From: Tateyamaria sp. ANG-S1 | Lineage (GTDB): Bacteria; Pseudomonadota; Alphaproteobacteria; Rhodobacterales; Rhodobacteraceae | Assembly (NCBI RefSeq): GCF_000814025.1 | Contig: NZ_JWLL01000001.1 | Coordinates: 186,001-250,000, forward strand | Direction of reading: 5' to 3' | Length of the DNA stretch: 64,000 nucleotides | In this document: in pieces, positions 1 through 64,000 of the stretch | Layout of the letters: each line of letters starts with the position of its first letter | Numbering within the stretch: position 1 is the stretch's first letter | The notes under the pieces: generated by a model | Seen by the model: only the letters and a program-made list of their open reading frames with translations | What the model was told of the DNA's origin: nothing | Database searches by the model: none | Translations under genes and position numbers: made by a program

Positions 1-393
1 CAGCACCGGCCCATGCTCCTTCGCCACGGTCACCGCGTCCTTTGCATGGGGCAGCAGGTCAATGGGGTGGGCCAGCATCTCTTGTCCCGCAGCAATAAGA
101 TCGCTGATCACCGCACCGGGCACCTGGTTCTCGGTCACCTCCAGCGCTGTCTCGATCATAGACAGAACGAACCCTTTGACGCCAAAGCCATAATGCCCGA
201 TGTTGCGCCGCTCTGCGGCCAGCAACTGCGCGTCCAGATCGGGCGCGTCCACATGAGGTGCCAGCAGCTCCGCAAACCGCTCCTGCGTCAGCTTGAACAC
301 CCGCTCATTGTGCCAAAGCGTGTCGTCGGCATCAAAGCCAATACAGCCCGGTTCAAACCCCATTCCGTTCACCACGTCGCGACAATCCCGCAC
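1..393 (-). CDS. HAD-superfamily hydrolase (partial)
   Basis: The frame runs leftward off the window edge, so only the first 131 codons are visible. Residues 20-28 read FDADDTLWH, the DxDx(T/V) motif I of haloacid-dehalogenase phosphatases (D21 nucleophile, D23 acid/base), so a small-molecule phosphatase is likely; the substrate is unknown. I chose the GTG at 393 because an AGGAAAGAGGG purine run sits just upstream; the in-frame ATG at 363 lacks a ribosome site. It is divergent from clpS, with about 80 bp between starts. The missing C-terminus holds motifs II-IV, so the catalytic set cannot be confirmed. Confidence 0.75.
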
Positions 394-475
394 CGCCCTC
401 TTTCCTAAATACGTGGTGGCGTTATATAGGGTGATCCAAGTTCACCAAAAGATTCCCGGCTCCAAGAGGACGCGC

Positions 476-829
476 ATGCTGCAAGACATGCACATTTTGG
501 CTCAGAAATCCGCAGGTCCCGCGGACGATGATGGCGATACAGCCGTCGTCACCGACGTCAAACCCAAGACCAAGCGCCCGCCGCTCTACAAGGTGCTGCT
601 TCTGAACGACGACTACACGCCGATGGAATTCGTCGTGCATGTGCTGGAACGCTTCTTCGGCCTCAGCCACGCTCAGGCGTTCGAGATTATGCTGACGGTC
701 CACAAAAAGGGCCTCGCCGTCGTGGGTGTCTTCAGCCACGAGATTGCGGAAACCAAGGTCGCTCAGGTCATGGACTTCGCCCGCCGCCACCAGCACCCGC
801 TGCAATGCACCATGGAAAAAGAGGAATAG
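476..829 (+). CDS. clpS: ATP-dependent Clp protease adaptor ClpS
   Basis: 117 residues, the usual length. The core [20 protein letters not shown] with its NDD-TPMEFV N-degron pocket, and the later HKKGLAVVG and MEKEE end, are diagnostic. ClpS delivers N-end-rule substrates to ClpA/ClpP in the cytoplasm. The ATG at 476 has AAGAGGA five bases upstream; longer in-frame extensions run into the hydrolase promoter region. The first about 35 residues are an acidic, flexible N-terminal tail, as in family members where it enters the ClpA pore. No clpA follows here; a methyltransferase starts 9 bp after the stop, probably co-transcribed. Confidence 0.95.
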
Positions 830-838
830 GCCGCCTAC

Positions 839-1822
839 GTGTTAGGTGATCGCCTGCCCTTGGCGCTCGATGCGATGGACGCATGGGGCGACGGCCCCGT
901 TGCCGTGCTGCACCCGCCCGAGGACGCGGACCTGTCGGCCCTGCCCAAAGAGAACGTGCATATCGTGTCGCCTCTGGTCACGGTCTGCCAGCGTTTCGAA
1001 CAGATGGGCTACACCGTCTCCCCCGAACTGCCCAAGGACACCCGCTTTGCGGCCAGCATCGCTTGCCTGACCCGCGCCCGGGCCGAAGCGCAGGCGCTTG
1101 TCGCTGCCGCCGCAGCACAGACCGAAGGCCCGGTGATCGTTGACGGGCAAAAGACCGACGGCGCCGATTCCATGCTCAAGGCCCTGCGTCAACGCGCCGA
1201 CGTCAGCGCGCCGATCTCCAAGGCACATGGCAAGATCTATTGGTTCGCTGGTGGCACCGACGTCACCGACTGGGCGCGCGGCCCTGAACTGCACCCCGGC
1301 GGTTTCTGGACTGCGCCCGGCGTTTTCTCTGCCGATGGCGTCGATCCTGCCTCCGCCCTTCTGGTCGAAGCACTGCCGGAAACCATGGTCGGAACCGTTG
1401 CCGATCTGGGTGCGGGCTGGGGATACCTCTCCGCCCATCTCCTGACCCGCGACGTCCAGACCGTGCATCTGGTCGAAGCCCACGACATGGCGCTGCAATG
1501 CGCCCGCCACAACGTCACCGACGACCGGGCGCAGTTCCACTGGGCCGACGCCACGACATGGACCCCGCCCGAAAAGGTGGATGCCGTCGTCATGAACCCA
1601 CCCTTCCACAAAACTCGCAGCGCCGATCCCTCCATCGGGCGCGCCTTCATCACCAACGCTGCGCGCATCCTGCGCCCCCACGGTGCGCTTTGGATGGTCG
1701 CCAACCGGCACCTGCCGTACGAGGATACCCTGGCGTCCAACTTCGCCAAAGTGGTTGAACTGGACGGCGATGCGCGGTTCAAACTGGTGCGGGCCGAACG
1801 GCCCAGGCAGAGAAAAAGGTAG
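839..1822 (+). CDS. Class I SAM-dependent methyltransferase, RsmC-like
   Basis: 327 residues from a GTG start 9 bp after clpS. The C-terminal half has the SAM-binding motif VADLGAGWGYLSAHLL (about residue 185 on) and the N6/N2-methyltransferase motif NPPFH (about residue 245), then RAFITNAARILRPHGALWMVANRHLPYE, typical of RsmC/RlmG 16S/23S rRNA guanine-N2 methyltransferases. The N-terminal half resembles the degenerate duplicate domain of RsmC. Inferred role: rRNA base methylation in the cytoplasm. Weak ribosome site, so translational coupling to clpS is likely. Exact target base not determinable. Confidence 0.8.
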   Translation: MLGDRLPLALDAMDAWGDGPVAVLHPPEDADLSALPKENVHIVSPLVTVCQRFEQMGYTVSPELPKDTRFAASIACLTRARAEAQALVAAAAAQTEGPVIVDGQKTDGADSMLKALRQRADVSAPISKAHGKIYWFAGGTDVTDWARGPELHPGGFWTAPGVFSADGVDPASALLVEALPETMVGTVADLGAGWGYLSAHLLTRDVQTVHLVEAHDMALQCARHNVTDDRAQFHWADATTWTPPEKVDAVVMNPPFHKTRSADPSIGRAFITNAARILRPHGALWMVANRHLPYEDTLASNFAKVVELDGDARFKLVRAERPRQRKR

Positions 1823-1825
1823 CCC

Positions 1826-2629
1826 ATGTCCTTTTCCATCAACGGCAAGACGGCCATTGTAACGGGCGCGGCCAATGGCATTGGCCTGTCAATCGCACGG
1901 CATTTTGCGGACCGGGGCGCCAACGTGATGTGCGCCGACATGGATGAAAAGCGGCTGCACGCCGAGCTCGGCGACGTCGCGGAAGAGGGGAACATCCGCT
2001 ACTTCGCGGGCGACCTGCGCCAGCGTCTGACCATCGCCAACCTCGTCTCGGCCACCATCGACGCCTTTGATCAGGTCGACATCCTCGTCAACGCCTCGCG
2101 CCAAGTGATGCCGACCGACGCGCTGGACCCCGAGGATACCTCGGTCGAAACCTTGCTGGAACAGAACCTGATGACCGCCCTGCGCCTCACGCAGCAGGTC
2201 GCGCGCCGTATGATCAAACAGGCCAAGGACGACACGGAAGCGGCCTGCGTCGGTTCCATCATCAACCTCAGCTCCATCGCCGCGCATCAGACCCGGCCGG
2301 AGCTTCTAGGGTATTCTATCGCATCCGCAGGGCTGGAGCAGATGACACGCTCCATGGCGCTCGCGCTGGCGCCACAGCGCATCCGCGTCAATGCTGTCGC
2401 TTTCGGGTCTGTCATGTCGGCCTCGCTCAAATCCGCCATCGGTGAAAACCCCGAATGGCGGGAGGAAATCGAAACACGCACGCCCCTGCACCGCATCGCC
2501 AGCCCGACCGAGATGGTGGACGCCGTGCAATTCCTTGCCTCCGACGGCTCCGGCTTTGTTACCGGCGACGTGATGACCGTGGACGGCGGGCGCAGCCTGC
2601 TCGATCCGGTCGAGGCCCCGGCGCACTGA
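1826..2629 (+). CDS. SDR-family protein lacking the catalytic lysine
   Basis: 267 residues, classical SDR length. The nucleotide motif VTGAANGIG is intact near residue 12 and the active-site serine region INLSSIAA is present. The catalytic YxxxK is YSIAS, so the lysine is replaced by serine, and the NNAG motif reads VNASR. DNA at 2309-2323 was read directly, so this is not a translation slip. The C-terminal FVTGDVMTVDGG substrate-loop/dimer motif is kept. Starts 3 bp after the methyltransferase and precedes hemF by 67 bp. It may be a non-catalytic or altered SDR; function unknown. Confidence 0.85.
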   Translation: MSFSINGKTAIVTGAANGIGLSIARHFADRGANVMCADMDEKRLHAELGDVAEEGNIRYFAGDLRQRLTIANLVSATIDAFDQVDILVNASRQVMPTDALDPEDTSVETLLEQNLMTALRLTQQVARRMIKQAKDDTEAACVGSIINLSSIAAHQTRPELLGYSIASAGLEQMTRSMALALAPQRIRVNAVAFGSVMSASLKSAIGENPEWREEIETRTPLHRIASPTEMVDAVQFLASDGSGFVTGDVMTVDGGRSLLDPVEAPAH

Positions 2630-2671
2630 CGTTTTGCGCTTTGCTCCCGCGCCTCGGGTGCGCTAAAAAAC

Positions 2672-2689
2672 TGTCAACCAAACAGGACA
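2672..2689. promoter_or_regulatory. PpsR/CrtJ-type operator upstream of hemF
   Basis: Sequence TGTCAACCAAACAGGACA fits TGT-N12-ACA, and also the stricter TGTC-N10-GACA, the site known for the photosynthesis repressor PpsR/CrtJ. It ends 7 bp before the hemF ATG and overlaps the AGGAC ribosome site. Binding itself is inferred. Confidence 0.6.
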
Positions 2690-2696
2690 GTGCGCA

Positions 2697-3590
2697 ATGA
2701 CCGAACATTTCGACACCCAGAAAACCCGCGCCGCTGCGTGGTTCCGCCAATTGCGCGACGACATCGTCGCAGCGTTCGAAGGCTTGGAAGACAGCCATGC
2801 GGAGGGCCCGATGTCCGATGGCACCCCCGGGCGGTTCGAAGTGACGGAAACCAAGCGTACGTCGGACGATGGCTCGGACGCTGGTGGCGGGCTGATGAGC
2901 GTTATGCGCAGCGGACGTGTCTTTGAAAAGGTGGGTGTGAACGTCTCCACCGTCTACGGCACGTTGGGCGAACGCGCGCAGATGGCCATGGCCGCGCGCA
3001 AGGGCATCCCAGGGATGAAGGATGATCCGCGCTTCTGGGCGTCCGGTATCTCATTGGTCGCCCACATGCAGAACCCGCATTGCCCGGCGGTCCACATGAA
3101 CACCCGCATGTTCTGGACCCCTCACGCCTGGTGGTTCGGCGGCGGCTCCGACCTGAACCCCTGTCTGGAGTATGACGAAGACACCACCCATTTCCACGCC
3201 CAGCAAAAGGCGCATCTCGACCCGCATGGTGAGGCGCATTACCCGCGGTTCAAGGAATGGGCGGACGAATACTTCTACATCCCCCACCGCCACCGCGCCC
3301 GCGGCGTCGGCGGCATCTTTATGGACGATCACAACACCGGCGATTGGGAGGCGGACTTTGCGCTGACGCAAGACATAGGCCGCGCTTTCCTGCCCGCATT
3401 CACGCCGCTTGTCGAAAAGCGCCGGGTGCAGGATTGGGGCGAGGCTGACAAGGACGCGCAACTTGTGCATCGTGGGCTCTATGCCGAGTACAATCTTGTG
3501 TACGACCGTGGCACAAAGTTCGGGCTTGAGACGGGGCATGACGCCAATGCTGTATTGATGTCGCTGCCGCCACTGGCGAAGTGGGTGTGA
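2697..3590 (+). CDS. hemF: Oxygen-dependent coproporphyrinogen III oxidase
   Basis: 297 residues, normal for HemF. Decarboxylates coproporphyrinogen III to protoporphyrinogen IX using O2 in the cytoplasm. Diagnostic stretches are GISLVAHMQNPHCPAVHMNTR, WWFGGGSDLNPC and YNLVYDRGTKFGLETG; the conserved histidines (for example in PHCPAVHMN and YIPHRHR) are present. The ATG at 2697 follows AGGAC. With hemC and hemE close by, it forms a scattered tetrapyrrole group, and the PpsR-type box over its ribosome site suggests light/oxygen-dependent control. No hemN is seen in the window. Confidence 0.97.
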   Translation: MTEHFDTQKTRAAAWFRQLRDDIVAAFEGLEDSHAEGPMSDGTPGRFEVTETKRTSDDGSDAGGGLMSVMRSGRVFEKVGVNVSTVYGTLGERAQMAMAARKGIPGMKDDPRFWASGISLVAHMQNPHCPAVHMNTRMFWTPHAWWFGGGSDLNPCLEYDEDTTHFHAQQKAHLDPHGEAHYPRFKEWADEYFYIPHRHRARGVGGIFMDDHNTGDWEADFALTQDIGRAFLPAFTPLVEKRRVQDWGEADKDAQLVHRGLYAEYNLVYDRGTKFGLETGHDANAVLMSLPPLAKWV

Positions 3591-3661
3591 TCTATCCCCG
3601 CGGGGGCAGCCTCAACACGCTGATTTTTCAAGTAAGTTTTTTCGTTCGGCGCGCGACTCTG

Positions 3662-3678
3662 TTTGCGCGTTGCGCAAA
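3662..3678. repeat. REP-like hairpin after hemF
   Basis: TTTGCGC-GTT-GCGCAAA, a perfect 7-bp stem followed by a C-rich CGCCCGCCCG tail, lies between the convergent hemF and AidB-like genes. A related hairpin with the same CTGTTTG...CAAAG...CGCCC layout occurs at 23629-23667. Likely a bidirectional 3'-end structure. Confidence 0.45.
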
Positions 3679-3698
3679 GGCGCCCGCCCGCCGACCCG

Positions 3699-5285
3699 TC
3701 AGGTCGTAAAACTGTCAAGGATCGCGCGTGTGTCCAGCCCAGAGGCGCTGCCAGCGATCTGGCCGCTTGGCTGGTGCAAACGAGTGCCCACGAACCCCTC
3801 CGACACCGCTGCGGGTGCGGTACGGATCAACACAGATCCCGCCAGCAGCAGCGCCGTACGTTCGGCATAGGCGCGCGCCTCCGCCTCTGGCGCCAGTGTC
3901 GGCCACCGCGCGCGATGCGCTTCCAGCGCTTGATCGTATCGCGAATCGCTCCCGCGCGCAGCGTCAAGATCGACATCAAGTGCCGCACCCGCTTCGGGTT
4001 CCCGTGCCAGTGTGCGCAGGATGTCGAGGCAGATGACATTGCCCGATCCCTCCCAGATCGAATTGAGCGGCGCCTCGCGGTAGTACATGGGCATAGGCGT
4101 ATCCTCGACATAGCCCATCCCGCCAAATGCCTCCATCGCCTCGAGCGTGACGCGTGGGCAGAGCTTGTTGTTCAAGAATTTCGCCAGCGCGACGCCGATC
4201 CGCGCAAAGGAGCGCGCGCCGGGGTCGTCAAAGGCTGCGGCGACGTGCAGGCCCAGCCGCGCCGCTGCCTGCCAGTCGATGATCAGATCGGCCAGCACTG
4301 AGCGCATCAAGGGCTGGTCGATCAACGATTTCTGGAACACCCGCCGATGCTGCACCCAGTGCATGGCATGGTTCAACGCTCCCCGCATCAAACCGGCTGG
4401 GGCCACCGCCGTGTCAAGACGGGTGTGATGCACCATCTCGATAATCGTCTGCACGCCGCGCCCCTCGTCACCCAGCTGATAGGCCAGCGCATCGTGATAC
4501 TCAATCTCGGCCGAGGCATTGGCATTGTTGCCCAACTTGTCCTTCAACCGCATCAGGTGAATCGCGTTGCGCTCCCCATCCAGCCAACGGGGCATAAGGA
4601 AACAGGTCAGACCAAGATCGGTTTGTGCAAGGGTCAGAAAGCCATCCGACATCGGAGCAGAACAAAACCATTTATGGCCCGTCAGGCGCCAGTGATCCCC
4701 TTCGCGCACAGCGCGCGTCGTGTTCGCGCGCACATCCGAGCCACCTTGCTTCTCTGTCATCGCCATGCCCAGTGTGGCAGAATATTTTTGATGGATCGGC
4801 AGGATCCTGTGGTCATAGCTGCGGGCGGTCAGCTTCGGCACCCAAGTCTCAGCCAGCCCCGCGTCAACCTGCAGCGCAGGCACGGCAGCGTAGGTCATGG
4901 TCAGAGGACAACAGTGCCCTGGCTCAACCTGGCTCGCCATATACACCATAGCCGCGTGTTCTACATGGCTGCCCCCATCCCATGCTGTCGCGGCATAGCC
5001 CGCCTCTTGGCTCAGCGTCATCATGTCGTGATAGGCGGGGTGAAAGACGACCTCGTCCAACCGCCGCCCACCTTCGTCGAACAGCTTCGGTTCTGGTGCA
5101 TGCTGGTTCGCGGCACGGCCCTTTGCGCGCGTCTCGGCCAAGCCAAGCGCTGCGCCATAACCGGCCAACAGGTCCGGCGCGGTTTCCGTCAGAACAGGGT
5201 CAGTGCGATAGAGGTTTACGTCCCCTAGGGACGCGGGCTGGTTCTCAACCTCGTGCGTGGTCAGCTGATGGCGCGGTCTGGGCAT
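3699..5285 (-). CDS. AidB-like acyl-CoA dehydrogenase
   Basis: About 528 residues, close to E. coli AidB (541). Conserved AidB blocks include GMAMTEKQGGSDVRANTT, GHKWFCSAPMSDGFLTLAQT, RLKDKLGNNANASAEIEY and REAPLNSIWEGSGNVICLDILR. The last block carries the catalytic-glutamate region of isovaleryl-type acyl-CoA dehydrogenases. AidB itself is known from the alkylation response; these homologues may act as true dehydrogenases. I prefer the ATG at 5285 because the protein then aligns with the AidB N-terminus (THEVENQP); a GTG at 5327 is possible and neither has a clear ribosome site. It lies downstream of hemC in the same direction with a repeat between. Confidence 0.85.
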   Translation of the reverse strand: MPRPRHQLTTHEVENQPASLGDVNLYRTDPVLTETAPDLLAGYGAALGLAETRAKGRAANQHAPEPKLFDEGGRRLDEVVFHPAYHDMMTLSQEAGYAATAWDGGSHVEHAAMVYMASQVEPGHCCPLTMTYAAVPALQVDAGLAETWVPKLTARSYDHRILPIHQKYSATLGMAMTEKQGGSDVRANTTRAVREGDHWRLTGHKWFCSAPMSDGFLTLAQTDLGLTCFLMPRWLDGERNAIHLMRLKDKLGNNANASAEIEYHDALAYQLGDEGRGVQTIIEMVHHTRLDTAVAPAGLMRGALNHAMHWVQHRRVFQKSLIDQPLMRSVLADLIIDWQAAARLGLHVAAAFDDPGARSFARIGVALAKFLNNKLCPRVTLEAMEAFGGMGYVEDTPMPMYYREAPLNSIWEGSGNVICLDILRTLAREPEAGAALDVDLDAARGSDSRYDQALEAHRARWPTLAPEAEARAYAERTALLLAGSVLIRTAPAAVSEGFVGTRLHQPSGQIAGSASGLDTRAILDSFTT

Positions 5286-5356
5286 GGTGGGAAGGTGGGC
5301 TCCCGCACCCCGGTCCGTCAAGGGCACGGCAGCCAGTTGCAGCGCGCCTGTCCATG

Positions 5357-5430
5357 CTTCCCTGTTTCAAAAAAATCCTCCCCGAAGGGTCGGGTGGCCA
5401 CCGGTGCCGGCCATTGGGGGCTCTGCCCCC
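5357..5430. repeat. GAAACAGGGAAG-type intergenic repeat, copy 1
   Basis: 5357-5383 is the inverse of a GATTTTTTTGAAACAGGGAAG-like block also found at 27721 and 45386. A GGGGGC-TCT-GCCCCC hairpin at 5416-5430 accompanies it, as in copy 2. It sits between hemC and the AidB-like gene and probably ends the hemC transcript. Confidence 0.55.
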
Positions 5431-5477
5431 GGTGCTACGCACCTCCCCCGGAGTTTATCTGGCAAAGTGAAAGAGGA

Positions 5478-6434
5478 TCAGTGCCAGTCAAAGAACCCCT
5501 TGCCCGCTGTCTTCAAGAGCTCCTGCGCCAGATCCGTGCCCATGGCGGCGCCGTCTGACACCGGGCCTTGGCGCGTGCCGCTGCGCGCGTCCGAGCCATC
5601 GGGGCGGAGCACTTCTCCCATCAGCGTCAGCGTGTCGTCTTCGATGGTGGCAAGCCCGGCGATGGGCGTTTCGCAAGAACCGTCGAGCGTGAACAGGAAT
5701 TGCCGTTCAGTCATCACGCGCTGCCCCGTAGGTGTGTCGTGAATGGAGGCCAGCAATTCAGCCGTATTGGTATCGTTGCTGCGCCGTTCGATGCCAATGG
5801 CCCCTTGGGCGATGGCGGGCAGCATGTCCGTGGGTTCAATCGGGGTGGCAGGGACGTCCGACATATCCAGCCGGTTCAGGCCTGCATGGGCAAGGAAGGT
5901 GCAGTCGGCGACCCCGTCAGCCAGCTTCTGCAGCCGGGTCTGCACGTTGCCGCGGAATTCCACCACGTTCAGATCCGGGCGCTTGACCAGAAGCTGTGCG
6001 CGGCGGCGCAGGGACGAGGTGCCAACCGTCGCGCCTTTGGGCAGATCTGCGATGCTGGTCAGGCTGTGCGATATGAAGGCGTCGCGCACATCCTCGCGCG
6101 GCAGAAAGGTGTCGAGGACCAAGCCGTCGGGCTGTACTGTCGGCATGTCCTTGGTCGAGTGCACCGCGATGTCGATCTTGCCTGCCAGCAGGTCTTCCTC
6201 GATCTCGCGGGTGAAGAGGCCCTTGTTCCCGATCTCTTTCAGTGGGCGGTCCGCGTCGATCATGGACCGGTTGTCGCCGGTGACCTTGATCACCACGATC
6301 TCGAACGACTCTTCGGGCAGATCAAAGGCGGTGCCTAGGCGCTGGCGCGTCTCATAGGCTTGGGCAAGGGCGAGGGGGGAGCCGCGGGTTCCGATCTTGA
6401 GCGGAGCGGCGGGAGAGGGTAGGCGCACAGTCAT
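5478..6434 (-). CDS. hemC: Hydroxymethylbilane synthase (porphobilinogen deaminase)
   Basis: 318 residues. Polymerises four porphobilinogens to hydroxymethylbilane. The N-terminus KIGTRGSPLALAQA is diagnostic, as are HSTKDMPT, GTSSLRRRAQL and the cofactor site DGSCETPIAG, where Cys254 should carry the dipyrromethane primer. The ATG at 6434 follows AAAAG; the open frame runs far upstream through the opposite-strand hemE but has no family similarity there. Divergent from hemE, with one PpsR-type palindrome 18 bp from this start. Confidence 0.97.
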   Translation of the reverse strand: MTVRLPSPAAPLKIGTRGSPLALAQAYETRQRLGTAFDLPEESFEIVVIKVTGDNRSMIDADRPLKEIGNKGLFTREIEEDLLAGKIDIAVHSTKDMPTVQPDGLVLDTFLPREDVRDAFISHSLTSIADLPKGATVGTSSLRRRAQLLVKRPDLNVVEFRGNVQTRLQKLADGVADCTFLAHAGLNRLDMSDVPATPIEPTDMLPAIAQGAIGIERRSNDTNTAELLASIHDTPTGQRVMTERQFLFTLDGSCETPIAGLATIEDDTLTLMGEVLRPDGSDARSGTRQGPVSDGAAMGTDLAQELLKTAGKGFFDWH

Positions 6435-6452
6435 GGCTTTATCTTTTAGGTG

Positions 6453-6470
6453 TGTCAACTTATGTTGACA
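6453..6470. promoter_or_regulatory. Perfect PpsR-type palindrome between hemC and hemE
   Basis: TGTCAACTTATGTTGACA is a perfect 7-4-7 inverted repeat and matches TGT-N12-ACA exactly. It lies 18 bp from the hemC start and 30 bp from the hemE start, so one site could repress both. PpsR control of hemC and hemE is known in phototrophic Rhodobacterales; here it is inferred from the site. Confidence 0.75.
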
Positions 6471-6500
6471 ACTGGAAACGATCAGACAGGGGCATGTGTG

Positions 6501-7550
6501 ATGAAAGACGGCGGCACCGGCAAGACGATTTTGCGGGCTTTGGCGGGTGAGGTGTTGCCGACGCCGCCCATCTGGATGATGCGGCAGGCGGGGCGATATC
6601 TGCCTGAGTACCGCGCAACACGGGCCGAGGCCGGGGACTTTCTGTCGCTGTGCTATAACCCCGAGCTGGCGGCTGAGGTCACGTTGCAGCCCATTCGGCG
6701 CTACGGGTTTGATGCGGCGATCCTGTTTGCCGACATCCTGCTGGTGCCGCAGGCGCTTGGGGCTGATCTGTGGTTTGTCACGGGTGAAGGCCCGCGCCTG
6801 TCGACCATCACCGACCAGGCGGGTGTCGATGCGCTGAAGCCCGTGGATGACATTCACGAGACGCTGAACCCGATCTACGAAACGGTCCGTATCCTGCGGC
6901 GCGAGTTGCCGGAAGAGACCACGCTGATTGGCTTTGCCGGGGCGCCTTGGACGGTGGCAACCTATATGATTGCGGGTCGCGGCACACCGGATCAGGGCCC
7001 GGCTCATGCGCTGCGCGAGGGCAATCCGGCGGCCTTTGATGCACTGATGGCGCGGATCACGGCGGCCACGATTGAGTATTTGGCCGCGCAGATCGACGCT
7101 GGGGCGGAGGTCGTGAAGATCTTTGACAGCTGGGCTGGGTCGCTGAAAGGAGAGGCGTTCCAGAAGTATGCTGTCGCCCCCTGTGCCGAGATTACGGCAG
7201 CCCTGAAGGCGCGGTATCCGCATATTCCGGTCATTGGATTCCCGCGTGAGGCCGGGGATGGATACATCGGGTTCCACGCTGCCACCGGGGTAGATTGCGT
7301 CGCGCTCGACAATTCCGTTTCGCCGGATTGGGCGGCGGCCCACGTGCAGGTCGATGGATGCGTTCAGGGCAACCTCGCCTCGTCCCATATGGTGACGGGT
7401 GGACAGGCTTTGGTGGAGGAGACGCAGGCCATCGTGCGGGCGTTTTCCAAGGGGCCGCATATCTTCAACCTGGGCCACGGGATCACGCCCGATGCGGACC
7501 CGGAGAACGTGGCGCTGATGATCGAGACGGTGCGGGCGACAAAGTCCTGA
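6501..7550 (+). CDS. hemE: Uroporphyrinogen decarboxylase
   Basis: 349 residues, family length. Decarboxylates uroporphyrinogen III to coproporphyrinogen III, the substrate of HemF. The signature [16 protein letters not shown] is at the N-terminus, followed by [25 protein letters not shown] and FDSWAG; the conserved arginine, aspartate and tyrosine residues are kept. ATG 6501 is preceded in frame by a GTG at 6498; CAGGGG lies upstream. Shares its control region with hemC. Confidence 0.97.
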
Positions 7551-7558
7551 TTTCTGGC

Positions 7559-7587
7559 TTGACGATTCTGAGGCGCTGGCATAGGTC
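7559..7587 (+). promoter_or_regulatory. Possible sigma-70 promoter for tRNA-Met
   Basis: TTGACG, 17 bp, then TAGGTC, with the tRNA beginning 11 bp after the -10. Good -35, modest -10. Position fits a stable-RNA promoter; not tested. Confidence 0.4.
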
Positions 7588-7597
7588 ACGCCTCCAT

Positions 7598-7674
7598 GGC
7601 GCGGTAGCTCAGCTGGTTAGAGCGCTCGACTCATAATCGAGAGGTCGGGAGTTCAAGTCTCCCCCACGCCACCA
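7598..7674 (+). tRNA. tRNA-Met (anticodon CAT), CCA encoded
   Basis: 77 nt with all arms: D arm GCTCAGCTGGTTAGAGC, anticodon stem CTCGA/TCGAG with loop CTCATAA, variable AGGTC, and T arm GGGAG-TTCAAGT-CTCCC. The discriminator is A and the terminal CCA is in the DNA. The anticodon CAT could also belong to lysidine-modified tRNA-Ile, but overall it resembles elongator tRNA-Met. The acceptor stem GGCGCGG/CCACGCC has a C5-A68 mismatch. Confidence 0.93.
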
Positions 7675-7684
7675 TTTATTTCCA

Positions 7685-7796
7685 TTTTGCTGCGCAAAAA
7701 ATTCGATCCGGGGGATCGAATTTCGGAAATGAATGCCCCGAGCCACCGCGAGGGGCTTGGCATCACATCCATATTAGGCGTCCCAGCGTGGGACGC
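7685..7796. repeat. Cluster of perfect triloop hairpins after tRNA-Met
   Basis: Three perfect inverted repeats with 3-nt loops: TTTTGC-TGC-GCAAAA (7685-7699), AAATTCGATCC-GGG-GGATCGAATTT (7699-7723) and GCGTCCCA-GCG-TGGGACGC (7778-7796). They fill the gap between the tRNA and the convergent ACT-domain gene. The first two may help end tRNA transcription; no long T-run follows. Confidence 0.6.
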
Positions 7797-7846
7797 ACGC
7801 GCTACAACGTGAATTCAATGCCTTACAGGGGCGGATTCATGGGTTG

Positions 7847-8245
7847 TTAGGATTTAGACGCCTCTTTCTGGAGGTCTTTTAGCACCTCAACCGCACGCTC
7901 CGCGTCTGCTTCGCCGACAAAGATGTGGTCGTGATGATAGGCGGCGACGACGTTGCAGCTGATGCCAGCGCCCGCCAGAGCGGTGGAGACGGCTGCGGTC
8001 AGGCCGATGCCTTCGAGGTCTGAGAAGACCTCGAGCGTGATGAGCGACATGACGACGGAAACGTCTTGATCCGCGGCCTGCGCCACATCGTAAGGCAGGA
8101 TCATTGTGATCCCTTCGGCTTCGCGGATCAGGGCGAAGGCCTCGGCCAGCCCGACAGGCTCGGCCATTGTGCAGAAAACCCAGCGGCCCGGTTGCAGGGC
8201 TGGGGTCATGCCGGAGATCATGGCTTGGGTGTCTGTGACGGGCAT
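7847..8245 (-). CDS. ACT-domain protein
   Basis: 132 residues. The N-terminus (ISGMTPALQPGRWVFCT) and C-terminal AAYHHDHIFVGEADAERAVEVL match a family of small stand-alone ACT-fold proteins, usually thought to sense amino acids. The fold has two ACT-like halves. The start lies 6 bp after the stop of the upstream MttB-type gene, so the two form one transcript; a link to amine or amino-acid metabolism is inferred. Ligand unknown. Confidence 0.75.
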   Translation of the reverse strand: MPVTDTQAMISGMTPALQPGRWVFCTMAEPVGLAEAFALIREAEGITMILPYDVAQAADQDVSVVMSLITLEVFSDLEGIGLTAAVSTALAGAGISCNVVAAYHHDHIFVGEADAERAVEVLKDLQKEASKS

Positions 8246-8251
8246 GGGACC

Positions 8252-9775
8252 TTAGGGGTAGCGGATGTCGAAGGCCGCGCGGATCGCGGTGTCGGTGGCG
8301 TAATCAATATAGGTTGGGTGATGGGTGGCAAGGATCGTGTCCACCTTTCGCGCTGCACGGTCCCATGCGGTGAGCGCGCCGCTGTCTTCCCATGTTTTGG
8401 GCGTCTCGCGGTCCGCCAGCAACGGATAGACATAGTCGCGCTCCATGGCCGCGATTGTGGCGGGGCCGCCGAGGAAATGGCCATCGCCCAGAACCGCCGC
8501 ATGGATGCCTGGAAGGTCCAGCGTGTCATCGGACACCTCGACCCCGCGCAGGATGCGGTAGGTGGCGGCGTGCATCTCGTCATCCAGCACGAAGGCTTCG
8601 AAACTGGCGCCGAGCAAGGCCGCTGTCATGCCGGAGCTTTCGTAGATCAGGTTGCCGCCTGCGAGTGCGGCGGCGAGTGAGGTCAGCCCCTTTTCCACGC
8701 CATATTGCGCGTCCAAAGCCTTGGCGTCGGTCATGGAGGCGGCGACGCCAGAGACTAGGCCCATATGGTTGATGATCTGGGCAGAGGCGGCGTTCATCAC
8801 CGCGATCTCTCCACCCCCGCCAGCGAATGCGCCGGTGCGCAGGTCGATGACCAGCGGCCAGTTTGAGAACACCATGGGGTGGCCGGGCTTGATGGCGTGC
8901 ACCATCACGAGGCTGGCCAGTGTTTCGGCCAGCGACTGGGCGAGGAACCCCGCGAGCGTTGCGGGGGCGGTGGCCCCGGCCTGGGCGGCGGTGATGCAGG
9001 ACAGGGGTATGTTGTGGTCGATGCAGGCATAGACCGTTTCGACCGCATCCGCGCCAAACCGCATGGGCGAGATGACGGGGCTGATATGCGCCTTTACGAA
9101 CGGGCGTTTGGCGAACGCCCCGTCGCCCCCGGCCACCATGTCGAACATGTGGACGATGGGGGCGACGTGCTCGGCCAGTGTAAAGGCCGTGGCGACGGGT
9201 TTGGTCGTATTGCGCAGAAGCGCGTAGGCGGTGTTGATGTCGAACAGCCATTCATCGGGCATGTCGCCCGCGATGCAGCAGCGGGTGAACCAGCTGACGT
9301 TGGTGAGCGTGTCTTGCAGCCGGGTGAAGTCGTGCAGGTCTTGCAGGGTCGAGGGGCGGTAGAGCCGGGTGTGCCGGTCGAGCGTCTGGACCGCTGCGCC
9401 GCCGGTGCCGAAGTGGACGGCTTTGCCGCCGACCTCGATCGTGCGTGCGGGGTCGCGGCCGTGGAGAGGGAAGGTTTTGGGGGTCTTTTCAATCGCCTCT
9501 TCCACCAGTGTGGCGGGGATCGAGACGCGGCCGTTTGGGAGGGTTTGGGCGCCTGCCGCTTCGAGTGTTGTGCGCAGGCGGTCGGGGACTTCGCCCATGC
9601 CGAGGTCGGCCAGAAGGGACAGGGCGGCGGTGTAGATGTGCTGGATGTCAGCGTCCGACAGCGGGCGGTATTGGCCGCCTGTTTGACCCGGTGGTGCGGG
9701 GTTCAGAGGGGGCCCAGCGGCGCGGGCTTTTTTGCGGGCGCTGCGCCCTTTTCGCATGGGTTTCGGGTCGGACAT
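8252..9775 (-). CDS. Trimethylamine methyltransferase family (MttB-like, non-pyrrolysine)
   Basis: 507 residues with the MttB-superfamily TIM-barrel pattern: HFGTGGAAVQTLD, PVISPMRFGADAV, GGGGEIAVMNAASAQIINHMGL and YESSGMTAALLGASFEAFVLDDEM. No in-frame amber codon interrupts it, so it is the non-pyrrolysine type, whose studied members demethylate glycine betaine or other quaternary amines to a corrinoid protein. A basic first 25 residues (RKGRSARKKARAAG) precede the domain. Divergent from a sarcosine/dimethylglycine-type flavoprotein. No corrinoid protein gene is visible, so the methyl acceptor is unclear. Confidence 0.85.
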   Translation of the reverse strand: MSDPKPMRKGRSARKKARAAGPPLNPAPPGQTGGQYRPLSDADIQHIYTAALSLLADLGMGEVPDRLRTTLEAAGAQTLPNGRVSIPATLVEEAIEKTPKTFPLHGRDPARTIEVGGKAVHFGTGGAAVQTLDRHTRLYRPSTLQDLHDFTRLQDTLTNVSWFTRCCIAGDMPDEWLFDINTAYALLRNTTKPVATAFTLAEHVAPIVHMFDMVAGGDGAFAKRPFVKAHISPVISPMRFGADAVETVYACIDHNIPLSCITAAQAGATAPATLAGFLAQSLAETLASLVMVHAIKPGHPMVFSNWPLVIDLRTGAFAGGGGEIAVMNAASAQIINHMGLVSGVAASMTDAKALDAQYGVEKGLTSLAAALAGGNLIYESSGMTAALLGASFEAFVLDDEMHAATYRILRGVEVSDDTLDLPGIHAAVLGDGHFLGGPATIAAMERDYVYPLLADRETPKTWEDSGALTAWDRAARKVDTILATHHPTYIDYATDTAIRAAFDIRYP

Positions 9776-9936
9776 GGGACCAGAGTTGGCAGGTTATGGG
9801 CGCGTGCAAGCGTGGTGCTGTGAGTTCAGCGACAGCAAATGCATATTTTCAGAACAATGAAGACAGGGCCGTGTGATTGACCGGCGGGCCGCGCCCTTCA
9901 TTGTTCCGGCACATCTGTAAAATCCGGAGTGCCGCC

Positions 9937-12351
9937 ATGAAGACCCAGACCCGTTGTGTTGTGATCGGTGGAGGCATAGCGGGCTGTTCGACCCTGTATC
10001 ACCTGACCCAGGAAGGTTGGACCGACGTGGTGCTGGTCGAGCGTGATGAGTTGACCAGCGGCACGACCTGGCATTCGGCGGCGCAGGTGACGAATTTCGG
10101 TATGAACCAGACGATGGTTGGGCTGAAGACGCATTCGATCAACCTGTATCAGGAGTTGGCTGAGGATCCGGAGTATCCGATCAACTATCACCATGCCGAT
10201 GGGGGCATTCGGCTGGCCAATACGCAGGCGCAGATGGATGGCTATCGCCATTTTGCGTCGATGGCGCGGGGCATGGATGTGCATTTCGAGGTGATTGATG
10301 CCGCCGAATGCGCGCGCCGCCATCCGCTGATTTCGACGGACAATCTGGTCGGTGGGCTGTGGGATCCGCTGGATGGCGATATTGATCCGGCGCAGCTGTG
10401 TCAGGCGCTGGCCCGGCGGGCGCGCAAGGCGGGGGCGGAGGTGTATCGCCATACGCCTGTGACGGGGCTGACGCAGCACAAGGATGACAGTTGGACGGTG
10501 CACACGACCAAGGGCGATATTGATTGCGAGGTGGTTGTGAACGCCTGTGGCTACCGCGTGAATGAGGTGGGCGCGATGATGGGGGTGCATCATCCGGTCG
10601 CCTCCATGGAGCACCAGTATTTTCTGACCGAGGAGATCCCGGCCATTCGCGATGCGGGTCATCGGATGCCGCTGCTGCGCTGTCCGATCAGTGATTATTA
10701 CTGTCGGCAGGAGAAGAACGGCTTGCTGCTGGGGTTCTACGAGCAGGACTGCAAGACGTGGGGGATGGACGGGATTTCGCCGGATTTTTCCAATGATTTG
10801 TGCCCGGATGATCTGGACCGGGTGACGGATGTTCTGGAGGGTGCCTTTGCCCGGATGCCTGCGTTGATGGAGGCCGGGGTGCATACGGTGGTGAACGGGC
10901 CGATCACCTATACGATTGATGGCGCGCCCCTGGTTGGGCCCATTCCCGGCAAGCGGAATGCGTTTTGTATCATAGGCTTGCGGGCTGGTTTGGGCGAGGG
11001 CGGCGGTCATGGCTGGCTGCTGGCGCAGCAGATTGTCTATGGGGAGGCGTGTTACGACACCTGGGTGTTGGACCCGCGTCGGTTCACCGGGCATGGCAAT
11101 GTGGAGCTGACGGCGCTGAAAGCCATCGAGGATTATCAGAACGAGTTTCGGTTTCATTTCCCGAACGAGCATCGCCCGGCGGGGCGGCCGATCAAGACGA
11201 CCCCTTTGACCCCCGTGCTGGCGGCCGAGGGGGCGGAGTTTACTGTGGTGAACGGGTGGGAGCGGGCGGAGTTTTTCAAGCCCGCGCCGGGGTTTGCAGT
11301 GACGCATGGGTTTGGGTTTGATGAAGCCTTTGACGTGGTGGCCGGGGAGGTGAAGGCGGTGCAGGCCGGGGTGGGTCTGGCTGAGGTCAATGGTTTTAAT
11401 CGCATCGAGATTGCGGGGCCGGATGCGCATCGGTTTTTGGATCATGTGATCTGTGGCCGGGTGCGGCGGGCAGAGGGGAAGGGGGGGCTGGGGTATCTCT
11501 TGAATCACCATGGGTGTGTGAAGGCGGAGGCGACGGTTGCGAACCTGCCGGGTGGGCAGGTTTGGTATGGGTCTGCGGCGGCGTCCGAGTGGCACGACAT
11601 GGATTGGCTGCGCGCCAATGCGGACGGGTTTGATGTGTTGTTTCAGTCGCTTACGAATGACTGGACCATCCTTGTGCTGGCGGGGCCGAAGGCGCGGGAT
11701 GTGTTGTCAGCTGTGTCGCGGGGCGATTGGTCGGCAGAGGCATTTCCGTGGTTGTCGGTGCGTCGGGCGTTTGTTGGGGTGGCCCCGGCGGTTGTGATGT
11801 CGGTGAGTTTTTCGGGGGAGCTCGCCTATGAGATCCATGTGCCGAACAACCAGCTCTATGGCGCTTATCTGGCGCTACGGGTGGCTGGGGAGGCGCGTGG
11901 GTTGCGGTTGTTTGGGGCGCGGGCCGTGGAGTCGATGCGGATGGAGAAGGGGTTTCTGCATTGGAAAGCCGATCTGATCACCGAGTTTGACCCTTTTGAG
12001 ACGGGGCTGGAGCGGTTTGTGCGGATGGACAAGGACTTCGTCGGCAAGGTGGCGCTTGAGGAACGGCAGGCAAAGGGGCCGTTGCGGCGGTTGGTGAGTA
12101 TGCGGTTGGACAGCACCACGTCGCCCGCGCATCCCGGCGCTTCGGTCATGCGGGACGGGCAGGTCGTTGGCACTGTGACGTCGGGCGACTGGGGGCACCG
12201 GGTTGGGATGAACCTGGCCTATGCCTTTGTCGATCCGGTCCTTGCCGCGCAAGGCACTGAAATTGAAGTGGATATGCTGGGTGAGATGATCCCGGCGCGG
12301 GTGATTGCGCCGTCGCCCTATGATCCTGACATGACCCTGCCGCGCGGCTGA
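9937..12351 (+). CDS. FAD-dependent dehydrogenase with GcvT-type C-terminus (DMGDH/SarDH-like)
   Basis: 804 residues. An N-terminal FAD domain (VVIGGGIAGCSTLYHL, then LVERDELTSGTTWHSAAQV with the flavin-linking histidine region) is fused to a folate-binding GcvT-like C-terminal half (GSAAASEWHDMDWL, SGELAYEIHVP, ESMRMEKGFLHWKADL). This fits oxidative N-demethylation of dimethylglycine or sarcosine with tetrahydrofolate accepting the C1 unit. The ATG at 9937 has CCGGAG upstream. A TRAP transporter follows in the same direction, suggesting uptake of its substrate. Confidence 0.88.
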   Translation: MKTQTRCVVIGGGIAGCSTLYHLTQEGWTDVVLVERDELTSGTTWHSAAQVTNFGMNQTMVGLKTHSINLYQELAEDPEYPINYHHADGGIRLANTQAQMDGYRHFASMARGMDVHFEVIDAAECARRHPLISTDNLVGGLWDPLDGDIDPAQLCQALARRARKAGAEVYRHTPVTGLTQHKDDSWTVHTTKGDIDCEVVVNACGYRVNEVGAMMGVHHPVASMEHQYFLTEEIPAIRDAGHRMPLLRCPISDYYCRQEKNGLLLGFYEQDCKTWGMDGISPDFSNDLCPDDLDRVTDVLEGAFARMPALMEAGVHTVVNGPITYTIDGAPLVGPIPGKRNAFCIIGLRAGLGEGGGHGWLLAQQIVYGEACYDTWVLDPRRFTGHGNVELTALKAIEDYQNEFRFHFPNEHRPAGRPIKTTPLTPVLAAEGAEFTVVNGWERAEFFKPAPGFAVTHGFGFDEAFDVVAGEVKAVQAGVGLAEVNGFNRIEIAGPDAHRFLDHVICGRVRRAEGKGGLGYLLNHHGCVKAEATVANLPGGQVWYGSAAASEWHDMDWLRANADGFDVLFQSLTNDWTILVLAGPKARDVLSAVSRGDWSAEAFPWLSVRRAFVGVAPAVVMSVSFSGELAYEIHVPNNQLYGAYLALRVAGEARGLRLFGARAVESMRMEKGFLHWKADLITEFDPFETGLERFVRMDKDFVGKVALEERQAKGPLRRLVSMRLDSTTSPAHPGASVMRDGQVVGTVTSGDWGHRVGMNLAYAFVDPVLAAQGTEIEVDMLGEMIPARVIAPSPYDPDMTLPRG

Positions 12352-12476
12352 ACCGGGGCATGACAAAGCGGAGATATAGTTACAAAGGCGGGTGACAGAC
12401 ATAGTTGCGTTGCATAACAATTTCCCCGGAAGGCGAGTCAGGTCGTGGATGCCTGGCCGAAAAAGGGAGGAAATTC

Positions 12477-13514
12477 ATGTCACTCACACGCAAATCATTC
12501 CTGAATATGGTGGGCGCAGCGGCGTTGGCCATTGGGTCGGGGACGGCCGCATTCGCGCAAGAGGTCACGCTGAACCTGCACCAGTTCCTGCCCGCGCAAG
12601 CCAATGTGCCCAAGCTGGTGCTGGATGTCTGGGCCGACAATGTCGAGGAAGCGAGCGGCGGGCGGATCAAGGTGGACCGTTTTCCGTCGATGCAGCTTGG
12701 GGGTCGTCCGCCGGAGCTGATTGATCAGGCCGTGGATGGCGTGGCCGATGTCGTCTGGACCGTGGTGGGCTACACGCCGGGCCGCTTCCCTCGGACCGAG
12801 GTGTTTGAACTGCCGTTCATGATGACAGACGCGCGTGCGATGTCGTCGGCCTATTGGCAAATGTTTGAAAAACATATGAAAGATACTGAGTTCAAGGATG
12901 TGCATATCCTGGGCACATGGGTGCACGGGCCGGGCATGATCCATGTAAACAAAGAGGTGAAGACCCCTGCGGACATGGCGGGTCTGAAGATCCGGGGCGG
13001 GTCGCGCACCGTGAACAACCTGCTGGAAAAGATGGGCTCGACCCCCGTGGGCATGCCTGTGCCTGCGGTGCCTGAGGGGCTGAGCAAGGGGGTGATCGAC
13101 GGCACCACGATCCCCTGGGAAGTGACGGCGGCGCTGAAGATCCCGGAATTGGTTGGCAACCACACTGAGTTTGAGGGCAATGCGCTGTATACCCTGACCT
13201 TTGTGCTGGCGATGAACAAGGATCGGTACGAGAGCCTGCCTGATGACCTCAAACAGGTGATCGATGACAATTCAGGGCTGGAATTCAGCATCTTTGCCGG
13301 GGGCACGCAGGCCGATTCCGATGGGCCCGCGCGCGCGGCGGCGGTCGACAATGGCAACAGCATCGTCACCGTGTCGGGCGATGATCTCGCTGCCTGGCAG
13401 GAAGCGGCGCAGCCCATCTATGACGAGTGGGTCGCCGACATGGAAAGCAAGGGCATCGACGGTCAGGCGCTGATCGACGAGGCGCGCGCGCTGATGGATG
13501 CCTACGAAGGCTGA
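12477..13514 (+). CDS. dctP: TRAP transporter solute-binding protein (DctP family)
   Basis: 345 residues with a signal peptide (MSLTRKSFLNMVGAAALAIG, cleavage near AFAQE). Typical DctP blocks are VDRFPSMQLGG, GVADVVWTVVGYTPGRFP and the ligand-arginine region KIRGGSRTVNNLLEKMGSTPVGMPVP. It binds a small organic anion or amino acid in the periplasm and passes it to DctQM. GGGAGGA precedes the ATG. Context offers two substrates: methylated amines (upstream genes) or an aromatic acid such as benzoate (downstream box cluster); the sequence does not decide. Confidence 0.9.
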   Translation: MSLTRKSFLNMVGAAALAIGSGTAAFAQEVTLNLHQFLPAQANVPKLVLDVWADNVEEASGGRIKVDRFPSMQLGGRPPELIDQAVDGVADVVWTVVGYTPGRFPRTEVFELPFMMTDARAMSSAYWQMFEKHMKDTEFKDVHILGTWVHGPGMIHVNKEVKTPADMAGLKIRGGSRTVNNLLEKMGSTPVGMPVPAVPEGLSKGVIDGTTIPWEVTAALKIPELVGNHTEFEGNALYTLTFVLAMNKDRYESLPDDLKQVIDDNSGLEFSIFAGGTQADSDGPARAAAVDNGNSIVTVSGDDLAAWQEAAQPIYDEWVADMESKGIDGQALIDEARALMDAYEG

Positions 13515-13534
13515 ACCGTTTACGTGAATGAAAG

Positions 13535-13569
13535 TCGGGCCGTGGCAGGAATGCTGCGGCCCGATTTTT
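13535..13569 (+). terminator. Intra-operon terminator between dctP and dctQ
   Basis: TCGGGCCG ... CGGCCCGA stem with further GCA/TGC pairing inside, followed by TTTTT. It lies 20 bp after dctP and before dctQ. Such partial terminators are expected where the binding protein is made in excess of the membrane subunits. Confidence 0.7.
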
Positions 13570-13588
13570 CCAATGAAAAGAGGCAGGT

Positions 13589-14146
13589 ATGTTTAGGCTC
13601 GTGAAATGGCTGTCACGGTTTTCGGCCGTGGTCGGGGGCATCGTTCTGGTGGTGCTGATCCTGTTGACCACCGCGTCGATTGTCGGACGCGAGCTGTCGA
13701 AACTGGGTCACGCGCTGGGCGAGAGTTGGTTCGGGCAGATGCTGCTGGCGAGTGGTGTGGACGAGATCAAGGGCACCTATGAGCTGACCGAAGCCGGTGT
13801 CGCCTTTGCCATTTTCGCCTTTTTTCCGGTGTGCCAGTTCTATGGTCAGCACGCGACGGTGGATGTGTTTACCTCGTCCCTGCCGCGCCGCCCTCTGGGC
13901 TGGTTACGCGCGTTCTGGGAGGTCGTGTTGGCCGCTGTCATCGTGTTTATCGGCCTGCGTTTGTACGAAGGCATGCTGCGCTATCTGGGCAATGGCGAGA
14001 CGACGCTGTTCCTGCAATTCCCGGTCTGGTGGGCCTATGCAGCGAGCGTTGGGGCGGCGGCGATTGCCGGGCTGACGGCGGTCTATTGCGCCTGGGTGCG
14101 GGTGGTTGAGGCGGCCACCGGGCGCCAAATCTTACCAACGGGTTAA
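13589..14146 (+). CDS. dctQ: TRAP transporter small permease (DctQ)
   Basis: 185 residues with four hydrophobic segments: about residues 13-35 (VVGGIVLVVLILLTTASIV), 65-85, 105-125 and 145-170. The pattern ELTEAGVAFAIFAFFPVCQFYGQHATVDVF is typical of DctQ. It forms the membrane complex with DctM, driving Na+- or H+-coupled uptake. It sits downstream of a terminator-like hairpin and 6 bp before dctM. Confidence 0.88.
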   Translation: MFRLVKWLSRFSAVVGGIVLVVLILLTTASIVGRELSKLGHALGESWFGQMLLASGVDEIKGTYELTEAGVAFAIFAFFPVCQFYGQHATVDVFTSSLPRRPLGWLRAFWEVVLAAVIVFIGLRLYEGMLRYLGNGETTLFLQFPVWWAYAASVGAAAIAGLTAVYCAWVRVVEAATGRQILPTG

Positions 14147-14152
14147 CGGGCG

Positions 14153-15505
14153 ATGGATTGGATTCGCGATATTGTCCAGTTTGTGGGCCTTAGCCGGTTG
14201 GAACTGGGGTTCTGGTCGTTTCCCATTCTGCTCGGCCTGATTTTTTTACGTGCGCCCATCGGGCTGGCCATGTTCCTGATGGGGCTGCTGGGCTGGATCT
14301 TTGCCATGAATGGCAATGCCACGCCGATCCTCGCCAAGCTGAAGTCCGAGACCTACACCACATTCTCTAACTACTCGTTAACCATCATCCCGATGTTCTT
14401 GCTGATGGGGCAATTTGCGACCCTGTCGGGCATGTCCACGTCGCTGTTCAAGGCGGCGGAGAGCTTTCTGGGCCACCGGAAGGGCGGGGTGGCGATGGCG
14501 TCTGTGGGCGCTTGCGCGGGCTTTGGCGCGATCTGCGGATCGTCACTGGCGACGGCGGCCACGATGGGCCGTGTGGCCCTGCCGGAGCTGAAAAGATATG
14601 GATATTCAGGGGGTTTTTCGACCGCGACCCTGGCTGCAGGTGGGACGCTGGGCATCCTGATCCCGCCGTCGGTGATCCTTGTGATCTATGCGATCATCAC
14701 GGAGCAGAACATTGCCAAGCTGTTTCTGGCGGCCTTTGTCCCCGGCATTCTGGCGGCGATGGGTTATGTGCTGACCATCTCGATCTACGTGCGGCTGTTT
14801 CCCGGAAGCGCAGGCACGCGCGAGGCTGTTCCGTGGCCGGAGCGCTGGAAAGCGCTGGGCGAGACGTGGCCGGTGCTGGCGATTTTTGCGCTGGTGGTGG
14901 GCGGTATCTATGCCGGGTGGTTCACGCCGACCGAGGGCGCCGCCGTCGGTGCGGCGGGCACGGGGCTGGTGGCGTGGCTGGGCGGCAATCTGAGCTGGCG
15001 TGTGCTGGGCGAGGCGCTGATCGGGACGGGCAAGACGACCGCCATGATCTTTTTCATCGTGTTCGGTGCAGCGCAGTATAACGGGTTTCTGGCTCTGTCG
15101 GGTGCGCCGCAGTGGCTGGCGGATTTCGTTCTGTCCCAAGGGTTTACCCCCATTCTGGTGCTGAGCGTGATCCTGCTGTTCTACCTGGTCTTTGGCTGCG
15201 TGATGGACAGCCTGTCGATGATCCTGCTGACGGTGCCGATCTTTTTCCCGGTGATCTCGGGCCTCGATTTCGGGATGTCGCCCGAGCATGTGGCGATCTG
15301 GTTTGGCATTCTGGTGCTGATCGTCGTGGAGGTGGGGCTGATCACGCCGCCTGTGGGGATGAACTTGTTTATTATCAACGCGATGGACCGGGAGACGCGG
15401 ATCACAGAGACCTACAAGGCGGTGCTGTTCTTTGTCGGGTCGGACATTTTCCGGGTGATTCTGCTGGTGGCATTCCCGGCGATCACGCTGTTTTTGATCC
15501 CCTGA
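14153..15505 (+). CDS. dctM: TRAP transporter large permease (DctM)
   Basis: 450 residues and a dozen membrane segments. Conserved DctM features are the PIGLAMFLMGLLG opening, GACAGFGAICGSSLATAATMGRVALPELKRYGY, LAAGGTLGILIPPSVILVIYAI and EVGLITPPVGMNLFIINA. It is the solute channel subunit partnered with DctQ. Last gene of the TRAP unit; a 308-bp spacer with several signals separates it from the benzoate genes. Confidence 0.92.
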   Translation: MDWIRDIVQFVGLSRLELGFWSFPILLGLIFLRAPIGLAMFLMGLLGWIFAMNGNATPILAKLKSETYTTFSNYSLTIIPMFLLMGQFATLSGMSTSLFKAAESFLGHRKGGVAMASVGACAGFGAICGSSLATAATMGRVALPELKRYGYSGGFSTATLAAGGTLGILIPPSVILVIYAIITEQNIAKLFLAAFVPGILAAMGYVLTISIYVRLFPGSAGTREAVPWPERWKALGETWPVLAIFALVVGGIYAGWFTPTEGAAVGAAGTGLVAWLGGNLSWRVLGEALIGTGKTTAMIFFIVFGAAQYNGFLALSGAPQWLADFVLSQGFTPILVLSVILLFYLVFGCVMDSLSMILLTVPIFFPVISGLDFGMSPEHVAIWFGILVLIVVEVGLITPPVGMNLFIINAMDRETRITETYKAVLFFVGSDIFRVILLVAFPAITLFLIP

Positions 15506-15580
15506 TGCGCAACGTTCGGTGGGGGTGATGTACGGTTTGGGCCGGTGCGCGCGTTAACACCATGAAAACAAGGGCGATGG

Positions 15581-15622
15581 GGGTGTCACCCCGCGTACAC
15601 TCCCTGTGCACCCCCTGTACAC
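15581..15622 (+). repeat. Phased GTRCAC element, copy A
   Basis: GGGTGTCACCCC followed by GTACAC, GTGCAC and GTACAC. Box starts are 15583, 15595, 15606 and 15617, giving spacings of 12, 11 and 11 bp. Identical spacing occurs at 44043 and 61276. Lies in the dctM-bclA gap. Confidence 0.85.
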
Positions 15623-15680
15623 CGGTTTGGTCGGTTTTGGCGGACGGGGCGGGGTTAATGAGGCGTGCGGTGCGTTAACC

Positions 15681-15695
15681 TTAATCGTGGGTTAA
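15681..15695. promoter_or_regulatory. CtrA-type box upstream of the benzoate cluster
   Basis: TTAATCGTGGGTTAA fits the full CtrA site TTAA-N7-TTAA. It starts 133 bp before the ligase ATG; a further TTAA lies at 15675. CtrA binding is inferred only. Confidence 0.45.
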
Positions 15696-15719
15696 TTCGC
15701 TGAGCTGGGATTTGCGTGT

Positions 15720-15731
15720 GCATTAAAATGC
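15720..15731. promoter_or_regulatory. GTGCATTAAA motif, possible BoxR operator
   Basis: GCATT-AA-AATGC inverted repeat within GTGCATTAAAATGCC, 83 bp before the ligase start. GTGCATTAAA recurs upstream of boxC. Regulators of this type (BzdR/BoxR) are known to recognise TGCA-containing repeats. Confidence 0.45.
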
Positions 15732-15813
15732 CATCTCGCGGGTCGCGGCTTGGTGCGTGGCGGCGGGCGGGCGCACTATACCGCAGCGACCTTGAGTCTT
15801 TGGGAGGGGGCAC

Positions 15814-17340
15814 ATGGCAAACGCGGCATCCTATTTTGTGGACCGACATGTGGCCGAAGGGCGGGGTGGTAAGGTGGCCTTTCGCGAGGTTGGCACGGGG
15901 CGCAGCCTGACATATGGCGCGCTGGCCGAGGCGTCGGGGCGGGCGGCTGCTGCGTTTTTGGCGGTGGATGTGCGGCCGGAGGAGCGGGTTGCGATGCTGG
16001 TGCTGGACCAGATCGAGTTTCCGGTGCTGTTCTGGGGTGCGTTGAAGGCCGGGGTGATCCCGGTGCCGCTGAACACGCTGCTGGCGACGCCCATTTACGA
16101 TGCGATTTTGCGGGACAGTCGGGCGTCGATGCTGATCGTGTCGGAGCCTTTGTGGGACGTGGTGGCGCCTGTGTTGGAGGGCAATCCGCATCTGCGGCGG
16201 GTCGTCGTGATTGGCGCGGCGCGGGATGGCGCGGAGACTTATGATGATTTCATGGCTGGTGGACGCGCGCCGGTGCAGCCGTTTGACGCCAGGGATGATG
16301 AGACGGCGTTCTGGCTCTACTCCTCGGGCTCGACCGGGCAGCCGAAGGGGGTGCATCACGTTCATTCGGCTTTGAGGGCGACGGCGGACACTTATGGCGC
16401 GCAGGTGTTGCAGGTGCGCGAGGATGATGTGGTGTTCTCGGCTGCAAAGTTCTTTTTTGCCTATGGGCTGGGCAACGCGATGACCTTTCCGATGTCCGTG
16501 GGCGCGACTGTGGTGATCTTTGGCGGGCGGCCGACGCCGGAGGCCATGGTGCAGGTGATTGCGGACGAGCAGCCCACCGTCTTCTGCGGGGTGCCGACGC
16601 TTTATGCCGCGATGGTGGCGCATATGGAGGCGAACGGTGCGCCGGATGCGCCTTTGCGGACCTGCATCTCGGCGGGCGAGGCGTTGCCGGAGGATGTGGG
16701 GCTGCGTTGGGAGGCGCTGACAGGCGTGCCGATCTTGGATGGGGTCGGGTCGACCGAGATGCTGCATATCTTTCTGTCGAATGCGCCGGGGGATGTTGTT
16801 TACGGCACGTCGGGCGTTCCGGTGCCGGGATATGAGGTGCGGCTTGTCGATGAAGCCGGGGCTGAGGTTGGTACGGGTGAGGTCGGTGAGTTGTTGGTCA
16901 ATGGGGCGTCGGCTGCGGGCGGATATTGGAACCGGCGGGACAAGACGCGGGATACGTTCGAGGGTGTTTGGACGCGCACGGGCGACAAGTATGAGCGGCG
17001 TGAGGACGGGCGGTACGTCTACTGCGGGCGGACGGATGACATGTTCAAGGTGTCGGGGATCTGGGTCAGCCCGTTTGAGGTGGAGCAGGCGATCACCTCT
17101 CATGTCTCGGTGTTGGAATGTGCTGTGGTGGCCGCGAAGGATGCGGATGGGTTGGAGAAGCCCAAGGCTTTTGTCGTGCCGCATGGGGAGCGGCCCGAGG
17201 GCCTCGAAGAGCTGCTGAAGGATCATGTGAAGGAGCGTGTGGGCAAGTGGAAGTATCCGCGCTGGGTCGAGTGCGTGGAGAGCCTGCCCAAGACCGCGAC
17301 GGGCAAGATCCAGCGCTTCAAGCTGCGGGAGGACGTTTGA
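15814..17340 (+). CDS. bclA: Benzoate-CoA ligase
   Basis: 508 residues, ANL superfamily. The AMP-binding P-loop is YSSGSTGQPKG, followed by GVGSTEMLHIFLSN and the C-terminal KTATGKIQRFKLR with the adenylation lysine. The N-terminal NAASYFVDRHVAEGRG and the AKFFFAYGLGNAM stretch resemble benzoate-CoA ligases. It makes benzoyl-CoA from benzoate, ATP and CoA, the entry step of the box pathway whose oxygenase genes follow. GGGAGGGGG precedes the ATG. Its stop overlaps the next start (TGATG). A related aryl acid as substrate remains possible. Confidence 0.88.
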   Translation: MANAASYFVDRHVAEGRGGKVAFREVGTGRSLTYGALAEASGRAAAAFLAVDVRPEERVAMLVLDQIEFPVLFWGALKAGVIPVPLNTLLATPIYDAILRDSRASMLIVSEPLWDVVAPVLEGNPHLRRVVVIGAARDGAETYDDFMAGGRAPVQPFDARDDETAFWLYSSGSTGQPKGVHHVHSALRATADTYGAQVLQVREDDVVFSAAKFFFAYGLGNAMTFPMSVGATVVIFGGRPTPEAMVQVIADEQPTVFCGVPTLYAAMVAHMEANGAPDAPLRTCISAGEALPEDVGLRWEALTGVPILDGVGSTEMLHIFLSNAPGDVVYGTSGVPVPGYEVRLVDEAGAEVGTGEVGELLVNGASAAGGYWNRRDKTRDTFEGVWTRTGDKYERREDGRYVYCGRTDDMFKVSGIWVSPFEVEQAITSHVSVLECAVVAAKDADGLEKPKAFVVPHGERPEGLEELLKDHVKERVGKWKYPRWVECVESLPKTATGKIQRFKLREDV

Positions 17341-18149
17341 TGGAGTGGGGCACGGGCACAGTTTCGGTTGCGGGGCATGACTTGGACTATGCGTGCTGGG
17401 GTCCTGCGCCGAGGGACGCACCGACTTTGGTGATGCTGCATGAAGGGTTGGGATCGGTCGGGTTGTGGCGCGACTGGCCTGCGGTGTTGACGGAAGCCAC
17501 GGGCATGGGCGTGCTGGCCTATTCGCGTGCCGGCTATGGCCGGTCGTCGTCCGTGTCGTTGCCGCGTCCGCTTGAGTACATGACATGGGAAGCGGAGGAT
17601 GTGGTTGGACCGCTGCTGGACGCATTGCAGGTTCAGTCGGCAGTTCTGCTGGGCCATTCGGATGGGGCGACCATTGCCGCCATCTATGCCGGGTCCGTAT
17701 CTGACATGCGTGTGCGGGGGGTGGTCCTGATCGCGCCGCATTTCTTTGCTGAGGCTGAGGGGCTGGAGGCCATTCGGGCGGCGAAGACCATGTATGAGGA
17801 TGGGGATTTGCGGGAGCGGCTGGCGCGGCATCACGATCACCCGGATGTGGCGTTCTATGGCTGGCATGATGTCTGGACCGATCCGCGTTTTGCCGAATGG
17901 AACGTGGCCGATGCGATTGATCACTGGCGCATTCCGGCGATGGTCGTGCAGGGGCGCGAGGATGCGTATGGCACGTTGGCGCAGGTTCGGGAGGTGCAGG
18001 ACCGTGCCTATTCCCCGGTCGAGGCGTTGATTGTGGACGGTGCCGGACATGCGCCGCATGAGGATGCGCCCGAGGTGGTGACGCCCGCTGTGGCGGCGTT
18101 CTGCGCGACGTTGATGGCGTTGGAGGATGCGCCCTCGGAGGCGCAATAA
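17340..18149 (+). CDS. Alpha/beta hydrolase of the box cluster
   Basis: 269 residues. Nucleophile elbow GHSDG (about residue 104), oxyanion region MLHEGLGSVGLW near residue 33 and the catalytic histidine in GAGHAPHEDAP near the C-terminus give a full hydrolase triad. Its ATG overlaps the bclA stop, so translation is coupled. In a box operon it may hydrolyse a stray thioester or a lactone formed from unstable ring-opened intermediates; this is inference. It is not BoxD, which is an aldehyde dehydrogenase. Confidence 0.82.
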   Translation: MEWGTGTVSVAGHDLDYACWGPAPRDAPTLVMLHEGLGSVGLWRDWPAVLTEATGMGVLAYSRAGYGRSSSVSLPRPLEYMTWEAEDVVGPLLDALQVQSAVLLGHSDGATIAAIYAGSVSDMRVRGVVLIAPHFFAEAEGLEAIRAAKTMYEDGDLRERLARHHDHPDVAFYGWHDVWTDPRFAEWNVADAIDHWRIPAMVVQGREDAYGTLAQVREVQDRAYSPVEALIVDGAGHAPHEDAPEVVTPAVAAFCATLMALEDAPSEAQ

Positions 18150-18150
18150 A

Positions 18151-18189
18151 GTGCATTAAATCGCGGTATACGGCGGCATATTGTGCATT
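18151..18189. promoter_or_regulatory. Pair of GTGCATT motifs upstream of boxC
   Basis: GTGCATTAAATCGC begins at 18151 and GTGCATT again at 18183, 32 bp apart (about three helical turns). The first shares GTGCATTAAA with the bclA upstream site. Candidate BoxR operator within the 99-bp gap before boxC. Confidence 0.45.
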
Positions 18190-18248
18190 TCAGGGCCTGA
18201 GTGGTGTAGCATAGTGCCACTTCTGACGTTTGAAGGCCTGTTTGATTC

Positions 18249-19907
18249 ATGACCCAGATCATTGATTTCCGGACTGATCCCAGCCGCTACAAGCATTGGC
18301 GGGTGGAGTATGACGGCCCGGTTGCGACGCTGTGGATGGACGTGGACGAGGATGGCGGTCTGTTTGACGGCTATCAGTTGAAGCTGAATTCCTATGATCT
18401 TGGCGTCGATATTGAGCTGAATGACGTGGTCCAGCGGATGCGGTTTGAGCATCCGGAGGTGAAGGTGGTCGTCATGCGCTCGGCCAAGGATCGGGTGTTT
18501 TGCGCGGGTGCCAATATTCGGATGCTTGGGGGCGCTGCGCACGCGCACAAGGTCAATTTCTGCAAGTTCACGAATGAGACCCGCAATGCCTATGAGGCGG
18601 CGGAGGCCGAGAGCGGGCAAAAATACGTGGCGGCGGTGCAGGGGGCTTGTGCCGGGGGCGGGTATGAGCTGGCGCTGGCGTGCAATCATATCATGCTGAC
18701 GGATGACTCGACCTCGTCTGTGGCGTTGCCCGAGGTGCCCTTGCTGGCTGTGCTGCCGGGGACCGGGGGGCTGACCCGCGTGACCGACAAGCGGATGGTG
18801 CGGCGGGACCGGGCGGATGTGTTTTGCTCGACCGAAGAGGGCGTGAAGGGTAAGCGCGCGGTGCAGTGGAAGCTGGTGGATGAGGCTGTGCCGAATGCGC
18901 GGTTTGATGACGTCGTGGCAGAGCGGGCGGCGGAGTTTGCTGCCGCTTCGGCCAAGGAGGATGTGGCGCAGGGGATTGCGCTGGGGCCGATTGAGCGGAC
19001 GGTGTCTGGTAATGGGTCAGTGAGTTATCGGCTTGTCGAGGTGACCGTGGACGGGACCGCGCGGCGGGCGGAGATTTTGATCAAAGGGCCGGAGGGCGAT
19101 GCGCCTGCTGACGTGGCGGCGTTGGTGGCAGAGGGCGATCAGTCCTACATTCTGCGGCTGGCGCGGGAGTTGGAAGATGCGGTTTTGCATCTGCGCCTTA
19201 ATGAGATGGAAGCCGGGCTGTGGGTGATCCGGAGCCAGGGCGATCCACAGGCCGTGTTGGCGCATGAAGCGCTGATCTTGGACAACCCGGATCATTGGCT
19301 GTGCAATGAGATCCGGCACTACTGGAAGCGGGTGTTGAAGCGGGTGGATGTGACCTCGCGCTCGCTGGCGGCGCTGGTCGAGCATGGGAGTTGCTTTGCG
19401 GGCGTGTTGGCGGAGCTGCTGTGGGCGGTGGACCGGTCCTACATGATGGAGGACGAGTTCGAGGGGGACAATCGGCCCCTTGCCACTATCACCTTGAGTG
19501 GGGGGAATTTTGGGGCCTACCCGATGGGGAATGATCTGACGCGGTTGGAGACCCGGTTTTATGGCTCGGATGATGCCGAGGGGCTGCTCGACCATATCGG
19601 TGAGGCGTTGGAGGCTGAGGAGGCGGATGACGCTGGGTTGGTGACTGAAATCCTCGATGACATCGATTGGGAGGATGAGATCCGGATTTTCCTGGAGGAG
19701 CGGGCCAGCTTCTCGCCCGATGCGATGACGGGGATGGAGGCGAACCTGCGCTTTGCGGGGCCGGAGACGATGGAGACGCGGATCTTTGGCCGTCTCACCG
19801 CCTGGCAGAACTGGATTTTCAACCGGCCCAATGCGGTTGGGGAGGATGGCGCGTTGCAGCGGTATGGGACCGGTGTGCGCGGGGATTTCAACATGGAGCG
19901 GGTGTGA
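18249..19907 (+). CDS. boxC: 2,3-epoxybenzoyl-CoA dihydrolase
   Basis: 552 residues, the normal BoxC length. An enoyl-CoA hydratase/crotonase-like half carries DRVFCAGANIRMLGG and VQGACAGGGYELALAC (oxyanion hole), and a long C-terminal extension contains HGSCFAGVLAELLWAVDRSYM and NRPNAVGEDGALQRYGTG. It cleaves 2,3-epoxybenzoyl-CoA without oxygen to 3,4-dehydroadipyl-CoA semialdehyde plus formate. boxB follows 84 bp later behind two hairpins. Confidence 0.95.
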   Translation: MTQIIDFRTDPSRYKHWRVEYDGPVATLWMDVDEDGGLFDGYQLKLNSYDLGVDIELNDVVQRMRFEHPEVKVVVMRSAKDRVFCAGANIRMLGGAAHAHKVNFCKFTNETRNAYEAAEAESGQKYVAAVQGACAGGGYELALACNHIMLTDDSTSSVALPEVPLLAVLPGTGGLTRVTDKRMVRRDRADVFCSTEEGVKGKRAVQWKLVDEAVPNARFDDVVAERAAEFAAASAKEDVAQGIALGPIERTVSGNGSVSYRLVEVTVDGTARRAEILIKGPEGDAPADVAALVAEGDQSYILRLARELEDAVLHLRLNEMEAGLWVIRSQGDPQAVLAHEALILDNPDHWLCNEIRHYWKRVLKRVDVTSRSLAALVEHGSCFAGVLAELLWAVDRSYMMEDEFEGDNRPLATITLSGGNFGAYPMGNDLTRLETRFYGSDDAEGLLDHIGEALEAEEADDAGLVTEILDDIDWEDEIRIFLEERASFSPDAMTGMEANLRFAGPETMETRIFGRLTAWQNWIFNRPNAVGEDGALQRYGTGVRGDFNMERV

Positions 19908-19924
19908 CCCGGTTTGAGATGGAG

Positions 19925-19971
19925 CCGTTTTCCGACACGGAAAACGGACCGGAATTTTTGTAAAATTCCGG
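19925..19971 (+). other. Twin perfect hairpins between boxC and boxB
   Basis: CCGTTTTCCG-ACA-CGGAAAACGG (19925-19947) is followed one base later by CCGGAATTTT-TGT-AAAATTCCGG (19949-19971). Both have 10-bp perfect stems and 3-nt loops, and the loops ACA and UGU are complementary. The pair sits just before the boxB ribosome site; likely an mRNA processing or translation-control element. Confidence 0.75.
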
Positions 19972-19991
19972 CGACAGGAGGAGATGAAGAC

Positions 19992-21440
19992 ATGACTGTG
20001 ATGAACGTCAGCTATGACACCCAAATCCCCAACAATGTGGGGCTGAGCCAGGACCGCAAGGTGCTGAAAGCGCTGGAGAAATGGCATCCCGGCTACATCA
20101 ACTGGTGGAACGATCTGATCCCGCAGAACTTTCAGGAATCGATGGTCTATCTACGCACGGCTGTGAGCGTGGACCCCAAGGGGTGGGCCAAGTTCGACTA
20201 TGTGAAGATGCCGGAATATCGGTGGGGGGTGCTGCTGGCCCCTGCGGTGGAGGACCGGCGCATTCCAATGGGTGAGCATTATGGTGAACCTGCGTGGCAG
20301 GAGGTGCCGGGTGAGTATCGCAACATGCTCAAGCGGTTGATTGTTATTCAAGGCGATACGGAGCCGGGGTCGGTGGAGCAGCAGCGGTTCCTGGGGCTGA
20401 CGGCACCGTCGCTTTACGACATGCGGAACCTGTTTCAGGTGAATGTCGAGGAGGGGCGGCATCTGTGGGCGATGGTGTATTTGCTGCAGAAATATTTTGG
20501 GAAGGATGGGCGCGAGGAAGCGGATGATATGCTTGTCCGGTCCTCGGGCAACGAGGATGCGCCACGGATGTTGGGGGCGTTTAACGAGGAAACGCCGGAT
20601 TGGTTGTCGTTCTTTATGTTCACCTATTTTACGGACCGGGACGGGAAGATGCAGTTGGAGAGCTTGGCGCAGTCTGGCTTTGACCCGCTGTCGCGGACCT
20701 GCCGGTTTATGCTGACCGAGGAAGCGCATCATATGTTTGTGGGCGAGACGGGGGTGACGCGGACCATTCAGGCGACCTTGGCCGCGATGCAGGAGAACGG
20801 GATTGATGATCCCTACGACATCGACAAGATCCGGGACCTGGGTGTCATTGACCTGCCGACGATCCAGAAGAAGTTGAACCTGCACTATACGCTCAGCCTT
20901 GATCTGTTTGGGCAGGAAGTGTCGACCAACGCCGCCAATGCCTTCAACGCAGGTATCAAGGGGCGGTATATGGAGCAGCGGATTGATGACGATCACAAGC
21001 TGACGAATGACACCTATGCCGTGGCGAGCATCGTGGATGGCAAGATCGTGACGCAGGATGTGCCTGCGCTGACGGCCATCAACATGCGCCTGCGGGATGA
21101 TTACATTCGTGACGCGAGCGGTGGCTTGCGCCGTTGGAACAAGCAGATTTCGCGGACGGGTATTCAGTTTGAGCTGAAGCTGCCGCATGAGGGCTTCCAT
21201 CGGAAGATCGGGGTGTTCGCGAACCAGCCGATCACGCCGGAGGGTGAGTTCATCAATTCCGCCGATTGGGAGGCGCGTCAGCACGAATGGTTGCCCACGA
21301 AGGAAGATGGTGCTTTTATTCAGTCATTGATGAAGCCGTGCTATGAGCCCGGCAAATACGCCAGTTGGATCGCCCCGCCCAAGGTGGGGATCGACAACAA
21401 GCCAGGTGACTTCGAATACGTAAAACTTCACATGGCGTGA
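19992..21440 (+). CDS. boxB: Benzoyl-CoA 2,3-epoxidase, oxygenase component
   Basis: 482 residues. Two ExxH di-iron motifs are seen: EEGRH (E154/H157) and EEAHH (E244/H247), 90 residues apart as in characterised BoxB. It is a class I di-iron oxygenase that inserts one oxygen atom of O2 into benzoyl-CoA. CAGGAGGAG precedes the ATG at 19992. The usual reductase BoxA is not encoded in the window; the next two genes (Cys-rich mini-protein, flavodoxin) may feed electrons instead. Confidence 0.95.
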   Translation: MTVMNVSYDTQIPNNVGLSQDRKVLKALEKWHPGYINWWNDLIPQNFQESMVYLRTAVSVDPKGWAKFDYVKMPEYRWGVLLAPAVEDRRIPMGEHYGEPAWQEVPGEYRNMLKRLIVIQGDTEPGSVEQQRFLGLTAPSLYDMRNLFQVNVEEGRHLWAMVYLLQKYFGKDGREEADDMLVRSSGNEDAPRMLGAFNEETPDWLSFFMFTYFTDRDGKMQLESLAQSGFDPLSRTCRFMLTEEAHHMFVGETGVTRTIQATLAAMQENGIDDPYDIDKIRDLGVIDLPTIQKKLNLHYTLSLDLFGQEVSTNAANAFNAGIKGRYMEQRIDDDHKLTNDTYAVASIVDGKIVTQDVPALTAINMRLRDDYIRDASGGLRRWNKQISRTGIQFELKLPHEGFHRKIGVFANQPITPEGEFINSADWEARQHEWLPTKEDGAFIQSLMKPCYEPGKYASWIAPPKVGIDNKPGDFEYVKLHMA

Positions 21441-21442
21441 GG

Positions 21443-21628
21443 ATGAACGCGATGCAGGTTCAAAGGACTGTTGTTGAAACACCCCCGCCCCAGCGTGCCT
21501 TTTGCGCGCTGGAGTGCAAGGGCTGCACAGGCATGTGCTTTGCGCTTTACATGATGCTCACCCGCGAAGAGCAGGACGCCATGTCAGAGCGGTACATGTC
21601 CGGCAACAGTGCTGAAACCTGTCATTGA
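21443..21628 (+). CDS. Cys-rich mini-protein following boxB
   Basis: 61 residues. It contains FCALECKGCTGMCF, spacing C-x3-C-x2-C-x3-C, and ends in ETCH. Four clustered cysteines suggest a metal or iron-sulfur site; no family was recognised. ATG 21443 or the ATG at 21452 (better placed relative to GTGAGGA) starts it. It is 2 bp from the boxB stop and 29 bp before the flavodoxin, so all three are co-transcribed. Function inferred only from position: electron transfer to, or assembly of, BoxB. Confidence 0.6.
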   Translation: MNAMQVQRTVVETPPPQRAFCALECKGCTGMCFALYMMLTREEQDAMSERYMSGNSAETCH

Positions 21629-21657
21629 AAACGGGTCACTGACGGAAGGGTACATCA

Positions 21658-22119
21658 ATGAAAGTGGGTATTTATTACGGCTCGGAGACGGGCAATTCCG
21701 AAATGCTGTGCGAAGACATCGAGGCGGAGCTGGGCGACGGGTTCGACTGCGATATTCAGAGCCTTGCCGACGTGGACCCGGCGGCGATGGAGAAAGACGC
21801 CTTCTACATCATCGTGACGTCGACTTATGGGAATGGCGATCTGCCCTCGACCGCGCTGCCATTTGAGGAGGCGCTGGTGGAGGGCAAGCCGGATTTGAAC
21901 GGCATTCGCTTTGCGATCTTTGGGTTGGGCGACATGGTCTTTGCCGAGACCTTTGCACACGGCTCCATGAAGCTCGCCGAGATGATGAAGGCCCAAGGGG
22001 CCACGCAGGTGGGCGAGCGTGGTATTCACGATGCGTCGGGCTTTGACATGCCCGAGGATATTGCACTGCCTTGGGTCAAGGGCATCATGGGTTTGATGAA
22101 CGCGGATGAGGCTGCCTGA
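21658..22119 (+). CDS. Flavodoxin-domain protein of the box cluster
   Basis: 153 residues, a single flavodoxin (MioC-like) domain. The FMN phosphate loop YYGSETGNSE starts at residue 7, the first aromatic loop is STYGNGDLP, and the second is FGLGDMVFAETF. It should carry one FMN and shuttle electrons in the cytoplasm. Downstream of boxB where boxA would often lie. It could replace a BoxA-type reductase as donor, but it has no NAD(P)H-binding domain and needs its own reductase. Confidence 0.85.
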   Translation: MKVGIYYGSETGNSEMLCEDIEAELGDGFDCDIQSLADVDPAAMEKDAFYIIVTSTYGNGDLPSTALPFEEALVEGKPDLNGIRFAIFGLGDMVFAETFAHGSMKLAEMMKAQGATQVGERGIHDASGFDMPEDIALPWVKGIMGLMNADEAA

Positions 22120-22267
22120 GCGACCCGTTTCTCCACGCCTTGCCTATATCGCGTCTGCGCTGCTGGCGCTGTAGGGCGTGCCAAGTCCTGCATATTCACG
22201 CCACGTGATCCGTTGATCTGACGCGCTTGCGCCCTACACCTTTTTGTTACGAACAGAATTAGTGCGC

Positions 22268-23158
22268 ATGACATCACCAAAACCCATACCTGATGGCGCA
22301 ATCCCGATGATTGCACGCCTTGCCACCCGCGTCCGTGCGGCGCGTGACGCGCTGGGTCTGCCCCGGCGCGCATTGTCCGAACGCTCGGGCGTTTCGCCGC
22401 GCTACCTAGCCCAGCTTGAGGCGGGGGAGGGCAATATCTCGGTCATCCTGTTGGAGCGTGTTGCGACGGCGCTGAACCTGAAGATCGAGGACCTGCTGTC
22501 AGAGACCCCGCCGATGCGCGGCGATGTGGCCCGTGTGGCGCGATTGTATCAAGCGGCCCCGGCGCAGGTGCAGGGGCGTGTGCGCGCGCTGCTTGCGCCG
22601 CAGAACCCGCTGGCGTTGCGGGCACAGCGGATTTGTCTGGTGGGTCTGCGGGGCGCGGGCAAGTCCACGCTTGGCCGGATGGCCGCGGACAAGCTGAAGG
22701 TTCCCTTTGTCGAGTTGAAGGACGAGATTGAGGCCGAGGCGGGAATGCCGCTGTCGGAGGTCATGGCGCTTTATGGTCAGGACGGTTACCGCGCGCTTGA
22801 GGCGGAAGCGGTGGCGCGTGTTGTGGCCCGACATGACAAGCTGATCCTTGCCGTGGCCGGTGGGATTGTCGGCGATGACGATGCCTATGACATGGTGTTG
22901 GAGCGGTTTCACACAATCTGGGTTCGCACCAGCCCCGGCGAACATATGGCGCGGGTCCGGGCGCAGGGCGATCTGCGCCCGATGGAGGGCAATCCGGCGG
23001 CCATGGATCAGCTCAAGGCGCTGTTGAGGCATCGGACGCCCGCTTACGAGCGCGCCATGGCGCAGGTCGATACCACGGCGAAGCCTGTGTCGACGTCACT
23101 GAACGAGGTGCTGGCGATTATTGCCAAGCATCGGTTTCTTGAGGGTCTTGGCCCGTGA
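22268..23158 (+). CDS. BoxR-like regulator (HTH plus shikimate-kinase-like domain)
   Basis: 296 residues. The N-terminal XRE-type HTH (about 20-75, with RRALSERSGVSPRYLAQLEAGEGNIS) is joined to a C-terminal shikimate-kinase-like domain (VGLRGAGKSTLGRMAADKL P-loop, near residue 127). This BzdR/BoxR architecture is known to sense benzoyl-CoA and repress benzoate genes. The start is uncertain: ATG 22268 lacks a clear ribosome site, and an in-frame GTG lies 6 bp upstream. It overlaps the next gene by GTGA. Confidence 0.88.
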   Translation: MTSPKPIPDGAIPMIARLATRVRAARDALGLPRRALSERSGVSPRYLAQLEAGEGNISVILLERVATALNLKIEDLLSETPPMRGDVARVARLYQAAPAQVQGRVRALLAPQNPLALRAQRICLVGLRGAGKSTLGRMAADKLKVPFVELKDEIEAEAGMPLSEVMALYGQDGYRALEAEAVARVVARHDKLILAVAGGIVGDDDAYDMVLERFHTIWVRTSPGEHMARVRAQGDLRPMEGNPAAMDQLKALLRHRTPAYERAMAQVDTTAKPVSTSLNEVLAIIAKHRFLEGLGP

Positions 23159-23622
23159 GCGGGGTTGTCACCCCGTTGCAAGACAGGTTCTGGCGCGCGT
23201 GTGAGGCGCTGCTTTACCGCCACACGACCCCTTGGGATTTGGACGAGGCGCTGGTCGCGTGGGGCTACGGCCTTGGCCCGTGCGAGGTGCAGGACCTTGT
23301 TGGCTTGGACAAGGTGCTGGCGGCGCGGCAGGGTGCTGACGTCACCCCCGTTTTGCCGCGGATGGTGGCGGAGGGCCGGTTGGGCAAACGCTTTGGCTGG
23401 GGGTTTTATCGCTATCCCGGTGGGGGCGGTGCCGTCATTGATCCGCTGATCGAGGACCTGATCTGTGAAGAGGCATGGTTTGCGAAGGTTGAGCGTGTCG
23501 AATTGACGGGGGCCGATATCGTGGCCCGTTTGCATGCCGATATTGGACCGCTGTTGCGTGCTGATCTGGATGCGGCGGTGACGCAGTTGCATTTCCCTGC
23601 GGATCGGCTGGCCACGATCTGA
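23155..23622 (+). CDS. Stand-alone 3-hydroxyacyl-CoA dehydrogenase C-terminal-like domain
   Basis: 155 residues. The stretch WDLDEALVAWGYGLGPCEVQ followed by DLVGLDKVLAARQ and GRLGKRFGWGFYRYP matches the all-helical C-terminal domain of 3-hydroxyacyl-CoA dehydrogenases; no NAD-binding Rossmann domain is present. GTG start overlaps the boxR stop, so it is coupled to the regulator. It may bind a CoA ester or complete a split dehydrogenase. Role in lower benzoate beta-oxidation is inference. Confidence 0.65.
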   Translation: MSGVVTPLQDRFWRACEALLYRHTTPWDLDEALVAWGYGLGPCEVQDLVGLDKVLAARQGADVTPVLPRMVAEGRLGKRFGWGFYRYPGGGGAVIDPLIEDLICEEAWFAKVERVELTGADIVARLHADIGPLLRADLDAAVTQLHFPADRLATI

Positions 23623-23628
23623 GCCGTC

Positions 23629-23667
23629 GGGCGGGCGCTGTTTGGCTGCGCCAAAGACGCCCCGCCC
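23629..23667. repeat. REP-like hairpin after the box cluster
   Basis: GGGCGGGCG ... TTTGGC-TGC-GCCAAA ... CGCCCCGCCC, an imperfect two-part stem. Its TTTG/CAAA core and flanking CGCCC resemble the hairpin at 3662. Together with the hairpin at 23727 it fills the convergent gap. Confidence 0.5.
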
Positions 23668-23726
23668 ACCGTCCCGTTGATGTCAGTTGGCTGGACACGC
23701 TGTCCGTTTTGCGGAGCGTCCATGAA

Positions 23727-23752
23727 AAAGGGCCGCGCGATGGCGGCCCTTT
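23727..23752. terminator. Bidirectional terminator
   Basis: AAAGGGCCGC-GCGATG-GCGGCCCTTT, a perfect 10-bp stem with A/T ends, between the convergent box-cluster 3' end and the peptide-binding protein. Confidence 0.75.
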
Positions 23753-23774
23753 CTGTTCGTTTCCGATCAGGTGA

Positions 23775-25442
23775 TCAGGTCCAGGCGACCTGGGCCGGGC
23801 GGAATTCGTAGGTGATGTGGTGTTCGCCACCCACCAGACCTTCCTTGGTGTGGTTGGTCAGCGACCGCCAGTAGGGCTGGATTGTGACGCCTGCGTCCTG
23901 GATCATCTTCTGGCCGATGGCCATCAGCTTGCGGCGTTCTTCCACGTCTGCTGTCGCCAGCGCTTTCTTGAGGTTCTCGTCGAACTCGGGGCTGGACCAG
24001 CCGAACTCGTTCCACGCCTCGCCCGAGCGGTAGGCGAGCGCCCAGATCTGGACGCCGAGCGGGCGGTGGTTCCAGTTGGTGGAGCTGAACGGGTATTTCG
24101 CCCAGTCGTTCCAGAAGGTCGAGCCGGGCAGGACCGTCCGCTTGACGGGGATGCCCGCGTCACGCAGCTGGGCTGCGACCGCGTCGGTGGTGTCCTTGCG
24201 GTAGCCATCGTCGATCGAGATCAGCTCGTGCTCGAAGTCGCCCATGCCTGCTTCGTCCATCAGGGCCTTGGCGCCTGCGGGGTCGTGTGGCAGGGCGGGC
24301 AGTTCGGCGTATTCCGGGTGGAACGGGGCGACGTGGTGGTTTTCGGCCACTTCGCCGCGCCCACCGATGCCCAGTTCGAGCAGGATGTTGTTGTCGACCG
24401 CCATCGAGATCGCGCGGCGTACACGCTCGTCTTCGTAGGGGCGTTTGCCGTCAACTTCGGCCAGCTGGTTGGGCCGGATGACGATGGTGGCGGCGGTCAC
24501 GATGTCGTTCTGCACCATGCCGTCGATGGAGGCGATGAGATCCACGAAGTCGCCGTCGACCGAGTAGTTCATGTCGACTTCATCCGCTTCCGATGCGGCC
24601 ATCCATGCCGCCGGGTCGGTGCCGTAGTCGATATATTCGATGCGGTCCATGTAGGGGCCGCCCGCGACTTCCGTGCCCCACCACGTGTGATCGGCATTCT
24701 TGACCAGCACGCCCTTCACGCCCACTTCGAGCGATTCCGGCAGGTAGGGGCCGGTGCCGATGGGGTTGCTGAGCGCTGTGTCCGCTGTGTAGCTGCTGTG
24801 CACGATGGCGGCCGGGTAGTCCGCCATGCCTGCGATCAGCGAGATGTCGGAGGCGGGCAGGTTCAGTTTGATCGTATGGCTGTCCACCACTTCGATCGCG
24901 CCCTCGATGGCCTGATTGGTGTCCGGGTCGATCAGCGTGTTGAAACGACCGGCCATCGAGTTGCCTTCGAGGTCCTTTTCACACCAGCCTGCGATGTTGC
25001 GGGCCACGTCCTCGGCAGTGAAGTCGTCGCCGTTGTTCCACTTCACGCCCTTGCGGACGTTGAGGGTGTAGACGGTGGCGTCGTCGTTGATTTCCCAACT
25101 TTCCAGCAGCGAGGGCTGGAAGGTGCCGTCGTTTTCATAGGTGACGAGGTATTCCAGCCAGCCGCGCGAGAAGTTGGCGATTTGTGACCAGTCATATGTG
25201 CGGGGGTCCTTGAGTGCGCGGACCTCGGTTTGGTAGCGGAGCGTGCCGCCGTCCTTGTGGCCTGCGGCCTTGGCGGCGGGGGCGCTGAGGCCCAGCATGC
25301 CGTAGGCGACTGCGGCTGTGGCGCCGAAGCTGCTGGCTGTCGCCAGAAACTCGCGGCGGTTGATCGGATCGTCGCCGACCTTGGCCGCCGAGGCCACGAT
25401 GGCCTGTGGCAGCGGCTTGCCGGTGCGGGTTGTGAATGTCAT
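23775..25442 (-). CDS. Peptide/nickel-type ABC solute-binding protein, Tat-exported
   Basis: 555 residues, DppA/OppA (SBP family 5). The N-terminus carries a twin-arginine signal ([13 protein letters not shown] about residue 30) and an AAKA cleavage site. Core features include [31 protein letters not shown], split here only by text, and [10 protein letters not shown]. The long N-terminus before RR (about 28 residues) is unusual. GAGGAAGAAC precedes the ATG at 25442. No permease or ATPase genes accompany it, so it is an orphan in this window. It binds a peptide or similar solute in the periplasm. Confidence 0.88.
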
Positions 25443-25688
25443 GTTCTTCCTCTCTGTTGGCGTCGCAAACATGTGTTTGCGCCCTCATGGGTCAGGGTGA
25501 GTGCCCGACCTTTTCGGTGTTGCAGTTGACCTGCGTTTTTTGTCGCCATCCCGTGGCGGGAGACGCCCGGAGTTCAAACGATCAGGCGCATGGCGTCAAC
25601 CCCGTGGCCCGGAGTTGCAGGATAATGAATACTAGACCGATCCCCTGATTTTTTGCGGGTTTGCGCCATTAGGAGGTTTAGATACGCC

Positions 25689-26873
25689 CTATGGCGCGCT
25701 GCTCAGCTCTTCTGATGCGGACCGCATGGGTGCGCGCCCGGCGACGAAATCTGCCGTGTGCGTGACATCACAGACCAGAAGCTGGGACAGGTCGGCGCAA
25801 TCTACCGTGATGGTCGGAGCACCCAGAGCCTTTGCCGCGTCGGTGGTGATGCTGGGCAGCCAATCGCCCAATGGCGGGTCGAGATGCGCGGTGACGCAGG
25901 CCAGCGCAAGGGCTGCGCGGGGATCATGTGCGCCCAAAGGGCAGAACCCATCGGCCACATTGTCGGACCCGACCACGACAGGCACGCCTGCCGCTCGTAA
26001 CTCATGCAGCCGGGTGATCCCGCGCCGGTCCGGTGTGCCATCGGTGCGCCCCTGCAGATACAGGTTTGTCACCGGCAACGTGCAGACCGTGATCCCGGCC
26101 TTTGCCAGCTTGTCCGCGATGCGGGCCACGTCACTGGGGCCGCGGTCCATCAGGCTGACGCAGTGCCCGCACAGGATCGGGCGGTCAAAGCCCGTCTCAA
26201 GCGCAATGTCTGCAATCATCTCAAGCCCATTGAGATCACCGAGCCCTTCGTCCACGTGAAAATCCAACATCAGGCCATGCGCCATGGCGGTCGCAAAGAT
26301 CGCGCGGAGCCCCGCCTGCGTTCGCGGGTCGTCGTAGAGAAACGCGCCCGCAACGCCGTCGGTCAGGCGCAGGACGTTGCCGACGGTCTGGGCAAACTCG
26401 GGGTAGCTCCACATCTCGATCCCGGTCAGGGCGGCGAGTTGCAGGTTCGGGTGATCCTCTGCCAGTTCCACCAGCACGGACCACGCGAGCGGCGGAGCCG
26501 GTTCGTTGCCCCAGTCCACGTGGCTGCGGATCAGCCCGCATCCGTTGTCCTGCGCCTCGGTCAGCCCCTTGGTGGCGCGGTGGCGCAGGTCGTCTTCGTC
26601 CCAGTGAATCTTGTCTTCGTGCTGGCGCGCGATGGCGTGATGCAGGTCGCCGCCCACCTGGCCCAGCCGGTTGATCGTGTGGCATTTGTCGAGGTGGCAA
26701 TGCGGTTCGACCAGCCGGGGCAGCACCATGCGTTCGGGCGCGCCCGTAGGCGGCGCAAGGCCGGACAATTTGCCATTGTTGATCACGGGCGCGCCGTGCA
26801 GGCAGTCCCCACGAGTGACGCCGCCAAATGCTGTCGGGTCCGAGATCAGCGAGAGTGGGACGAGGATGGTCAC
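25689..26873 (-). CDS. Amidohydrolase, cytosine-deaminase-like
   Basis: 394 residues from a GTG at 26873 (weak ribosome site, start uncertain). Metal-site motif VEPHCHLDK and later DFHVDEG, CGHCVSL and GSDNVADGF follow the CodA/atzC-like amidohydrolase pattern with the HxH and terminal Asp. It likely deaminates or hydrolyses a nitrogenous ring compound in the cytoplasm; the substrate is unclear. Runs leftward and ends 247 bp before the start of the peptide-binding protein gene, so the two may share a regulon. A divergent RidA gene lies close to its 5' end. Confidence 0.78.
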   Translation of the reverse strand: MTILVPLSLISDPTAFGGVTRGDCLHGAPVINNGKLSGLAPPTGAPERMVLPRLVEPHCHLDKCHTINRLGQVGGDLHHAIARQHEDKIHWDEDDLRHRATKGLTEAQDNGCGLIRSHVDWGNEPAPPLAWSVLVELAEDHPNLQLAALTGIEMWSYPEFAQTVGNVLRLTDGVAGAFLYDDPRTQAGLRAIFATAMAHGLMLDFHVDEGLGDLNGLEMIADIALETGFDRPILCGHCVSLMDRGPSDVARIADKLAKAGITVCTLPVTNLYLQGRTDGTPDRRGITRLHELRAAGVPVVVGSDNVADGFCPLGAHDPRAALALACVTAHLDPPLGDWLPSITTDAAKALGAPTITVDCADLSQLLVCDVTHTADFVAGRAPMRSASEELSSAP

Positions 26874-27066
26874 GCGCGGTGTCCGGGGATCGGGCCGCTT
26901 TGGCCAGAGGGTCGTGCGTGGTGCCCTGTGCGCAGGCAGATGAGCCGCATGTCCGTCAGTCTCTCCCATTCTGGAAGTGGATGTCAGCGGCCCTTGAGAA
27001 GAATTTCGTGCCAGCGTTGTGAAAGCAGGGTTTCAAATTTCACCGACGCACGCAAGAGTGGTGGTC

Positions 27067-27456
27067 ATGAAAGCCCTTGCTCCGCCGACCATCGCCCCGC
27101 CCTTTGCCCGCTATTCCCATGGAGTCGAGGTGCCCGCCGGGTGGCGTATGGTTCGGACGTCGGGCCAATTGGGGCTGGCGGGGGATGGCACTGTCCCTGC
27201 GGAGACACGGGCACAGGCGGACATTTGTTTCGCCAACATCGCTGCCATTCTGGCCGAGGCGGGGATGGGCGCGCAGGATGTGTGCCATGTCAGCGCCTAT
27301 GTGACCGACCGCAGCCATATGGCCGGATATATGGAGGCGCGGGATGCGTTTCTGGCCGGGCGCGAGGTGTTGCCCAGCTCGACGCTGATGATTGTGTCGG
27401 GCTTTACCCGTCCGGAGTTTACGGTCGAGGTTGAGGTGTGGGCCGCTGCCCCCTAG
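27067..27456 (+). CDS. RidA family protein
   Basis: 129 residues. Typical YjgF/RidA features: ARYSHGVEVPAGWRMVRTSG, ICFANIAAILAEAGM, DVCHVSAYVTD and the C-terminal PEFTVEVEVWA. RidA proteins hydrolyse reactive imines/enamines or related deaminase products. The partner amidohydrolase is divergent, which fits pyrimidine or amine breakdown. ATG 27067 is preferred over upstream ones because the family N-terminus begins there. The arginine needed for imine deaminase activity is not seen at the usual place, so it is probably not the housekeeping RidA. Confidence 0.8.
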   Translation: MKALAPPTIAPPFARYSHGVEVPAGWRMVRTSGQLGLAGDGTVPAETRAQADICFANIAAILAEAGMGAQDVCHVSAYVTDRSHMAGYMEARDAFLAGREVLPSSTLMIVSGFTRPEFTVEVEVWAAAP

Positions 27457-27677
27457 TCGTGGTCGCGGCGGAGCAGTTTCCAGAGTGTCCAGCCGAAAGT
27501 GCCGCCGAAGAAAATGGCGGCGAGGCCAATGGCTTCCCATCCGGCCGGTCCCTGCGGCATGCCACGGAAGATCAGAGCGCCGGTCAGCATGGCGAGCCCA
27601 GCGACTGAGAACCAGAAGCGGAACATCAGGTCGCTCCGGGTGGGCCCGAATTTGTTGGGCGTTTGTTTGTTGGACAT
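27453..27677 (-). CDS. Small two-helix membrane protein
   Basis: 74 residues with two hydrophobic helices (FRFWFSVAGLAMLTGALIF and GWEAIGLAAIFFGGTFGWTLW) and a basic C-terminus KLLRRDHD. Conserved family not recognised. It ends in a 4-bp overlap with the convergent RidA stop and lies downstream of fahA beyond a repeat element. Probably an inner-membrane protein of unknown role. Confidence 0.6.
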   Translation of the reverse strand: MSNKQTPNKFGPTRSDLMFRFWFSVAGLAMLTGALIFRGMPQGPAGWEAIGLAAIFFGGTFGWTLWKLLRRDHD

Positions 27678-27702
27678 GTTGGTGCGCCTTGTGCCTGTTG
27701 GA

Positions 27703-27746
27703 CTGGGGCTCTGCCCCAGACCCCGGGATTTTTTGAAACAGGGAAG
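27703..27746 (+). repeat. GAAACAGGGAAG-type intergenic repeat, copy 2
   Basis: Hairpin CTGGGGC-TCT-GCCCCAG (27703-27719), then CCCCGGGATTTTTTGAAACA and GGGAAG to 27746, ending 3 bp before the fahA stop. Same layout as copies at 5357 and 45386. On the fahA strand it lies immediately past the stop codon. Confidence 0.6.
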
Positions 27747-27749
27747 ACG

Positions 27750-29006
27750 TTAGCGTTTGTACGGGTTTTTCAAGGCGGGGCGTATGGTTCCGGCGCAGGT
27801 GCCAAATCCAATGCGGTAGCCTTCGCCCTGTGCGTGGCCTGCAAGCGTGACCGCGTCACCGTCTTCGAGGAAGGTGCGTGTTTGGCCTGTGTCGAGTGTG
27901 ATGGGTTCCTTGCCGCCCCAGCTGAGTTCCAGGAGGCTGCCGCGTTCGGGTTTGGTCGGTCCGGAGATGGTGCCGGAGCCCAGAAGATCGCCGACGTTCA
28001 TGGGGCAGCCCGAGGTGCTGTGATGCGCCAGTTGCTGGGCGGCGGAGTAGTACATCTCGCGGTAGTTGGTGCGGGTGATTGTGGTGGCGTGCTTGCTTTC
28101 CGGTGCGAGGCTGGCTGTCAGGTCGATGTCGTAGAGCATCGGGCCGGTGTCCTTGAGGTGGTCGAGCAGTTCCACCTCGCGTTTTGGCGTGGGGACGCGG
28201 AAGGGCTCAAGTGCGGCCTTGGTCACGATCCACGGGCTGATCGAGGTGGCGGTGGCCTTGGCCTGGAACGGGCCGAGTGGTTGATATTCCCAGGCCTGGA
28301 TGTCGCGCGCGGACCAGTCGTTCAGAAGGACGTAGCCGAAGATGGCGGCTTCTGCCTGATCTACCGTCAGGGGGCCGTCTGACGCCATGCCGACGATGGC
28401 GCCCATCTCAAGCTCCATGTCGAAGCGGCGGGAGGGCAAGAAGGCGGGTGTGTCGTGATCGGGCGATTTGAGTTGGCCCCATGGGCGGCGGATGTCGGTG
28501 CCGGAGACCACGACGGACGATGCGCGGCCGTTGTAGCCGATGGGCATGTGCAACCAGTTGGGCGGCAGCGCGTTTTCGGGGCCGCGGAACATGGTGCCGA
28601 CATTGGTGGCGTGGTGGCGGCCTGCGTAGAAGTCGGTGAATTCGGAGACGACGAAGGGCATGTGCAGTGTGGCGTCGGCGAGGGGGACGAGCAGCGGTTC
28701 GAGCAGCGCCTGATCTTTGGAACCTTTCGCCAGCAGGGCCGTCAGGCGATTGCGCAGGGCGGTCCAGACGGCGGGGCCTTGCTCCATCAGGTCGTTCCAG
28801 AAGGGCAGCTCGAAAAGTGGTTCATCGGTCAGATCGATGATGCCCTGCGCTTCGGCGGTGGTGACGTCGAGGATCATGTTGCCGATGGCGACGCCGCAGC
28901 GCGAACCGAGCGTGTCGGTGGAAAACACGCCGTAGGGCAGGTTGTTGAGGGGGAAGTCGGTGTCGGGGCTGTTGGCGCTGTCGAGCCAGGAGGGCGTAAG
29001 GGGCAT
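27750..29006 (-). CDS. fahA: Fumarylacetoacetase
   Basis: 418 residues. The FAH domain has GYVLLNDWSARDIQAWEYQP and the active-site pattern FLPSRRFDMELEMGAIVG with the metal-binding glutamates, and NTNYRE-like TRTNYREMYYS. It hydrolyses fumarylacetoacetate to fumarate and acetoacetate, the last step of tyrosine/homogentisate breakdown. Same operon as hmgA, with two mini membrane genes between. A maleylacetoacetate isomerase gene is not in the window. Confidence 0.95.
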   Translation of the reverse strand: MPLTPSWLDSANSPDTDFPLNNLPYGVFSTDTLGSRCGVAIGNMILDVTTAEAQGIIDLTDEPLFELPFWNDLMEQGPAVWTALRNRLTALLAKGSKDQALLEPLLVPLADATLHMPFVVSEFTDFYAGRHHATNVGTMFRGPENALPPNWLHMPIGYNGRASSVVVSGTDIRRPWGQLKSPDHDTPAFLPSRRFDMELEMGAIVGMASDGPLTVDQAEAAIFGYVLLNDWSARDIQAWEYQPLGPFQAKATATSISPWIVTKAALEPFRVPTPKREVELLDHLKDTGPMLYDIDLTASLAPESKHATTITRTNYREMYYSAAQQLAHHSTSGCPMNVGDLLGSGTISGPTKPERGSLLELSWGGKEPITLDTGQTRTFLEDGDAVTLAGHAQGEGYRIGFGTCAGTIRPALKNPYKR

Positions 29007-29024
29007 TTGGTCTTTCTTCGGGCT

Positions 29025-29219
29025 TCAGTACCACCCATTGCCGTGGGTTGGCGGGTCTTCTCCGGGCTGTATCTTGCGGTTGTCCGCGGGATGGTTGCGC
29101 CGCTGTCGGATGATGGCTGGCAGTTGCCAGACTGTGAATGCACTCAGGGCAATTAACAGCCAGCCGGCCCATGAAATGGAGGAGATGAACTCCGTCACGT
29201 CTTGTCCGTGCGGTGCCAT
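29025..29219 (-). CDS. Mini membrane protein of the homogentisate operon (A)
   Basis: 64 residues with one hydrophobic helix (SWAGWLLIALSAFTVWQLPAI) flanked by RQRRN. ATG 29219 overlaps the upstream mini-gene by 25 bp and is 18 bp before fahA. Not recognised. Its tight packing supports a real gene; a role as a membrane anchor or transport helper for the pathway is speculative. Confidence 0.5.
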   Translation of the reverse strand: MAPHGQDVTEFISSISWAGWLLIALSAFTVWQLPAIIRQRRNHPADNRKIQPGEDPPTHGNGWY

Positions 29220-29371
29220 TGCCCACGTTCTGCCCCGCGCAGGTCGTGACCCGGCCCCTTGCCATAGCGGTCGGGGCGATTGTTCACGAATTTCTGCCAC
29301 CAGACCCAGAGGATGAAACCCAGCGCGAAGACGATGATCGCGCCCATGAGATATCCAAGATAAACCATCAT
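29195..29371 (-). CDS. Mini membrane protein of the homogentisate operon (B)
   Basis: 58 residues, one helix at the N-terminus ([20 protein letters not shown]) then a basic tail. Its start overlaps the hmgA stop as ATGA. Composition resembles small transport-associated proteins. Family not recognised. Confidence 0.55.
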
Positions 29372-30723
29372 TTCTTGCCCGGGCTCCCGTCGAATTTCTT
29401 TTCGATGTCTGTCCAGCAGTCGATGTAATCGTCCTGCAGCGGCGCTTCCTTCGCCGCGAATTGCGTCAGGTGCTGCGGGAAACGGGTTTCGAACATGAAC
29501 GACATGGTGTTGTCGAGCTTCTGTGGGTGCAGGTCTGCGTTCGAGGCCCCTTCGAACGCGGTTTTGTCCGGCCCGTGCGGCAGCATCATGTTGTGCAGGC
29601 TCATCCCGCCCGGCACGAAGCCTTTGGGCTTCGCGTCGTATTGGCCGTAAATATTGCCCATCAGTTCTGACATGATGTTCTTGTGATACCATGGCGGGCG
29701 GAACGTGTCTTCGGCCACCATCCAGCGTTCGCGGAACAGGACAAAGTCGATATTGGCCACGCCCGGCTGGCCCGAGGGGGCTGTGAGCACTGTAAATATG
29801 GACGGATCGGGGTGGTCAAAGAGGATCGCACCCACCGGGCAATAGGTTTTCAGGTCGTATTTCAGCGGCGCGTAGTTGCCGTGCCAGGCGACCACATCCA
29901 GCGGAGAATGGCCGATTTGCGTCTCGTGGAACTGGCCGCACCACTTGATCGTCAGGGTTGAGGTCACCTCGCGATCCTCGAAGACGGCGACGGGCGCCTT
30001 GAAGTCACGCGGATTCGCCATGCAGTTGGCGCCGATGGGGCCGCGCCCGGGCAGTTCGAACTTGGCCCCGTAGTTTTCGCAGACAAAGCCGCGGCATGGG
30101 CCGTCGAGCACCTCGACGCGGTAGACGAGGCCGCGGGGGAGGATCGCGATCTCTTGCGGCTCCACGTCGATGATGCCGAGTTCGGTGCAGAAGCGCAGCC
30201 GTCCCTCTTGTGGGACCACCAGCATTTCGCTGTCGGCGGAGTAGAAATAGGCGTCCTGCATGGAGGCGGTGACAAGGTAGATGTGGCTGGCCATGCCGAC
30301 CTGGGTGTTCACGTCCCCGGCAGTGGTCATGGTGCGCATGCCGGTGAGCCACGTCAGGTCCTGATCGGTGTGGGGCACCGGATCCCAACGGTATTGGCCG
30401 AGGCTGGTGACATCCTGAGGGATGTGTGGGGCAGAGTGCCAGTAGGGCAGGTCGATGCGCGCGTACCGCCCCGAGTGTTTCACTGACGGCCGTATGCGGT
30501 AGCACCATGTCCGTTCGGGCCGTACATCGGTGAAGGCGGTGCCGCTGAGTTGTTCGCCATAAAGGCCATAATTGCATTTCTGCGGTGAGTTCATGCCTTC
30601 GGGCAGGGCGCCCGGCAGTGCCTCTGTCTCAAAATCGTTGCCGAAGCCGGGCATGTACCCTTCGGTGATGCCTGCGCCGGATGGTGCCTGGATCATGGAG
30701 TGTGGAGCGGATTGGCGGTTCAT
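29368..30723 (-). CDS. hmgA: Homogentisate 1,2-dioxygenase
   Basis: 451 residues, normal length. Opens homogentisate to maleylacetoacetate with Fe(II) and O2. Seen: [19 protein letters not shown] at the N-terminus, RNPRDF-like [17 protein letters not shown], and the iron site [12 protein letters not shown] with His and Glu six residues apart. ATG 30723 follows AGGGAGGTG. Divergent from a MarR regulator over a shared 67-bp control region. Confidence 0.96.
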
Positions 30724-30758
30724 GGACACCTCCCTTGCGGAATTGGTCTCAGATGTAA

Positions 30759-30776
30759 TAGTTGTGTTTGTAACTA
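30759..30776. promoter_or_regulatory. Inverted repeat between hmgA and the MarR gene
   Basis: TAGTT-GTGTTTGT-AACTA, an 18-bp inverted repeat in the divergent promoter region. Size and place fit a MarR-family operator controlling both directions; inferred. Confidence 0.5.
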
Positions 30777-30790
30777 ACAAGCGGGCGGCC

Positions 30791-31228
30791 ATGGTCAAGA
30801 CCGATGATTTCGATGTGCGGCAGTTCCTGCCCTACCTGTTGAACCAGGCGGCAGAAGCGTCGAGCCTCGAGTTTCAGAAGGTCTATAAGGACAAGTACGG
30901 GATGCTGCGCAACGAATGGCGCGTGCTGTTTCATCTTGGGATCTACGGGCAGATGACGGCAAGCGACATTGGTGCGCGAGCGCAGATGCACAAGACCAAG
31001 ATCAGCCGCGCTGTGCAGCGGTTGGCGGAACGGCGCTACCTGATACGGACGCGGGCCGAGGTTGATCGACGGGTCGAGTACCTGACGCTGACCTCTGCCG
31101 GTCAGCGGGTGTATCAGGACCTCAAGGCGACGGCTGCGGAGTACGATGCGGCGCTGATTGAAGGGATGTCCGTGCAAGAGGCGGCGATGCTGCGCGCCTT
31201 GTTGGAGCGGCTTGCGCTGCGGAAGTAA
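30791..31228 (+). CDS. MarR-family regulator, divergent from hmgA
   Basis: 145 residues. The winged-helix DNA-binding part has [20 protein letters not shown] and [13 protein letters not shown] with a wing [17 protein letters not shown], classical MarR. It probably represses hmgA-fahA until homogentisate or a related aromatic acid binds; this is inferred from the divergent layout and the palindrome at 30759. ATG 30791 has GGCGGCC only, so the ribosome site is weak. Confidence 0.88.
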
Positions 31229-31249
31229 GCTGTTGCCAAACCGTACGGG

Positions 31250-32059
31250 TCAGAAGTCGACCTCGACCCCCGGCAGGTTCAGCGCTTTAATCAGATCACG
31301 CAGTTCCTGTCGGGCCGCCACGTTCGAGATATTGAGTTGCTTGACCCCGATGTCCTTGAGGTCGAGCAGGGTCAGGCCGCGCGGGAAGAGCTCGCGAAAG
31401 ATCACACGTTCCGAAAAGCCGGGGGCAATGCGGAAGCCGATGCGTTTGGCGAGCATTTTGATCGCGCGCTCCATCTTTTCCTTGTTGACCATGCGTTGCG
31501 CGCCCATGCGGTTGCGCAGCACGATCCAGTCGATGGGTTTGAGGCCCGCTTGCGCCCTGAGTTGCCGCGCGTTCCAGACCATTTCGGAATAGACCGAGGG
31601 CCCCAGGATTTTATCGCCAGAGGAGTCGATCCGGGCCAGAAGGTCAAAGTCGACAAAGCTGTCATTGAGTGGCGTGATCAGCGTGTCGGCCAGCGAGTGG
31701 GCGACCTGGCTGAGACGGGTGTGCGAGCCGGGGCAGTCGATCAGGATAAAGTCGTTGTCCGGCTCCAGCGTTGCGACGGCGGCGGACAGCCGGTGGTCAT
31801 AGATGTTTTCGCCCGGCTTGAGGTCATCGGCGTCAATCTCGGGCAGGTCGTGCACGTCGGGTGACGGTAGGTCGATTTCAGCGGAGGCGAGGAATGACGC
31901 CCGGTTTTCCACGTACCGCCCAAACGTACGCTGTCGCAGGTCCAGATCCAGCGCGCTGACCTTCTTTCCGGCCCGCGCAAGAGCCGTTGCCACGTGCATC
32001 GATACGGTCGATTTGCCGGCGCCGCCCTTTTCGTTGCCGACCACGATGATATGCGCCAT
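31250..32059 (-). CDS. mipZ: Division-plane positioning ATPase MipZ
   Basis: 269 residues, ParA/MinD superfamily. Deviant Walker A VVGNEKGGAGKST, DLDLRQRTFGRYVENR and TPLNDSFVDFDLL are MipZ hallmarks; the C-terminus GFRIAPGFSERVIFRELFPRG also fits Caulobacter MipZ. It forms a gradient from the ParB-bound poles and blocks FtsZ assembly near them, placing the septum at mid-cell. Convergent with the MarR gene, divergent from edd. Confidence 0.93.
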   Translation of the reverse strand: MAHIIVVGNEKGGAGKSTVSMHVATALARAGKKVSALDLDLRQRTFGRYVENRASFLASAEIDLPSPDVHDLPEIDADDLKPGENIYDHRLSAAVATLEPDNDFILIDCPGSHTRLSQVAHSLADTLITPLNDSFVDFDLLARIDSSGDKILGPSVYSEMVWNARQLRAQAGLKPIDWIVLRNRMGAQRMVNKEKMERAIKMLAKRIGFRIAPGFSERVIFRELFPRGLTLLDLKDIGVKQLNISNVAARQELRDLIKALNLPGVEVDF

Positions 32060-32100
32060 GACTGCCCCCTAACCGCACATCCGCTTTGCGAATTTTGCGC

Positions 32101-32114
32101 CACTATATGTAGTG
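32101..32114. promoter_or_regulatory. CACTA-TATG-TAGTG palindrome upstream of mipZ
   Basis: Perfect 5-4-5 inverted repeat 42 bp from the mipZ start. It resembles the NrdR-type ACACTATATGTAGTGT class of palindrome, but nrd genes are absent nearby. Function unknown. Confidence 0.35.
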
Positions 32115-32184
32115 TTTCACCCCTTTGAAAGCGGGCGTTGCAACTTTCCTGCGGCGACGTGGCGCGGATGTCGCGTTGCCTTTC

Positions 32185-32198
32185 TGTTAGCGCTATCA
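32185..32198. promoter_or_regulatory. LacI-type operator upstream of edd-eda
   Basis: TGTTAGCGCTATCA, one base short of the ideal TGWTAGCGCTAWCA palindrome with a central CG, as bound by many sugar-responsive LacI-family repressors. It ends 74 bp before the edd ATG. Confidence 0.45.
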
Positions 32199-32272
32199 TA
32201 AAGGGTGATCAAACGCGGGCGTCCTGCACGCCTATATGTCTATGAAACGAAGTGAGGAACGAGGAGAGCGAT

Positions 32273-34087
32273 ATGCCCTTGCACCCGACTTTGCAGCGCG
32301 TGACCGAGCGCGTGATTGAACGCAGCGCACCGACACGGCGGCGTTATCTGGACCGGATGGCGGCTGCCAAATCCCAAGGGCCTGCGCGTGCGCACCTGTC
32401 GTGTAGTGGGCAGGCCCATGCTTTTGCCGCCGCCGGTCCTGACCAGTCGCGACTGGCCGAGGCGAGCGTCGGCAACCTTGGCATTGTGACTGCCTATAAT
32501 GACATGCTGTCGGCGCATCAGCCGTTCGAGACTTACCCGACGCTCATTCGGGATGCGATACGTGCGTCGGGCGGTACGGCACAGGTTGCCGGGGGTGTGC
32601 CCGCGATGTGCGACGGCGTCACGCAGGGCGAGGCGGGCATGGAGTTGAGCCTGTTTTCCCGTGATGTGATTGCACTGGCGACGGGGGTCGCGCTGTCGCA
32701 CAACGTCTTTGACGCCGCTGTGTTTTTGGGTGTCTGCGACAAGATTGTGCCGGGACTGATCATCGCAGCGCAGTCTTTTGGGCATATGCCTGCCGTGTTC
32801 TTGCCTGCCGGTCCAATGACCAGCGGTCTGTCGAACGACGAAAAGGCCAAGGTGCGCCAGAGGTTCGCGGCCGGAGAGGCGACGCGGGAGGAACTGCTTG
32901 CCTCGGAAATGGCGGCCTATCACGGCCCCGGTACGTGCACCTTCTATGGCACCGCCAACACCAACCAAATGTTGATGGAGTTCATGGGGCTGCACCTTCC
33001 CGGCTCATCCTTTGTGAATCCGAACACGCCCTTACGTGACGCGCTGACGGTCGAGGGGGCCAAGCGGGCCCTGTCCTTGTCGGCGCTGGGCAACAACTAC
33101 ACGCCGGTGTGCAACATCCTTGATGAAAAGGCGTTTGTGAACGGGATAGTCGGGCTAAACGCGACGGGTGGGTCCACCAACCTCCTGATCCACCTGATCG
33201 CCATGGCGCGCGCGGGCGGCATCGTGCTGGATTGGGAGGATTTCTGTGATCTGTCCGAAGTCACGCCGCTGATCGCGCGGGTCTATCCCAACGGTCTGGC
33301 CGACGTGAACCACTTCCATGCGGCGGGTGGACTTGGGTTCATGATCGGAGAGTTGTTGAAAGCAGGTCTGTTGCACGACGACACGCAGACGGTCGCCGGT
33401 GAGGGGCTGGAGAACTACACGCACGAGCCCAAGCTGATCGACGGCGAACTGACCTGGCAGCCCGGCGCAGGTAGGAGCCTGAACGATAAAATCGTGCGGC
33501 CTGCGGCAGATCCGTTTCAAGAGACGGGCGGGCTGAGCCGGTTGGTGGGCAATCTTGGTACGGGCGTGATGAAAGTGTCTGCCGTGGCGCCGGAACATCG
33601 CGTGGTCGAAGCGCCAGCCCGGGTGTTCCACGATCAGGATCAGGTCAAGGCGGCGTTCAAGGCGGGGGAGTTCAACGAGGGCGATTTTGTCATCGTCGTG
33701 CGCTTCCAAGGGCCCAAGGCCAACGGTATGCCGGAACTGCACAGCCTGACCCCGATCCTTGGCATCATGCAGGGGCGCGGGCAGAAGGTGGCGCTGGTCA
33801 CCGATGGGCGCATGTCGGGTGCATCGGGCAAGGTGCCGTCGGCCATCCATGTCTGCCCTGAGGCGCTCGATGGTGGTGTGATCGCGCAAGTGCAGGATGG
33901 CGACGTGATCCGCGTCGATGCGGTGTCGGGCGAGCTTAAGGTGCTGACCGACGGGGTGCTTGACCGCCCGCACGCGACCGCCGATCTTTCGCACAACCAA
34001 TGGGGTGTGGGGCGCGACATGTTCCACGCCTTCCGCAATACTGTTGGGTCCGCCAATACCGGCGCGACTGTTTTTGGAGACTTTTGA
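32273..34087 (+). CDS. edd: Phosphogluconate dehydratase
   Basis: 604 residues, normal for Edd. Dehydrates 6-phosphogluconate to 2-keto-3-deoxy-6-phosphogluconate, first step of the Entner-Doudoroff route. The iron-sulfur cysteines lie in [13 protein letters not shown] and [10 protein letters not shown], with [20 protein letters not shown] and [15 protein letters not shown] near the end. AGGAGAG precedes the ATG at 32273. Four bases from eda; the pair is one transcript. Confidence 0.97.
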
Positions 34088-34090
34088 AGA

Positions 34091-34735
34091 ATGCTGACCG
34101 CCAAAGCCGCTGCCGTGCGCGCCCGTGAAATCTGTGAATTGGCGCCGATTGTGCCTGTGCTGGTGGTGGACGATGTGGCCCATGCTGCGCCATTGGCCGA
34201 GGCGTTGGTTGCTGGCGGTTTGCCCGCATTGGAGGTGACCTTGCGCACGGACGCCGCGCTGGACGTCATCGCGGCGATGTCCAAGGTTGAGGGCGGTGTC
34301 GTTGGCGCTGGCACGTTGGTGACGCCGGACGATGTGAAGGCCGCGAAAGAGGCTGGCGCGCAGTTCGGTGTGTCGCCCGGCGCGACCGAAGCATTGATTG
34401 CGGCCTGCGAGGCCGAGGAACTGCCGCTGTTGCCCGGCGCTGCTACGGCGTCCGAGGCGATGAGCCTGTATGAGCGCGGCTACGATATGCTCAAGTTTTT
34501 CCCGGCCGAAGCCTCGGGTGGCGCGCCTGCGCTCAAAGCCATTGGCGCGCCTCTGCCTCAGATTTCGTTCTGCCCGACCGGTGGGGTCAGCATGGCCAAT
34601 GCGGAAAGCTACCTCAGCTTGCCGAACGTCGTGTGCGCCGGAGGGTCTTGGGTGGCCCCGAAGGACAAAGTTCTGGCAGGCGATTGGGCCGGGATTGAGG
34701 CTCTGGCGCGAGAAGCGGCGGCGCTGCCTCGGTAA
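34091..34735 (+). CDS. eda: KDPG aldolase (bifunctional Eda)
   Basis: 214 residues. Cleaves 2-keto-3-deoxy-6-phosphogluconate to pyruvate and glyceraldehyde 3-phosphate. ALEVTLRTDAAL carries the catalytic glutamate, and LKFFPAEASGG the Schiff-base lysine; FCPTGGVS binds phosphate. Follows edd by 3 bp. Both supply the Entner-Doudoroff pathway, the main sugar route in most Roseobacters. Confidence 0.97.
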   Translation: MLTAKAAAVRAREICELAPIVPVLVVDDVAHAAPLAEALVAGGLPALEVTLRTDAALDVIAAMSKVEGGVVGAGTLVTPDDVKAAKEAGAQFGVSPGATEALIAACEAEELPLLPGAATASEAMSLYERGYDMLKFFPAEASGGAPALKAIGAPLPQISFCPTGGVSMANAESYLSLPNVVCAGGSWVAPKDKVLAGDWAGIEALAREAAALPR

Positions 34736-34770
34736 CAGCGCGTCGCGGAAACGCGCTGCATTCAGCCCAT

Positions 34771-34784
34771 TTGATCCATGTCAA
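34771..34784. promoter_or_regulatory. FnrL-type box upstream of bchE
   Basis: TTGAT-CCAT-GTCAA, one base off TTGAT-N4-ATCAA; GTCAA half-sites are accepted by alphaproteobacterial FNR-family proteins. It lies 49 bp before bchE and 19 bp before the PpsR site. BchE is an oxygen-independent enzyme, which fits anaerobic activation. Confidence 0.55.
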
Positions 34785-34802
34785 TGAAGTTGGCGGCTTG
34801 AC

Positions 34803-34820
34803 TGTCAACTTTAGTTTACA
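34803..34820. promoter_or_regulatory. PpsR-type operator upstream of bchE
   Basis: TGTCAACTTTAGTTTACA fits TGT-N12-ACA and shares its left half TGTCAACTT with the hemC/hemE site. It ends 12 bp before the bchE ATG. Confidence 0.7.
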
Positions 34821-34832
34821 TGGAGGGCTGAC

Positions 34833-36485
34833 ATGCGCATTCTGTTTGTACATCCGAATTATCGCTCCGGCGGGGCTGAGATTGCGGGCACATGGCCGCC
34901 TGCGTGGGTCGCTTATCTGACGGGGCATCTGCGACAAGCGGGCTTTGACGACATCCATTTCATTGACGCGATGACGGATGAGTTGACCGATGCTGATCTG
35001 GCGCAGCGGATGGAGGCCATCAAGCCCGACGTGGTTGGCGTCACGGCGATCACGCCGTCGATCTACCGGGCCGAGGATGTGCTGAAAATCGCGCAGGACG
35101 TGGTGCCCGACGCCGTGCGCGTCATGGGCGGGGTGCACGCGACCTTTATGTACAAGCAGGTGCTGTCCGAAGCCCCCTGGATCGACGTGATCGTACGGGG
35201 CGAGGGAGAGGAGATCTGCACCGAACTGATGCTGGCCATCGAAGATGGTCGCTTTCCCGCTGAACGGAAGAAGATACGCGGCCTCGCCTTTATGGATGGG
35301 GATAAGATTGTTGCCACCCAAGCCGCCAGTACAGTCAAGGATCTGAGCAAGATCAAGCCGGATTGGTCGGTTCTGGATTGGGCCAAATACATCTATATCC
35401 CGCTGAACACGCGCGTCGCCATTCCGAACCTTGCGCGTGGCTGTCCGTTCACCTGTTCTTTCTGCAGCCAGTGGAAGTTCTGGCGCGACTACCGGGTGCG
35501 TGATCCCAAGGACGTGGTGGACGAGATCGAAGATCTGGTTGAAAATCATGGCGTTGGGTTCTTTATCCTCGCCGACGAAGAACCCACGATCAACAAAAAG
35601 AAGTTTGTCGCTTTCTGTCAGGAACTGATCGACCGGGGCCTGCCGGACCGTGTGAAATGGGGCATCAACACGCGCGTCACCGACATTTACCGCGACAAGG
35701 ATTTACTGAAATTCTACCGCAAGGCTGGCCTCGTCCACGTGTCGCTTGGCACCGAAGCGGCTGCGCAGATGAAACTGGACGTGTTCAACAAGGAGACCAA
35801 GGTCGAAGAGAACAAGACCGCCATCAAGCTATTGCGCGAGGCGGATATTCTGGTCGAGGCACAGTTTATCGTGGGGCTGGACAACGAGACGCCGGAGACG
35901 CTGGAAGAAACCTACAAGATGGCGTGGGACTGGCAGCCGGATTTGGCGAACTGGTCGATGTATACGCCCTGGCCGTTCACCCCGCTGTTTCAGGAGCTGA
36001 AGGATCAGGTCGAGATTTACGACTTCTCAAAATACAACTTCGTCACCCCGATCATGAAACCCGCCGCGATGGAGCGGGGCGAGCTGCTGGACGGGGTGAT
36101 GAACAATTATCGCCGGTTTTACAGCCGCAAGGCGCTGTTTCATTACCCCTGGCGCGGCACCGGGTTCCGGCGGCGGTATCTGCTGGGCTGCCTCTATGCC
36201 TTCCTCAAGGCCGGGTTCCAGCGCACGTTCTATGATCTGGGCAAGGCTGGCTATTGGGGGCCGCAGACCAAGAAGACTGTGGATTTCCATTTCGATGAGA
36301 CTCGGCAAGTGGCCGAAGCGCAGTTGGAGGATTGGGAGGCCAGCGCCGACCGGGCCGCACGGGCCAAGGAGCGGCGTGAGGCGGTGAAGGCGCAGACGAT
36401 TGCGCGCAAGCAGGATCTGAAGATGCCGAACGGGGCGCAGGTCAAAGCCTGCGGTGGCGGCGATCAGCAGATGGAGGATGTCTGA
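34833..36485 (+). CDS. bchE: Anaerobic Mg-protoporphyrin IX monomethyl ester cyclase
   Basis: 550 residues. An N-terminal cobalamin-binding-type domain (from [17 protein letters not shown]) precedes a radical SAM core with [10 protein letters not shown], giving C204-x3-C208-x2-C211. It builds the fifth ring of bacteriochlorophyll without O2, using water as the oxygen source. The C-terminus is longer and charged. Followed by bchJ with an 8-bp overlap. FnrL- and PpsR-type sites lie upstream, as expected for a photosynthesis gene. The O2-dependent cyclase AcsF and the main photosynthesis cluster are not in the window. Confidence 0.97.
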
Positions 36486-37086
36486 GGATGCCCAGCGTCC
36501 TGCGGGGCTGATCGGGCCGAACGCGATCCTACAATTGTTGCCGTTGTTGGACCGGATCGGTGGGCCTGAGCGGCGCGCGCAGATGCTGGCGGCGGCAGGT
36601 ATTTTTGATGTGCCGGATGGCAGTTGCATGATCCCCGAAGGCGACGCCGCGCGCCTGCACCAGCAATTGCGCAAAGAAGAGCCGGATCTGGCCCCCTGCC
36701 TGTCGTCCGCCGCGGGGTATGAGACTGCGAATTACATTCTGAGCCACCGCATTCCCCGCCCTGCGCAATGGGTGCTGCACACGCTGCCTCCGGCACCGTC
36801 GGCGCGGCTGTTGTCGCGCGCCATCGAAAAGCATGCCTGGACGTTTGTAGGGTCGGGGCGGCTGCGTGTGCCCAATGCGTGGACCTTCGAGATCAAGGAC
36901 AATCCGCTGATTCGGGGAGAGAGCAGCGAGACCTGTTTGTGTCATTGGCATGCGGCGGTCTTTGCGCGGCTCTATCAGGCGCTGGTGTCGCCGCGTTGTA
37001 CCTGTGAGGAGTGCCAGTGCTGCGCCCAAGGCGGGGGCGGGCCGTGCCGGTTTGAAGTGCGCTGTGCGGTATCGGGCGTTGGGTGA
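36478..37086 (+). CDS. bchJ: Bacteriochlorophyll biosynthesis protein BchJ
   Basis: 202 residues. The N-terminal half has [22 protein letters not shown], a BchJ pattern; the C-terminal V4R domain includes [20 protein letters not shown] and the cysteine cluster [19 protein letters not shown]. BchJ was once named 4-vinyl reductase, but that step is now assigned to other enzymes and BchJ is thought to bind or channel tetrapyrroles. It overlaps bchE by 8 bp. The usual next genes bchG and bchP do not follow; the sequence breaks into a gene-poor scar. Confidence 0.9.
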
Positions 37087-37415
37087 TTGTGACGTGCAGC
37101 GTGTGACATGACCTGATGTCTTGCTTTCGCTTGAGTGGCGAGGGTCTTTTTTCAATTCATGCGCTTGGGTGACGCGCGTTTGGGCGGATTGATTGGAATT
37201 GTGATCGTTCCTCAAGTTTGCGGATGTCTTCGCTGTCGGGTGGACGCCAAGCGGGGCATTGCTGACAGTGCGGCGCTGATTTGGCGTCTCTTTACGCAAC
37301 AAGTGTTGAAGCCATACGTATGACAGATGCCGGATTAATGGGCTGCATTCGAAACTGATCCGCAGGGTCAAAACGCGCGCTGGCTTTTCGGTGGAAACCT
37401 CTCGACCCAGGCGGC
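37087..37415. other. Gene-free spacer after bchJ
   Basis: 329 bp with no plausible gene, ribosome site or clear repeat. Base composition is lower in GC than the flanks. It lies between bchJ and a truncated TolC-like fragment and looks like a recombination scar. Confidence 0.4.
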
Positions 37416-37766
37416 TTACCGCTCTGAAAACAGCCGATCCACGTCGATGCCCCACGTGCCGAGTGTCGTTCCCATCTTCTCGTCCAGATCTGAGACGGCA
37501 TTCAAGTAGGCCAATTCGCTTTGCAGCAGGCTGTTTTCAGCCTGAAAGAGAGCATCGTTTATCAAGCCCAAGGCCAGCCCCAAAGCCTGTTCATGACGAA
37601 TGTTCACCCAACCGGGGAACGGTTCCTCTTCCGCGAAGACGTTCGCATTGGTTTCGATATCAAGAAGCTGCAGCAGGGGCACATGCGCTTCCTTCAAGGT
37701 GAGCTGCGCTTGTTCAAATGAGAGGCGTTGTATAAAATCTGAATCTCCCCCTGTTTCAAGTCGAAT
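37416..37766 (-). pseudogene. TolC-family efflux protein fragment
   Basis: An open stretch of about 117 codons bounded upstream by an in-frame TGA at 37767. Its end, LLQSELAYLNAVSDLDEKMG then TTLGTWGIDVD, matches the C-terminal coiled region of outer-membrane efflux (TolC-like) proteins, while the N-terminal three quarters of the gene are absent. No ribosome site. It abuts the IS5 remnant, so the gene was probably cut by insertion and deletion. Family call rests on a short match. Confidence 0.5.
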
Positions 37767-37792
37767 TCAGATATTCGACCTAGTGTCAGGCC

Positions 37793-38403
37793 TCATAGCC
37801 ACGAGATGACGAGTCCCGGCAGGGCGCTTGCTGATAGGAACACCTTGGGACATCTGTCGTATCGTGTTGCCACGCGCCGCCAGCCCTTCAGTCTGCCGAA
37901 CATGATCTCAATGCGGTGCGTCGCCTGTAGCGACGCTTGTCGTACCGCACGACTGTCTTCCGTCGCTTTCGGCCAGGGATGCAGGCGCGTATCCCTTTGT
38001 CTTTCAACACTTCCCGGAACCAATCAGCGTCGTATCCGCGGTCCATTGCCCGGCAGGCGCATCACGCATGTGATGTCCCGAGAGGGGATCATCACCGTCT
38101 TCTCTTCGCCGTGCTCCGCGGCCAGACCGGCCATCATCCGGGCAAATATGCCCTGTTCATGGCTGCACTCGAACCGGTGGCGTTTGACATTCACCTCCAC
38201 CGTTTCCAGCGGTTGTAGAGCGTCTTATGCGGACCGTAGGCCGCAGGGCCATCCCGCCACCGCAAGCCATTGCGATTGATGAAGACAATCCCACTCAACA
38301 CGCGCCGATCATCAACACAAGGTTTGCCGTGGGACTTGCGGAAGAAGGGCTCAAGACGCGCCATCTGCGCATCCCCCTCTCGTGACATTGCTGCGCAATG
38401 CAC
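37793..38403 (-). pseudogene. Decayed IS5-family transposase
   Basis: Read leftward, fragments in three frames join to one protein: FFRKSHGKPCVDDRRVLSGI and GLRWRDGPAAYGPHKTLYNR, then RMMAGLAAEHGEEKTVMI, a gap, DRGYDADWFREVLKDKGIRA and, in another frame, RIEIMFGRLKGWRRVATRYD plus DRCPKVFLSA. Between VMI and DRGYDADWF about 85 codons including a DDE aspartate are deleted, and at least two frameshifts are present. Terminal inverted repeats were not identified. Inactive element marking a rearrangement. Confidence 0.85.
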
Positions 38404-38955
38404 TGCCGGGCAGTGGTCAGCCAGAAAAGGTCAGACAGGGTCACCGCTCTTTTTCGAACCGTGAATCACGCAGCCAAACCGAAACCAATGGGGCCTGACC
38501 CTAGCGTAGCAAATCTGCTAATACCCACCGCACCGTAACTACCAGGGCCGGTGCCGATGCCCGCCCTGTCGCCAGCAAAGGCGACCTTCGCCGTCCCTAC
38601 GTAAGGCATAGTTACGTTGCCTCCGTCTGCTGTGACGTGCAAAGCCACTCCGGCCGACATGTCACTCCGCGCGCGCGCAAGTGTTTCGCGCAGCCGGGGG
38701 TGGCATCGTGTTGCAGCCAGCATTGATGACCACATCGGCTATTTGAATGTCCCTGGCGCGGGGGGGCTGCCGTGGGCCATGTCAAAGCGGCTTTCTGCCG
38801 TTTATCCGGTTTCGATGCGTCCGGGCCTTTCTTTCCAACCGCCTGTGCCGGGGCTAGTGTTTGCGCGTGCTGCATCGTGCTGACGAACGTGCCGTTCCAC
38901 ATGCGCGGTGCTTTCGGCGTGAAACCAAATGCGTTGGTCGACCGATCATTCCATC
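38404..38955. other. Gene-poor spacer in the scar region
   Basis: 552 bp. Short overlapping frames on both strands show no recognisable family or ribosome site. One leftward frame (38466-38735) encodes a Gly-rich tail and could be a gene remnant; not supported further. Confidence 0.35.
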
Positions 38956-39909
38956 ATGGGGGACAGACAGCTGAAACTTCCACATTTCCTAGCGCGACTG
39001 CCTCTCGTGCCGCTCCTCCTTGTGTCTTCGGGAACGCTCGTGCTGGCCGGTGAGCTGCATACGGAGACAGAGGTGCGCCAGAGCTACCTGCAACACGGTG
39101 CCATGGCGCAGCTGCATCGGTGGTATCAGTATTATGAAAATGACAGCGTCGGGATCGAAAACCAGTTGGATATACTCGCCGAAGATGTGGCGATCGTGTC
39201 CGCCAATGGAACGGCTGAGGGACATGAGGCATATGCCGCTGCCGTCTCACAACTCCCATCCACCTGGCAGAACAGCCACAGCCTCACATCCTCGTCCGTC
39301 GAGGTTCGCGATGACGGCACACTCGGTTTGTCTGCGACGATCACATACCAGAACGTCGGGATGCTGGAGGGCGGCGCGGTCCGTGCGCTTGGCATCTCTT
39401 ACGAGGCGGACCTGGAGCAAACAGACACGCCGCTGCCCCTATTCACGCGGATCGAGATAGAAAGCGACGCGCCGGTAGATGCAGGCGAGTTCAGGGACCT
39501 TTATGCAGAGAACCGCCTTTTGAGCCTGGTGCACTACTGGATGGCGATGGTCGAACATCCGAACCGCGATGCGGCCCCCTTTCGCGAAGTGCTCGCGCCC
39601 GAGTTTGACATCGACTTCGGCAGCGGTCCGATCACGGATGTCGAGGGTTTTGCAGCCTGGGTCGCAGGTCCGGCATCTTCGGTGTCGGCCAGCCGCCATG
39701 ACGTCCACAACTTCACCTATCGCAATCTGGCGGACAATCAGTACGAGTTGACCATTGATCTGGACTGGACCGGTATCCGACCGGACGACGTGTGGATGAC
39801 GGCCAAGACCCGTCATACATGGGCTGTCATCGACGACCCGTCGGAGAGGTTCGCCCGCATCCAAAACATTCGGGTCGAGGTTTTGGAGCCCTTTGCCGTC
39901 GTTGAATAG
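38956..39909 (+). CDS. Secreted protein with two NTF2-like domains
   Basis: 317 residues. A signal peptide (LARLPLVPLLLVSSGTLVLA, cleavage near AGE) is followed by two related halves: LHRWYQYYENDSVGIENQLD...GTAEGHEAY and LVHYWMAMVEHPNRDAAPF...DVEGFAAW, each with the SnoaL/NTF2-like cone-fold pattern. Function unknown; such domains bind small hydrophobic molecules or catalyse isomerisation. ATG 38956 lacks a good ribosome site. It stands alone in the scar region between the IS5 remnant and the ribosomal cluster. Confidence 0.6.
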   Translation: MGDRQLKLPHFLARLPLVPLLLVSSGTLVLAGELHTETEVRQSYLQHGAMAQLHRWYQYYENDSVGIENQLDILAEDVAIVSANGTAEGHEAYAAAVSQLPSTWQNSHSLTSSSVEVRDDGTLGLSATITYQNVGMLEGGAVRALGISYEADLEQTDTPLPLFTRIEIESDAPVDAGEFRDLYAENRLLSLVHYWMAMVEHPNRDAAPFREVLAPEFDIDFGSGPITDVEGFAAWVAGPASSVSASRHDVHNFTYRNLADNQYELTIDLDWTGIRPDDVWMTAKTRHTWAVIDDPSERFARIQNIRVEVLEPFAVVE

Positions 39910-40181
39910 ACTGACTGTCGTTGGTCGTTTCGTTGTGAAAGGCCACGGTGTCCAAGTGTATGTGACGTGACCGCTTGCAGCAAAGCTACGTCGAAGGCGA
40001 TTGCAAAAGCCGCTGTATGCGGCTTCGGCGCGTCTTCTGGTGTCGGTGTGACAACATTTTGTCAGTCGTAGGTAACGTATGAATCAATCTTGCGCTCCCG
40101 CTTGCTGCACCGGTTCAGTAAGCTGAACACACTCCGTCAACAGTGCGTGACGTTCCGCCCCTCCGGCTGCATTCCAAAGAA
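39910..40181. other. Gene-free spacer before the ribosomal cluster
   Basis: 272 bp (324 bp to rpmE). It holds a perfect palindrome TGACAA-CATT-TTGTCA at 40049-40064, and no open frame of interest. Confidence 0.4.
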
Positions 40182-40209
40182 AAAGGCCGCCCCGGTTGGA
40201 GCGGCCTTT
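40182..40209 (-). terminator. Terminator of the ribosomal cluster
   Basis: On the minus strand AAAGGCCGC ... GCGGCCTTTTTC, a 9-bp stem plus T-run, 25 bp after the rpmE stop. Confidence 0.85.
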
Positions 40210-40233
40210 GGCAATTTTGTGCGGTGGCGTGCT

Positions 40234-40455
40234 TTAGAAGCCAAGGCCAGCGTACTTGTTCTTGAACTTCGACACGCGGCCGCCGGTGTCCATCAGGCGC
40301 GACGTGCCGCCGGTCCATGCGGGATGCACGGAGGGGTCGATGTCGAGCGCCAGTTGGTCGCCTTCCTTGCCCCAGGTCGATTTCATTTGAACCACGGTGC
40401 CGTCCGTCATCTTGACGTCGATGATGTGGTAGTCGGGATGCGTGTCGGCTTTCAT
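40234..40455 (-). CDS. rpmE: 50S ribosomal protein L31
   Basis: 73 residues. [24 protein letters not shown] and HPAWTGG are typical of the alphaproteobacterial L31, a zinc-free (C-) form because it lacks the CxxC pairs. Peripheral large-subunit protein. Starts overlapping the rplS stop by 4 bp; last gene of the cluster before a terminator. Confidence 0.96.
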
Positions 40456-40841
40456 GCTTCCGCTCCTTCGGACTTCTTGGGTTTGTAGTTGGTGACTTCC
40501 GCGATCCGGGCCGATTTGCCGCGGCGCGAGCGGAGGTAGTAGAGCTTGGCGCGACGCACGCGACCGCGGCGGACCACGGTGATGCTGTCGATGTTGGTGG
40601 AGTAAAGGGGGAACACACGCTCCACGCCTTCGCCAAAGGAAATCTTGCGAACGGTGAACGACCCGGCGATGCCGTTGCCGTTGTTGCGGGCGATGCAGAC
40701 GCCTTCGTAGTTCTGCACGCGGGTGCGGGTGCCTTCGGTCACCTTGTAGCCGACGCGGATGGTGTCACCGGCTTTGAAGTCGGGGATGTCTTTCCCCAGG
40801 GCGGCGATTTGTTCCGCCTCTAACTGTGCGATCAGGTCCAT
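40452..40841 (-). CDS. rplS: 50S ribosomal protein L19
   Basis: 129 residues. [49 protein letters not shown] and [14 protein letters not shown] are diagnostic. It lies at the 30S-50S interface. The C-terminal KKSEGAEA tail is lineage specific. Separated from trmD by 254 bp, so it may have its own promoter. Confidence 0.97.
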
Positions 40842-41095
40842 GGGCCTGGTCTCCTATCTCATGCTCGTGGTTTGCCCACGAAGGTTTGTCGCGCCTCAGA
40901 GCTCTGTGTCTTCACCGGGTCCACCGCAGTGCCCGCCAGAGGTCAGGTCATCATTCCTTTTCTGTCCTATTAGTGCATGTGTATTTCACCGAAGAAGGTG
41001 CCACGCGCCAAAGGGTCCGGTCGGGCACGACCCGAGTCGGAATGGACGGTGTATAGGCGGGGTGACCGATTGGATCAAGCGGTTCGGGCGCGAAA

Positions 41096-41890
41096 TTACT
41101 CTGATTTCGCCTGATGTTCGGCCCAGAGGTCGGGGCGCCTGGCCTGTGTGAGTTTCTCGGACTGCGTCTGCCGCCACTCCGCGACTTTGCCATGGTTGCC
41201 TGACATCAGCACATCGGGGATGTCGCGCCCCTTCCATGTTGCCGGGCGGGTGTATTGGGGGTGTTCGAGCAGGCCGTTCGAGTGGCTTTCGTCGACAGCG
41301 CTTTCTGCATTGCCGAGCACGCCGGGGAGCAAGCGGACGGTCGCGTCAAGCATAGCTTGCGCTGCGATCTCGCCGCCGGTTATCACGAAGTCGCCCAAGG
41401 ATACTTCGGTGATGTTCCAGTGTTCCAGCACCCGTTCATCTACGCCTTCGAACCGGCCACACAGCATCGTGACGCCGTCGCAGCGTGCCAGGTCACGCGC
41501 CATGCTCTGGTCAAAGCGTTGTCCCCGCGGGGACAGGTACAGGATGGGCCAGCGTCCGCGGGCGTGGGATTGCGCCTCGGCAATGGCGTTGCTGACCACA
41601 TCGGCACGCAAGACCATGCCCGCGCCGCCACCTGCAGGCGTGTCATCGACGTTGCGGTGCTTACCAATACCGTGGGCGCGCAGATCGTGGGTGTGGAGCT
41701 GCCATTTGCCGTCTTGCAACGCCTTGCCTGTGAGCGATGCGCCGAGGACGCCGGGAAATGTCTCCGGGAAAAGCGTGACTATACGTGCCTGCCAAACGCC
41801 GACCAGATCGGGGGCCTCGTCCATCAGTGACGAGGGTTTGAGCGTCGGGCGGATGACCTTGCGCCCATGGGATTTGGGGGGCTGTGTCAT
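41096..41890 (-). CDS. trmD: tRNA (guanine-N1)-methyltransferase
   Basis: 264 residues. Methylates G37 of tRNAs with a G36 anticodon base. TLFPETFPGVLGASLTGKA, DDTPAGGGAGMVLRADVV, SPRGQRFDQSMA and LGDFVITGGEIAAQAM define the SPOUT knot. About 32 residues precede the core (KSHGRKVIRPTLK...), which is longer than usual; a shorter start at residue 23 is possible. ATG 41890 lies 4 bp after the rimM stop. Confidence 0.95.
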   Translation of the reverse strand: MTQPPKSHGRKVIRPTLKPSSLMDEAPDLVGVWQARIVTLFPETFPGVLGASLTGKALQDGKWQLHTHDLRAHGIGKHRNVDDTPAGGGAGMVLRADVVSNAIAEAQSHARGRWPILYLSPRGQRFDQSMARDLARCDGVTMLCGRFEGVDERVLEHWNITEVSLGDFVITGGEIAAQAMLDATVRLLPGVLGNAESAVDESHSNGLLEHPQYTRPATWKGRDIPDVLMSGNHGKVAEWRQTQSEKLTQARRPDLWAEHQAKSE

Positions 41891-41894
41891 GCCC

Positions 41895-42401
41895 CTAGAA
41901 CAACCCTTCGGGCGGGTCGGCGACAATGCGGCCTTTGGACAGGTCGACCGTCGGCACGGCGACTTTGGTGAAGGGTAACAACACGGTGGCCGTGCCGCCG
42001 GGTGCGTGGATTTCTAAAAGATCGCTCGCCCCGTGGTTTTGAACTGATTTGACCTTGCCCAGAGATGTGCCACCGGTGTCGAACACCTCAAGGCCGACAA
42101 GGTCGGTGTAGTAGAACTCGTCATCGGGCAGGTGGGGCAGCTGGTCGCGGCGGGCAAAAAGCTGGGTGCCTTTCAGCGCATCGGCATCCTCTTTCGTGGC
42201 CACTTCGGCGATGCGGGCGACGAAGCCGTTTTTCATGGGCCGAATAATGGCCAGCGAGAAGGACCGCGCGCCATCTTCGGTGGTGAGCGGGCTGTAGCTT
42301 TCGAGGTCCTCCGGATCTGCGCAGAAGGATTTGACGCGGACCTCGCCACGCACCCCGTATGCGCCGCTGATGGCGCCCACGCAGATCAGATCGTCACTCA
42401 T
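41895..42401 (-). CDS. rimM: Ribosome maturation factor RimM
   Basis: 168 residues. [20 protein letters not shown] at the N-terminus, [24 protein letters not shown] and the [20 protein letters not shown] end identify the two-domain RimM, needed for 16S rRNA processing of the 30S head. ATG 42401 overlaps the small upstream gene by 8 bp. Confidence 0.95.
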
Positions 42402-42531
42402 TCCAGCACACTCCGTCGCGCATGACGCCACCCTGGGCCGCGCAAGCCTCGCTCGCCTGGCTGCGTTCGAACAGCAGACCGGCGACGAAAGCGATCAGGA
42501 TCAGGATGGCAGTGCGGATCAATCCGAACAT
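42394..42531 (-). CDS. Small membrane-anchored protein upstream of rimM
   Basis: 45 residues: one N-terminal helix ([18 protein letters not shown]) and a short exported tail with two cysteines ([18 protein letters not shown]). The tail pattern CxxxGG...GVC is seen in small Rhodobacterales proteins and could form a disulfide. Overlaps the rimM start. Function unknown. Confidence 0.55.
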
Positions 42532-42633
42532 AAGGCGTGCCCTTTGCGGTGGTTGGTGCATTTGCGACACGTTGCAGGGCCTTGTCCAGTGTGTGCTGGC
42601 CGTGGTGTCTGTTTGCACCGCCCTGCCGCCGTC

Positions 42634-43260
42634 CTATCGCGTCTCGATCACCAGATCGTGCCGGTGTTCCCAGCCGGCGCGTTCGAGTTCGGGCGTATCG
42701 GCGTGCTCTTCGGGCCAGCCGACGCACATGTATGCGACGAGTGACCAGCCCTGGGGTATGTCGAGGTCGCGGCACAGTTGGTCGGGATCGAGGATAGAGA
42801 CCCAGCCCATACCTAAGCCTTCGGCGCGGGCGGCGAGCCACATCAGGGTGATGGCACCCACCACGGAATAGCGGCGCATTTCGGGCATAGTGGCAGCGCC
42901 GAGGCCGCGCCCTTGGGTCGTGCTATCGTCGCAGAAAATCGCAAGATGTTCAGGGGCTTCGGCCATGCCGGACAGCTTGAGTTGGCTGTAGTTTGCAGCT
43001 TCGTCGCCATCGTAGCCTGCGAGGGCCTGCGCGTTGGCGGTCTTGTAATTTTCGAGCGCTGCGGCACGGGCCGTGTCGCTTTGCACGCGGAGGATCCGCC
43101 AAGGTTCGGACAGGCCCACGGAAGGGGCCAGCCGAAATGTGTCGAGGCAGCGCATCAGCACTGCCTCGGGCACTGGGTCGGTGCGAAAGCGGCGCACATC
43201 GCGCCGCCACGCCATCAGGTTCAAAAGTTGGCGGCGAAACTCATCCGGAAATGTGTCCAC
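42634..43260 (-). CDS. bluB: 5,6-dimethylbenzimidazole synthase
   Basis: 208 residues, nitroreductase-like. MAWRRDVRRFRTDPVPEAVL, LAPSVGLSEPWRILRV and GLGMGWVSILDP follow BluB, which fragments reduced FMN with O2 to make the lower ligand of vitamin B12. B12 use fits the cobalamin-type domain of BchE. It lies between rpsP (16 bp) and the small rimM-side gene, within the ribosomal cluster. Confidence 0.88.
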   Translation of the reverse strand: MDTFPDEFRRQLLNLMAWRRDVRRFRTDPVPEAVLMRCLDTFRLAPSVGLSEPWRILRVQSDTARAAALENYKTANAQALAGYDGDEAANYSQLKLSGMAEAPEHLAIFCDDSTTQGRGLGAATMPEMRRYSVVGAITLMWLAARAEGLGMGWVSILDPDQLCRDLDIPQGWSLVAYMCVGWPEEHADTPELERAGWEHRHDLVIETR

Positions 43261-43275
43261 GCACCAAGCCCCTGT

Positions 43276-43665
43276 TTACTCTGCGGTTTCTTCTGCTGCA
43301 GCTTCTTCAGCTGGTGCTTCAGACGCTTCAGCAGCCTTGGCCGCTTTCTCTTCTGCGCGGTCCTTGGCTTTCTGGCCGGGCTCACCTTTTTTGGGGTTGT
43401 TGCGGTCTTTCTTTTCCACAACGCCAGCGGCTTCCAGCATGCGGCTGATCCGGTCGGTGGGCTGTGCGCCCTGACCCAGCCAGTATTGCACTCGCTCCAT
43501 GTTCATTTTCACGCGCTCTTCGCTGTCTTTGGGCAGGAGCGGGTTATAGGTGCCCAGCTTTTCGATGTAGCGACCATCGCGGGGCATGCGGCTGTCGGCA
43601 GCCACGATGCGGTAGAAGGGACGCTTTTTCGAGCCACCACGGGCAAGACGGATTTTCATGGCCAT
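43276..43665 (-). CDS. rpsP: 30S ribosomal protein S16
   Basis: 129 residues. [20 protein letters not shown] and [15 protein letters not shown] are diagnostic. A C-terminal extension of about 45 residues rich in Ala, Glu and Lys ([17 protein letters not shown]) is typical of this order. Downstream of the chorismate mutase in the ffh-to-rpmE series. Confidence 0.97.
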
Positions 43666-43706
43666 TGTTTGTTTCTCCTTTAATGGCGGTGACGGGTAAA
43701 TACCCG

Positions 43707-44003
43707 TTATTCTTGGTGTTTCTTGTGGTGCTGAATGACTTCAGCGATGATGAAGTTCAGGAACTTCTTGGCGAATTCCGGGTCCAGATCGGCCCGGTTT
43801 GCCAAATCTTCGAGCCGAGCGATCTGCGCGGCTTCGCGCGTGGGATCGGAGGGCGGAAGGTCGTGTGTGGCCTTGAGTTTTCCCACGGCCTGCGTGTGCT
43901 TGAACCGCTCGCCCAGGGTATAGACGAGGATCGCATCGAGCCTGTCGATGCTGGCGCGGTGGTCGGCCAGCACGTCTGCGGCGCGGGTGATGGCGTCGGT
44001 CAT
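43707..44003 (-). CDS. Chorismate mutase (AroQ type)
   Basis: 98 residues, the helical AroQ fold: [36 protein letters not shown] with the conserved lysine and [16 protein letters not shown]. Converts chorismate to prephenate. Upstream is the phased GTGCAC element; downstream rpsP. Homologues in salicylate/pyochelin pathways (pyruvate lyases) share the fold, but this context favours the mutase. Confidence 0.88.
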
Positions 44004-44042
44004 GGGCGACCCTTTCCGGGGCCGAAAAGGCTGGCAAACAGG

Positions 44043-44082
44043 GTGTCACCCCGCGTGCACCATCCGTGCACCCCTTGTGCAC
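44043..44082 (+). repeat. Phased GTRCAC element, copy B
   Basis: GGGTGTCACCCC (from 44041) and GTGCAC boxes at 44055, 44066 and 44077; spacing 12-11-11, identical to copies A and C. It lies between a GNAT stop (44112) and the chorismate mutase start (44003). Confidence 0.85.
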
Positions 44083-44111
44083 CCCCACCGTGCGGGTGGG
44101 GTAAGGTTTTG

Positions 44112-44714
44112 TTAATCAAGTGCCCATCCTTTCGGTTTGAACATCGGGTCGGCGTAGTGGCCGATTTCCATCTCGATCCCGTGCGCAAGTTGCGTGCCAT
44201 CGAGCGCTTCGGGGGACGGGTGACGGTAGACTGCGTCGGAACCGTCGATGGTTTGCGCTGTCTTGTCCTTGACCGCGCCGAGCCGTTCGGCCAGCCGGAT
44301 GCTGTCGAGGTTCATCGGGTCGAGATAGCTGACAGCACCCTCCCAACCATTCGCGTAGTAGTGCGCGCGCACCGCATGGGTCGCTTCGAGCGCGTAACCC
44401 TTGCCCGCTTTGTCGGGCCAGATGATCCAGGCAATCTCGCGTTCCGGCCAGCCTGCGGGCTGCCAGCCCCCGGCCATGCCATAGGTGTCATCCGTGTCCT
44501 TGTCGTGGATCATCCACATGCCGAAGCCGCGGATGTCCCAATGACCGATTTCAGCGGCGTAGAGCATCCACGCCTCGTAAGCGTTCAGCGGGCCGCCCAT
44601 GAAACGGGAGCGGTAGGAGGCAAAGGTGGCCTTGAAGTTCGGATAGTCCTCCGGTTCCGGCCCGCGCAGGACGAGGCGCTGGGTTTCGATGACGGGGATG
44701 GCGGCGTGAGACAT
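44112..44714 (-). CDS. GNAT acetyltransferase 5 of the array
   Basis: 200 residues. ETQRLVLRGPEPEDYPNF at the N-terminus, HWDIRGFGMWMIHDKDTDDTYG, AGKGYALEATHAVRAH (acetyl-CoA loop) and LDSIRLAERLGA fit the RimJ/RimL-type GNAT branch. ATG 44714 shares bases with the stop of the previous gene (TGATG). The C-terminal 40 residues extend beyond the usual domain. Substrate unknown. Confidence 0.88.
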   Translation of the reverse strand: MSHAAIPVIETQRLVLRGPEPEDYPNFKATFASYRSRFMGGPLNAYEAWMLYAAEIGHWDIRGFGMWMIHDKDTDDTYGMAGGWQPAGWPEREIAWIIWPDKAGKGYALEATHAVRAHYYANGWEGAVSYLDPMNLDSIRLAERLGAVKDKTAQTIDGSDAVYRHPSPEALDGTQLAHGIEMEIGHYADPMFKPKGWALD

Positions 44715-45277
44715 CACATCACCTCCCGGACGTAGCGGTAGATGAGGGTGGTTTCGCCATCTTGGGCGATCTCGCCATCTGGCAGGCCGCCGAGGCGTTG
44801 CGCCAGCTTGATCGAGCGCGCGTTGGCGTGGTCGATATAGGAGACGAGCGTGGACCAGCCGAGGGTTTGGAAAGCGTGGGTGAGGGCGGCTTGTGCCGCT
44901 TCGCGTGCGATACCTATCCCTTCGGCTTTCTCGGTCAGCATGAAGCCCAGTTCGGGTTCGGGGTCGCCGGGCTCAAAGCCCAGCACGACGAAGCCCGCGA
45001 TGTCGCCCGCATGCCCGATAGTCCAGAGACCGTAGCCGTGCAGGAGCCAAGTTGAGGTCATCTGGGAAAAGTCGAGCCAAGCGTCTTCGCGCGTCATTGG
45101 TCCGCCCAGATGCTTGCCGCGGTCGGTGCAGGCGATTTGGGCGTAGGTGTCGAAATCGGTCACGCGCGGGGCGCGCAGGATCAGCCGGTCGGTTGCGAGG
45201 GTCGGCAGATGGCCTTGGAGCGCGATGGCGAAGAGGGAGGCCGCGCCGGTGCGGGGCGTTTCGCAAGGGAAGGTCAT
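44714..45277 (-). CDS. GNAT acetyltransferase 4 of the array
   Basis: 187 residues. LATDRLILRAPRVTDFDTYA, GFVVLGFEPGDPEPELGFML, GIGIAREAAQAALTHAF and NARSIKLAQRLGG match the others. It has about 20 extra N-terminal residues. ATG 45277 has GGAAAGG upstream. Follows a 139-bp gap containing the GAAACAGGGAAG repeat, so it may start a new transcript. Confidence 0.86.
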   Translation of the reverse strand: MTFPCETPRTGAASLFAIALQGHLPTLATDRLILRAPRVTDFDTYAQIACTDRGKHLGGPMTREDAWLDFSQMTSTWLLHGYGLWTIGHAGDIAGFVVLGFEPGDPEPELGFMLTEKAEGIGIAREAAQAALTHAFQTLGWSTLVSYIDHANARSIKLAQRLGGLPDGEIAQDGETTLIYRYVREVM

Positions 45278-45385
45278 GGGCGCGCGCCTTTCCAAAAGGA
45301 CGCGCTGCCGCGCGACTTCATACTGGCGGCGGTTGAAACGTGAGCCCGTTTGATCGGGTGCGCGGCCTGTGGCTGATCGGCCCTC

Positions 45386-45412
45386 CGGGGGGGATTTTTT
45401 TGAAACAGGGAA
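45386..45412 (+). repeat. GAAACAGGGAAG-type intergenic repeat, copy 3
   Basis: CGGGGGGGGATTTTTTTGAA, then ACAGGGAAG to 45412, 4 bp past the stop of GNAT 3 (45417). Same position relative to a leftward stop as in copy 2. Confidence 0.6.
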
Positions 45413-45416
45413 GGGG

Positions 45417-45944
45417 TCATGTCAGCGCCTCCGGTCCGGGGTGCCGCCAGAGTTGCATGGGGCCGAAGCGTTCGTGCGTGAAGTCGCTGTCGTAGGTGGC
45501 ACCGAGGCGTTGTGCGACGCGGGCCGAGCCTTCGTTGTCCACTGCGATCAGGCTGATGAGGGTGGTCCAGCCGAGTGTGTCATAGGCATAGTTGCGGGCA
45601 GCGCGGCCTGCTTCGGTGGCGTAGCCTTTGCCCGTGGCGCCTTCGAAGAGGTCCCATCCAAGCTCGTTTTCGGGGAAGCCCTCGGGGTGCCAGAGGCCCA
45701 CGATGCCGACGGGGTTCTGCGTGTCCTTTTCGATCAGCGTCCAGCGGCCAAAGCCGCGCAGGACCCAGTGGCCTGCTTCTTGTGCCAAGCTGCGCCAGCT
45801 GAGTTCACGGCTGAGCGGGCCGCCGACGAATGCCGCGCGCGGGGAGGCGTAGAAGTCGGCCAGCGCATCGAAATCCGTGAGCGCGGGGGGGCGCAGGATC
45901 AGGCGCTCGGTCTCGAGCGTGGGGGCGGTGAAGGTGACGGTCAT
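45417..45944 (-). CDS. GNAT acetyltransferase 3 of the array
   Basis: 175 residues. LETERLILRPPALTDFDALA, HWVLRGFGRWTLIEKDTQNP, TGKGYATEAGRAARNYAYDT and EGSARVAQRLGATYD follow the shared array pattern. Starts in a 4-bp overlap with GNAT 2. Substrate unknown; family members acetylate ribosomal protein N-termini, amino acids or antibiotics. Confidence 0.88.
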   Translation of the reverse strand: MTVTFTAPTLETERLILRPPALTDFDALADFYASPRAAFVGGPLSRELSWRSLAQEAGHWVLRGFGRWTLIEKDTQNPVGIVGLWHPEGFPENELGWDLFEGATGKGYATEAGRAARNYAYDTLGWTTLISLIAVDNEGSARVAQRLGATYDSDFTHERFGPMQLWRHPGPEALT

Positions 45945-46462
45945 GCTGCGGGCCTCGGGTGGCGGTAAACATAGGCCTCTTTGCCGGGGTCCTCGGCTTT
46001 TTCATCGCGGACCGCACCCAGCCGTTCTGCCAATGCGATAGAGCGGGTGTTCGGGTAGGCAATGTAGCTGACGATGGTGTCCCATTTCAGTGTGGTCCAC
46101 GTGTAGTCGATGACGGCCTTGGCCGCCTCAAATGCGATGCCTTTGCCTTCGATGGCGGGGTCGAAAATCACCCAGCCGACTTCTTGTTCCGGCCATGTCT
46201 TCGGGTTCCAGTGGCCGACGATGCCGAGGGGCGTATCGTCGCCCTGATAGGTGACAACGAACATGCCGTAGCCGCGCATGACCCAATGGCCGATTTCGGT
46301 GCAGAAGAACTCCCACCCGCGTTTGTCGTCCTTCGGACCGCCCACATATTGCGCGCGGTCGGTTTTGTAGAATTCGATGAAGGTGGGCGCGTCCTGTGGT
46401 TTGGGGGCGCGCAGGGTGAGCCGTTCGGTTGTTATGGTTGGGGTGCCGGTGAGGGTGATCAT
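45941..46462 (-). CDS. GNAT acetyltransferase 2 of the array
   Basis: 173 residues. ITTERLTLRAPKPQDAPTFI, HWVMRGYGMFVVTYQGDDTP, EGKGIAFEAAKAVIDYTWTT and NTRSIALAERLGAVRDEKAE. ATG 46462 overlaps the GNAT 1 stop (ATGA). Closely similar to GNAT 1 and 3 in motif order, indicating local duplication. Confidence 0.88.
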   Translation of the reverse strand: MITLTGTPTITTERLTLRAPKPQDAPTFIEFYKTDRAQYVGGPKDDKRGWEFFCTEIGHWVMRGYGMFVVTYQGDDTPLGIVGHWNPKTWPEQEVGWVIFDPAIEGKGIAFEAAKAVIDYTWTTLKWDTIVSYIAYPNTRSIALAERLGAVRDEKAEDPGKEAYVYRHPRPAA

Positions 46463-46971
46463 GCGGCACATCCATGGCGGTAGACCGCTGTTTCGTCCGG
46501 TGTTTCGCCCGTTGGCAGTGGCGCTTCGGGATCGTGTGTGGCGCCCAAGCGGGTGGCCAGCGCTTCGGACCGGGTGTTGTCGGGTGTGATATAGCTGACG
46601 AGGGATTTGTCGCCGTGGTTCGTGGTGAACCAGTCGCGTGCGGCGACTGCGGCTTCGAATGCGATCCCTTTGCCTTCGGCGTCTTCCATGAGCGTCCAGC
46701 CGAGTTCGGGTTCGGGGAAGTGGGCGGGGTGTTGGAGGAGGACCTCGCCGCAATAGGTACCGGTCGCTCGATCTTCGATGGACCATGCGCCGAAACCCAT
46801 GAGCGACCAGCTTCCGATGGCGGCCGCGAATTCGGCCCAGGCGCGGTCGGCGTCGATGTGGCCCCAGCTGAATGTGGCGCGGGGGGAGGCGCAATAGGCC
46901 GCGAAGGCCGGGAAGTCGGCGGTGCGCGATGCGCGCAGGATCAGCCGTTCGGTTTCGAGGGTGGGGATCAC
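46459..46971 (-). CDS. GNAT acetyltransferase 1 of the array
   Basis: 170 residues. LETERLILRASRTADFPAFA, SWSLMGFGAWSIEDRATGTY, EGKGIAFEAAVAARDWFTTN and NTRSEALATRLGATHDPEAP. Overlaps the NIPSNAP stop by 4 bp. First of five tandem copies downstream of ffh. Confidence 0.88.
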   Translation of the reverse strand: MIPTLETERLILRASRTADFPAFAAYCASPRATFSWGHIDADRAWAEFAAAIGSWSLMGFGAWSIEDRATGTYCGEVLLQHPAHFPEPELGWTLMEDAEGKGIAFEAAVAARDWFTTNHGDKSLVSYITPDNTRSEALATRLGATHDPEAPLPTGETPDETAVYRHGCAA

Positions 46972-47300
46972 AGGCCCAACTCCTCGACTGAGGCACCGTC
47001 GAGTATCGGGCGGGTGAAGGTGCGGTCAAAGCTGAGGATGCAGCCGGTGTCTTGGGCGTGCTGGTATGCGCGTTGGCATTCCCCGTTCTGCACCATTTCG
47101 GTGCGGTACGCTTCGTAGGCTGCCAGCGAGGGAAACGAGAACATGCACCACGCTTTGTTGTTGGCGCCCTCGTGTGGAAGGAAATAGCCGTGATGCGTGC
47201 CGCCCATGCGGTTGACGAGGTGAATCCACGCGCGTGCGTAGACCTCGAACGCATCGACCTTGGTCGGGTCGATCACATATGTGACCAGGGCGGTTATCAT
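46968..47300 (-). CDS. NIPSNAP-family protein
   Basis: 110 residues, a dimeric alpha-beta barrel. VTYVIDPTKVDAFEVYARAW, MGGTHHGYFLPHEGANNKAW and FPSLAAYEAYRTEM match the NIPSNAP family. Function unknown; relatives bind vitamin-like ligands or act in quality control. Starts in a 4-bp overlap with the ffh stop, so the SRP gene and the array are coupled. Confidence 0.8.
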   Translation of the reverse strand: MITALVTYVIDPTKVDAFEVYARAWIHLVNRMGGTHHGYFLPHEGANNKAWCMFSFPSLAAYEAYRTEMVQNGECQRAYQHAQDTGCILSFDRTFTRPILDGASVEELGL

Positions 47301-48793
47301 TTCTTCTTGCCGAACCCCGAAAGGCCTGGGGGCAGGGGCATGCCGCCGCCCAAGCCGGGGAGGCCGCCGGGCATTTTGCCGCCGAGTTGTTTGGCTGCCG
47401 CTTCGAGCTGGGCCTGGTCCATGTTGCCCATGTCGGGCATGCCGCCCTTGCCCATCATGGCCTGCATGGCTTTCTTCATCATGCCGCCTTTGCCCTTGCC
47501 GAGCTTTTTCATCATGTCGGACATCTGGCGGTGCATTTTCAGCAGCTTATTGAGGTCGCTGACCTGCATGCCGGAGCCTGCGGCGATGCGTTTTTTGCGG
47601 CTGGCCTGCAGGATTTGGGGCGCGGCGCGCTCCTTCTTGGTCATGGACTGGATCATGGCGATCTGCTGCTTGAGGATCTTGTCGTCGAAGCCCGCGTCCT
47701 GCACCTGTTTAGCCATTTTGCCCATGCCGGGCATCATGCCCATCATGCCTTCCATCCCGCCCATCTTGATCATCTGTTCAAGCTGCATGCGCAGGTCGTT
47801 CATGTTGAACTGACCCTTGGCCATGCGCTTCATCATCTTTTCGGCCTGTTCGGCCTCGATGGTTTCCTGCGCTTTTTCGACGAGGCTGACGATGTCGCCC
47901 ATGCCGAGGATGCGGCCTGCGATGCGCTCGGGCTCGAAGGTTTCGAGCGCGTCCATCTTTTCACCCAGACCCACGAACTTGATGGGCTTGCCAGTGACGG
48001 CGCGCATGGAGAGCGCCGCACCGCCGCGCCCGTCGCCGTCCATCCGGGTCAGGGCCACGCCCGTGATCCCGATGCGGTCGTCGAAGTTTTGTGCGGTGTT
48101 TACGGCGTCCTGACCGGTCAGGCCGTCAACCACGAGGATCGTCTCGCGCGGGTTGGCGATGTCGCGGACCTGTTCGACCTGCGTCATCAACTCTTCGTCG
48201 ATGGAGAGGCGACCCGCGGTGTCGAGGATGTAGACGTCATAGCCGCCCATGCTGGCCTGGGTCTTCGCCCGTTTGGCGATCTGGACCGGGGTCTCGCCCT
48301 TGACGATGGGCAGGGTATCGACGCCGACTTGCGCGCCGAGGATGGCGAGTTGTTCCATGGCGGCGGGGCGGGTCACGTCGAGTGAGGCCATCAGCACGCG
48401 CTTGCCGTCACGCTCGGTCAGGCGTTTGCCGAGTTTGGCGGACATGGTGGTCTTACCACCGCCTTGCAGACCCACCATCAGGATTGGGGCGGGGGGGCTG
48501 TCGATCTTGAGCGCGTCGGGTTCACCTTCGCCCGTGAGGGTTGCGACGAGGGCGTCGTGCACGATCTTGACGACCTGTTGGCCGGGGGTGATCGACTTGG
48601 TGACGGCTTGGCCCGTGGCCTCTTCCTGCACGCGCTTGATGAAGTCGCGGGCGACGGGGAGGGAGACGTCCGCCTCAAGAAGCGCCACGCGAACCTCGCG
48701 TAGGGCGGTTTTGACGTCGTCTTCGCTCAGCGCGCCTTGCTTGGTCAGCCGGTCGAAGACACCGGAGAGGCGTTCGGAGAGATTTTCAAACAT
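47297..48793 (-). CDS. ffh: Signal recognition particle protein Ffh
   Basis: 498 residues. NG domain with GTP motifs GLQGGGKTTMSAKLG (about 108), DTAGRLS, TRMDGDGRGG and a methionine-rich M domain (MIKMGGMEGMMGMMPGMGKM) that binds signal peptides and 4.5S RNA. Targets membrane proteins to FtsY at the inner membrane. First gene of the leftward cluster. The Gly/Met-rich C-terminus (GKGGMMKKAMQAMMGKGG) is long. No 4.5S RNA gene was found nearby. Confidence 0.97.
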   Translation of the reverse strand: MFENLSERLSGVFDRLTKQGALSEDDVKTALREVRVALLEADVSLPVARDFIKRVQEEATGQAVTKSITPGQQVVKIVHDALVATLTGEGEPDALKIDSPPAPILMVGLQGGGKTTMSAKLGKRLTERDGKRVLMASLDVTRPAAMEQLAILGAQVGVDTLPIVKGETPVQIAKRAKTQASMGGYDVYILDTAGRLSIDEELMTQVEQVRDIANPRETILVVDGLTGQDAVNTAQNFDDRIGITGVALTRMDGDGRGGAALSMRAVTGKPIKFVGLGEKMDALETFEPERIAGRILGMGDIVSLVEKAQETIEAEQAEKMMKRMAKGQFNMNDLRMQLEQMIKMGGMEGMMGMMPGMGKMAKQVQDAGFDDKILKQQIAMIQSMTKKERAAPQILQASRKKRIAAGSGMQVSDLNKLLKMHRQMSDMMKKLGKGKGGMMKKAMQAMMGKGGMPDMGNMDQAQLEAAAKQLGGKMPGGLPGLGGGMPLPPGLSGFGKKK

Positions 48794-48935
48794 GGGCCTT
48801 CATCCTTTCGACCGTTGACGTTTGCCTGACACGTAAGTGCAAGCGGTGCAGACCCCAAGAAACAGACCCAAACGAAAAGCACCCCCGTGGGCGCAACGCG
48901 CTGACGGAGGGCGATCCCGGGCATATCCCAAGGGA

Positions 48936-48957
48936 CCGGAAGTTTACGGACTTCCGG
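48936..48957. other. Hairpin upstream of ffh
   Basis: CCGGAAGT-TTACGG-ACTTCCGG, an 8-bp stem in the 280-bp gap between ffh and pabB. Function unknown; the gap otherwise holds no gene. Confidence 0.45.
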
Positions 48958-49073
48958 GTGTTGCGGGCGGGTTAAGTGAGGGTGACCTGTGAGTCAAGGG
49001 GTTTGGCGGGAGGCCTAGACCCTGAGACATGGTCTTGGTTCAGGCAGTTGAACCAGACGCCGGGCTTGTCCCA

Positions 49074-50201
49074 TCAGACAGCGTATCGGGATTTGAGAAG
49101 CGCTTCGGCGTATTCTTCGTCTGCCTTGCTGTCATGCACAATCCCGCCGCCCACATTCAGCGTGGCAACCCCATCTTCTGTGCAGGTTACCGTCCGGATC
49201 GCGACGTTGAACTGCATCGATCCGTTGGGGGCGATCCAGCCGATTGCGCCGCAATAGGCACCACGCGCTTCGCTCTCAAGGGAGCGTATGACCTGCATGG
49301 CTCTGATTTTTGGCGCTCCGGTGATCGAGCCACAGGGAAACAGTGCCTCGAATACATCGTGCAGCGTGTTCTGTGGTGGCAACTGGGCCGTGATGCGGGA
49401 TGTCATCTGGTGCAAGGTGGCGTAGGTCTCAACCTTGAAAAGGTCAGGCACTCTGACGCTGCCCAGTTCAGCCAACTTGCTGACATCGTTGCGCAGTAAG
49501 TCCACGATCATCAGGTTTTCCGCTTGGTTCTTCTCGGAGTTTTTCAGCCATGCGGTTTGTGCGGCGTCCTTTTCCGATGTCGCGCCGCGCGCAGCTGTCC
49601 CTTTCATCGGTCTGGTTTCAAACAGGCCATTTTCATCAATTGTAAAGAATAACTCTGGTGATCGGGACAGAAGCACCGGCCCGCCAAGATCAACAAAAGC
49701 ACCATGTGGAACGGGTTGCCTGGCGCGGAGTGCGAGGTACAGCTCCAGCGGCTGTTCCGTATATTGCGCCCTTAATGGGAAGGTGAGGTTGGCTTGATAG
49801 ATGTCCCCGGCCAGTATGAGCTGCTTCACCTCTGAAAAGGCGGAAGCGTACTGCGCCTTGTCCCATAAAGGCGTCAGAGGGCCGAGTTTGGCGGTGTGCG
49901 CTGGTTCCTCAAATTGAGCCGTTTGCGGCGCTTCGAAGACACCGAAACAGAGAAGCGGCACGGTCCTGCCCGTCGGAAGTAGGCTCTTCAGTTTGTGCGA
50001 AAACAGGTAGCCGAGTTCGTAGCTGGCATATCCGGCCAACCAATACCCCTCTGCCCGTGCGTCTTCGATGGCGGCGAAGGCTGCGGTGACGTCCTCGGGG
50101 GTGTCGGCGCGTATTGTGCGGACGGGATCAACAAATGCAGTCCCTCCCGAAAGGGGGCCGCAATCGAAGATGACCTGTCTTTGGTCGGAATGGTTTGCCA
50201 A
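49074..50201 (-). CDS. pabB: Aminodeoxychorismate synthase component I
   Basis: 375 residues, shorter than anthranilate synthase I. The chorismate-binding domain has IYQANLTFPLRAQY, RSPELFFTIDENG, RPMKGTAARG, ENLMIVDLLRND, FKVETYATLHQMTS and FPCGSITGAPKIRAMQVI. With a glutaminase it makes 4-amino-4-deoxychorismate for folate; no pabA or pabC gene follows. Ends with RSPELFF-type PabB features rather than TrpE. Its start is 2 bp after the Dabb gene boundary on the same strand. Confidence 0.92.
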   Translation of the reverse strand: MANHSDQRQVIFDCGPLSGGTAFVDPVRTIRADTPEDVTAAFAAIEDARAEGYWLAGYASYELGYLFSHKLKSLLPTGRTVPLLCFGVFEAPQTAQFEEPAHTAKLGPLTPLWDKAQYASAFSEVKQLILAGDIYQANLTFPLRAQYTEQPLELYLALRARQPVPHGAFVDLGGPVLLSRSPELFFTIDENGLFETRPMKGTAARGATSEKDAAQTAWLKNSEKNQAENLMIVDLLRNDVSKLAELGSVRVPDLFKVETYATLHQMTSRITAQLPPQNTLHDVFEALFPCGSITGAPKIRAMQVIRSLESEARGAYCGAIGWIAPNGSMQFNVAIRTVTCTEDGVATLNVGGGIVHDSKADEEYAEALLKSRYAV

Positions 50202-50203
50202 GT

Positions 50204-50497
50204 CTAGAAATCGGCTGCGATGCGCAGATCACGCAACGGGCGCACCACCTCGATGGATTTGAGGTAGAGCGGGTGAGCCTTGTAGGCGGACAGCGCCTCT
50301 GCGCTCGCAAACTCAGCGTACACCACGACGTCTACCTCGTTTGAAAATGCGTCATCACGGGTGTTCTGACGCACCTCGAACACCTCGGAATGGGGAATAT
50401 CCGCCAACAGCGACAACCCATCGATGATGCGAGGTAAATCCGCTTTGTTCTTGGCGCTGAAGAAGACGACATGTCTGATGTTTGGACGGGCTGTCAT
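50204..50497 (-). CDS. Dabb-family stress-response protein
   Basis: 97 residues, a ferredoxin-like alpha-beta barrel. RHVVFFSAKNKADLPRIIDG, DVVVYAEFASAEALSAYKAH and the terminal PLRDLRIAADF match the stress-responsive A/B-barrel family. Often a dimeric protein of unknown substrate. Upstream of pabB on the same strand, 2 bp apart, so co-transcribed. Confidence 0.85.
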   Translation of the reverse strand: MTARPNIRHVVFFSAKNKADLPRIIDGLSLLADIPHSEVFEVRQNTRDDAFSNEVDVVVYAEFASAEALSAYKAHPLYLKSIEVVRPLRDLRIAADF

Positions 50498-50662
50498 GGC
50501 ACCTCTGCGGGTTTTTGTGTGTGCAGATCAATCGCCCGTCCATTAGCCACAACGCAGACGCGCGACCAGAGCAAAAAACCGGGAAGCAGACATGCGCTGA
50601 GCTTGCAGCATGTGGCGGAAGGGGGCTCGGAGCAGCCCTGGGCGTGTCCGAGCCTATTGCGC

Positions 50663-51061
50663 CTATTCCTGAATGCTTTCCAGATAGGCCATCAGGTCCA
50701 CGATGGGTTTGCTGGTCAGGATCGGCTGGCCGGTTTCGGCCTTGAGCGCTGTGTCCTCGCCCTCGAAATACCAGCCATAGACCGGCATGGGCGAACCGTG
50801 GCTGACCAGCGGGTCGCGCCCGTCGATGCGTGAGACCACGCGGGCGATTGGAAAGGTGCCGTCGTTGCGCGCTGCCAGATCATTCAGGCTGGGCGGTTGC
50901 AGCAGAAGGGCCGGGCGCATAGGGCCGTTGCCGTCCGCATTTACACCGTGACAGGTGGCGCAGTGCCGTTGATAGAGTGTCGCGCCGATTGACACGTCCT
51001 GCGCCCAGGCGGTCAGGGGCATGCTGCCAAGCAAAGCTAAGGTGGCGATGAGCTGTTTCAC
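50663..51061 (-). CDS. Periplasmic c-type cytochrome
   Basis: 132 residues. A signal peptide (LIATLALLGSMPLTAWA) is followed by a single haem site CATCH (C34-H38 region) and a distal methionine in SHGSPMPVYGW. The mature domain resembles class I cytochromes c of copper-enzyme electron chains. GTG start at 51061 follows AGGAGA. Divergent from the DinB gene over a palindrome- and FNR-like-box-rich region. Electron partner unknown. Confidence 0.88.
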   Translation of the reverse strand: MKQLIATLALLGSMPLTAWAQDVSIGATLYQRHCATCHGVNADGNGPMRPALLLQPPSLNDLAARNDGTFPIARVVSRIDGRDPLVSHGSPMPVYGWYFEGEDTALKAETGQPILTSKPIVDLMAYLESIQE

Positions 51062-51078
51062 GGGGCGTCTCCTGTCTG

Positions 51079-51096
51079 TTACGCTGTTCAGCGTAA
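51079..51096. promoter_or_regulatory. 18-bp perfect palindrome upstream of the cytochrome gene
   Basis: TTACGCTG-TT-CAGCGTAA, an ideal 8-2-8 palindrome 17 bp from the cytochrome GTG. Size fits a TetR- or LacI-like operator; the protein is unknown. Confidence 0.6.
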
Positions 51097-51117
51097 GGAG
51101 CGCTGCGGGGGGCCGAC

Positions 51118-51131
51118 CTGATCTTGATCAA
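51118..51131. promoter_or_regulatory. FNR-type box in the cytochrome control region
   Basis: CTGAT-CTTG-ATCAA, nine of ten key bases of TTGAT-N4-ATCAA. It lies 56 bp from the cytochrome start and 46 bp from the DinB start. Oxygen control by FnrL is inferred. Confidence 0.5.
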
Positions 51132-51176
51132 ATGTCGGTGGCTTTTCCGCGGGTGGGCAGGAAAAGGAAGATGGTC

Positions 51177-51737
51177 ATGACGCAACTCTTCGTGCCGCAG
51201 GCCTACAACAATGCCTGGTCAAATCACCGACTGCATCGCGCCTGCGCTGGGCTGACGGACAAAGCGCTGGCAAAGGAGCGTCCGTCGTTTTTCGGGTCGA
51301 TCATTGCCACGCTCAATCACATCCTGATTGTCGACTGGTTCTATGTTTCTGCGCTGGAGGGGGCCTGTATCGGTGCGGCGGCTTTCGAGCCCGAAGTGCC
51401 CCATCCGGAGCTGCCTGCCCTGCGTGCCGCGCAGCGCGAGGTAGATCGCCGTTTGATTGCCGTGACCGAGGATGCCACGCTGTCCGACCCGGAGCGCATC
51501 GTTCGGATGTTGCGCAGCAGTGGTGTGCAGGAGGAGCGGTTTGATCGTACCTTTCTGCATCTCATTCAGCATCAGATTCACCATCGCGGCCAGGTCCATG
51601 CGCTTTTGAGCATGACGTCTGTCACGCCGCCGCAGTTAGACGAGTTCTACATGGCGTGGGAGGCCGATGCGGCGTTGCGCGCCCGCGATCTGGGTGAAAT
51701 GGGCATGACCGAGGATGATATCTGGCGCGGACGCTAG
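51177..51737 (+). CDS. DinB-family protein
   Basis: 186 residues. A four-helix bundle with DinB histidines in IIATLNHILIVDWFY and FLHLIQHQIHHRGQVHALLS, a likely metal-binding triad. DinB/YfiT-like enzymes are metal-dependent, often thiol-transferases. ATG 51177 has AAGGAAG at a good distance; 51171 is an alternative. Its stop meets the next convergent gene with a 4-bp overlap. Confidence 0.85.
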   Translation: MTQLFVPQAYNNAWSNHRLHRACAGLTDKALAKERPSFFGSIIATLNHILIVDWFYVSALEGACIGAAAFEPEVPHPELPALRAAQREVDRRLIAVTEDATLSDPERIVRMLRSSGVQEERFDRTFLHLIQHQIHHRGQVHALLSMTSVTPPQLDEFYMAWEADAALRARDLGEMGMTEDDIWRGR

Positions 51738-52195
51738 ATGGAGCGTCGGTAGGCACGGAGCCAGTCATTGATCGCATCTGCCGTCTGTTTTGGGCCATTG
51801 CCGGACACATACGCCTCGACCAGCGGGTATGTTGGCCTGTCGTGAAAGGTCAGTGTTGGCCGGGCGGTGTCGGAGAATGCCTCGACCTCCGCGTGGCGGA
51901 CATGGGCGAGAGGGTGCACAGCGTTGCGGTAGCGAAGGAGGGTGCGGCGCTGGATGGTGACTGTGCCAGCGCGGGCGTCGAAAATGACCTGATCACGCTG
52001 GATCGCCAGCGCAAAGATGCCAAGCGGCACGCCTGCGCCAAGCAGGACGGTCGGCAGCCCGGCGGTTTCCCCGGCGACCAGCAGGGCCAATCCCGCTGCT
52101 GCGCACGCCACGATGCACACGATCAGCCCTCCGCCGAGCAGCCAGGGGGCATGGGCCAGGATCAGTTGTGTCGGCAGGTTGCGGACGACGGTCAT
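51734..52195 (-). CDS. Membrane protein with a PH-like domain
   Basis: 153 residues. Two N-terminal helices (PWLLGGGLIVCIVACAAAGL and VLLGAGVPLGIFALAI) precede a soluble domain with DQVIFDARAGTVTIQRRTLL and ending LRAYRRSI, resembling bacterial PH-like domains. Function unknown. Runs toward the DinB gene. Confidence 0.6.
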   Translation of the reverse strand: MTVVRNLPTQLILAHAPWLLGGGLIVCIVACAAAGLALLVAGETAGLPTVLLGAGVPLGIFALAIQRDQVIFDARAGTVTIQRRTLLRYRNAVHPLAHVRHAEVEAFSDTARPTLTFHDRPTYPLVEAYVSGNGPKQTADAINDWLRAYRRSI

Positions 52196-52260
52196 GGTGG
52201 AACGCTAGCGGCAACAGAAGCTCTCCCACAAGTCTTGGAACCCGTATGGCTCCCCGCGCG

Positions 52261-52275
52261 TTAACTATTTGTTAA
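52261..52275. promoter_or_regulatory. CtrA-type box upstream of the small secreted peptide
   Basis: TTAACTATTTGTTAA, a full TTAA-N7-TTAA box, embedded in two GTTAAC palindromes (52260-52265 and 52271-52276). Starts 54 bp before the TTG start of the peptide gene. Confidence 0.6.
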
Positions 52276-52314
52276 CGTATTTCGCGTTGCGCAAACCATG
52301 AAGAAGGATGCCTT

Positions 52315-52500
52315 TTGAAACCTGTATTTTTCGTTTTGACTATCACTGCCTTGTCTGTGCCTGCCGCCCTGTCGGCGCAAACCCAATCCACTCTGTCCGT
52401 ATCTGATACGTCTGTCGTGTTTCATGGCGGCGGGTGCCGCAAGTCCTCGCCCCCCGGCCAATGCTGCCATGCCGGGTCGCAACCCTATCATTGTCATTGA
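52315..52500 (+). CDS. Small secreted Cys/His-rich peptide
   Basis: 61 residues from a TTG start behind AAGGA. Signal peptide VFFVLTITALSVPAALSAQ, then a mature part of about 39 residues ending GGGCRKSSPPGQCCHAGSQP and YHCH, with four cysteines and three histidines. Own CtrA-type box upstream and own terminator directly after. Family not recognised; the Cys/His tail suggests metal binding or disulfides. The start is the only in-frame one giving a clean signal peptide. Confidence 0.65.
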   Translation: MKPVFFVLTITALSVPAALSAQTQSTLSVSDTSVVFHGGGCRKSSPPGQCCHAGSQPYHCH

Positions 52501-52504
52501 TCGC

Positions 52505-52537
52505 AAAAGCCTCCGCCAACACGACGGGGGCTTTTTA
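52505..52537 (+). terminator. Terminator of the small peptide gene
   Basis: AAAAGCCTCCG ... CGGGGGCTTTT, an 11-bp stem with one G-U pair, then TTTTATTTT. 5 bp after the stop. It may also act for azoR from the other side. Confidence 0.85.
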
Positions 52538-52557
52538 TTTTCAAAGCAGCTGGCTGA

Positions 52558-53130
52558 TCAGGCCGCCAGTTTCTCAATCTCCGCCTTGGCCTCGGCGATG
52601 GCCTCTTCGCCCTGAGCCATGACGCGGTCGGCTGCGATGACTTCGACCTCGTGAATGCCGATGAAGCCCATCACGTGCTTCAAGTAGTCGGTGGCAAAGT
52701 CGATGTCACTGCCCACGGGGGTGCCGCCGGTGGCAACCGCGATGATCGCACGCTTGCCGTTGAGCAGGCCGACGGGGCCGGTTTCGGTGTATTTGAAGGT
52801 CAGACCGGCACGCGCGACCAGATCAATCCACGCCTTCAAGGCGGCGGGGATGCCGAAATTGTAGACCGGTGCGCCGATGACGATGGTGTCTGCGGCCTTG
52901 AGCTCCTCGACCAGTGTATCGGACAGGGCAAGGGTGTCGCGCTGGGCCGGGTCGCGGTCGTCGGCGGGGGTGAAGTTGGCGTTGACCCAGGCCTCGTTGA
53001 TCTGGGGCAGCGCCTCGCTCAGGTCACGGCGGATGACATCGCTGCCAAGCTTGGCAACGATCTGGGCGCTCAGGTCGCGGGTCACGGAACCTTGGGTGCG
53101 GGCGGAGCTGTCGATGTGCAGGATGGTCAT
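52558..53130 (-). CDS. azoR: FMN-dependent NADH-azoreductase
   Basis: 190 residues, flavodoxin-like quinone reductase. ILHIDSSARTQGSVTRDLSA, VIGAPVYNFGIPAALKAWID and VAVATGGTPVGSDIDFATDYLK are typical AzoR motifs. It reduces quinones and azo bonds with NADH to limit oxidative stress. Divergent from a LysR gene, which probably controls it. Confidence 0.92.
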   Translation of the reverse strand: MTILHIDSSARTQGSVTRDLSAQIVAKLGSDVIRRDLSEALPQINEAWVNANFTPADDRDPAQRDTLALSDTLVEELKAADTIVIGAPVYNFGIPAALKAWIDLVARAGLTFKYTETGPVGLLNGKRAIIAVATGGTPVGSDIDFATDYLKHVMGFIGIHEVEVIAADRVMAQGEEAIAEAKAEIEKLAA

Positions 53131-53180
53131 GGTCGGGTCCTCTCTGGGATGGATGTGTCGTCTGCCCTCAGAATTGGACC

Positions 53181-53198
53181 TTGCAAATTTGAACGCAA
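53181..53198. promoter_or_regulatory. Possible LysR-type site in the azoR-LysR gap
   Basis: TTGC-AAATTTGAAC-GCAA inverted repeat in the divergent region. LysR sites often have this T-N11-A-like dyad. Weak evidence. Confidence 0.3.
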
Positions 53199-53250
53199 TT
53201 CCTGAAACTCAACAGCATCTGTTAGCATTTGCACAAAGAGCTTTGGACCG

Positions 53251-54132
53251 ATGGACAATTGGGACGAGATCAAGACCGCCTATCAGGTGGCGCGTATGGG
53301 CACTGTCAGTGGCGCGGCAGACGTGCTGGGTGTTCACCACGCGACGGTCATCCGCCATATCGACGCGCTTGAGGGGCGATTGGGCGTGAAACTGTTCCAG
53401 CGGCATGCCCGCGGCTACACCCCGACCGAGGCGGGCGATGATCTGTTTCGCGTTGCCCAAGCCACCGATGACCAGTTCAGCCAGCTTGTTGGTCGTATCA
53501 AGGGGCGCGGTACGGAAGTGTCGGGCGAATTGGTCGTAACCTCACTGGTGAACATGGCGCCGCGCATGGCCCCGGTGCTGACGGAGTTTCAGCAACAGCA
53601 TCCCGATGTGGTGGTCCGCTATCTGACGGGCGAGCGCCTGTTTCGCCTGGAATATGGCGAGGCGCATGTGGCGATCCGCGCGGGCAACGCGCCGGATCAG
53701 CCCGACAACGTGGTGCAGCCTTTTGTTCGCCAGTCCATGGGGCTGTACGCGACCAAGCAATATGTCGAGGCGTATGGGCACCCGGAGGATCTGAAAACAG
53801 CCACGGGCCACCGTTTTGTCAGCCACGATTCCGCGGATAACCGCGCACCGTTTCATCAGTGGCTTCGTAGCCAGGTGGCTGAGGATGACATCACATTCCG
53901 CTCGACGGATGTGCGCGCGCTGGAACAGGCTGTGCTGGCGGGTGCTGGTATCGGCTTCCTGTCTGTGCTTGAGGCGCGGGCCAATCCAAACCTGGTGGAG
54001 GTCATGACCCCGCGCGAGGACTGGTCCTCGCCCCTGTGGCTGGTGACCCATGTGGACCTGCATCGCACCAACAAAGTGCAGGCATTTCTGAGCTTTCTGA
54101 AAGAAAAATCCAAGAGCTGGCACGTTCTGTGA
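53251..54132 (+). CDS. LysR-family regulator divergent from azoR
   Basis: 293 residues. N-terminal HTH (KTAYQVARMGTVSGAADVLG, HHATVIRHIDALEGRLGVKL) followed by a periplasmic-binding-like effector domain. It is coupled to the following EamA permease by a GTGA overlap and is divergent from azoR; it may control either. Effector unknown. Confidence 0.9.
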   Translation: MDNWDEIKTAYQVARMGTVSGAADVLGVHHATVIRHIDALEGRLGVKLFQRHARGYTPTEAGDDLFRVAQATDDQFSQLVGRIKGRGTEVSGELVVTSLVNMAPRMAPVLTEFQQQHPDVVVRYLTGERLFRLEYGEAHVAIRAGNAPDQPDNVVQPFVRQSMGLYATKQYVEAYGHPEDLKTATGHRFVSHDSADNRAPFHQWLRSQVAEDDITFRSTDVRALEQAVLAGAGIGFLSVLEARANPNLVEVMTPREDWSSPLWLVTHVDLHRTNKVQAFLSFLKEKSKSWHVL

Positions 54133-55019
54133 CGCCAGCCCTGCGCGGACATGCGGCGATGCTGTTGTTCTCTGCCCTTGTGGCGGGGTCGTTTTCGCTT
54201 GGGGCGATGGCGGCGAACGAGATTGCGCCTGCGGCCCTGAATGCTGCCCGCTTCTGGATCGCGGCGCTGGTCATTGGGGTTGCCGTCGTGGCGCGGGGCG
54301 GTGTGCCAGGCCAAGCGCTGCGGGCACCGTGGCGCTACGCGGTGCTGGGCGGGCTGTTTGCCATCTATTTCGTGCTGATGTTCGAGGGGTTGAAGACCGC
54401 GGCACCTGTAAGTGCGGCGGCGGTCTTTACCCTCACCCCCGTGATGTCGGGGGTGTTTGGCTACATTCTCTTGCGTCAGATCACGACCCCGCGCATGGCA
54501 TTCGCTCTGTCCGTCGGTGCCGCAGGTGCCTTGTGGGTGATCTTTCGTGCTGATCTGTCCGCTTTTCTTGCGTTCGAGGTGGGGCGCGGTGAAGTCATCT
54601 ATTTCTTCGGATGCGTGAGCCATGCGATCTACACGCCGATGGTGCGCAAGCTGAACCGGGGTGAACCGGCGGTCGTCTTTACCTTCGGCATGCTGGTTGC
54701 GGGGGCGTTGTTGCTGACCCTGTGGGGCTGGCGGGATCTGGTCGCGACGCCCTGGGCAGCGTTGCCTGGCATCGTGTGGGTCACGCTGATCTACGTGGCC
54801 CTTTTCGCCTCTGCCGCCACATTCGTGCTGTTGCAGTTTGCGACGCTGCGCCTGCCGTCGGCCAAGGTGATGGCCTACACCTACCTGACCCCAAGCTGGG
54901 TAATCCTGTGGGAAGTGGCGCTGGGCAATGGTGTACCGTCTGGCATCGTCTGGGTTGGCGTTGGTCTGACGGTGATCGCCCTGTCGCTGCTGTTGCGGGA
55001 CGAAGAGCGGCTGGCCTAG
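54129..55019 (+). CDS. EamA-family (DMT) permease
   Basis: 296 residues with about ten helices in two EamA repeats (VAGSFSLGAMAANEIAPAAL..., and the second with LLTLWGWRDLVATPWAALPG). GTG start overlaps the LysR stop, so they are one unit. Such proteins export amino acids or other metabolites. Substrate unknown. Confidence 0.88.
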   Translation: MTPALRGHAAMLLFSALVAGSFSLGAMAANEIAPAALNAARFWIAALVIGVAVVARGGVPGQALRAPWRYAVLGGLFAIYFVLMFEGLKTAAPVSAAAVFTLTPVMSGVFGYILLRQITTPRMAFALSVGAAGALWVIFRADLSAFLAFEVGRGEVIYFFGCVSHAIYTPMVRKLNRGEPAVVFTFGMLVAGALLLTLWGWRDLVATPWAALPGIVWVTLIYVALFASAATFVLLQFATLRLPSAKVMAYTYLTPSWVILWEVALGNGVPSGIVWVGVGLTVIALSLLLRDEERLA

Positions 55020-55342
55020 CTGCCAGGCAGCTCATTTTCGAGAAACCTTTCGAATGCATCGAGGTTCACTGGCTCGAACTGCCCAAACCCCTGCATCCAG
55101 ACAGAGGCCCCGCGCATCGCGTCCGGGTCAAGCTTGCACCATTTCACGCGACCGCGCTTTTCCTGCTGGATCAATCCTGCGCGGGTCAGGATCGTCAGGT
55201 GTTTGGAGATCGCGGCCAGCGACATCTCGAACGGTTCGGCCACGTCGGTGACGGCCATGTCATCCTCAAGCAGCATCGTCAGGATCGCCCGCCGGGTCGG
55301 GTCGGCGAGGGCGGAAAAGACGGTGTCGAGCGGATCGGCCAT
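55016..55342 (-). CDS. ArsR-family regulator
   Basis: 108 residues. Winged helix with TVFSALADPTRRAILTMLLE, EMSLAAISKHLTILTRAGLI and EKRGRVKWCKLDP. No metal-binding cysteine pair in helix 3 is seen, so it is not a classical arsenic sensor; it resembles SdpR/YgaV-like repressors. Convergent with the EamA gene in a 4-bp overlap. Target unknown. Confidence 0.88.
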   Translation of the reverse strand: MADPLDTVFSALADPTRRAILTMLLEDDMAVTDVAEPFEMSLAAISKHLTILTRAGLIQQEKRGRVKWCKLDPDAMRGASVWMQGFGQFEPVNLDAFERFLENELPGS

Positions 55343-55380
55343 GGCCTGTCATACCGGGGCTGCGGGCCAAGGGGAAGCGA

Positions 55381-55590
55381 TCAGAGATAGGGGTGCCTGT
55401 TCTCTTCCGATGGCCAGCGGTGTTTCATTTGTGCGCGTTGCGACGGGGTGAGACCGATGTCTTGCGCAATGTGGTCTGTCATTGGGGGTAGGGCGGTGCC
55501 CTCCGTTTGTTGCGCTTTGCGGTGAAAGCGCAGGAATTTTGCACAGGTCGAGAGGGCGCGCAAAAGCGCGTTCTTGTGGGTGATCTGCAT
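55381..55590 (-). CDS. Uncharacterised small protein
   Basis: 69 residues, basic (ITHKNALLRALSTCAKFLRF) with an end DHIAQDIGLTPSQRAQMKHR that loosely recalls the short DUF1127-type tail. Family not confirmed. Divergent from the GcvA-type regulator, which may control it. Ribosome site unclear. Confidence 0.45.
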   Translation of the reverse strand: MQITHKNALLRALSTCAKFLRFHRKAQQTEGTALPPMTDHIAQDIGLTPSQRAQMKHRWPSEENRHPYL

Positions 55591-55697
55591 GAGAAGCCCC
55601 GTTTTCAGGAGGTGTAGGCTGAATATGACCCGCAGTCCGTCGTGGGGCAAACAGAGTTCCTTGACATGACTTGTGCGTTTTTTGCACGCTTGTGCTT

Positions 55698-56600
55698 ATG
55701 TCGCGTACCCTGCCACCCCTTAACGCCCTGCGCGCATTCGAGGCTGCGGCCCGGCACGAGAGCTTTACGCGCGCCGCGGAAGAGTTGGGCGTCAGCCACT
55801 CTGCCATCAGTCGCCATGTGCGTGGGTTGGAGGCGCGGCTGGGTGTGCATCTGTTCCGCGACGCATCGCGCGGTGTGGCGCTGACGGCGGAGGGCGGGCA
55901 CTACCTGCAGCGGATTACGCCCGCCTTTGATGTTATCAGTGACGCGACCGAAGGGCTTTCGGATACACCGGCAGGTCGCGTGGTGGTGAATAGTGAATCG
56001 CTCTTTGCCAACAAGGTGATCGCGCCGTTGCTGCGCAAATTCCAGCAGGACCTGCCCGACATCGAGTTGCGTCTGATCGCGTCTGATCAACTTGCTGATC
56101 TGGACCGGTTCGAGGCCGATATGGCGATCCGTTTTGCCCATAAGGGTGCGCTTGATGTCCCGTCCGATCTGGTGAGTGACGCCAAGCTTTATCCTTTTGC
56201 CGCGCCTGACCTTGTACCCGGCAACCGCATCCGGGCCGAGCATCTGAGCCAATACCATCTGTATCGGGATCGGCACGAACTGGTTTGGACGAAGTGGTGT
56301 GCGCTTGCGGGGCATGATCCGGCGCTGGTGAATGAAGGAGAGTGGCGGGCGCGTGTGCCACTGGCTTTTGAGGCGGCTGTACATGGTGCTGGTCTGTACC
56401 TCGGCTCAGCCGATTGCGTCGCCGTTGAAGTGGGGGGCGGGCGGCTGGTTCAATTGTCGGATGTTGGCTTTCGCATGGGATCCTTTCATCTGCTGACGAG
56501 CGGGCAGGCGGCACGCCGCAAGGCGGTTCGGAGGGTGCGGACCTGGCTGCTGGATCATACCCGGAACTTTCGTAGTGGCGAAAATCAACCAAGTGGTTGA
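55698..56600 (+). CDS. LysR-family regulator, GcvA-like
   Basis: 300 residues. LPPLNALRAFEAAARHESFT, ELGVSHSAISRHVRGLEARL and FRDASRGVALTAEG are typical of the GcvA subgroup. The effector domain follows. ATG 55698 fits the family N-terminus. No glycine-cleavage genes are near; target unknown, the divergent small gene being the closest candidate. Confidence 0.9.
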   Translation: MSRTLPPLNALRAFEAAARHESFTRAAEELGVSHSAISRHVRGLEARLGVHLFRDASRGVALTAEGGHYLQRITPAFDVISDATEGLSDTPAGRVVVNSESLFANKVIAPLLRKFQQDLPDIELRLIASDQLADLDRFEADMAIRFAHKGALDVPSDLVSDAKLYPFAAPDLVPGNRIRAEHLSQYHLYRDRHELVWTKWCALAGHDPALVNEGEWRARVPLAFEAAVHGAGLYLGSADCVAVEVGGGRLVQLSDVGFRMGSFHLLTSGQAARRKAVRRVRTWLLDHTRNFRSGENQPSG

Positions 56601-56725
56601 ACATGCAGATCGGTCTGAAAGTGGCGTTCGGGGCGGGTGCGGCGCATTGGCGCCTGTCTCCGTTGTTTCAAAAATATACTATAAAACAGTTGGTTAGCTG
56701 CCCGTTCAGCAAGCGCTTGAGCGCG

Positions 56726-56754
56726 TTGACTCACACCGCACCCCGACATATCCA
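56726..56754 (+). promoter_or_regulatory. Possible promoter of the ATP synthase F0 operon
   Basis: TTGACT, 17 bp, TATCCA, with the atpI GTG 32 bp downstream of the -10. Reasonable sigma-70 geometry. Confidence 0.4.
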
Positions 56755-56786
56755 ACCCTCAATCCAAATGACGGGATGAAAGGCGC

Positions 56787-57122
56787 GTGACTGACCCCGA
56801 AGACGCAGATCGACTAAAGGCCCTGAGTGCCCGCATCGAAGCCGTCAAGGAAGAGCACGCCCCGAAACCCCGCACGCCGGATCCTCACTCTCAGGCACAG
56901 CTGGCCTGGCGCATGGTGATCGAACTGGTGGCCGGTCTTGGGATCGGGTTTGGCATGGGATACGGACTGGACGCGCTGTTCGGTACTTCACCGTTTCTCA
57001 TGATCATTTTTATCTTCCTGGGCCTCGCGGCCGGCATCCAGACGATGATGCGCAGCGCGAAAGAGGTCCAGAGACAGCGAGACGCGGCAGATGCCGCAGA
57101 TGACGACGCCCGGCAGGGCTAG
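56787..57122 (+). CDS. atpI: ATP synthase subunit I (AtpI/AtpZ-like)
   Basis: 111 residues. Two helices (MVIELVAGLGIGFGMGYGLD and FLMIIFIFLGLAAGIQTMM) flanked by charged termini, typical of AtpI. It helps assemble the c-ring. GTG start. First gene of the F0 operon; 15 bp before atpB. Confidence 0.88.
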   Translation: MTDPEDADRLKALSARIEAVKEEHAPKPRTPDPHSQAQLAWRMVIELVAGLGIGFGMGYGLDALFGTSPFLMIIFIFLGLAAGIQTMMRSAKEVQRQRDAADAADDDARQG

Positions 57123-57137
57123 GACGGAGAGAGCCGG

Positions 57138-57887
57138 ATGGCAGACGAAGCAAAGAGTGGCGGTGGGCTGTCCTTCAAGCCCATGGATCAGTTCGAAGTC
57201 AAATCGCTGTTCGGTGGCGAAGTTGGCATGTTCACGATCACCAACGTGACGCTTTGGCTGGCGCTGGCCGTTCTTGCCGTCATCGGCCTGTTGGTCCTGA
57301 CCACATCCAAGCGTGAGACCGTGCCGGGTCGCGGCCAGTCCATCGCCGAGCTGATGTACGGCTTTGTCTACAAGATGGTCGAGGATGTCACCGGCAAGGA
57401 CGGGATCAAGTACTTCCCGTACATCATGACGCTATTTATGTTTATTCTCTGCGCCAATTTCCTGGGTCTGATCCCGATGTCGTTTACCACGACGTCGCAC
57501 ATCGCAGTCACCGCCGTGCTTGGCTTCGGCGTGTTCATTGCTGTGACTGTGCTGGGCTTTGCGTTGAACGGCGCAGCCTTTCTCGGCCTGTTCTGGCCGA
57601 CGAGCGCGCCGCTGCCCCTGCGCCCGGTGCTCGCTGTCATCGAACTGATTTCCTACTTCGTGCGTCCGGTCAGCCACTCCATTCGTCTGGCAGGCAACAT
57701 GATGGCCGGTCACGCGGTCCTGAAAGTGTTCGCTGGCTTTGCCCAGGTGGCAGCCATCGCACCGGTCGCTATCGTTGGCGTTATGGCGATCTACGGGCTT
57801 GAAGTGCTGGTGTCGGCCATCCAGGCCTACGTCTTCACGATCCTCACATGCGTGTACCTCAAGGACGCGCTGCACCCGCATCACTAA
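57138..57887 (+). CDS. atpB: ATP synthase F0 subunit a
   Basis: 249 residues, five or six helices. Diagnostic [20 protein letters not shown] contains the essential arginine of the proton path; [19 protein letters not shown] is also typical. Forms the stator half-channels next to the c-ring. Same direction as atpE, 58 bp apart. Confidence 0.97.
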
Positions 57888-57945
57888 TGCACCGCGAGGG
57901 CGGACCCCTCGCAGCATCCAACTTCCAATCGTAAGGAGAATTAAA

Positions 57946-58170
57946 ATGGAAGGTGAACTCGCACACATCGGCGCTGGTCTCGCAGGTCTTGGCACGGGCC
58001 TCGCGGCTCTGGGCGTGGGCAACGTGGCTGGCAACTTCCTTGCCGGCGCTCTGCGCAACCCTTCGGCCGCTGCTGGCCAAACAGCTACTCTGTTCATCGG
58101 CATCGCCTTTGCAGAAGCCCTGGGGATCTTCTCGTTCCTCGTCGCTCTGCTGCTGATGTTCGCCGTCTAA
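57946..58170 (+). CDS. atpE: ATP synthase F0 subunit c
   Basis: 74 residues, hairpin of two helices: the glycine-rich [18 protein letters not shown] and the acidic-site helix [20 protein letters not shown] with the proton-binding glutamate; loop [15 protein letters not shown] precedes the ATG. Forms the rotor ring. Confidence 0.97.
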
Positions 58171-58282
58171 GCTTCTCTGGCGACATTCCTTACGGTCGGG
58201 CGGCGTGATACAGTCGCGCTGCCCGATGTAACGGCTCGCAATTCGGCCCTGCATGCAGGGTCCACTCAGGGGAACGACCGAT

Positions 58283-58819
58283 ATGGCGGAAAACACAAAC
58301 GCTGCAGGTGAAGTCGCAGCTGGCGCGCCTCCGGGCATGCCGCAGCTGAACACGGACTACTTTGCCAACCAGATTTTCTGGCTGATCATTACGCTTGTGG
58401 TGATCTATTTTGTGCTGTCGCGCGTGGCCCTGCCGCGGATCGCAGCCATCCTTGCCGAACGGCAGGGGACCATCACGAATGACATCGCCGCGGCCGAGGA
58501 TCTGAAGGCCAAGGCGGAGGCGGCCGAGGCTGCCTATGAAAAGGCACTGGCGGACGCCCGCGCCGAAGCACAGCGCATCGCGGGTGAGACCAAGGCGGCT
58601 ATTCAGGCTGACCTCGACGTCGCCATCGAAAAGGCGGATGCCGAGATTGCGGCCAAGGCCGCCGAGAGCGAAAAGGCCATCGCCGAAATCCGCGCCGGTG
58701 CTCAGGACGCCGTCAAAGAGGTGGCCAAGGACGCCGCGCAGGACATCGTTGCGCTGATGGGTGGCAAGGCTGACGCAAAGGCGATCACCGCTGCCGTCAA
58801 CGACCGGATGAAAGGATAA
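58283..58819 (+). CDS. atpG: ATP synthase F0 subunit b'
   Basis: 178 residues. One helix ([20 protein letters not shown]) then a long Ala/Glu/Lys coiled coil. Together with atpF it makes the heterodimeric b-b' peripheral stalk found in alphaproteobacteria, including phototrophs. An N-terminal 25-residue extension rich in Ala/Gly precedes the helix. GGGGAACG precedes the ATG. Confidence 0.9.
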
Positions 58820-58822
58820 GTC

Positions 58823-59398
58823 ATGCGTTTTCTGACCCTTACGTCCATGTCCGTTCTGGCAGCCGGTCCCGCGCTTGCGGCATCCAAGAACCCGTTTTCG
58901 GCGGAGTTCTGGAAGCTGAGCAACACGGACCTGATCGTTCTGATCGCGTTCATCCTGTTCATCGGGGTCCTGTTCTACTTCAAGGTTCCTGGCATGATCG
59001 GGAAGATGCTGGACGACCGCGCGAGCGGCATCCAGTCAGAGATCGACGAAGCCCGTGCTCTACGGGAGGAAGCCCAGACCTTGCTGGCCTCTTACGAGCG
59101 CAAGCAGAAGGAAGTTCAGGCGCAGGCGGACAAGATCGTCGAACAGGCCAAGAAGGACGCGGAAGCCGCTGCCGATCAGGCCCGTGCCGATCTGAAGACG
59201 TCGATCGAGCGTCGTATGGCCGCCGCCACAGACCAGATCGCGTCGGCTGAAGCGAGCGCTGTGAAAGAGGTGCGTGACACCGCCGCAGCGGTTGCTGTGC
59301 AAGCTGCACGCGACGTGATTGCCAAGCAGATGACGGCTACCGACGGCAACAAGCTGATCGATGACGCCATCGCCGAGGTGGACGCGCGACTGCACTAA
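58823..59398 (+). CDS. atpF: ATP synthase F0 subunit b
   Basis: 191 residues. A short N-terminal hydrophobic stretch (SVLAAGPALAASK) precedes the membrane helix LIVLIAFILFIGVLFYFKVP; the rest is coiled coil. Partner of b'. Last gene of the F0 operon, followed by a strong terminator. Confidence 0.93.
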   Translation: MRFLTLTSMSVLAAGPALAASKNPFSAEFWKLSNTDLIVLIAFILFIGVLFYFKVPGMIGKMLDDRASGIQSEIDEARALREEAQTLLASYERKQKEVQAQADKIVEQAKKDAEAAADQARADLKTSIERRMAAATDQIASAEASAVKEVRDTAAAVAVQAARDVIAKQMTATDGNKLIDDAIAEVDARLH

Positions 59399-59425
59399 GC
59401 CTTTGCTTCCTAGCGGAAATCATTG

Positions 59426-59452
59426 AACCCCGGCCGCTGCGCCGGGGTTTTT
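59426..59452 (+). terminator. Terminator of the F0 ATP synthase operon
   Basis: AACCCCGGC-CGCTGC-GCCGGGGTT plus TTT, a perfect 9-bp GC-rich stem, 28 bp after atpF. Confidence 0.92.
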
Positions 59453-59567
59453 CGTGTGTGAACCTTTTGTGAAGTTTTGCTTGGGCTTGGCATGGATCAA
59501 ATGAGGCGCGCACGGCCGTCGCTAGGCGTTGGGAAAGGCCCTGTTTCCCAGCCCAGCGAGGTTCTCA

Positions 59568-60383
59568 ATGTTCGACACCCAGACGACCAAAGACACGCCC
59601 ACCTTTGCACATCGCCGCAACAGCCCACCCATCATGACGGTGCGCAACCTGTCGCTGCACTACGGTGAAAAGCTGGCGTTGGACGACGTCAGTTTCGACC
59701 TTTATGCCAACGAAATCCTCGCCTTTATTGGTCCGTCCGGGTGCGGGAAATCCACGGCTCTGAAATGCCTGAATCGCATGCATGACGGGGCCCGTGATGT
59801 GCGGATCGAGGGCGAGATCCTGATGCATGGAGAGGACATTCACGGCCCGGATATCGACCCGCCGTTGCACCGGCGGCGCTTTGGTTGGGTGGCACAAAAG
59901 CCGAACCCGTTTCCGACGACGATCTTTGACAATGTCGCCTATCCTGCGCGGCTGCATGGGCTGACCCGAAACCGGAAGGCGTTGAAAGCGCATGTAGAAC
60001 AATGCCTTAGGCGGGCGTGGCTGTGGGATGAGGTGGCGGGCCACCTGATGGTCAAAATCGGGACAGACCTGTCCGGGGGGCAGCAGCAACGGCTTTGCAT
60101 TGCGAGGGCGCTGTCGACAAAGCCGGAGGTGTTGTTGATGGACGAACCCACCGGTTCCATCGACCCGATTGCGACGCAGCGGATCGAGGATTTGCTGGTG
60201 GAGTTGAAGGCAGAACAGGCGATCGTCATCATCACGCATTCTATGGCGCAGGCGCGGCGGATTGCGGACAGGGTCGCCTATTTCCACCTTGGCAAATTGC
60301 TGGAAGTGCAGCCGACCGAAGCGATGTTCGCAGCCCCCCAAACTGCGGAGGCGCGGGCCTTTATAGCGGGCAAGATGGGGTGA
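59568..60383 (+). CDS. PstB-like ABC transporter ATPase, orphan
   Basis: 271 residues. Walker A GPSGCGKST (near residue 60), signature LSGGQQQRLCIARAL, Walker B VLLMDEPTGSIDPIATQRIE and switch THSMAQARRIAD. The order and GWVAQKPNPFPTTIFDNVAY are PstB-like. But the PstB NCxxLDP region reads GSIDP, and no pstSCA or phoU lies nearby. Convergent with the GntR gene without a gap. It may serve another ABC importer or a regulatory role. Confidence 0.82.
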   Translation: MFDTQTTKDTPTFAHRRNSPPIMTVRNLSLHYGEKLALDDVSFDLYANEILAFIGPSGCGKSTALKCLNRMHDGARDVRIEGEILMHGEDIHGPDIDPPLHRRRFGWVAQKPNPFPTTIFDNVAYPARLHGLTRNRKALKAHVEQCLRRAWLWDEVAGHLMVKIGTDLSGGQQQRLCIARALSTKPEVLLMDEPTGSIDPIATQRIEDLLVELKAEQAIVIITHSMAQARRIADRVAYFHLGKLLEVQPTEAMFAAPQTAEARAFIAGKMG

Positions 60384-61151
60384 TCAGGTGGTGGTCTCGT
60401 GGTCGAGCCGCTGGCGCGCGATCTCTTCGTTGTGCTCGGCCTTTTGCTGGTCGCGCAGGGCGCGTTCGACATAGTCGAGATGGGCGTGGACGGCGGTGCG
60501 GGCGGTGTCGGGGTCGCGGGCTTGCAGGGCCTCGTTGATCTGGCGGTGTTGGTCCAGAAGCGCCTGCCGTGTGGTGCGTTGCTTGAACATGACCTGACGG
60601 TTGTAGAACACACCATCTCGTAACAGTTGGTACATCGACCGCATCATGTGGAGCATGATGACGTTGTGGCTGGCTTCGATGATCGCCATGTGGAATTGCG
60701 CGTCAAGCTGGGCTTCTTCCTCGCCATTGCGCTTGGGATGGGCGGCTTCCATCTTCTCAAACACCTTTTGCACGACCGCCAGATCAGTGTCCGACCCTAG
60801 CCGTGCGGCACGCTCGGCGGCCAGTCCCTCCATGTCGCGGCGAAAGCTGAGATAGTCGAAGACGGCCTCGTCATGGCGGGCGAAAAGTTCCGTTAAAGCA
60901 GGGGCGAAGGCAGAGCCAAGGACGTCGGCGACGTAGACACCCGCGCCGGGTTTGGCGACCAGCAGGCCCGTCTCTTGCAGGGTGCCGATGGCGTCGCGCA
61001 GGGAGGGGCGGGAGACGCCCATGCGTTCGGCGAGATCCCGTTCGGGGGGCAGCCGTTCACCCGGGCGCAGGATGCCGCGCAGGATCAATTGTTCGATCTG
61101 GCGGATCACGGCGGCGGATAGTTTGTCGGGCTGGACGGGGCGAAAGGGCAT
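60384..61151 (-). CDS. FadR-type GntR regulator (FCD domain)
   Basis: 255 residues. N-terminal winged helix (GILRPGERLPPERDLAERMG, RPSLRDAIGTLQETGLLV) and an all-helical FCD ligand domain with FRRDMEGLAAERAARLG and DAQFHMAIIEASHN, which carries the metal-binding histidine pattern. Similar to PdhR/LldR/GlcC types responding to 2-oxo or hydroxy acids. An inverted repeat upstream may be its autoregulatory operator. Confidence 0.9.
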   Translation of the reverse strand: MPFRPVQPDKLSAAVIRQIEQLILRGILRPGERLPPERDLAERMGVSRPSLRDAIGTLQETGLLVAKPGAGVYVADVLGSAFAPALTELFARHDEAVFDYLSFRRDMEGLAAERAARLGSDTDLAVVQKVFEKMEAAHPKRNGEEEAQLDAQFHMAIIEASHNVIMLHMMRSMYQLLRDGVFYNRQVMFKQRTTRQALLDQHRQINEALQARDPDTARTAVHAHLDYVERALRDQQKAEHNEEIARQRLDHETTT

Positions 61152-61166
61152 GGTCTCTCCTGTCGG

Positions 61167-61189
61167 ATTGGTAAAATCATATGACCAAT
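61167..61189. promoter_or_regulatory. GntR/PdhR-type dyad upstream of the GntR gene
   Basis: ATTGGT ... ACCAAT, the PdhR-family half-sites, but with 11 bp between them instead of 3. It lies 15 bp from the GntR start. Likely autoregulation. Confidence 0.5.
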
Positions 61190-61275
61190 GTTGCGGGGGT
61201 GCAATCGGAGAGCGGTCGGGGTGAGTCGCGGGCCGCGTTTACCTTGTTTTCATAGAGATTGACGCCGAAAACAGG

Positions 61276-61315
61276 GTGTCACCCCCTGTGCACCCTGCGT
61301 GCACCCCCTGTGCAC
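61276..61315 (+). repeat. Phased GTRCAC element, copy C
   Basis: GGGTGTCACCCCC and GTGCAC boxes at 61288, 61299 and 61310; spacing 12-11-11. A GTTAAC palindrome follows at 61339. Lies between the GntR gene and a small lipoprotein gene. Confidence 0.85.
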
Positions 61316-61403
61316 CCCCAACGGGCGCTTGGACGGTGGTTAACGCAACGCGCGGTGGGTTCTGTTCACCGGATGTTAACCAAGTGTCGGCTTTGCTGCG
61401 CTC

Positions 61404-61808
61404 ATGCGTTTCCTTCTGTTTGCCTGCCTTACCCTCGCCGCCTGCAACACGCCTGGCCCGCATTTTCGCGGTTTGCCCGCCACCACGGTCACGGTTGACG
61501 GCTCCACCTTTGACGTACGCGTCAACGGGCGGCTGGCGGAGGCGCTGCGGACGAACATGCAGTATGCGCCGCGCTTTGGTCCCATCAGACAACGCGCGGC
61601 CAAGGCGATGGAGATCGTGAGCGGCTGCGAGGTCAAGGAGGTGCGGGGGGATCAAGCTCTGGCCACTGGCATTCTGGATTGTGGCAAGGGCGGTCCGTCC
61701 GTCGACCGGCAGGTGCCGCAGGACGAGCTAAGCTGTTACACGCTCGACAGCTATGTCAGCCCGGCCACGGATGAACTTGTGCTGGCCGTGGATTGCGACG
61801 TGATCTGA
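61404..61808 (+). CDS. Small lipoprotein
   Basis: 134 residues with a lipobox LTLAAC (C14), so lipid-anchored. The mature part has TVTVDGSTFDVRVNGRLAEA and a Cys pair (SGCEVKEV, LDCGKGG). Family not recognised. It sits just downstream of the phased GTRCAC element and upstream of smc, 125 bp apart. Possibly an outer-membrane-attached protein. Confidence 0.65.
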   Translation: MRFLLFACLTLAACNTPGPHFRGLPATTVTVDGSTFDVRVNGRLAEALRTNMQYAPRFGPIRQRAAKAMEIVSGCEVKEVRGDQALATGILDCGKGGPSVDRQVPQDELSCYTLDSYVSPATDELVLAVDCDVI

Positions 61809-61933
61809 CGCCGCTGCCCGCAATATCTTGTGGATAAACCCGCCCAAATCGCAGTTTGTGGGGGCGTGGCGTTGACAGCTTTGCCCATGGCCGTCCACCA
61901 TGCCAGCCCAACCAGACTCACTTTGGGGGCCGC

Positions 61934-64000
61934 GTGCGCTTTTCCAAACTCCGACTGACAGGCTTCAAATCCTTTGTCGATCCGACAGATCTGATCATCG
62001 CGGACGGGTTGACCGGCGTGGTCGGCCCCAATGGCTGCGGCAAGTCGAACCTGCTGGAAGCGCTGCGCTGGGTGATGGGTGAGAACCGCCCCACGGCGAT
62101 GCGCGGCGGGGGGATGGAGGATGTGATCTTTGCCGGCGCGTCGACCCGGCCCGCGCGCAACTTTGCCGAGGTCAGCCTGCACATCGACAACTCGGAGCGT
62201 TTGGCCCCCGCCGGGTTCAACGATCAGGACGCGCTGGAGATCGTGCGCCGGATCACGCGGGATGTGGGCAGCGCCTACAAGACCAATGGCAAGGACGTGC
62301 GTGCGCGTGATGTGCAGATGCTGTTTGCCGATGCGTCCACGGGCGCGCATTCGCCCGCGCTGGTGCGGCAGGGACAGATTGCGGAGCTGATTAACGCCAA
62401 GCCGAAGAACCGGCGCCGCATTCTTGAGGAAGCGGCTGGGATTTCGGGCCTGTATCAGCGGCGGCATGAGGCCGAGTTGAAGCTGAAAGGGGCCGAGCAG
62501 AACCTGGCCCGCGTCGATGATGTGATCGAGCAGTTGGCGGCGCAGTTGAACCAATTGGCGCGGCAGGCGAGGCAGGCCGCGCGGTATCGCGAGATTGGCG
62601 ATTCCCTGCGCAAGGCCGAGGGGCAGTTGCTGTATCGCCGCTGGCGCGAGGCGGATGATGCGCGGGCGGCGGCGGATGAGGAGTTGCGCGCGCGGACCAC
62701 GGCGGCGGCGCAGGCAGAAGGCGCTGTGCAGGTGTCGGCCAAGGCGCGGGTTGCTGCGGAGGATGCCTTGCCCCCATTGCGCGAGGAGGATGCGATTGCG
62801 GCGGCTGTCTTGCAGCGTCTTGCGGTGCAGCGCGATACGCTGGCGGATCAGGAAGCGCAGGCGGAGCAGGCGATTGAGCGGCTAACCGGGCGGATTGCGC
62901 AGTTGGCCCGCGACATTGAGCGCGAGGGCGGGCTGAACAAGGACGCGGGCGAAACGATTGAGCGTCTGGAATGGGAAGCGGCCGAGATTGCCAAGGCGAG
63001 CGAGGGGCATGAGACGCTGCTGGCAGAGGCAGCCGAGGCGGCGCGCGAGGCGGGTCAGGTCTTGCAGGCCCGCGAGGGCGATCAGTCGGACAAGACCGAG
63101 GATGTGGCGCGGCTGGCAGCGCGGCATGGGTCGGCGCAGCGGCTTCTGGAAGACAGCCGTAAGGTTGAGGCGAAGTCGGAGGCTGAGGCGGAGAAGGCGC
63201 GGGCGGCTGTGGCGACGAGCCGTGCGGCTTTGGACAAGGCGGGCGTGGATTTTGAAGCTGCCGAGGCGGCGTCGGCCGAGGCAGAGGCGACGGCCAAGCG
63301 CGCCGACGCGGCGCTGATCGCGGCGGAGGAGGCGCGGGCCGAGACCCAGTCGCGTGAGGCGGATGCCCGTGCGGAGCGGTCGGAGGCAGAGGGCGAGATG
63401 AACGCCTTGCGCGCTGAGGCCGGGGCGCTTGCCAAGCTGGTGGAGCGGGATACGGCTGAGGGTGGTCAGATCCTCGACCGGTTGCAGGTGCAGCAAGGGT
63501 TTGAAAAGGCGCTTGGTGCGGCTTTGGCCGATGATTTGCGCGCCCCGCAAGTTGAGGCGGATGGGCCGTCTGGTTGGGCGGTGTTGCCTGCCTATGACGT
63601 GGATCAGCCTTTGCCGGAGGGGGTGACGGCGCTGACGGAACACGTGTCGGTGCCGGAGGTGTTGCAGCGCCGGATGTCGCAGATCGGGCTTGTTGACGCG
63701 GATGATGCGGCGCGGTTGCAGCCGCTCTTGAAGCCCGGCCAGCGGTTGGTGTCGCAGGAAGGTGACGTTTGGCGTTGGGATGGTTTCCGTGCTTGGGCCG
63801 AGGATGCGCCGAGTGCGGCAGCTTTGCGCTTGCAGCAGTTGAACCGGTTGGAGGAGTTGAAGCAGTCGTTGGAGCGGGCCACGTCCCGTGCGGATGGTGC
63901 GCGGCAGGCGCATGAAGCTTTGACGGCGCGGATGGCGGAGTTGGCTGAGGCTGATAAGTTGGCCCGCAATACCCGTCGTGAGGCGGACCGGATGGTCGCA
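61934..64000 (+). CDS. smc: Chromosome segregation protein SMC (5' part)
   Basis: Open from the GTG at 61934 to the window edge (689 codons, no stop). The N-terminus is the ATPase head: LRLTGFKSFVDPTDL and Walker A VVGPNGCGKSNLLEALRW, then ENRPTAMRGGGMEDVIFAGA. From about residue 165 a long coiled coil follows (many Ala/Glu/Arg repeats), with the hinge region around residue 530-600 (GWAVLPAYDVDQPLPEGVTA). SMC condenses DNA and holds sister origins. Roughly 1150 residues expected, so the second coil and head lie outside. Confidence 0.96.
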   Translation, partial: MRFSKLRLTGFKSFVDPTDLIIADGLTGVVGPNGCGKSNLLEALRWVMGENRPTAMRGGGMEDVIFAGASTRPARNFAEVSLHIDNSERLAPAGFNDQDALEIVRRITRDVGSAYKTNGKDVRARDVQMLFADASTGAHSPALVRQGQIAELINAKPKNRRRILEEAAGISGLYQRRHEAELKLKGAEQNLARVDDVIEQLAAQLNQLARQARQAARYREIGDSLRKAEGQLLYRRWREADDARAAADEELRARTTAAAQAEGAVQVSAKARVAAEDALPPLREEDAIAAAVLQRLAVQRDTLADQEAQAEQAIERLTGRIAQLARDIEREGGLNKDAGETIERLEWEAAEIAKASEGHETLLAEAAEAAREAGQVLQAREGDQSDKTEDVARLAARHGSAQRLLEDSRKVEAKSEAEAEKARAAVATSRAALDKAGVDFEAAEAASAEAEATAKRADAALIAAEEARAETQSREADARAERSEAEGEMNALRAEAGALAKLVERDTAEGGQILDRLQVQQGFEKALGAALADDLRAPQVEADGPSGWAVLPAYDVDQPLPEGVTALTEHVSVPEVLQRRMSQIGLVDADDAARLQPLLKPGQRLVSQEGDVWRWDGFRAWAEDAPSAAALRLQQLNRLEELKQSLERATSRADGARQAHEALTARMAELAEADKLARNTRREADRMVA

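Follow-up and report, generated by a model that had tools for sequence, protein, structure and literature searches.

In plasmid centromeres of the ParR-parC type, dimers of a ribbon-helix-helix (RHH) protein bind direct repeats of about 11 bp, arranged in tandem at one locus, and act with an actin-like partner, and in the Sulfolobales the RHH protein SegB is encoded together with SegA, a ParA-type ATPase. SegB has a few dozen scattered chromosomal sites, bridges DNA and recognizes a motif that is conserved across genera (PMC12284271). The closest studied case that we have found for the elements described below, in the likeness of its description, would be CdbA of Myxococcus xanthus. This RHH-family protein is essential, binds c-di-GMP and gives 569 ChIP-seq peaks over the chromosome, about 35% of them intergenic; its motif is a direct repeat with a 4-bp separation, consistent with two binding regions spaced by one helical turn, and its depletion causes modest changes in transcription and a disturbed chromosome organisation (PMC7156744).

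Here, we have analysed a 64-kb stretch of the genome of Tateyamaria sp. ANG-S1 (the window), in which a first-pass annotation had pointed to three intergenic copies (15581, 44041 and 61274) of an element made of one GTGTCA and three GTRCAC boxes. All three were borne out, with coordinates right within 2 bp: the pattern GTGTCA-N6-GTRCAC-N5-GTRCAC-N5-GTRCAC has three exact matches in the window, on the + strand (starts 15583, 44043 and 61276), a scan allowing up to three mismatches added none, and none arose in 100 dinucleotide shuffles. The fixed spacing also stands, although the 12-11-11 first given becomes 11-11-11 when box 1 is read as TGTCAC. The description of the boxes as palindromic hexamers is right only in part; we rejected palindromic boxes in view of the third base, which may be A or G, and of box 1, which reads TGTCAC. 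Since GTACAC and TGTCAC are not palindromic, direct repeats fit better.

Copy A (15584..15622, +) carries the boxes TGTCAC, GTACAC, GTGCAC and GTACAC in an 11-bp phase, between a TRAP DctM gene (14153-15505, +) and the gene for an AMP-binding enzyme (15814-17340, +). GTTAAC can be read in the sequence on its 5' side (15553..15558) and TTAA-N7-TTAA, in form a putative CtrA box, on its 3' side (15681..15695). Copy B (44044..44082, +; TGTCAC and three times GTGCAC) lies upstream of a chorismate mutase gene (43707-44003, -), past the stop of a GNAT gene (44112-44717, -). Copy C (61277..61315, +; again TGTCAC and three times GTGCAC) separates divergent genes for a GntR/FCD regulator (60384-61151, -) and a 134-aa protein with no Pfam match (61404-61808, +). 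A gene with an SMC_N match (window 61856-64000, +) starts 541 bp past copy C, behind the 134-aa gene; the closeness of this chromosome-structuring gene is possibly a coincidence. An RNA element was considered and rejected, as Rfam at gathering thresholds gave no match at the three copies, its matches in the window being tRNA and ffh RNA. The ffh sRNA (RF01793) lies at window 48874-48925 (-).

A genome-wide search, which the annotation had suggested, found 22 four-box sites (up to three mismatches) in the 4.43 Mb and 32 contigs of this genome, with none for the reversed control, while a three-box pattern with up to two mismatches gave 72 rows, overlapping and on both strands, versus three for its reversed control. 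Merging of the two scans left 28 distinct arrays with three to five counted units each, a count that often omits box 1, and 24 of the 28 were called intergenic. GTRCAC four-box sites are present in 14 of 20 Tateyamaria genomes and, in two overlapping family samples searched with slightly different patterns, in 6 of 149 and 17 of 345 genomes (control 0). Furthermore, an exact scan of named genomes returned at least 113 stretches with the pattern. Nearly all titles among the matches listed are Rhodobacteraceae or Rhodobacterales, the genera including Tateyamaria, Nioella, Roseicyclus, Sulfitobacter, Loktanella, Paracoccus and others; two MAGs are titled Proteobacteria (L118) and Deltaproteobacteria (L208), and several loci Maritalea mobilis. 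The 11-bp pitch is retained in relatives whose linkers differ, so that free linkers at a fixed spacing, as first proposed, are also seen in further copies, among those found by a spacing-tolerant comparison of periods.

The arrays are dispersed and mostly intergenic, in agreement with the expectation that they would not lie at random in coding DNA. By our own simple gene finder, 149 of 180 distinct arrays in the fetched loci are intergenic (93 between tandem genes, 29 convergent, 16 divergent and 11 undecided), and part of the 31 called inside genes may be errors of the finder. Between tandem genes, 60 arrays are oriented opposite to the genes and 33 along them, and for 59 of the 180 the nearest 3' end of a gene is no more than 30 bp away. 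The annotation had also proposed to check whether the copies precede one function class; none stood out among the neighbour clusters listed. Array number is uneven between genomes. In the Tateyamaria genome G002, 33 arrays (counted from 91 rows) are spread across a 3.86-Mb contig and lean to one strand over long stretches. Orientation by replichore was dropped, because the origin and terminus of G002 could be placed only roughly from 8-kb samples and the skew samples of genome G068 were too flat to place them.

Chorismate mutase gave hits in 118 genomes, and the site of copy B was inspected in 30 of these, one being the present genome; the choice took no account of boxes. Over these 98.7 kb, a four-unit detector found pitch-11 arrays in seven of the 30 genomes (again including this one), all at copy B's site; the same detector gave 12 hits at pitch 9, three at 15, two at 12 and none at the rest, which we put down to codons. 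This same site bears other words in some other genera, namely ATGCACA (ATGCAC), GTATGG and GTATGAC and, read by eye from three units, CATATG (L278), CGTCGG (L261) and GTGCATA (L277). Searched genome-wide, the word GTATGR, derived from two such loci, has 34 matches in G090 (control 1) and 30 in G068 (control 0), and recurs, unplanned, in G124 (32, control 11) and G082 (12, control 0). There was one match each in G103 and G119 (control one each) and none in the other 24 of the 30 genomes, this one included. A constant pitch, combined with variable linkers and, in other genera, a different box word, supports binding by a protein multimer on one DNA face, and not an RNA, as the first-pass annotation had suggested.

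A candidate for this protein came from the neighbours of 201 arrays, a clustering that left out nine of the 30 loci from the GTATGR scan. The largest clusters are core genes, for example rpsP, chorismate mutase and lpd, and ABC-transporter ATPases; a small protein adjoins arrays in six different genomes. In Tateyamaria sp. ANG-S1 this protein has 124 aa, is encoded outside the window (G000:C29:209671-210045, locus L320) and matches PF14384, the BrnA antitoxin family, with 46.6 bits versus a cut-off of 26.1; the domain match is present in 25 of 25 aligned members (E 0.001). The BrnA family presumably has an RHH fold. In a monomer model (pLDDT 70.5), predicted helices at residues 64-72 and 77-93 follow a putative strand at about 55-61, where the model shows no strand, and an extra N-terminal part is predicted to be helical; a structure search with this modest model gave no PDB match.

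The gene was found by profile search in 22 of 30 chosen genomes, most with a visible, in some cases weak, 11-bp array upstream. It was often not found: 125 genomes of the 345-genome family sample match at E 1e-10 and 220 do not, and 7 of 20 Tateyamaria genomes have no match at E 1e-5. Upstream DNA was obtained for 110 of the family-sample hits (30 loci and 80 places), the remaining hits being left out. A recognised array lies upstream of the gene at 91 of 133 distinct loci of relatives, and 42 are without one; in the controls, in-phase words occurred at 3, 10 and 6 loci for pitches 10, 12 and 13, and reversed words at 14. Similarly, when period 11 was compared with periods 8, 9, 10, 12, 13 and 14 upstream of the 133 loci, it was best at 108, tied at three and lower at 22. 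No BrnT toxin, and no ParA- or actin-like protein or motor ATPase, was present among the ten neighbours from ten loci that were scanned against Pfam (28 neighbours of 15 loci being listed), which matched SnoaL, PIN_3, DUF2267, AbiEii, ANTAR, ACP_syn_III or nothing. The best explanation would be an orphan, self-regulated protein. In G030, a PIN_3-domain gene (L319:1914-2333, +) lies directly downstream of the BrnA-like gene, and its product is possibly a toxin partner in that lineage. Of three proteins scanned for defence systems, one had a single weak match. A phage or plasmid origin was rejected: with the LSUCC0031 orthologue as query there was no phage match, and nine plasmid records matched partially, at 36-60% identity. 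Neither such arrays nor this protein in Rhodobacteraceae was found among the matches listed in a search of the open-licence literature.

Three residues at alternating positions in the putative strand (R51, T53 and R55 here) covary with the box word. R-T-R occurs with GTRCAC at 33 loci, GTGCAK at three, GTATGA at two and no word at seven; K-T-Y with GTCGGT at 11 and none at one; R-T-L with CATATG at five; R-T-S/A/G with ATRCAC at six and none at five; and K-T-R with GTMTGG at seven, GTCGGT at five and none at nine, while N53 goes with GTCTT in four of four cases. In short form, R-T-R corresponds to GTRCAC, R-T-S/A to ATGCAC, R-T-L to CATATG, K-T-Y to CGTCGG and K-T-R/S to GTMTGG. R55 pairs with G at the first base of the GTRCAC word, and S, A, G and L pair with A; R51 is found mostly with CA-type and K51 with GG-type words. 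In a test that left out the rule-making genomes and known genomes of the same genera, 34 of 40 later loci agreed with the rules drawn from the earlier ones (shuffled mean 10.3, maximum 20 in 10,000), with the qualification that the later loci were already on view when the word classes used in the scoring were drawn up; most rules had been noted earlier, and the K-T-Y rule, which provides ten of the 34 correct cases, was recognised later than the others. The six misfits are five K-T-R loci with GTCGG and one R-T-R locus with GTATGA. Outside the score stand 19 later loci with a rule and no recognised array and 36 without a rule, and further exceptions are R-T-R with GTATGAC in G090 and K-T-L with GTCGG, seen twice.

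On a tree of 91 loci built without the strand columns, in which many forks are weak, the word changes at least 31 times, or at least 27 times once two similar classes are combined into one; for residue 51 the minimum is 14 changes. Sign tests on well-supported branches had 2, 1, 4 and 1 pairs, too few, and none was significant; that for Y with GTCGG had a single pair and mostly no difference. Paralogues within a genome also differ in word, as in G250, which has three copies, and in G317, where two close paralogues (L420 and L464) differ in both strand and word. For the other words, dispersed chromosomal direct repeats one turn apart are present in a 400-kb sample of G257 (K-S-Y), with ten GTCGG arrays, nine of them apart from the gene's own promoter (eight arrays by the stricter CGTCGGT), and 16 pairs at spacing 11 versus 0-3 at other spacings from 7 to 21. 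No array was seen in a 200-kb sample of G068. Of two further genomes that have the gene, G092 showed none in a 400-kb sample beyond the two deliberately included (the gene's own site and chorismate mutase), and G032 none in a 400-kb sample that missed its two known sites.

Gene and arrays also occur together within the genus. Between 1 and 27 arrays are present in each of the 12 Tateyamaria genomes that carry the gene or a remnant of it, versus 0, 0, 0, 0, 0, 0 and 1 in the seven without (p 0.0004), and the strand is R-T-R in 11 of the 12, being unreadable in G019. The single GTRCAC array of G018 would be explained by its K-T-Y protein, which has a CGTCGGT array upstream. In-frame stops lie inside the match in G002, G006, G007 and G019; despite them G002, G006 and G019 keep seven to nine arrays, and G007 keeps one, which would follow if arrays persist for some time after the gene is lost. 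In the family sample, the gene is present in 15 of 17 genomes with GTRCAC arrays, one of them (G380) counted by a short match only, versus 110 of 328 without (p 9e-6), and all 14 typed genomes with both arrays and gene have an R-T-R copy. In G099, a CGTCGG array stands at the chorismate mutase site (L261) and no BrnA-like gene was found in the genome.

The GTTAAC noticed near the copies is real: in this genome it lies within 80 bp on the 3' side of 15 of 28 arrays, versus 8 of 28 on the 5' side. At copy C it is found at 61339..61344, 23 bp 3' of the array, where the type I module described below has its conserved 3' end. The 3' preference is seen in the genus (13 of 27 arrays, versus three on the 5' side) and not in other genera (16 versus 15 of 125). 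In an uncontrolled count, with one gene counted twice, 74 of the gene's 91 promoters have TTAA[CG] or TTTACC on the 3' side of the array, and the motif may belong to the promoter or be half of a CtrA site. A sharp-edged type I module (5' TTTACCTTGTTTTCATAGAGATTGACGCC, 3' GGTTAACGCAACGTGCGGTG) of about 125 bp is common to four arrays here (L003, L004, L008 and L019), copy C being one of them, and some copies thus seem to have spread as modules. Type II modules of 153-176 bp, with imperfect terminal inverted repeats CACCGTACGCGCAACGGTTAAC around the array, are found at L016, L021, L033, L075, L147 and L222.

Taken as a whole, the arrays are in all likelihood tandem docking sites of the small BrnA-family protein, and the narrower proposal, that this protein is what binds them, is judged from sequence to be very probable. 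The 11-bp pitch, the direct repeats and the covarying strand suggest RHH dimers side by side, each a helical turn from the next and bound to its own box, which would give a short filament along a single DNA face. Since an array lies at the promoter of its own gene, the protein would probably regulate itself. Its most likely main role would be sequence-specific organisation of the chromosome, in which it would bridge or anchor many loci as CdbA does, rather than control of a promoter regulon; we rate this role about evenly between right and wrong.

That the same protein is an ordinary transcription regulator, with the arrays as the operators of its regulon, is possible and in our judgement doubtful. 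Such a regulator would suit the array upstream of its own gene in those 91 of 133 relatives and the arrays in divergent promoter regions, such as copy C. However, only 16 of the 149 intergenic arrays (180 in total) are divergent while 29 are convergent, in gaps that are not expected to contain promoters, and 59 of the 180 are within 30 bp of a gene's 3' end; arrays in convergent gaps and near gene ends argue against a plain promoter regulon, as does the lack of a prominent function class among the neighbour clusters listed. A centromere-like partition system of the ParR-parC or SegB kind, moved by an ATPase, would likewise place a protein of RHH type on direct repeats that follow each other at intervals of one turn, and about 35-49 scattered chromosomal sites are described for SegB (PMC12284271). 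Nevertheless, this seems unlikely, given arrays spread over the G002 chromosome, a gene not found in 220 of 345 family genomes and no ParA- or actin-like protein among the ten scanned neighbours.

The sharp-edged module of about 125 bp in four copies here, and the six Tateyamaria loci with 153-176-bp modules and imperfect terminal inverted repeats, are what a mobile, MITE-like repeat family without cellular function would leave. However, no target-site duplication was seen at those six loci, the same site carries differing words in different genera, and the words track the protein. At six shared sites the boxes also vary less than the linkers and flanks (0.025 versus 0.191 and 0.232 differences per site), although the box figure is biased downward since five of the six sites were found through the box pattern. 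Furthermore, the data from the genus point toward fewer arrays and poorer boxes after loss of the gene, and we hold a purely mobile family to be quite improbable. OmpR/PhoB-type response regulators bind 11-bp direct repeats and thus match the pitch, and box 1, TGTCAC, presumably looks like one half of a Pho box. The sites of PhoB, however, are generally conserved among bacteria, whereas the word here changes from genus to genus together with the BrnA-family protein, which makes sites of this type highly improbable.

Returning to docking of the BrnA-family protein, we see a roughly equal chance for and against a broader proposal, that one protein and its arrays constitute a chromosome-wide addressing system and repeatedly change their shared word together. 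If this were true, genomes with several paralogues (G250 and G317) would run several addresses side by side, and dozens of chromosomal sites would switch specificity together with their reader, a bacterial parallel to PRDM9, whose DNA-binding specificity evolves fast. How a genome alters dozens of sites at once would then be testable by comparison of close relatives. Natural variants, instead of mutants, would also provide a readable protein-to-DNA recognition code for an RHH family, and proteins now named BrnA antitoxin in Rhodobacteraceae would have a candidate function.

In summary, the system shares features with each of the described ones. It is like the BrnA antitoxins (PF14384) in the domain match of all 25 aligned members, but differs from them in its dispersed chromosomal sites, its extra N-terminal part, predicted to be helical, and the absence of BrnT among the ten scanned neighbours. 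Similarly, tandem direct repeats of about 11 bp recall ParR-parC, whereas dozens of sites in several genomes, and no actin-like partner among those ten neighbours, do not. With SegB it has in common a presumed RHH protein, a few dozen scattered chromosomal sites and, in the proposed role, bridging of DNA; unlike SegB, its word differs between lineages and no ATPase was found among the same ten neighbours. Set beside those described for CdbA (PMC7156744), the sites here have three to seven ordered boxes, a lineage-specific word and a mostly intergenic location (149 of 180, versus about 35% for CdbA), and the BrnA-like gene, unlike the essential CdbA, is often not found in the genomes sampled here. 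The system is nonetheless like CdbA in its RHH-family protein, presumed in our case, its many dispersed sites and a direct repeat whose units lie one helical turn apart.
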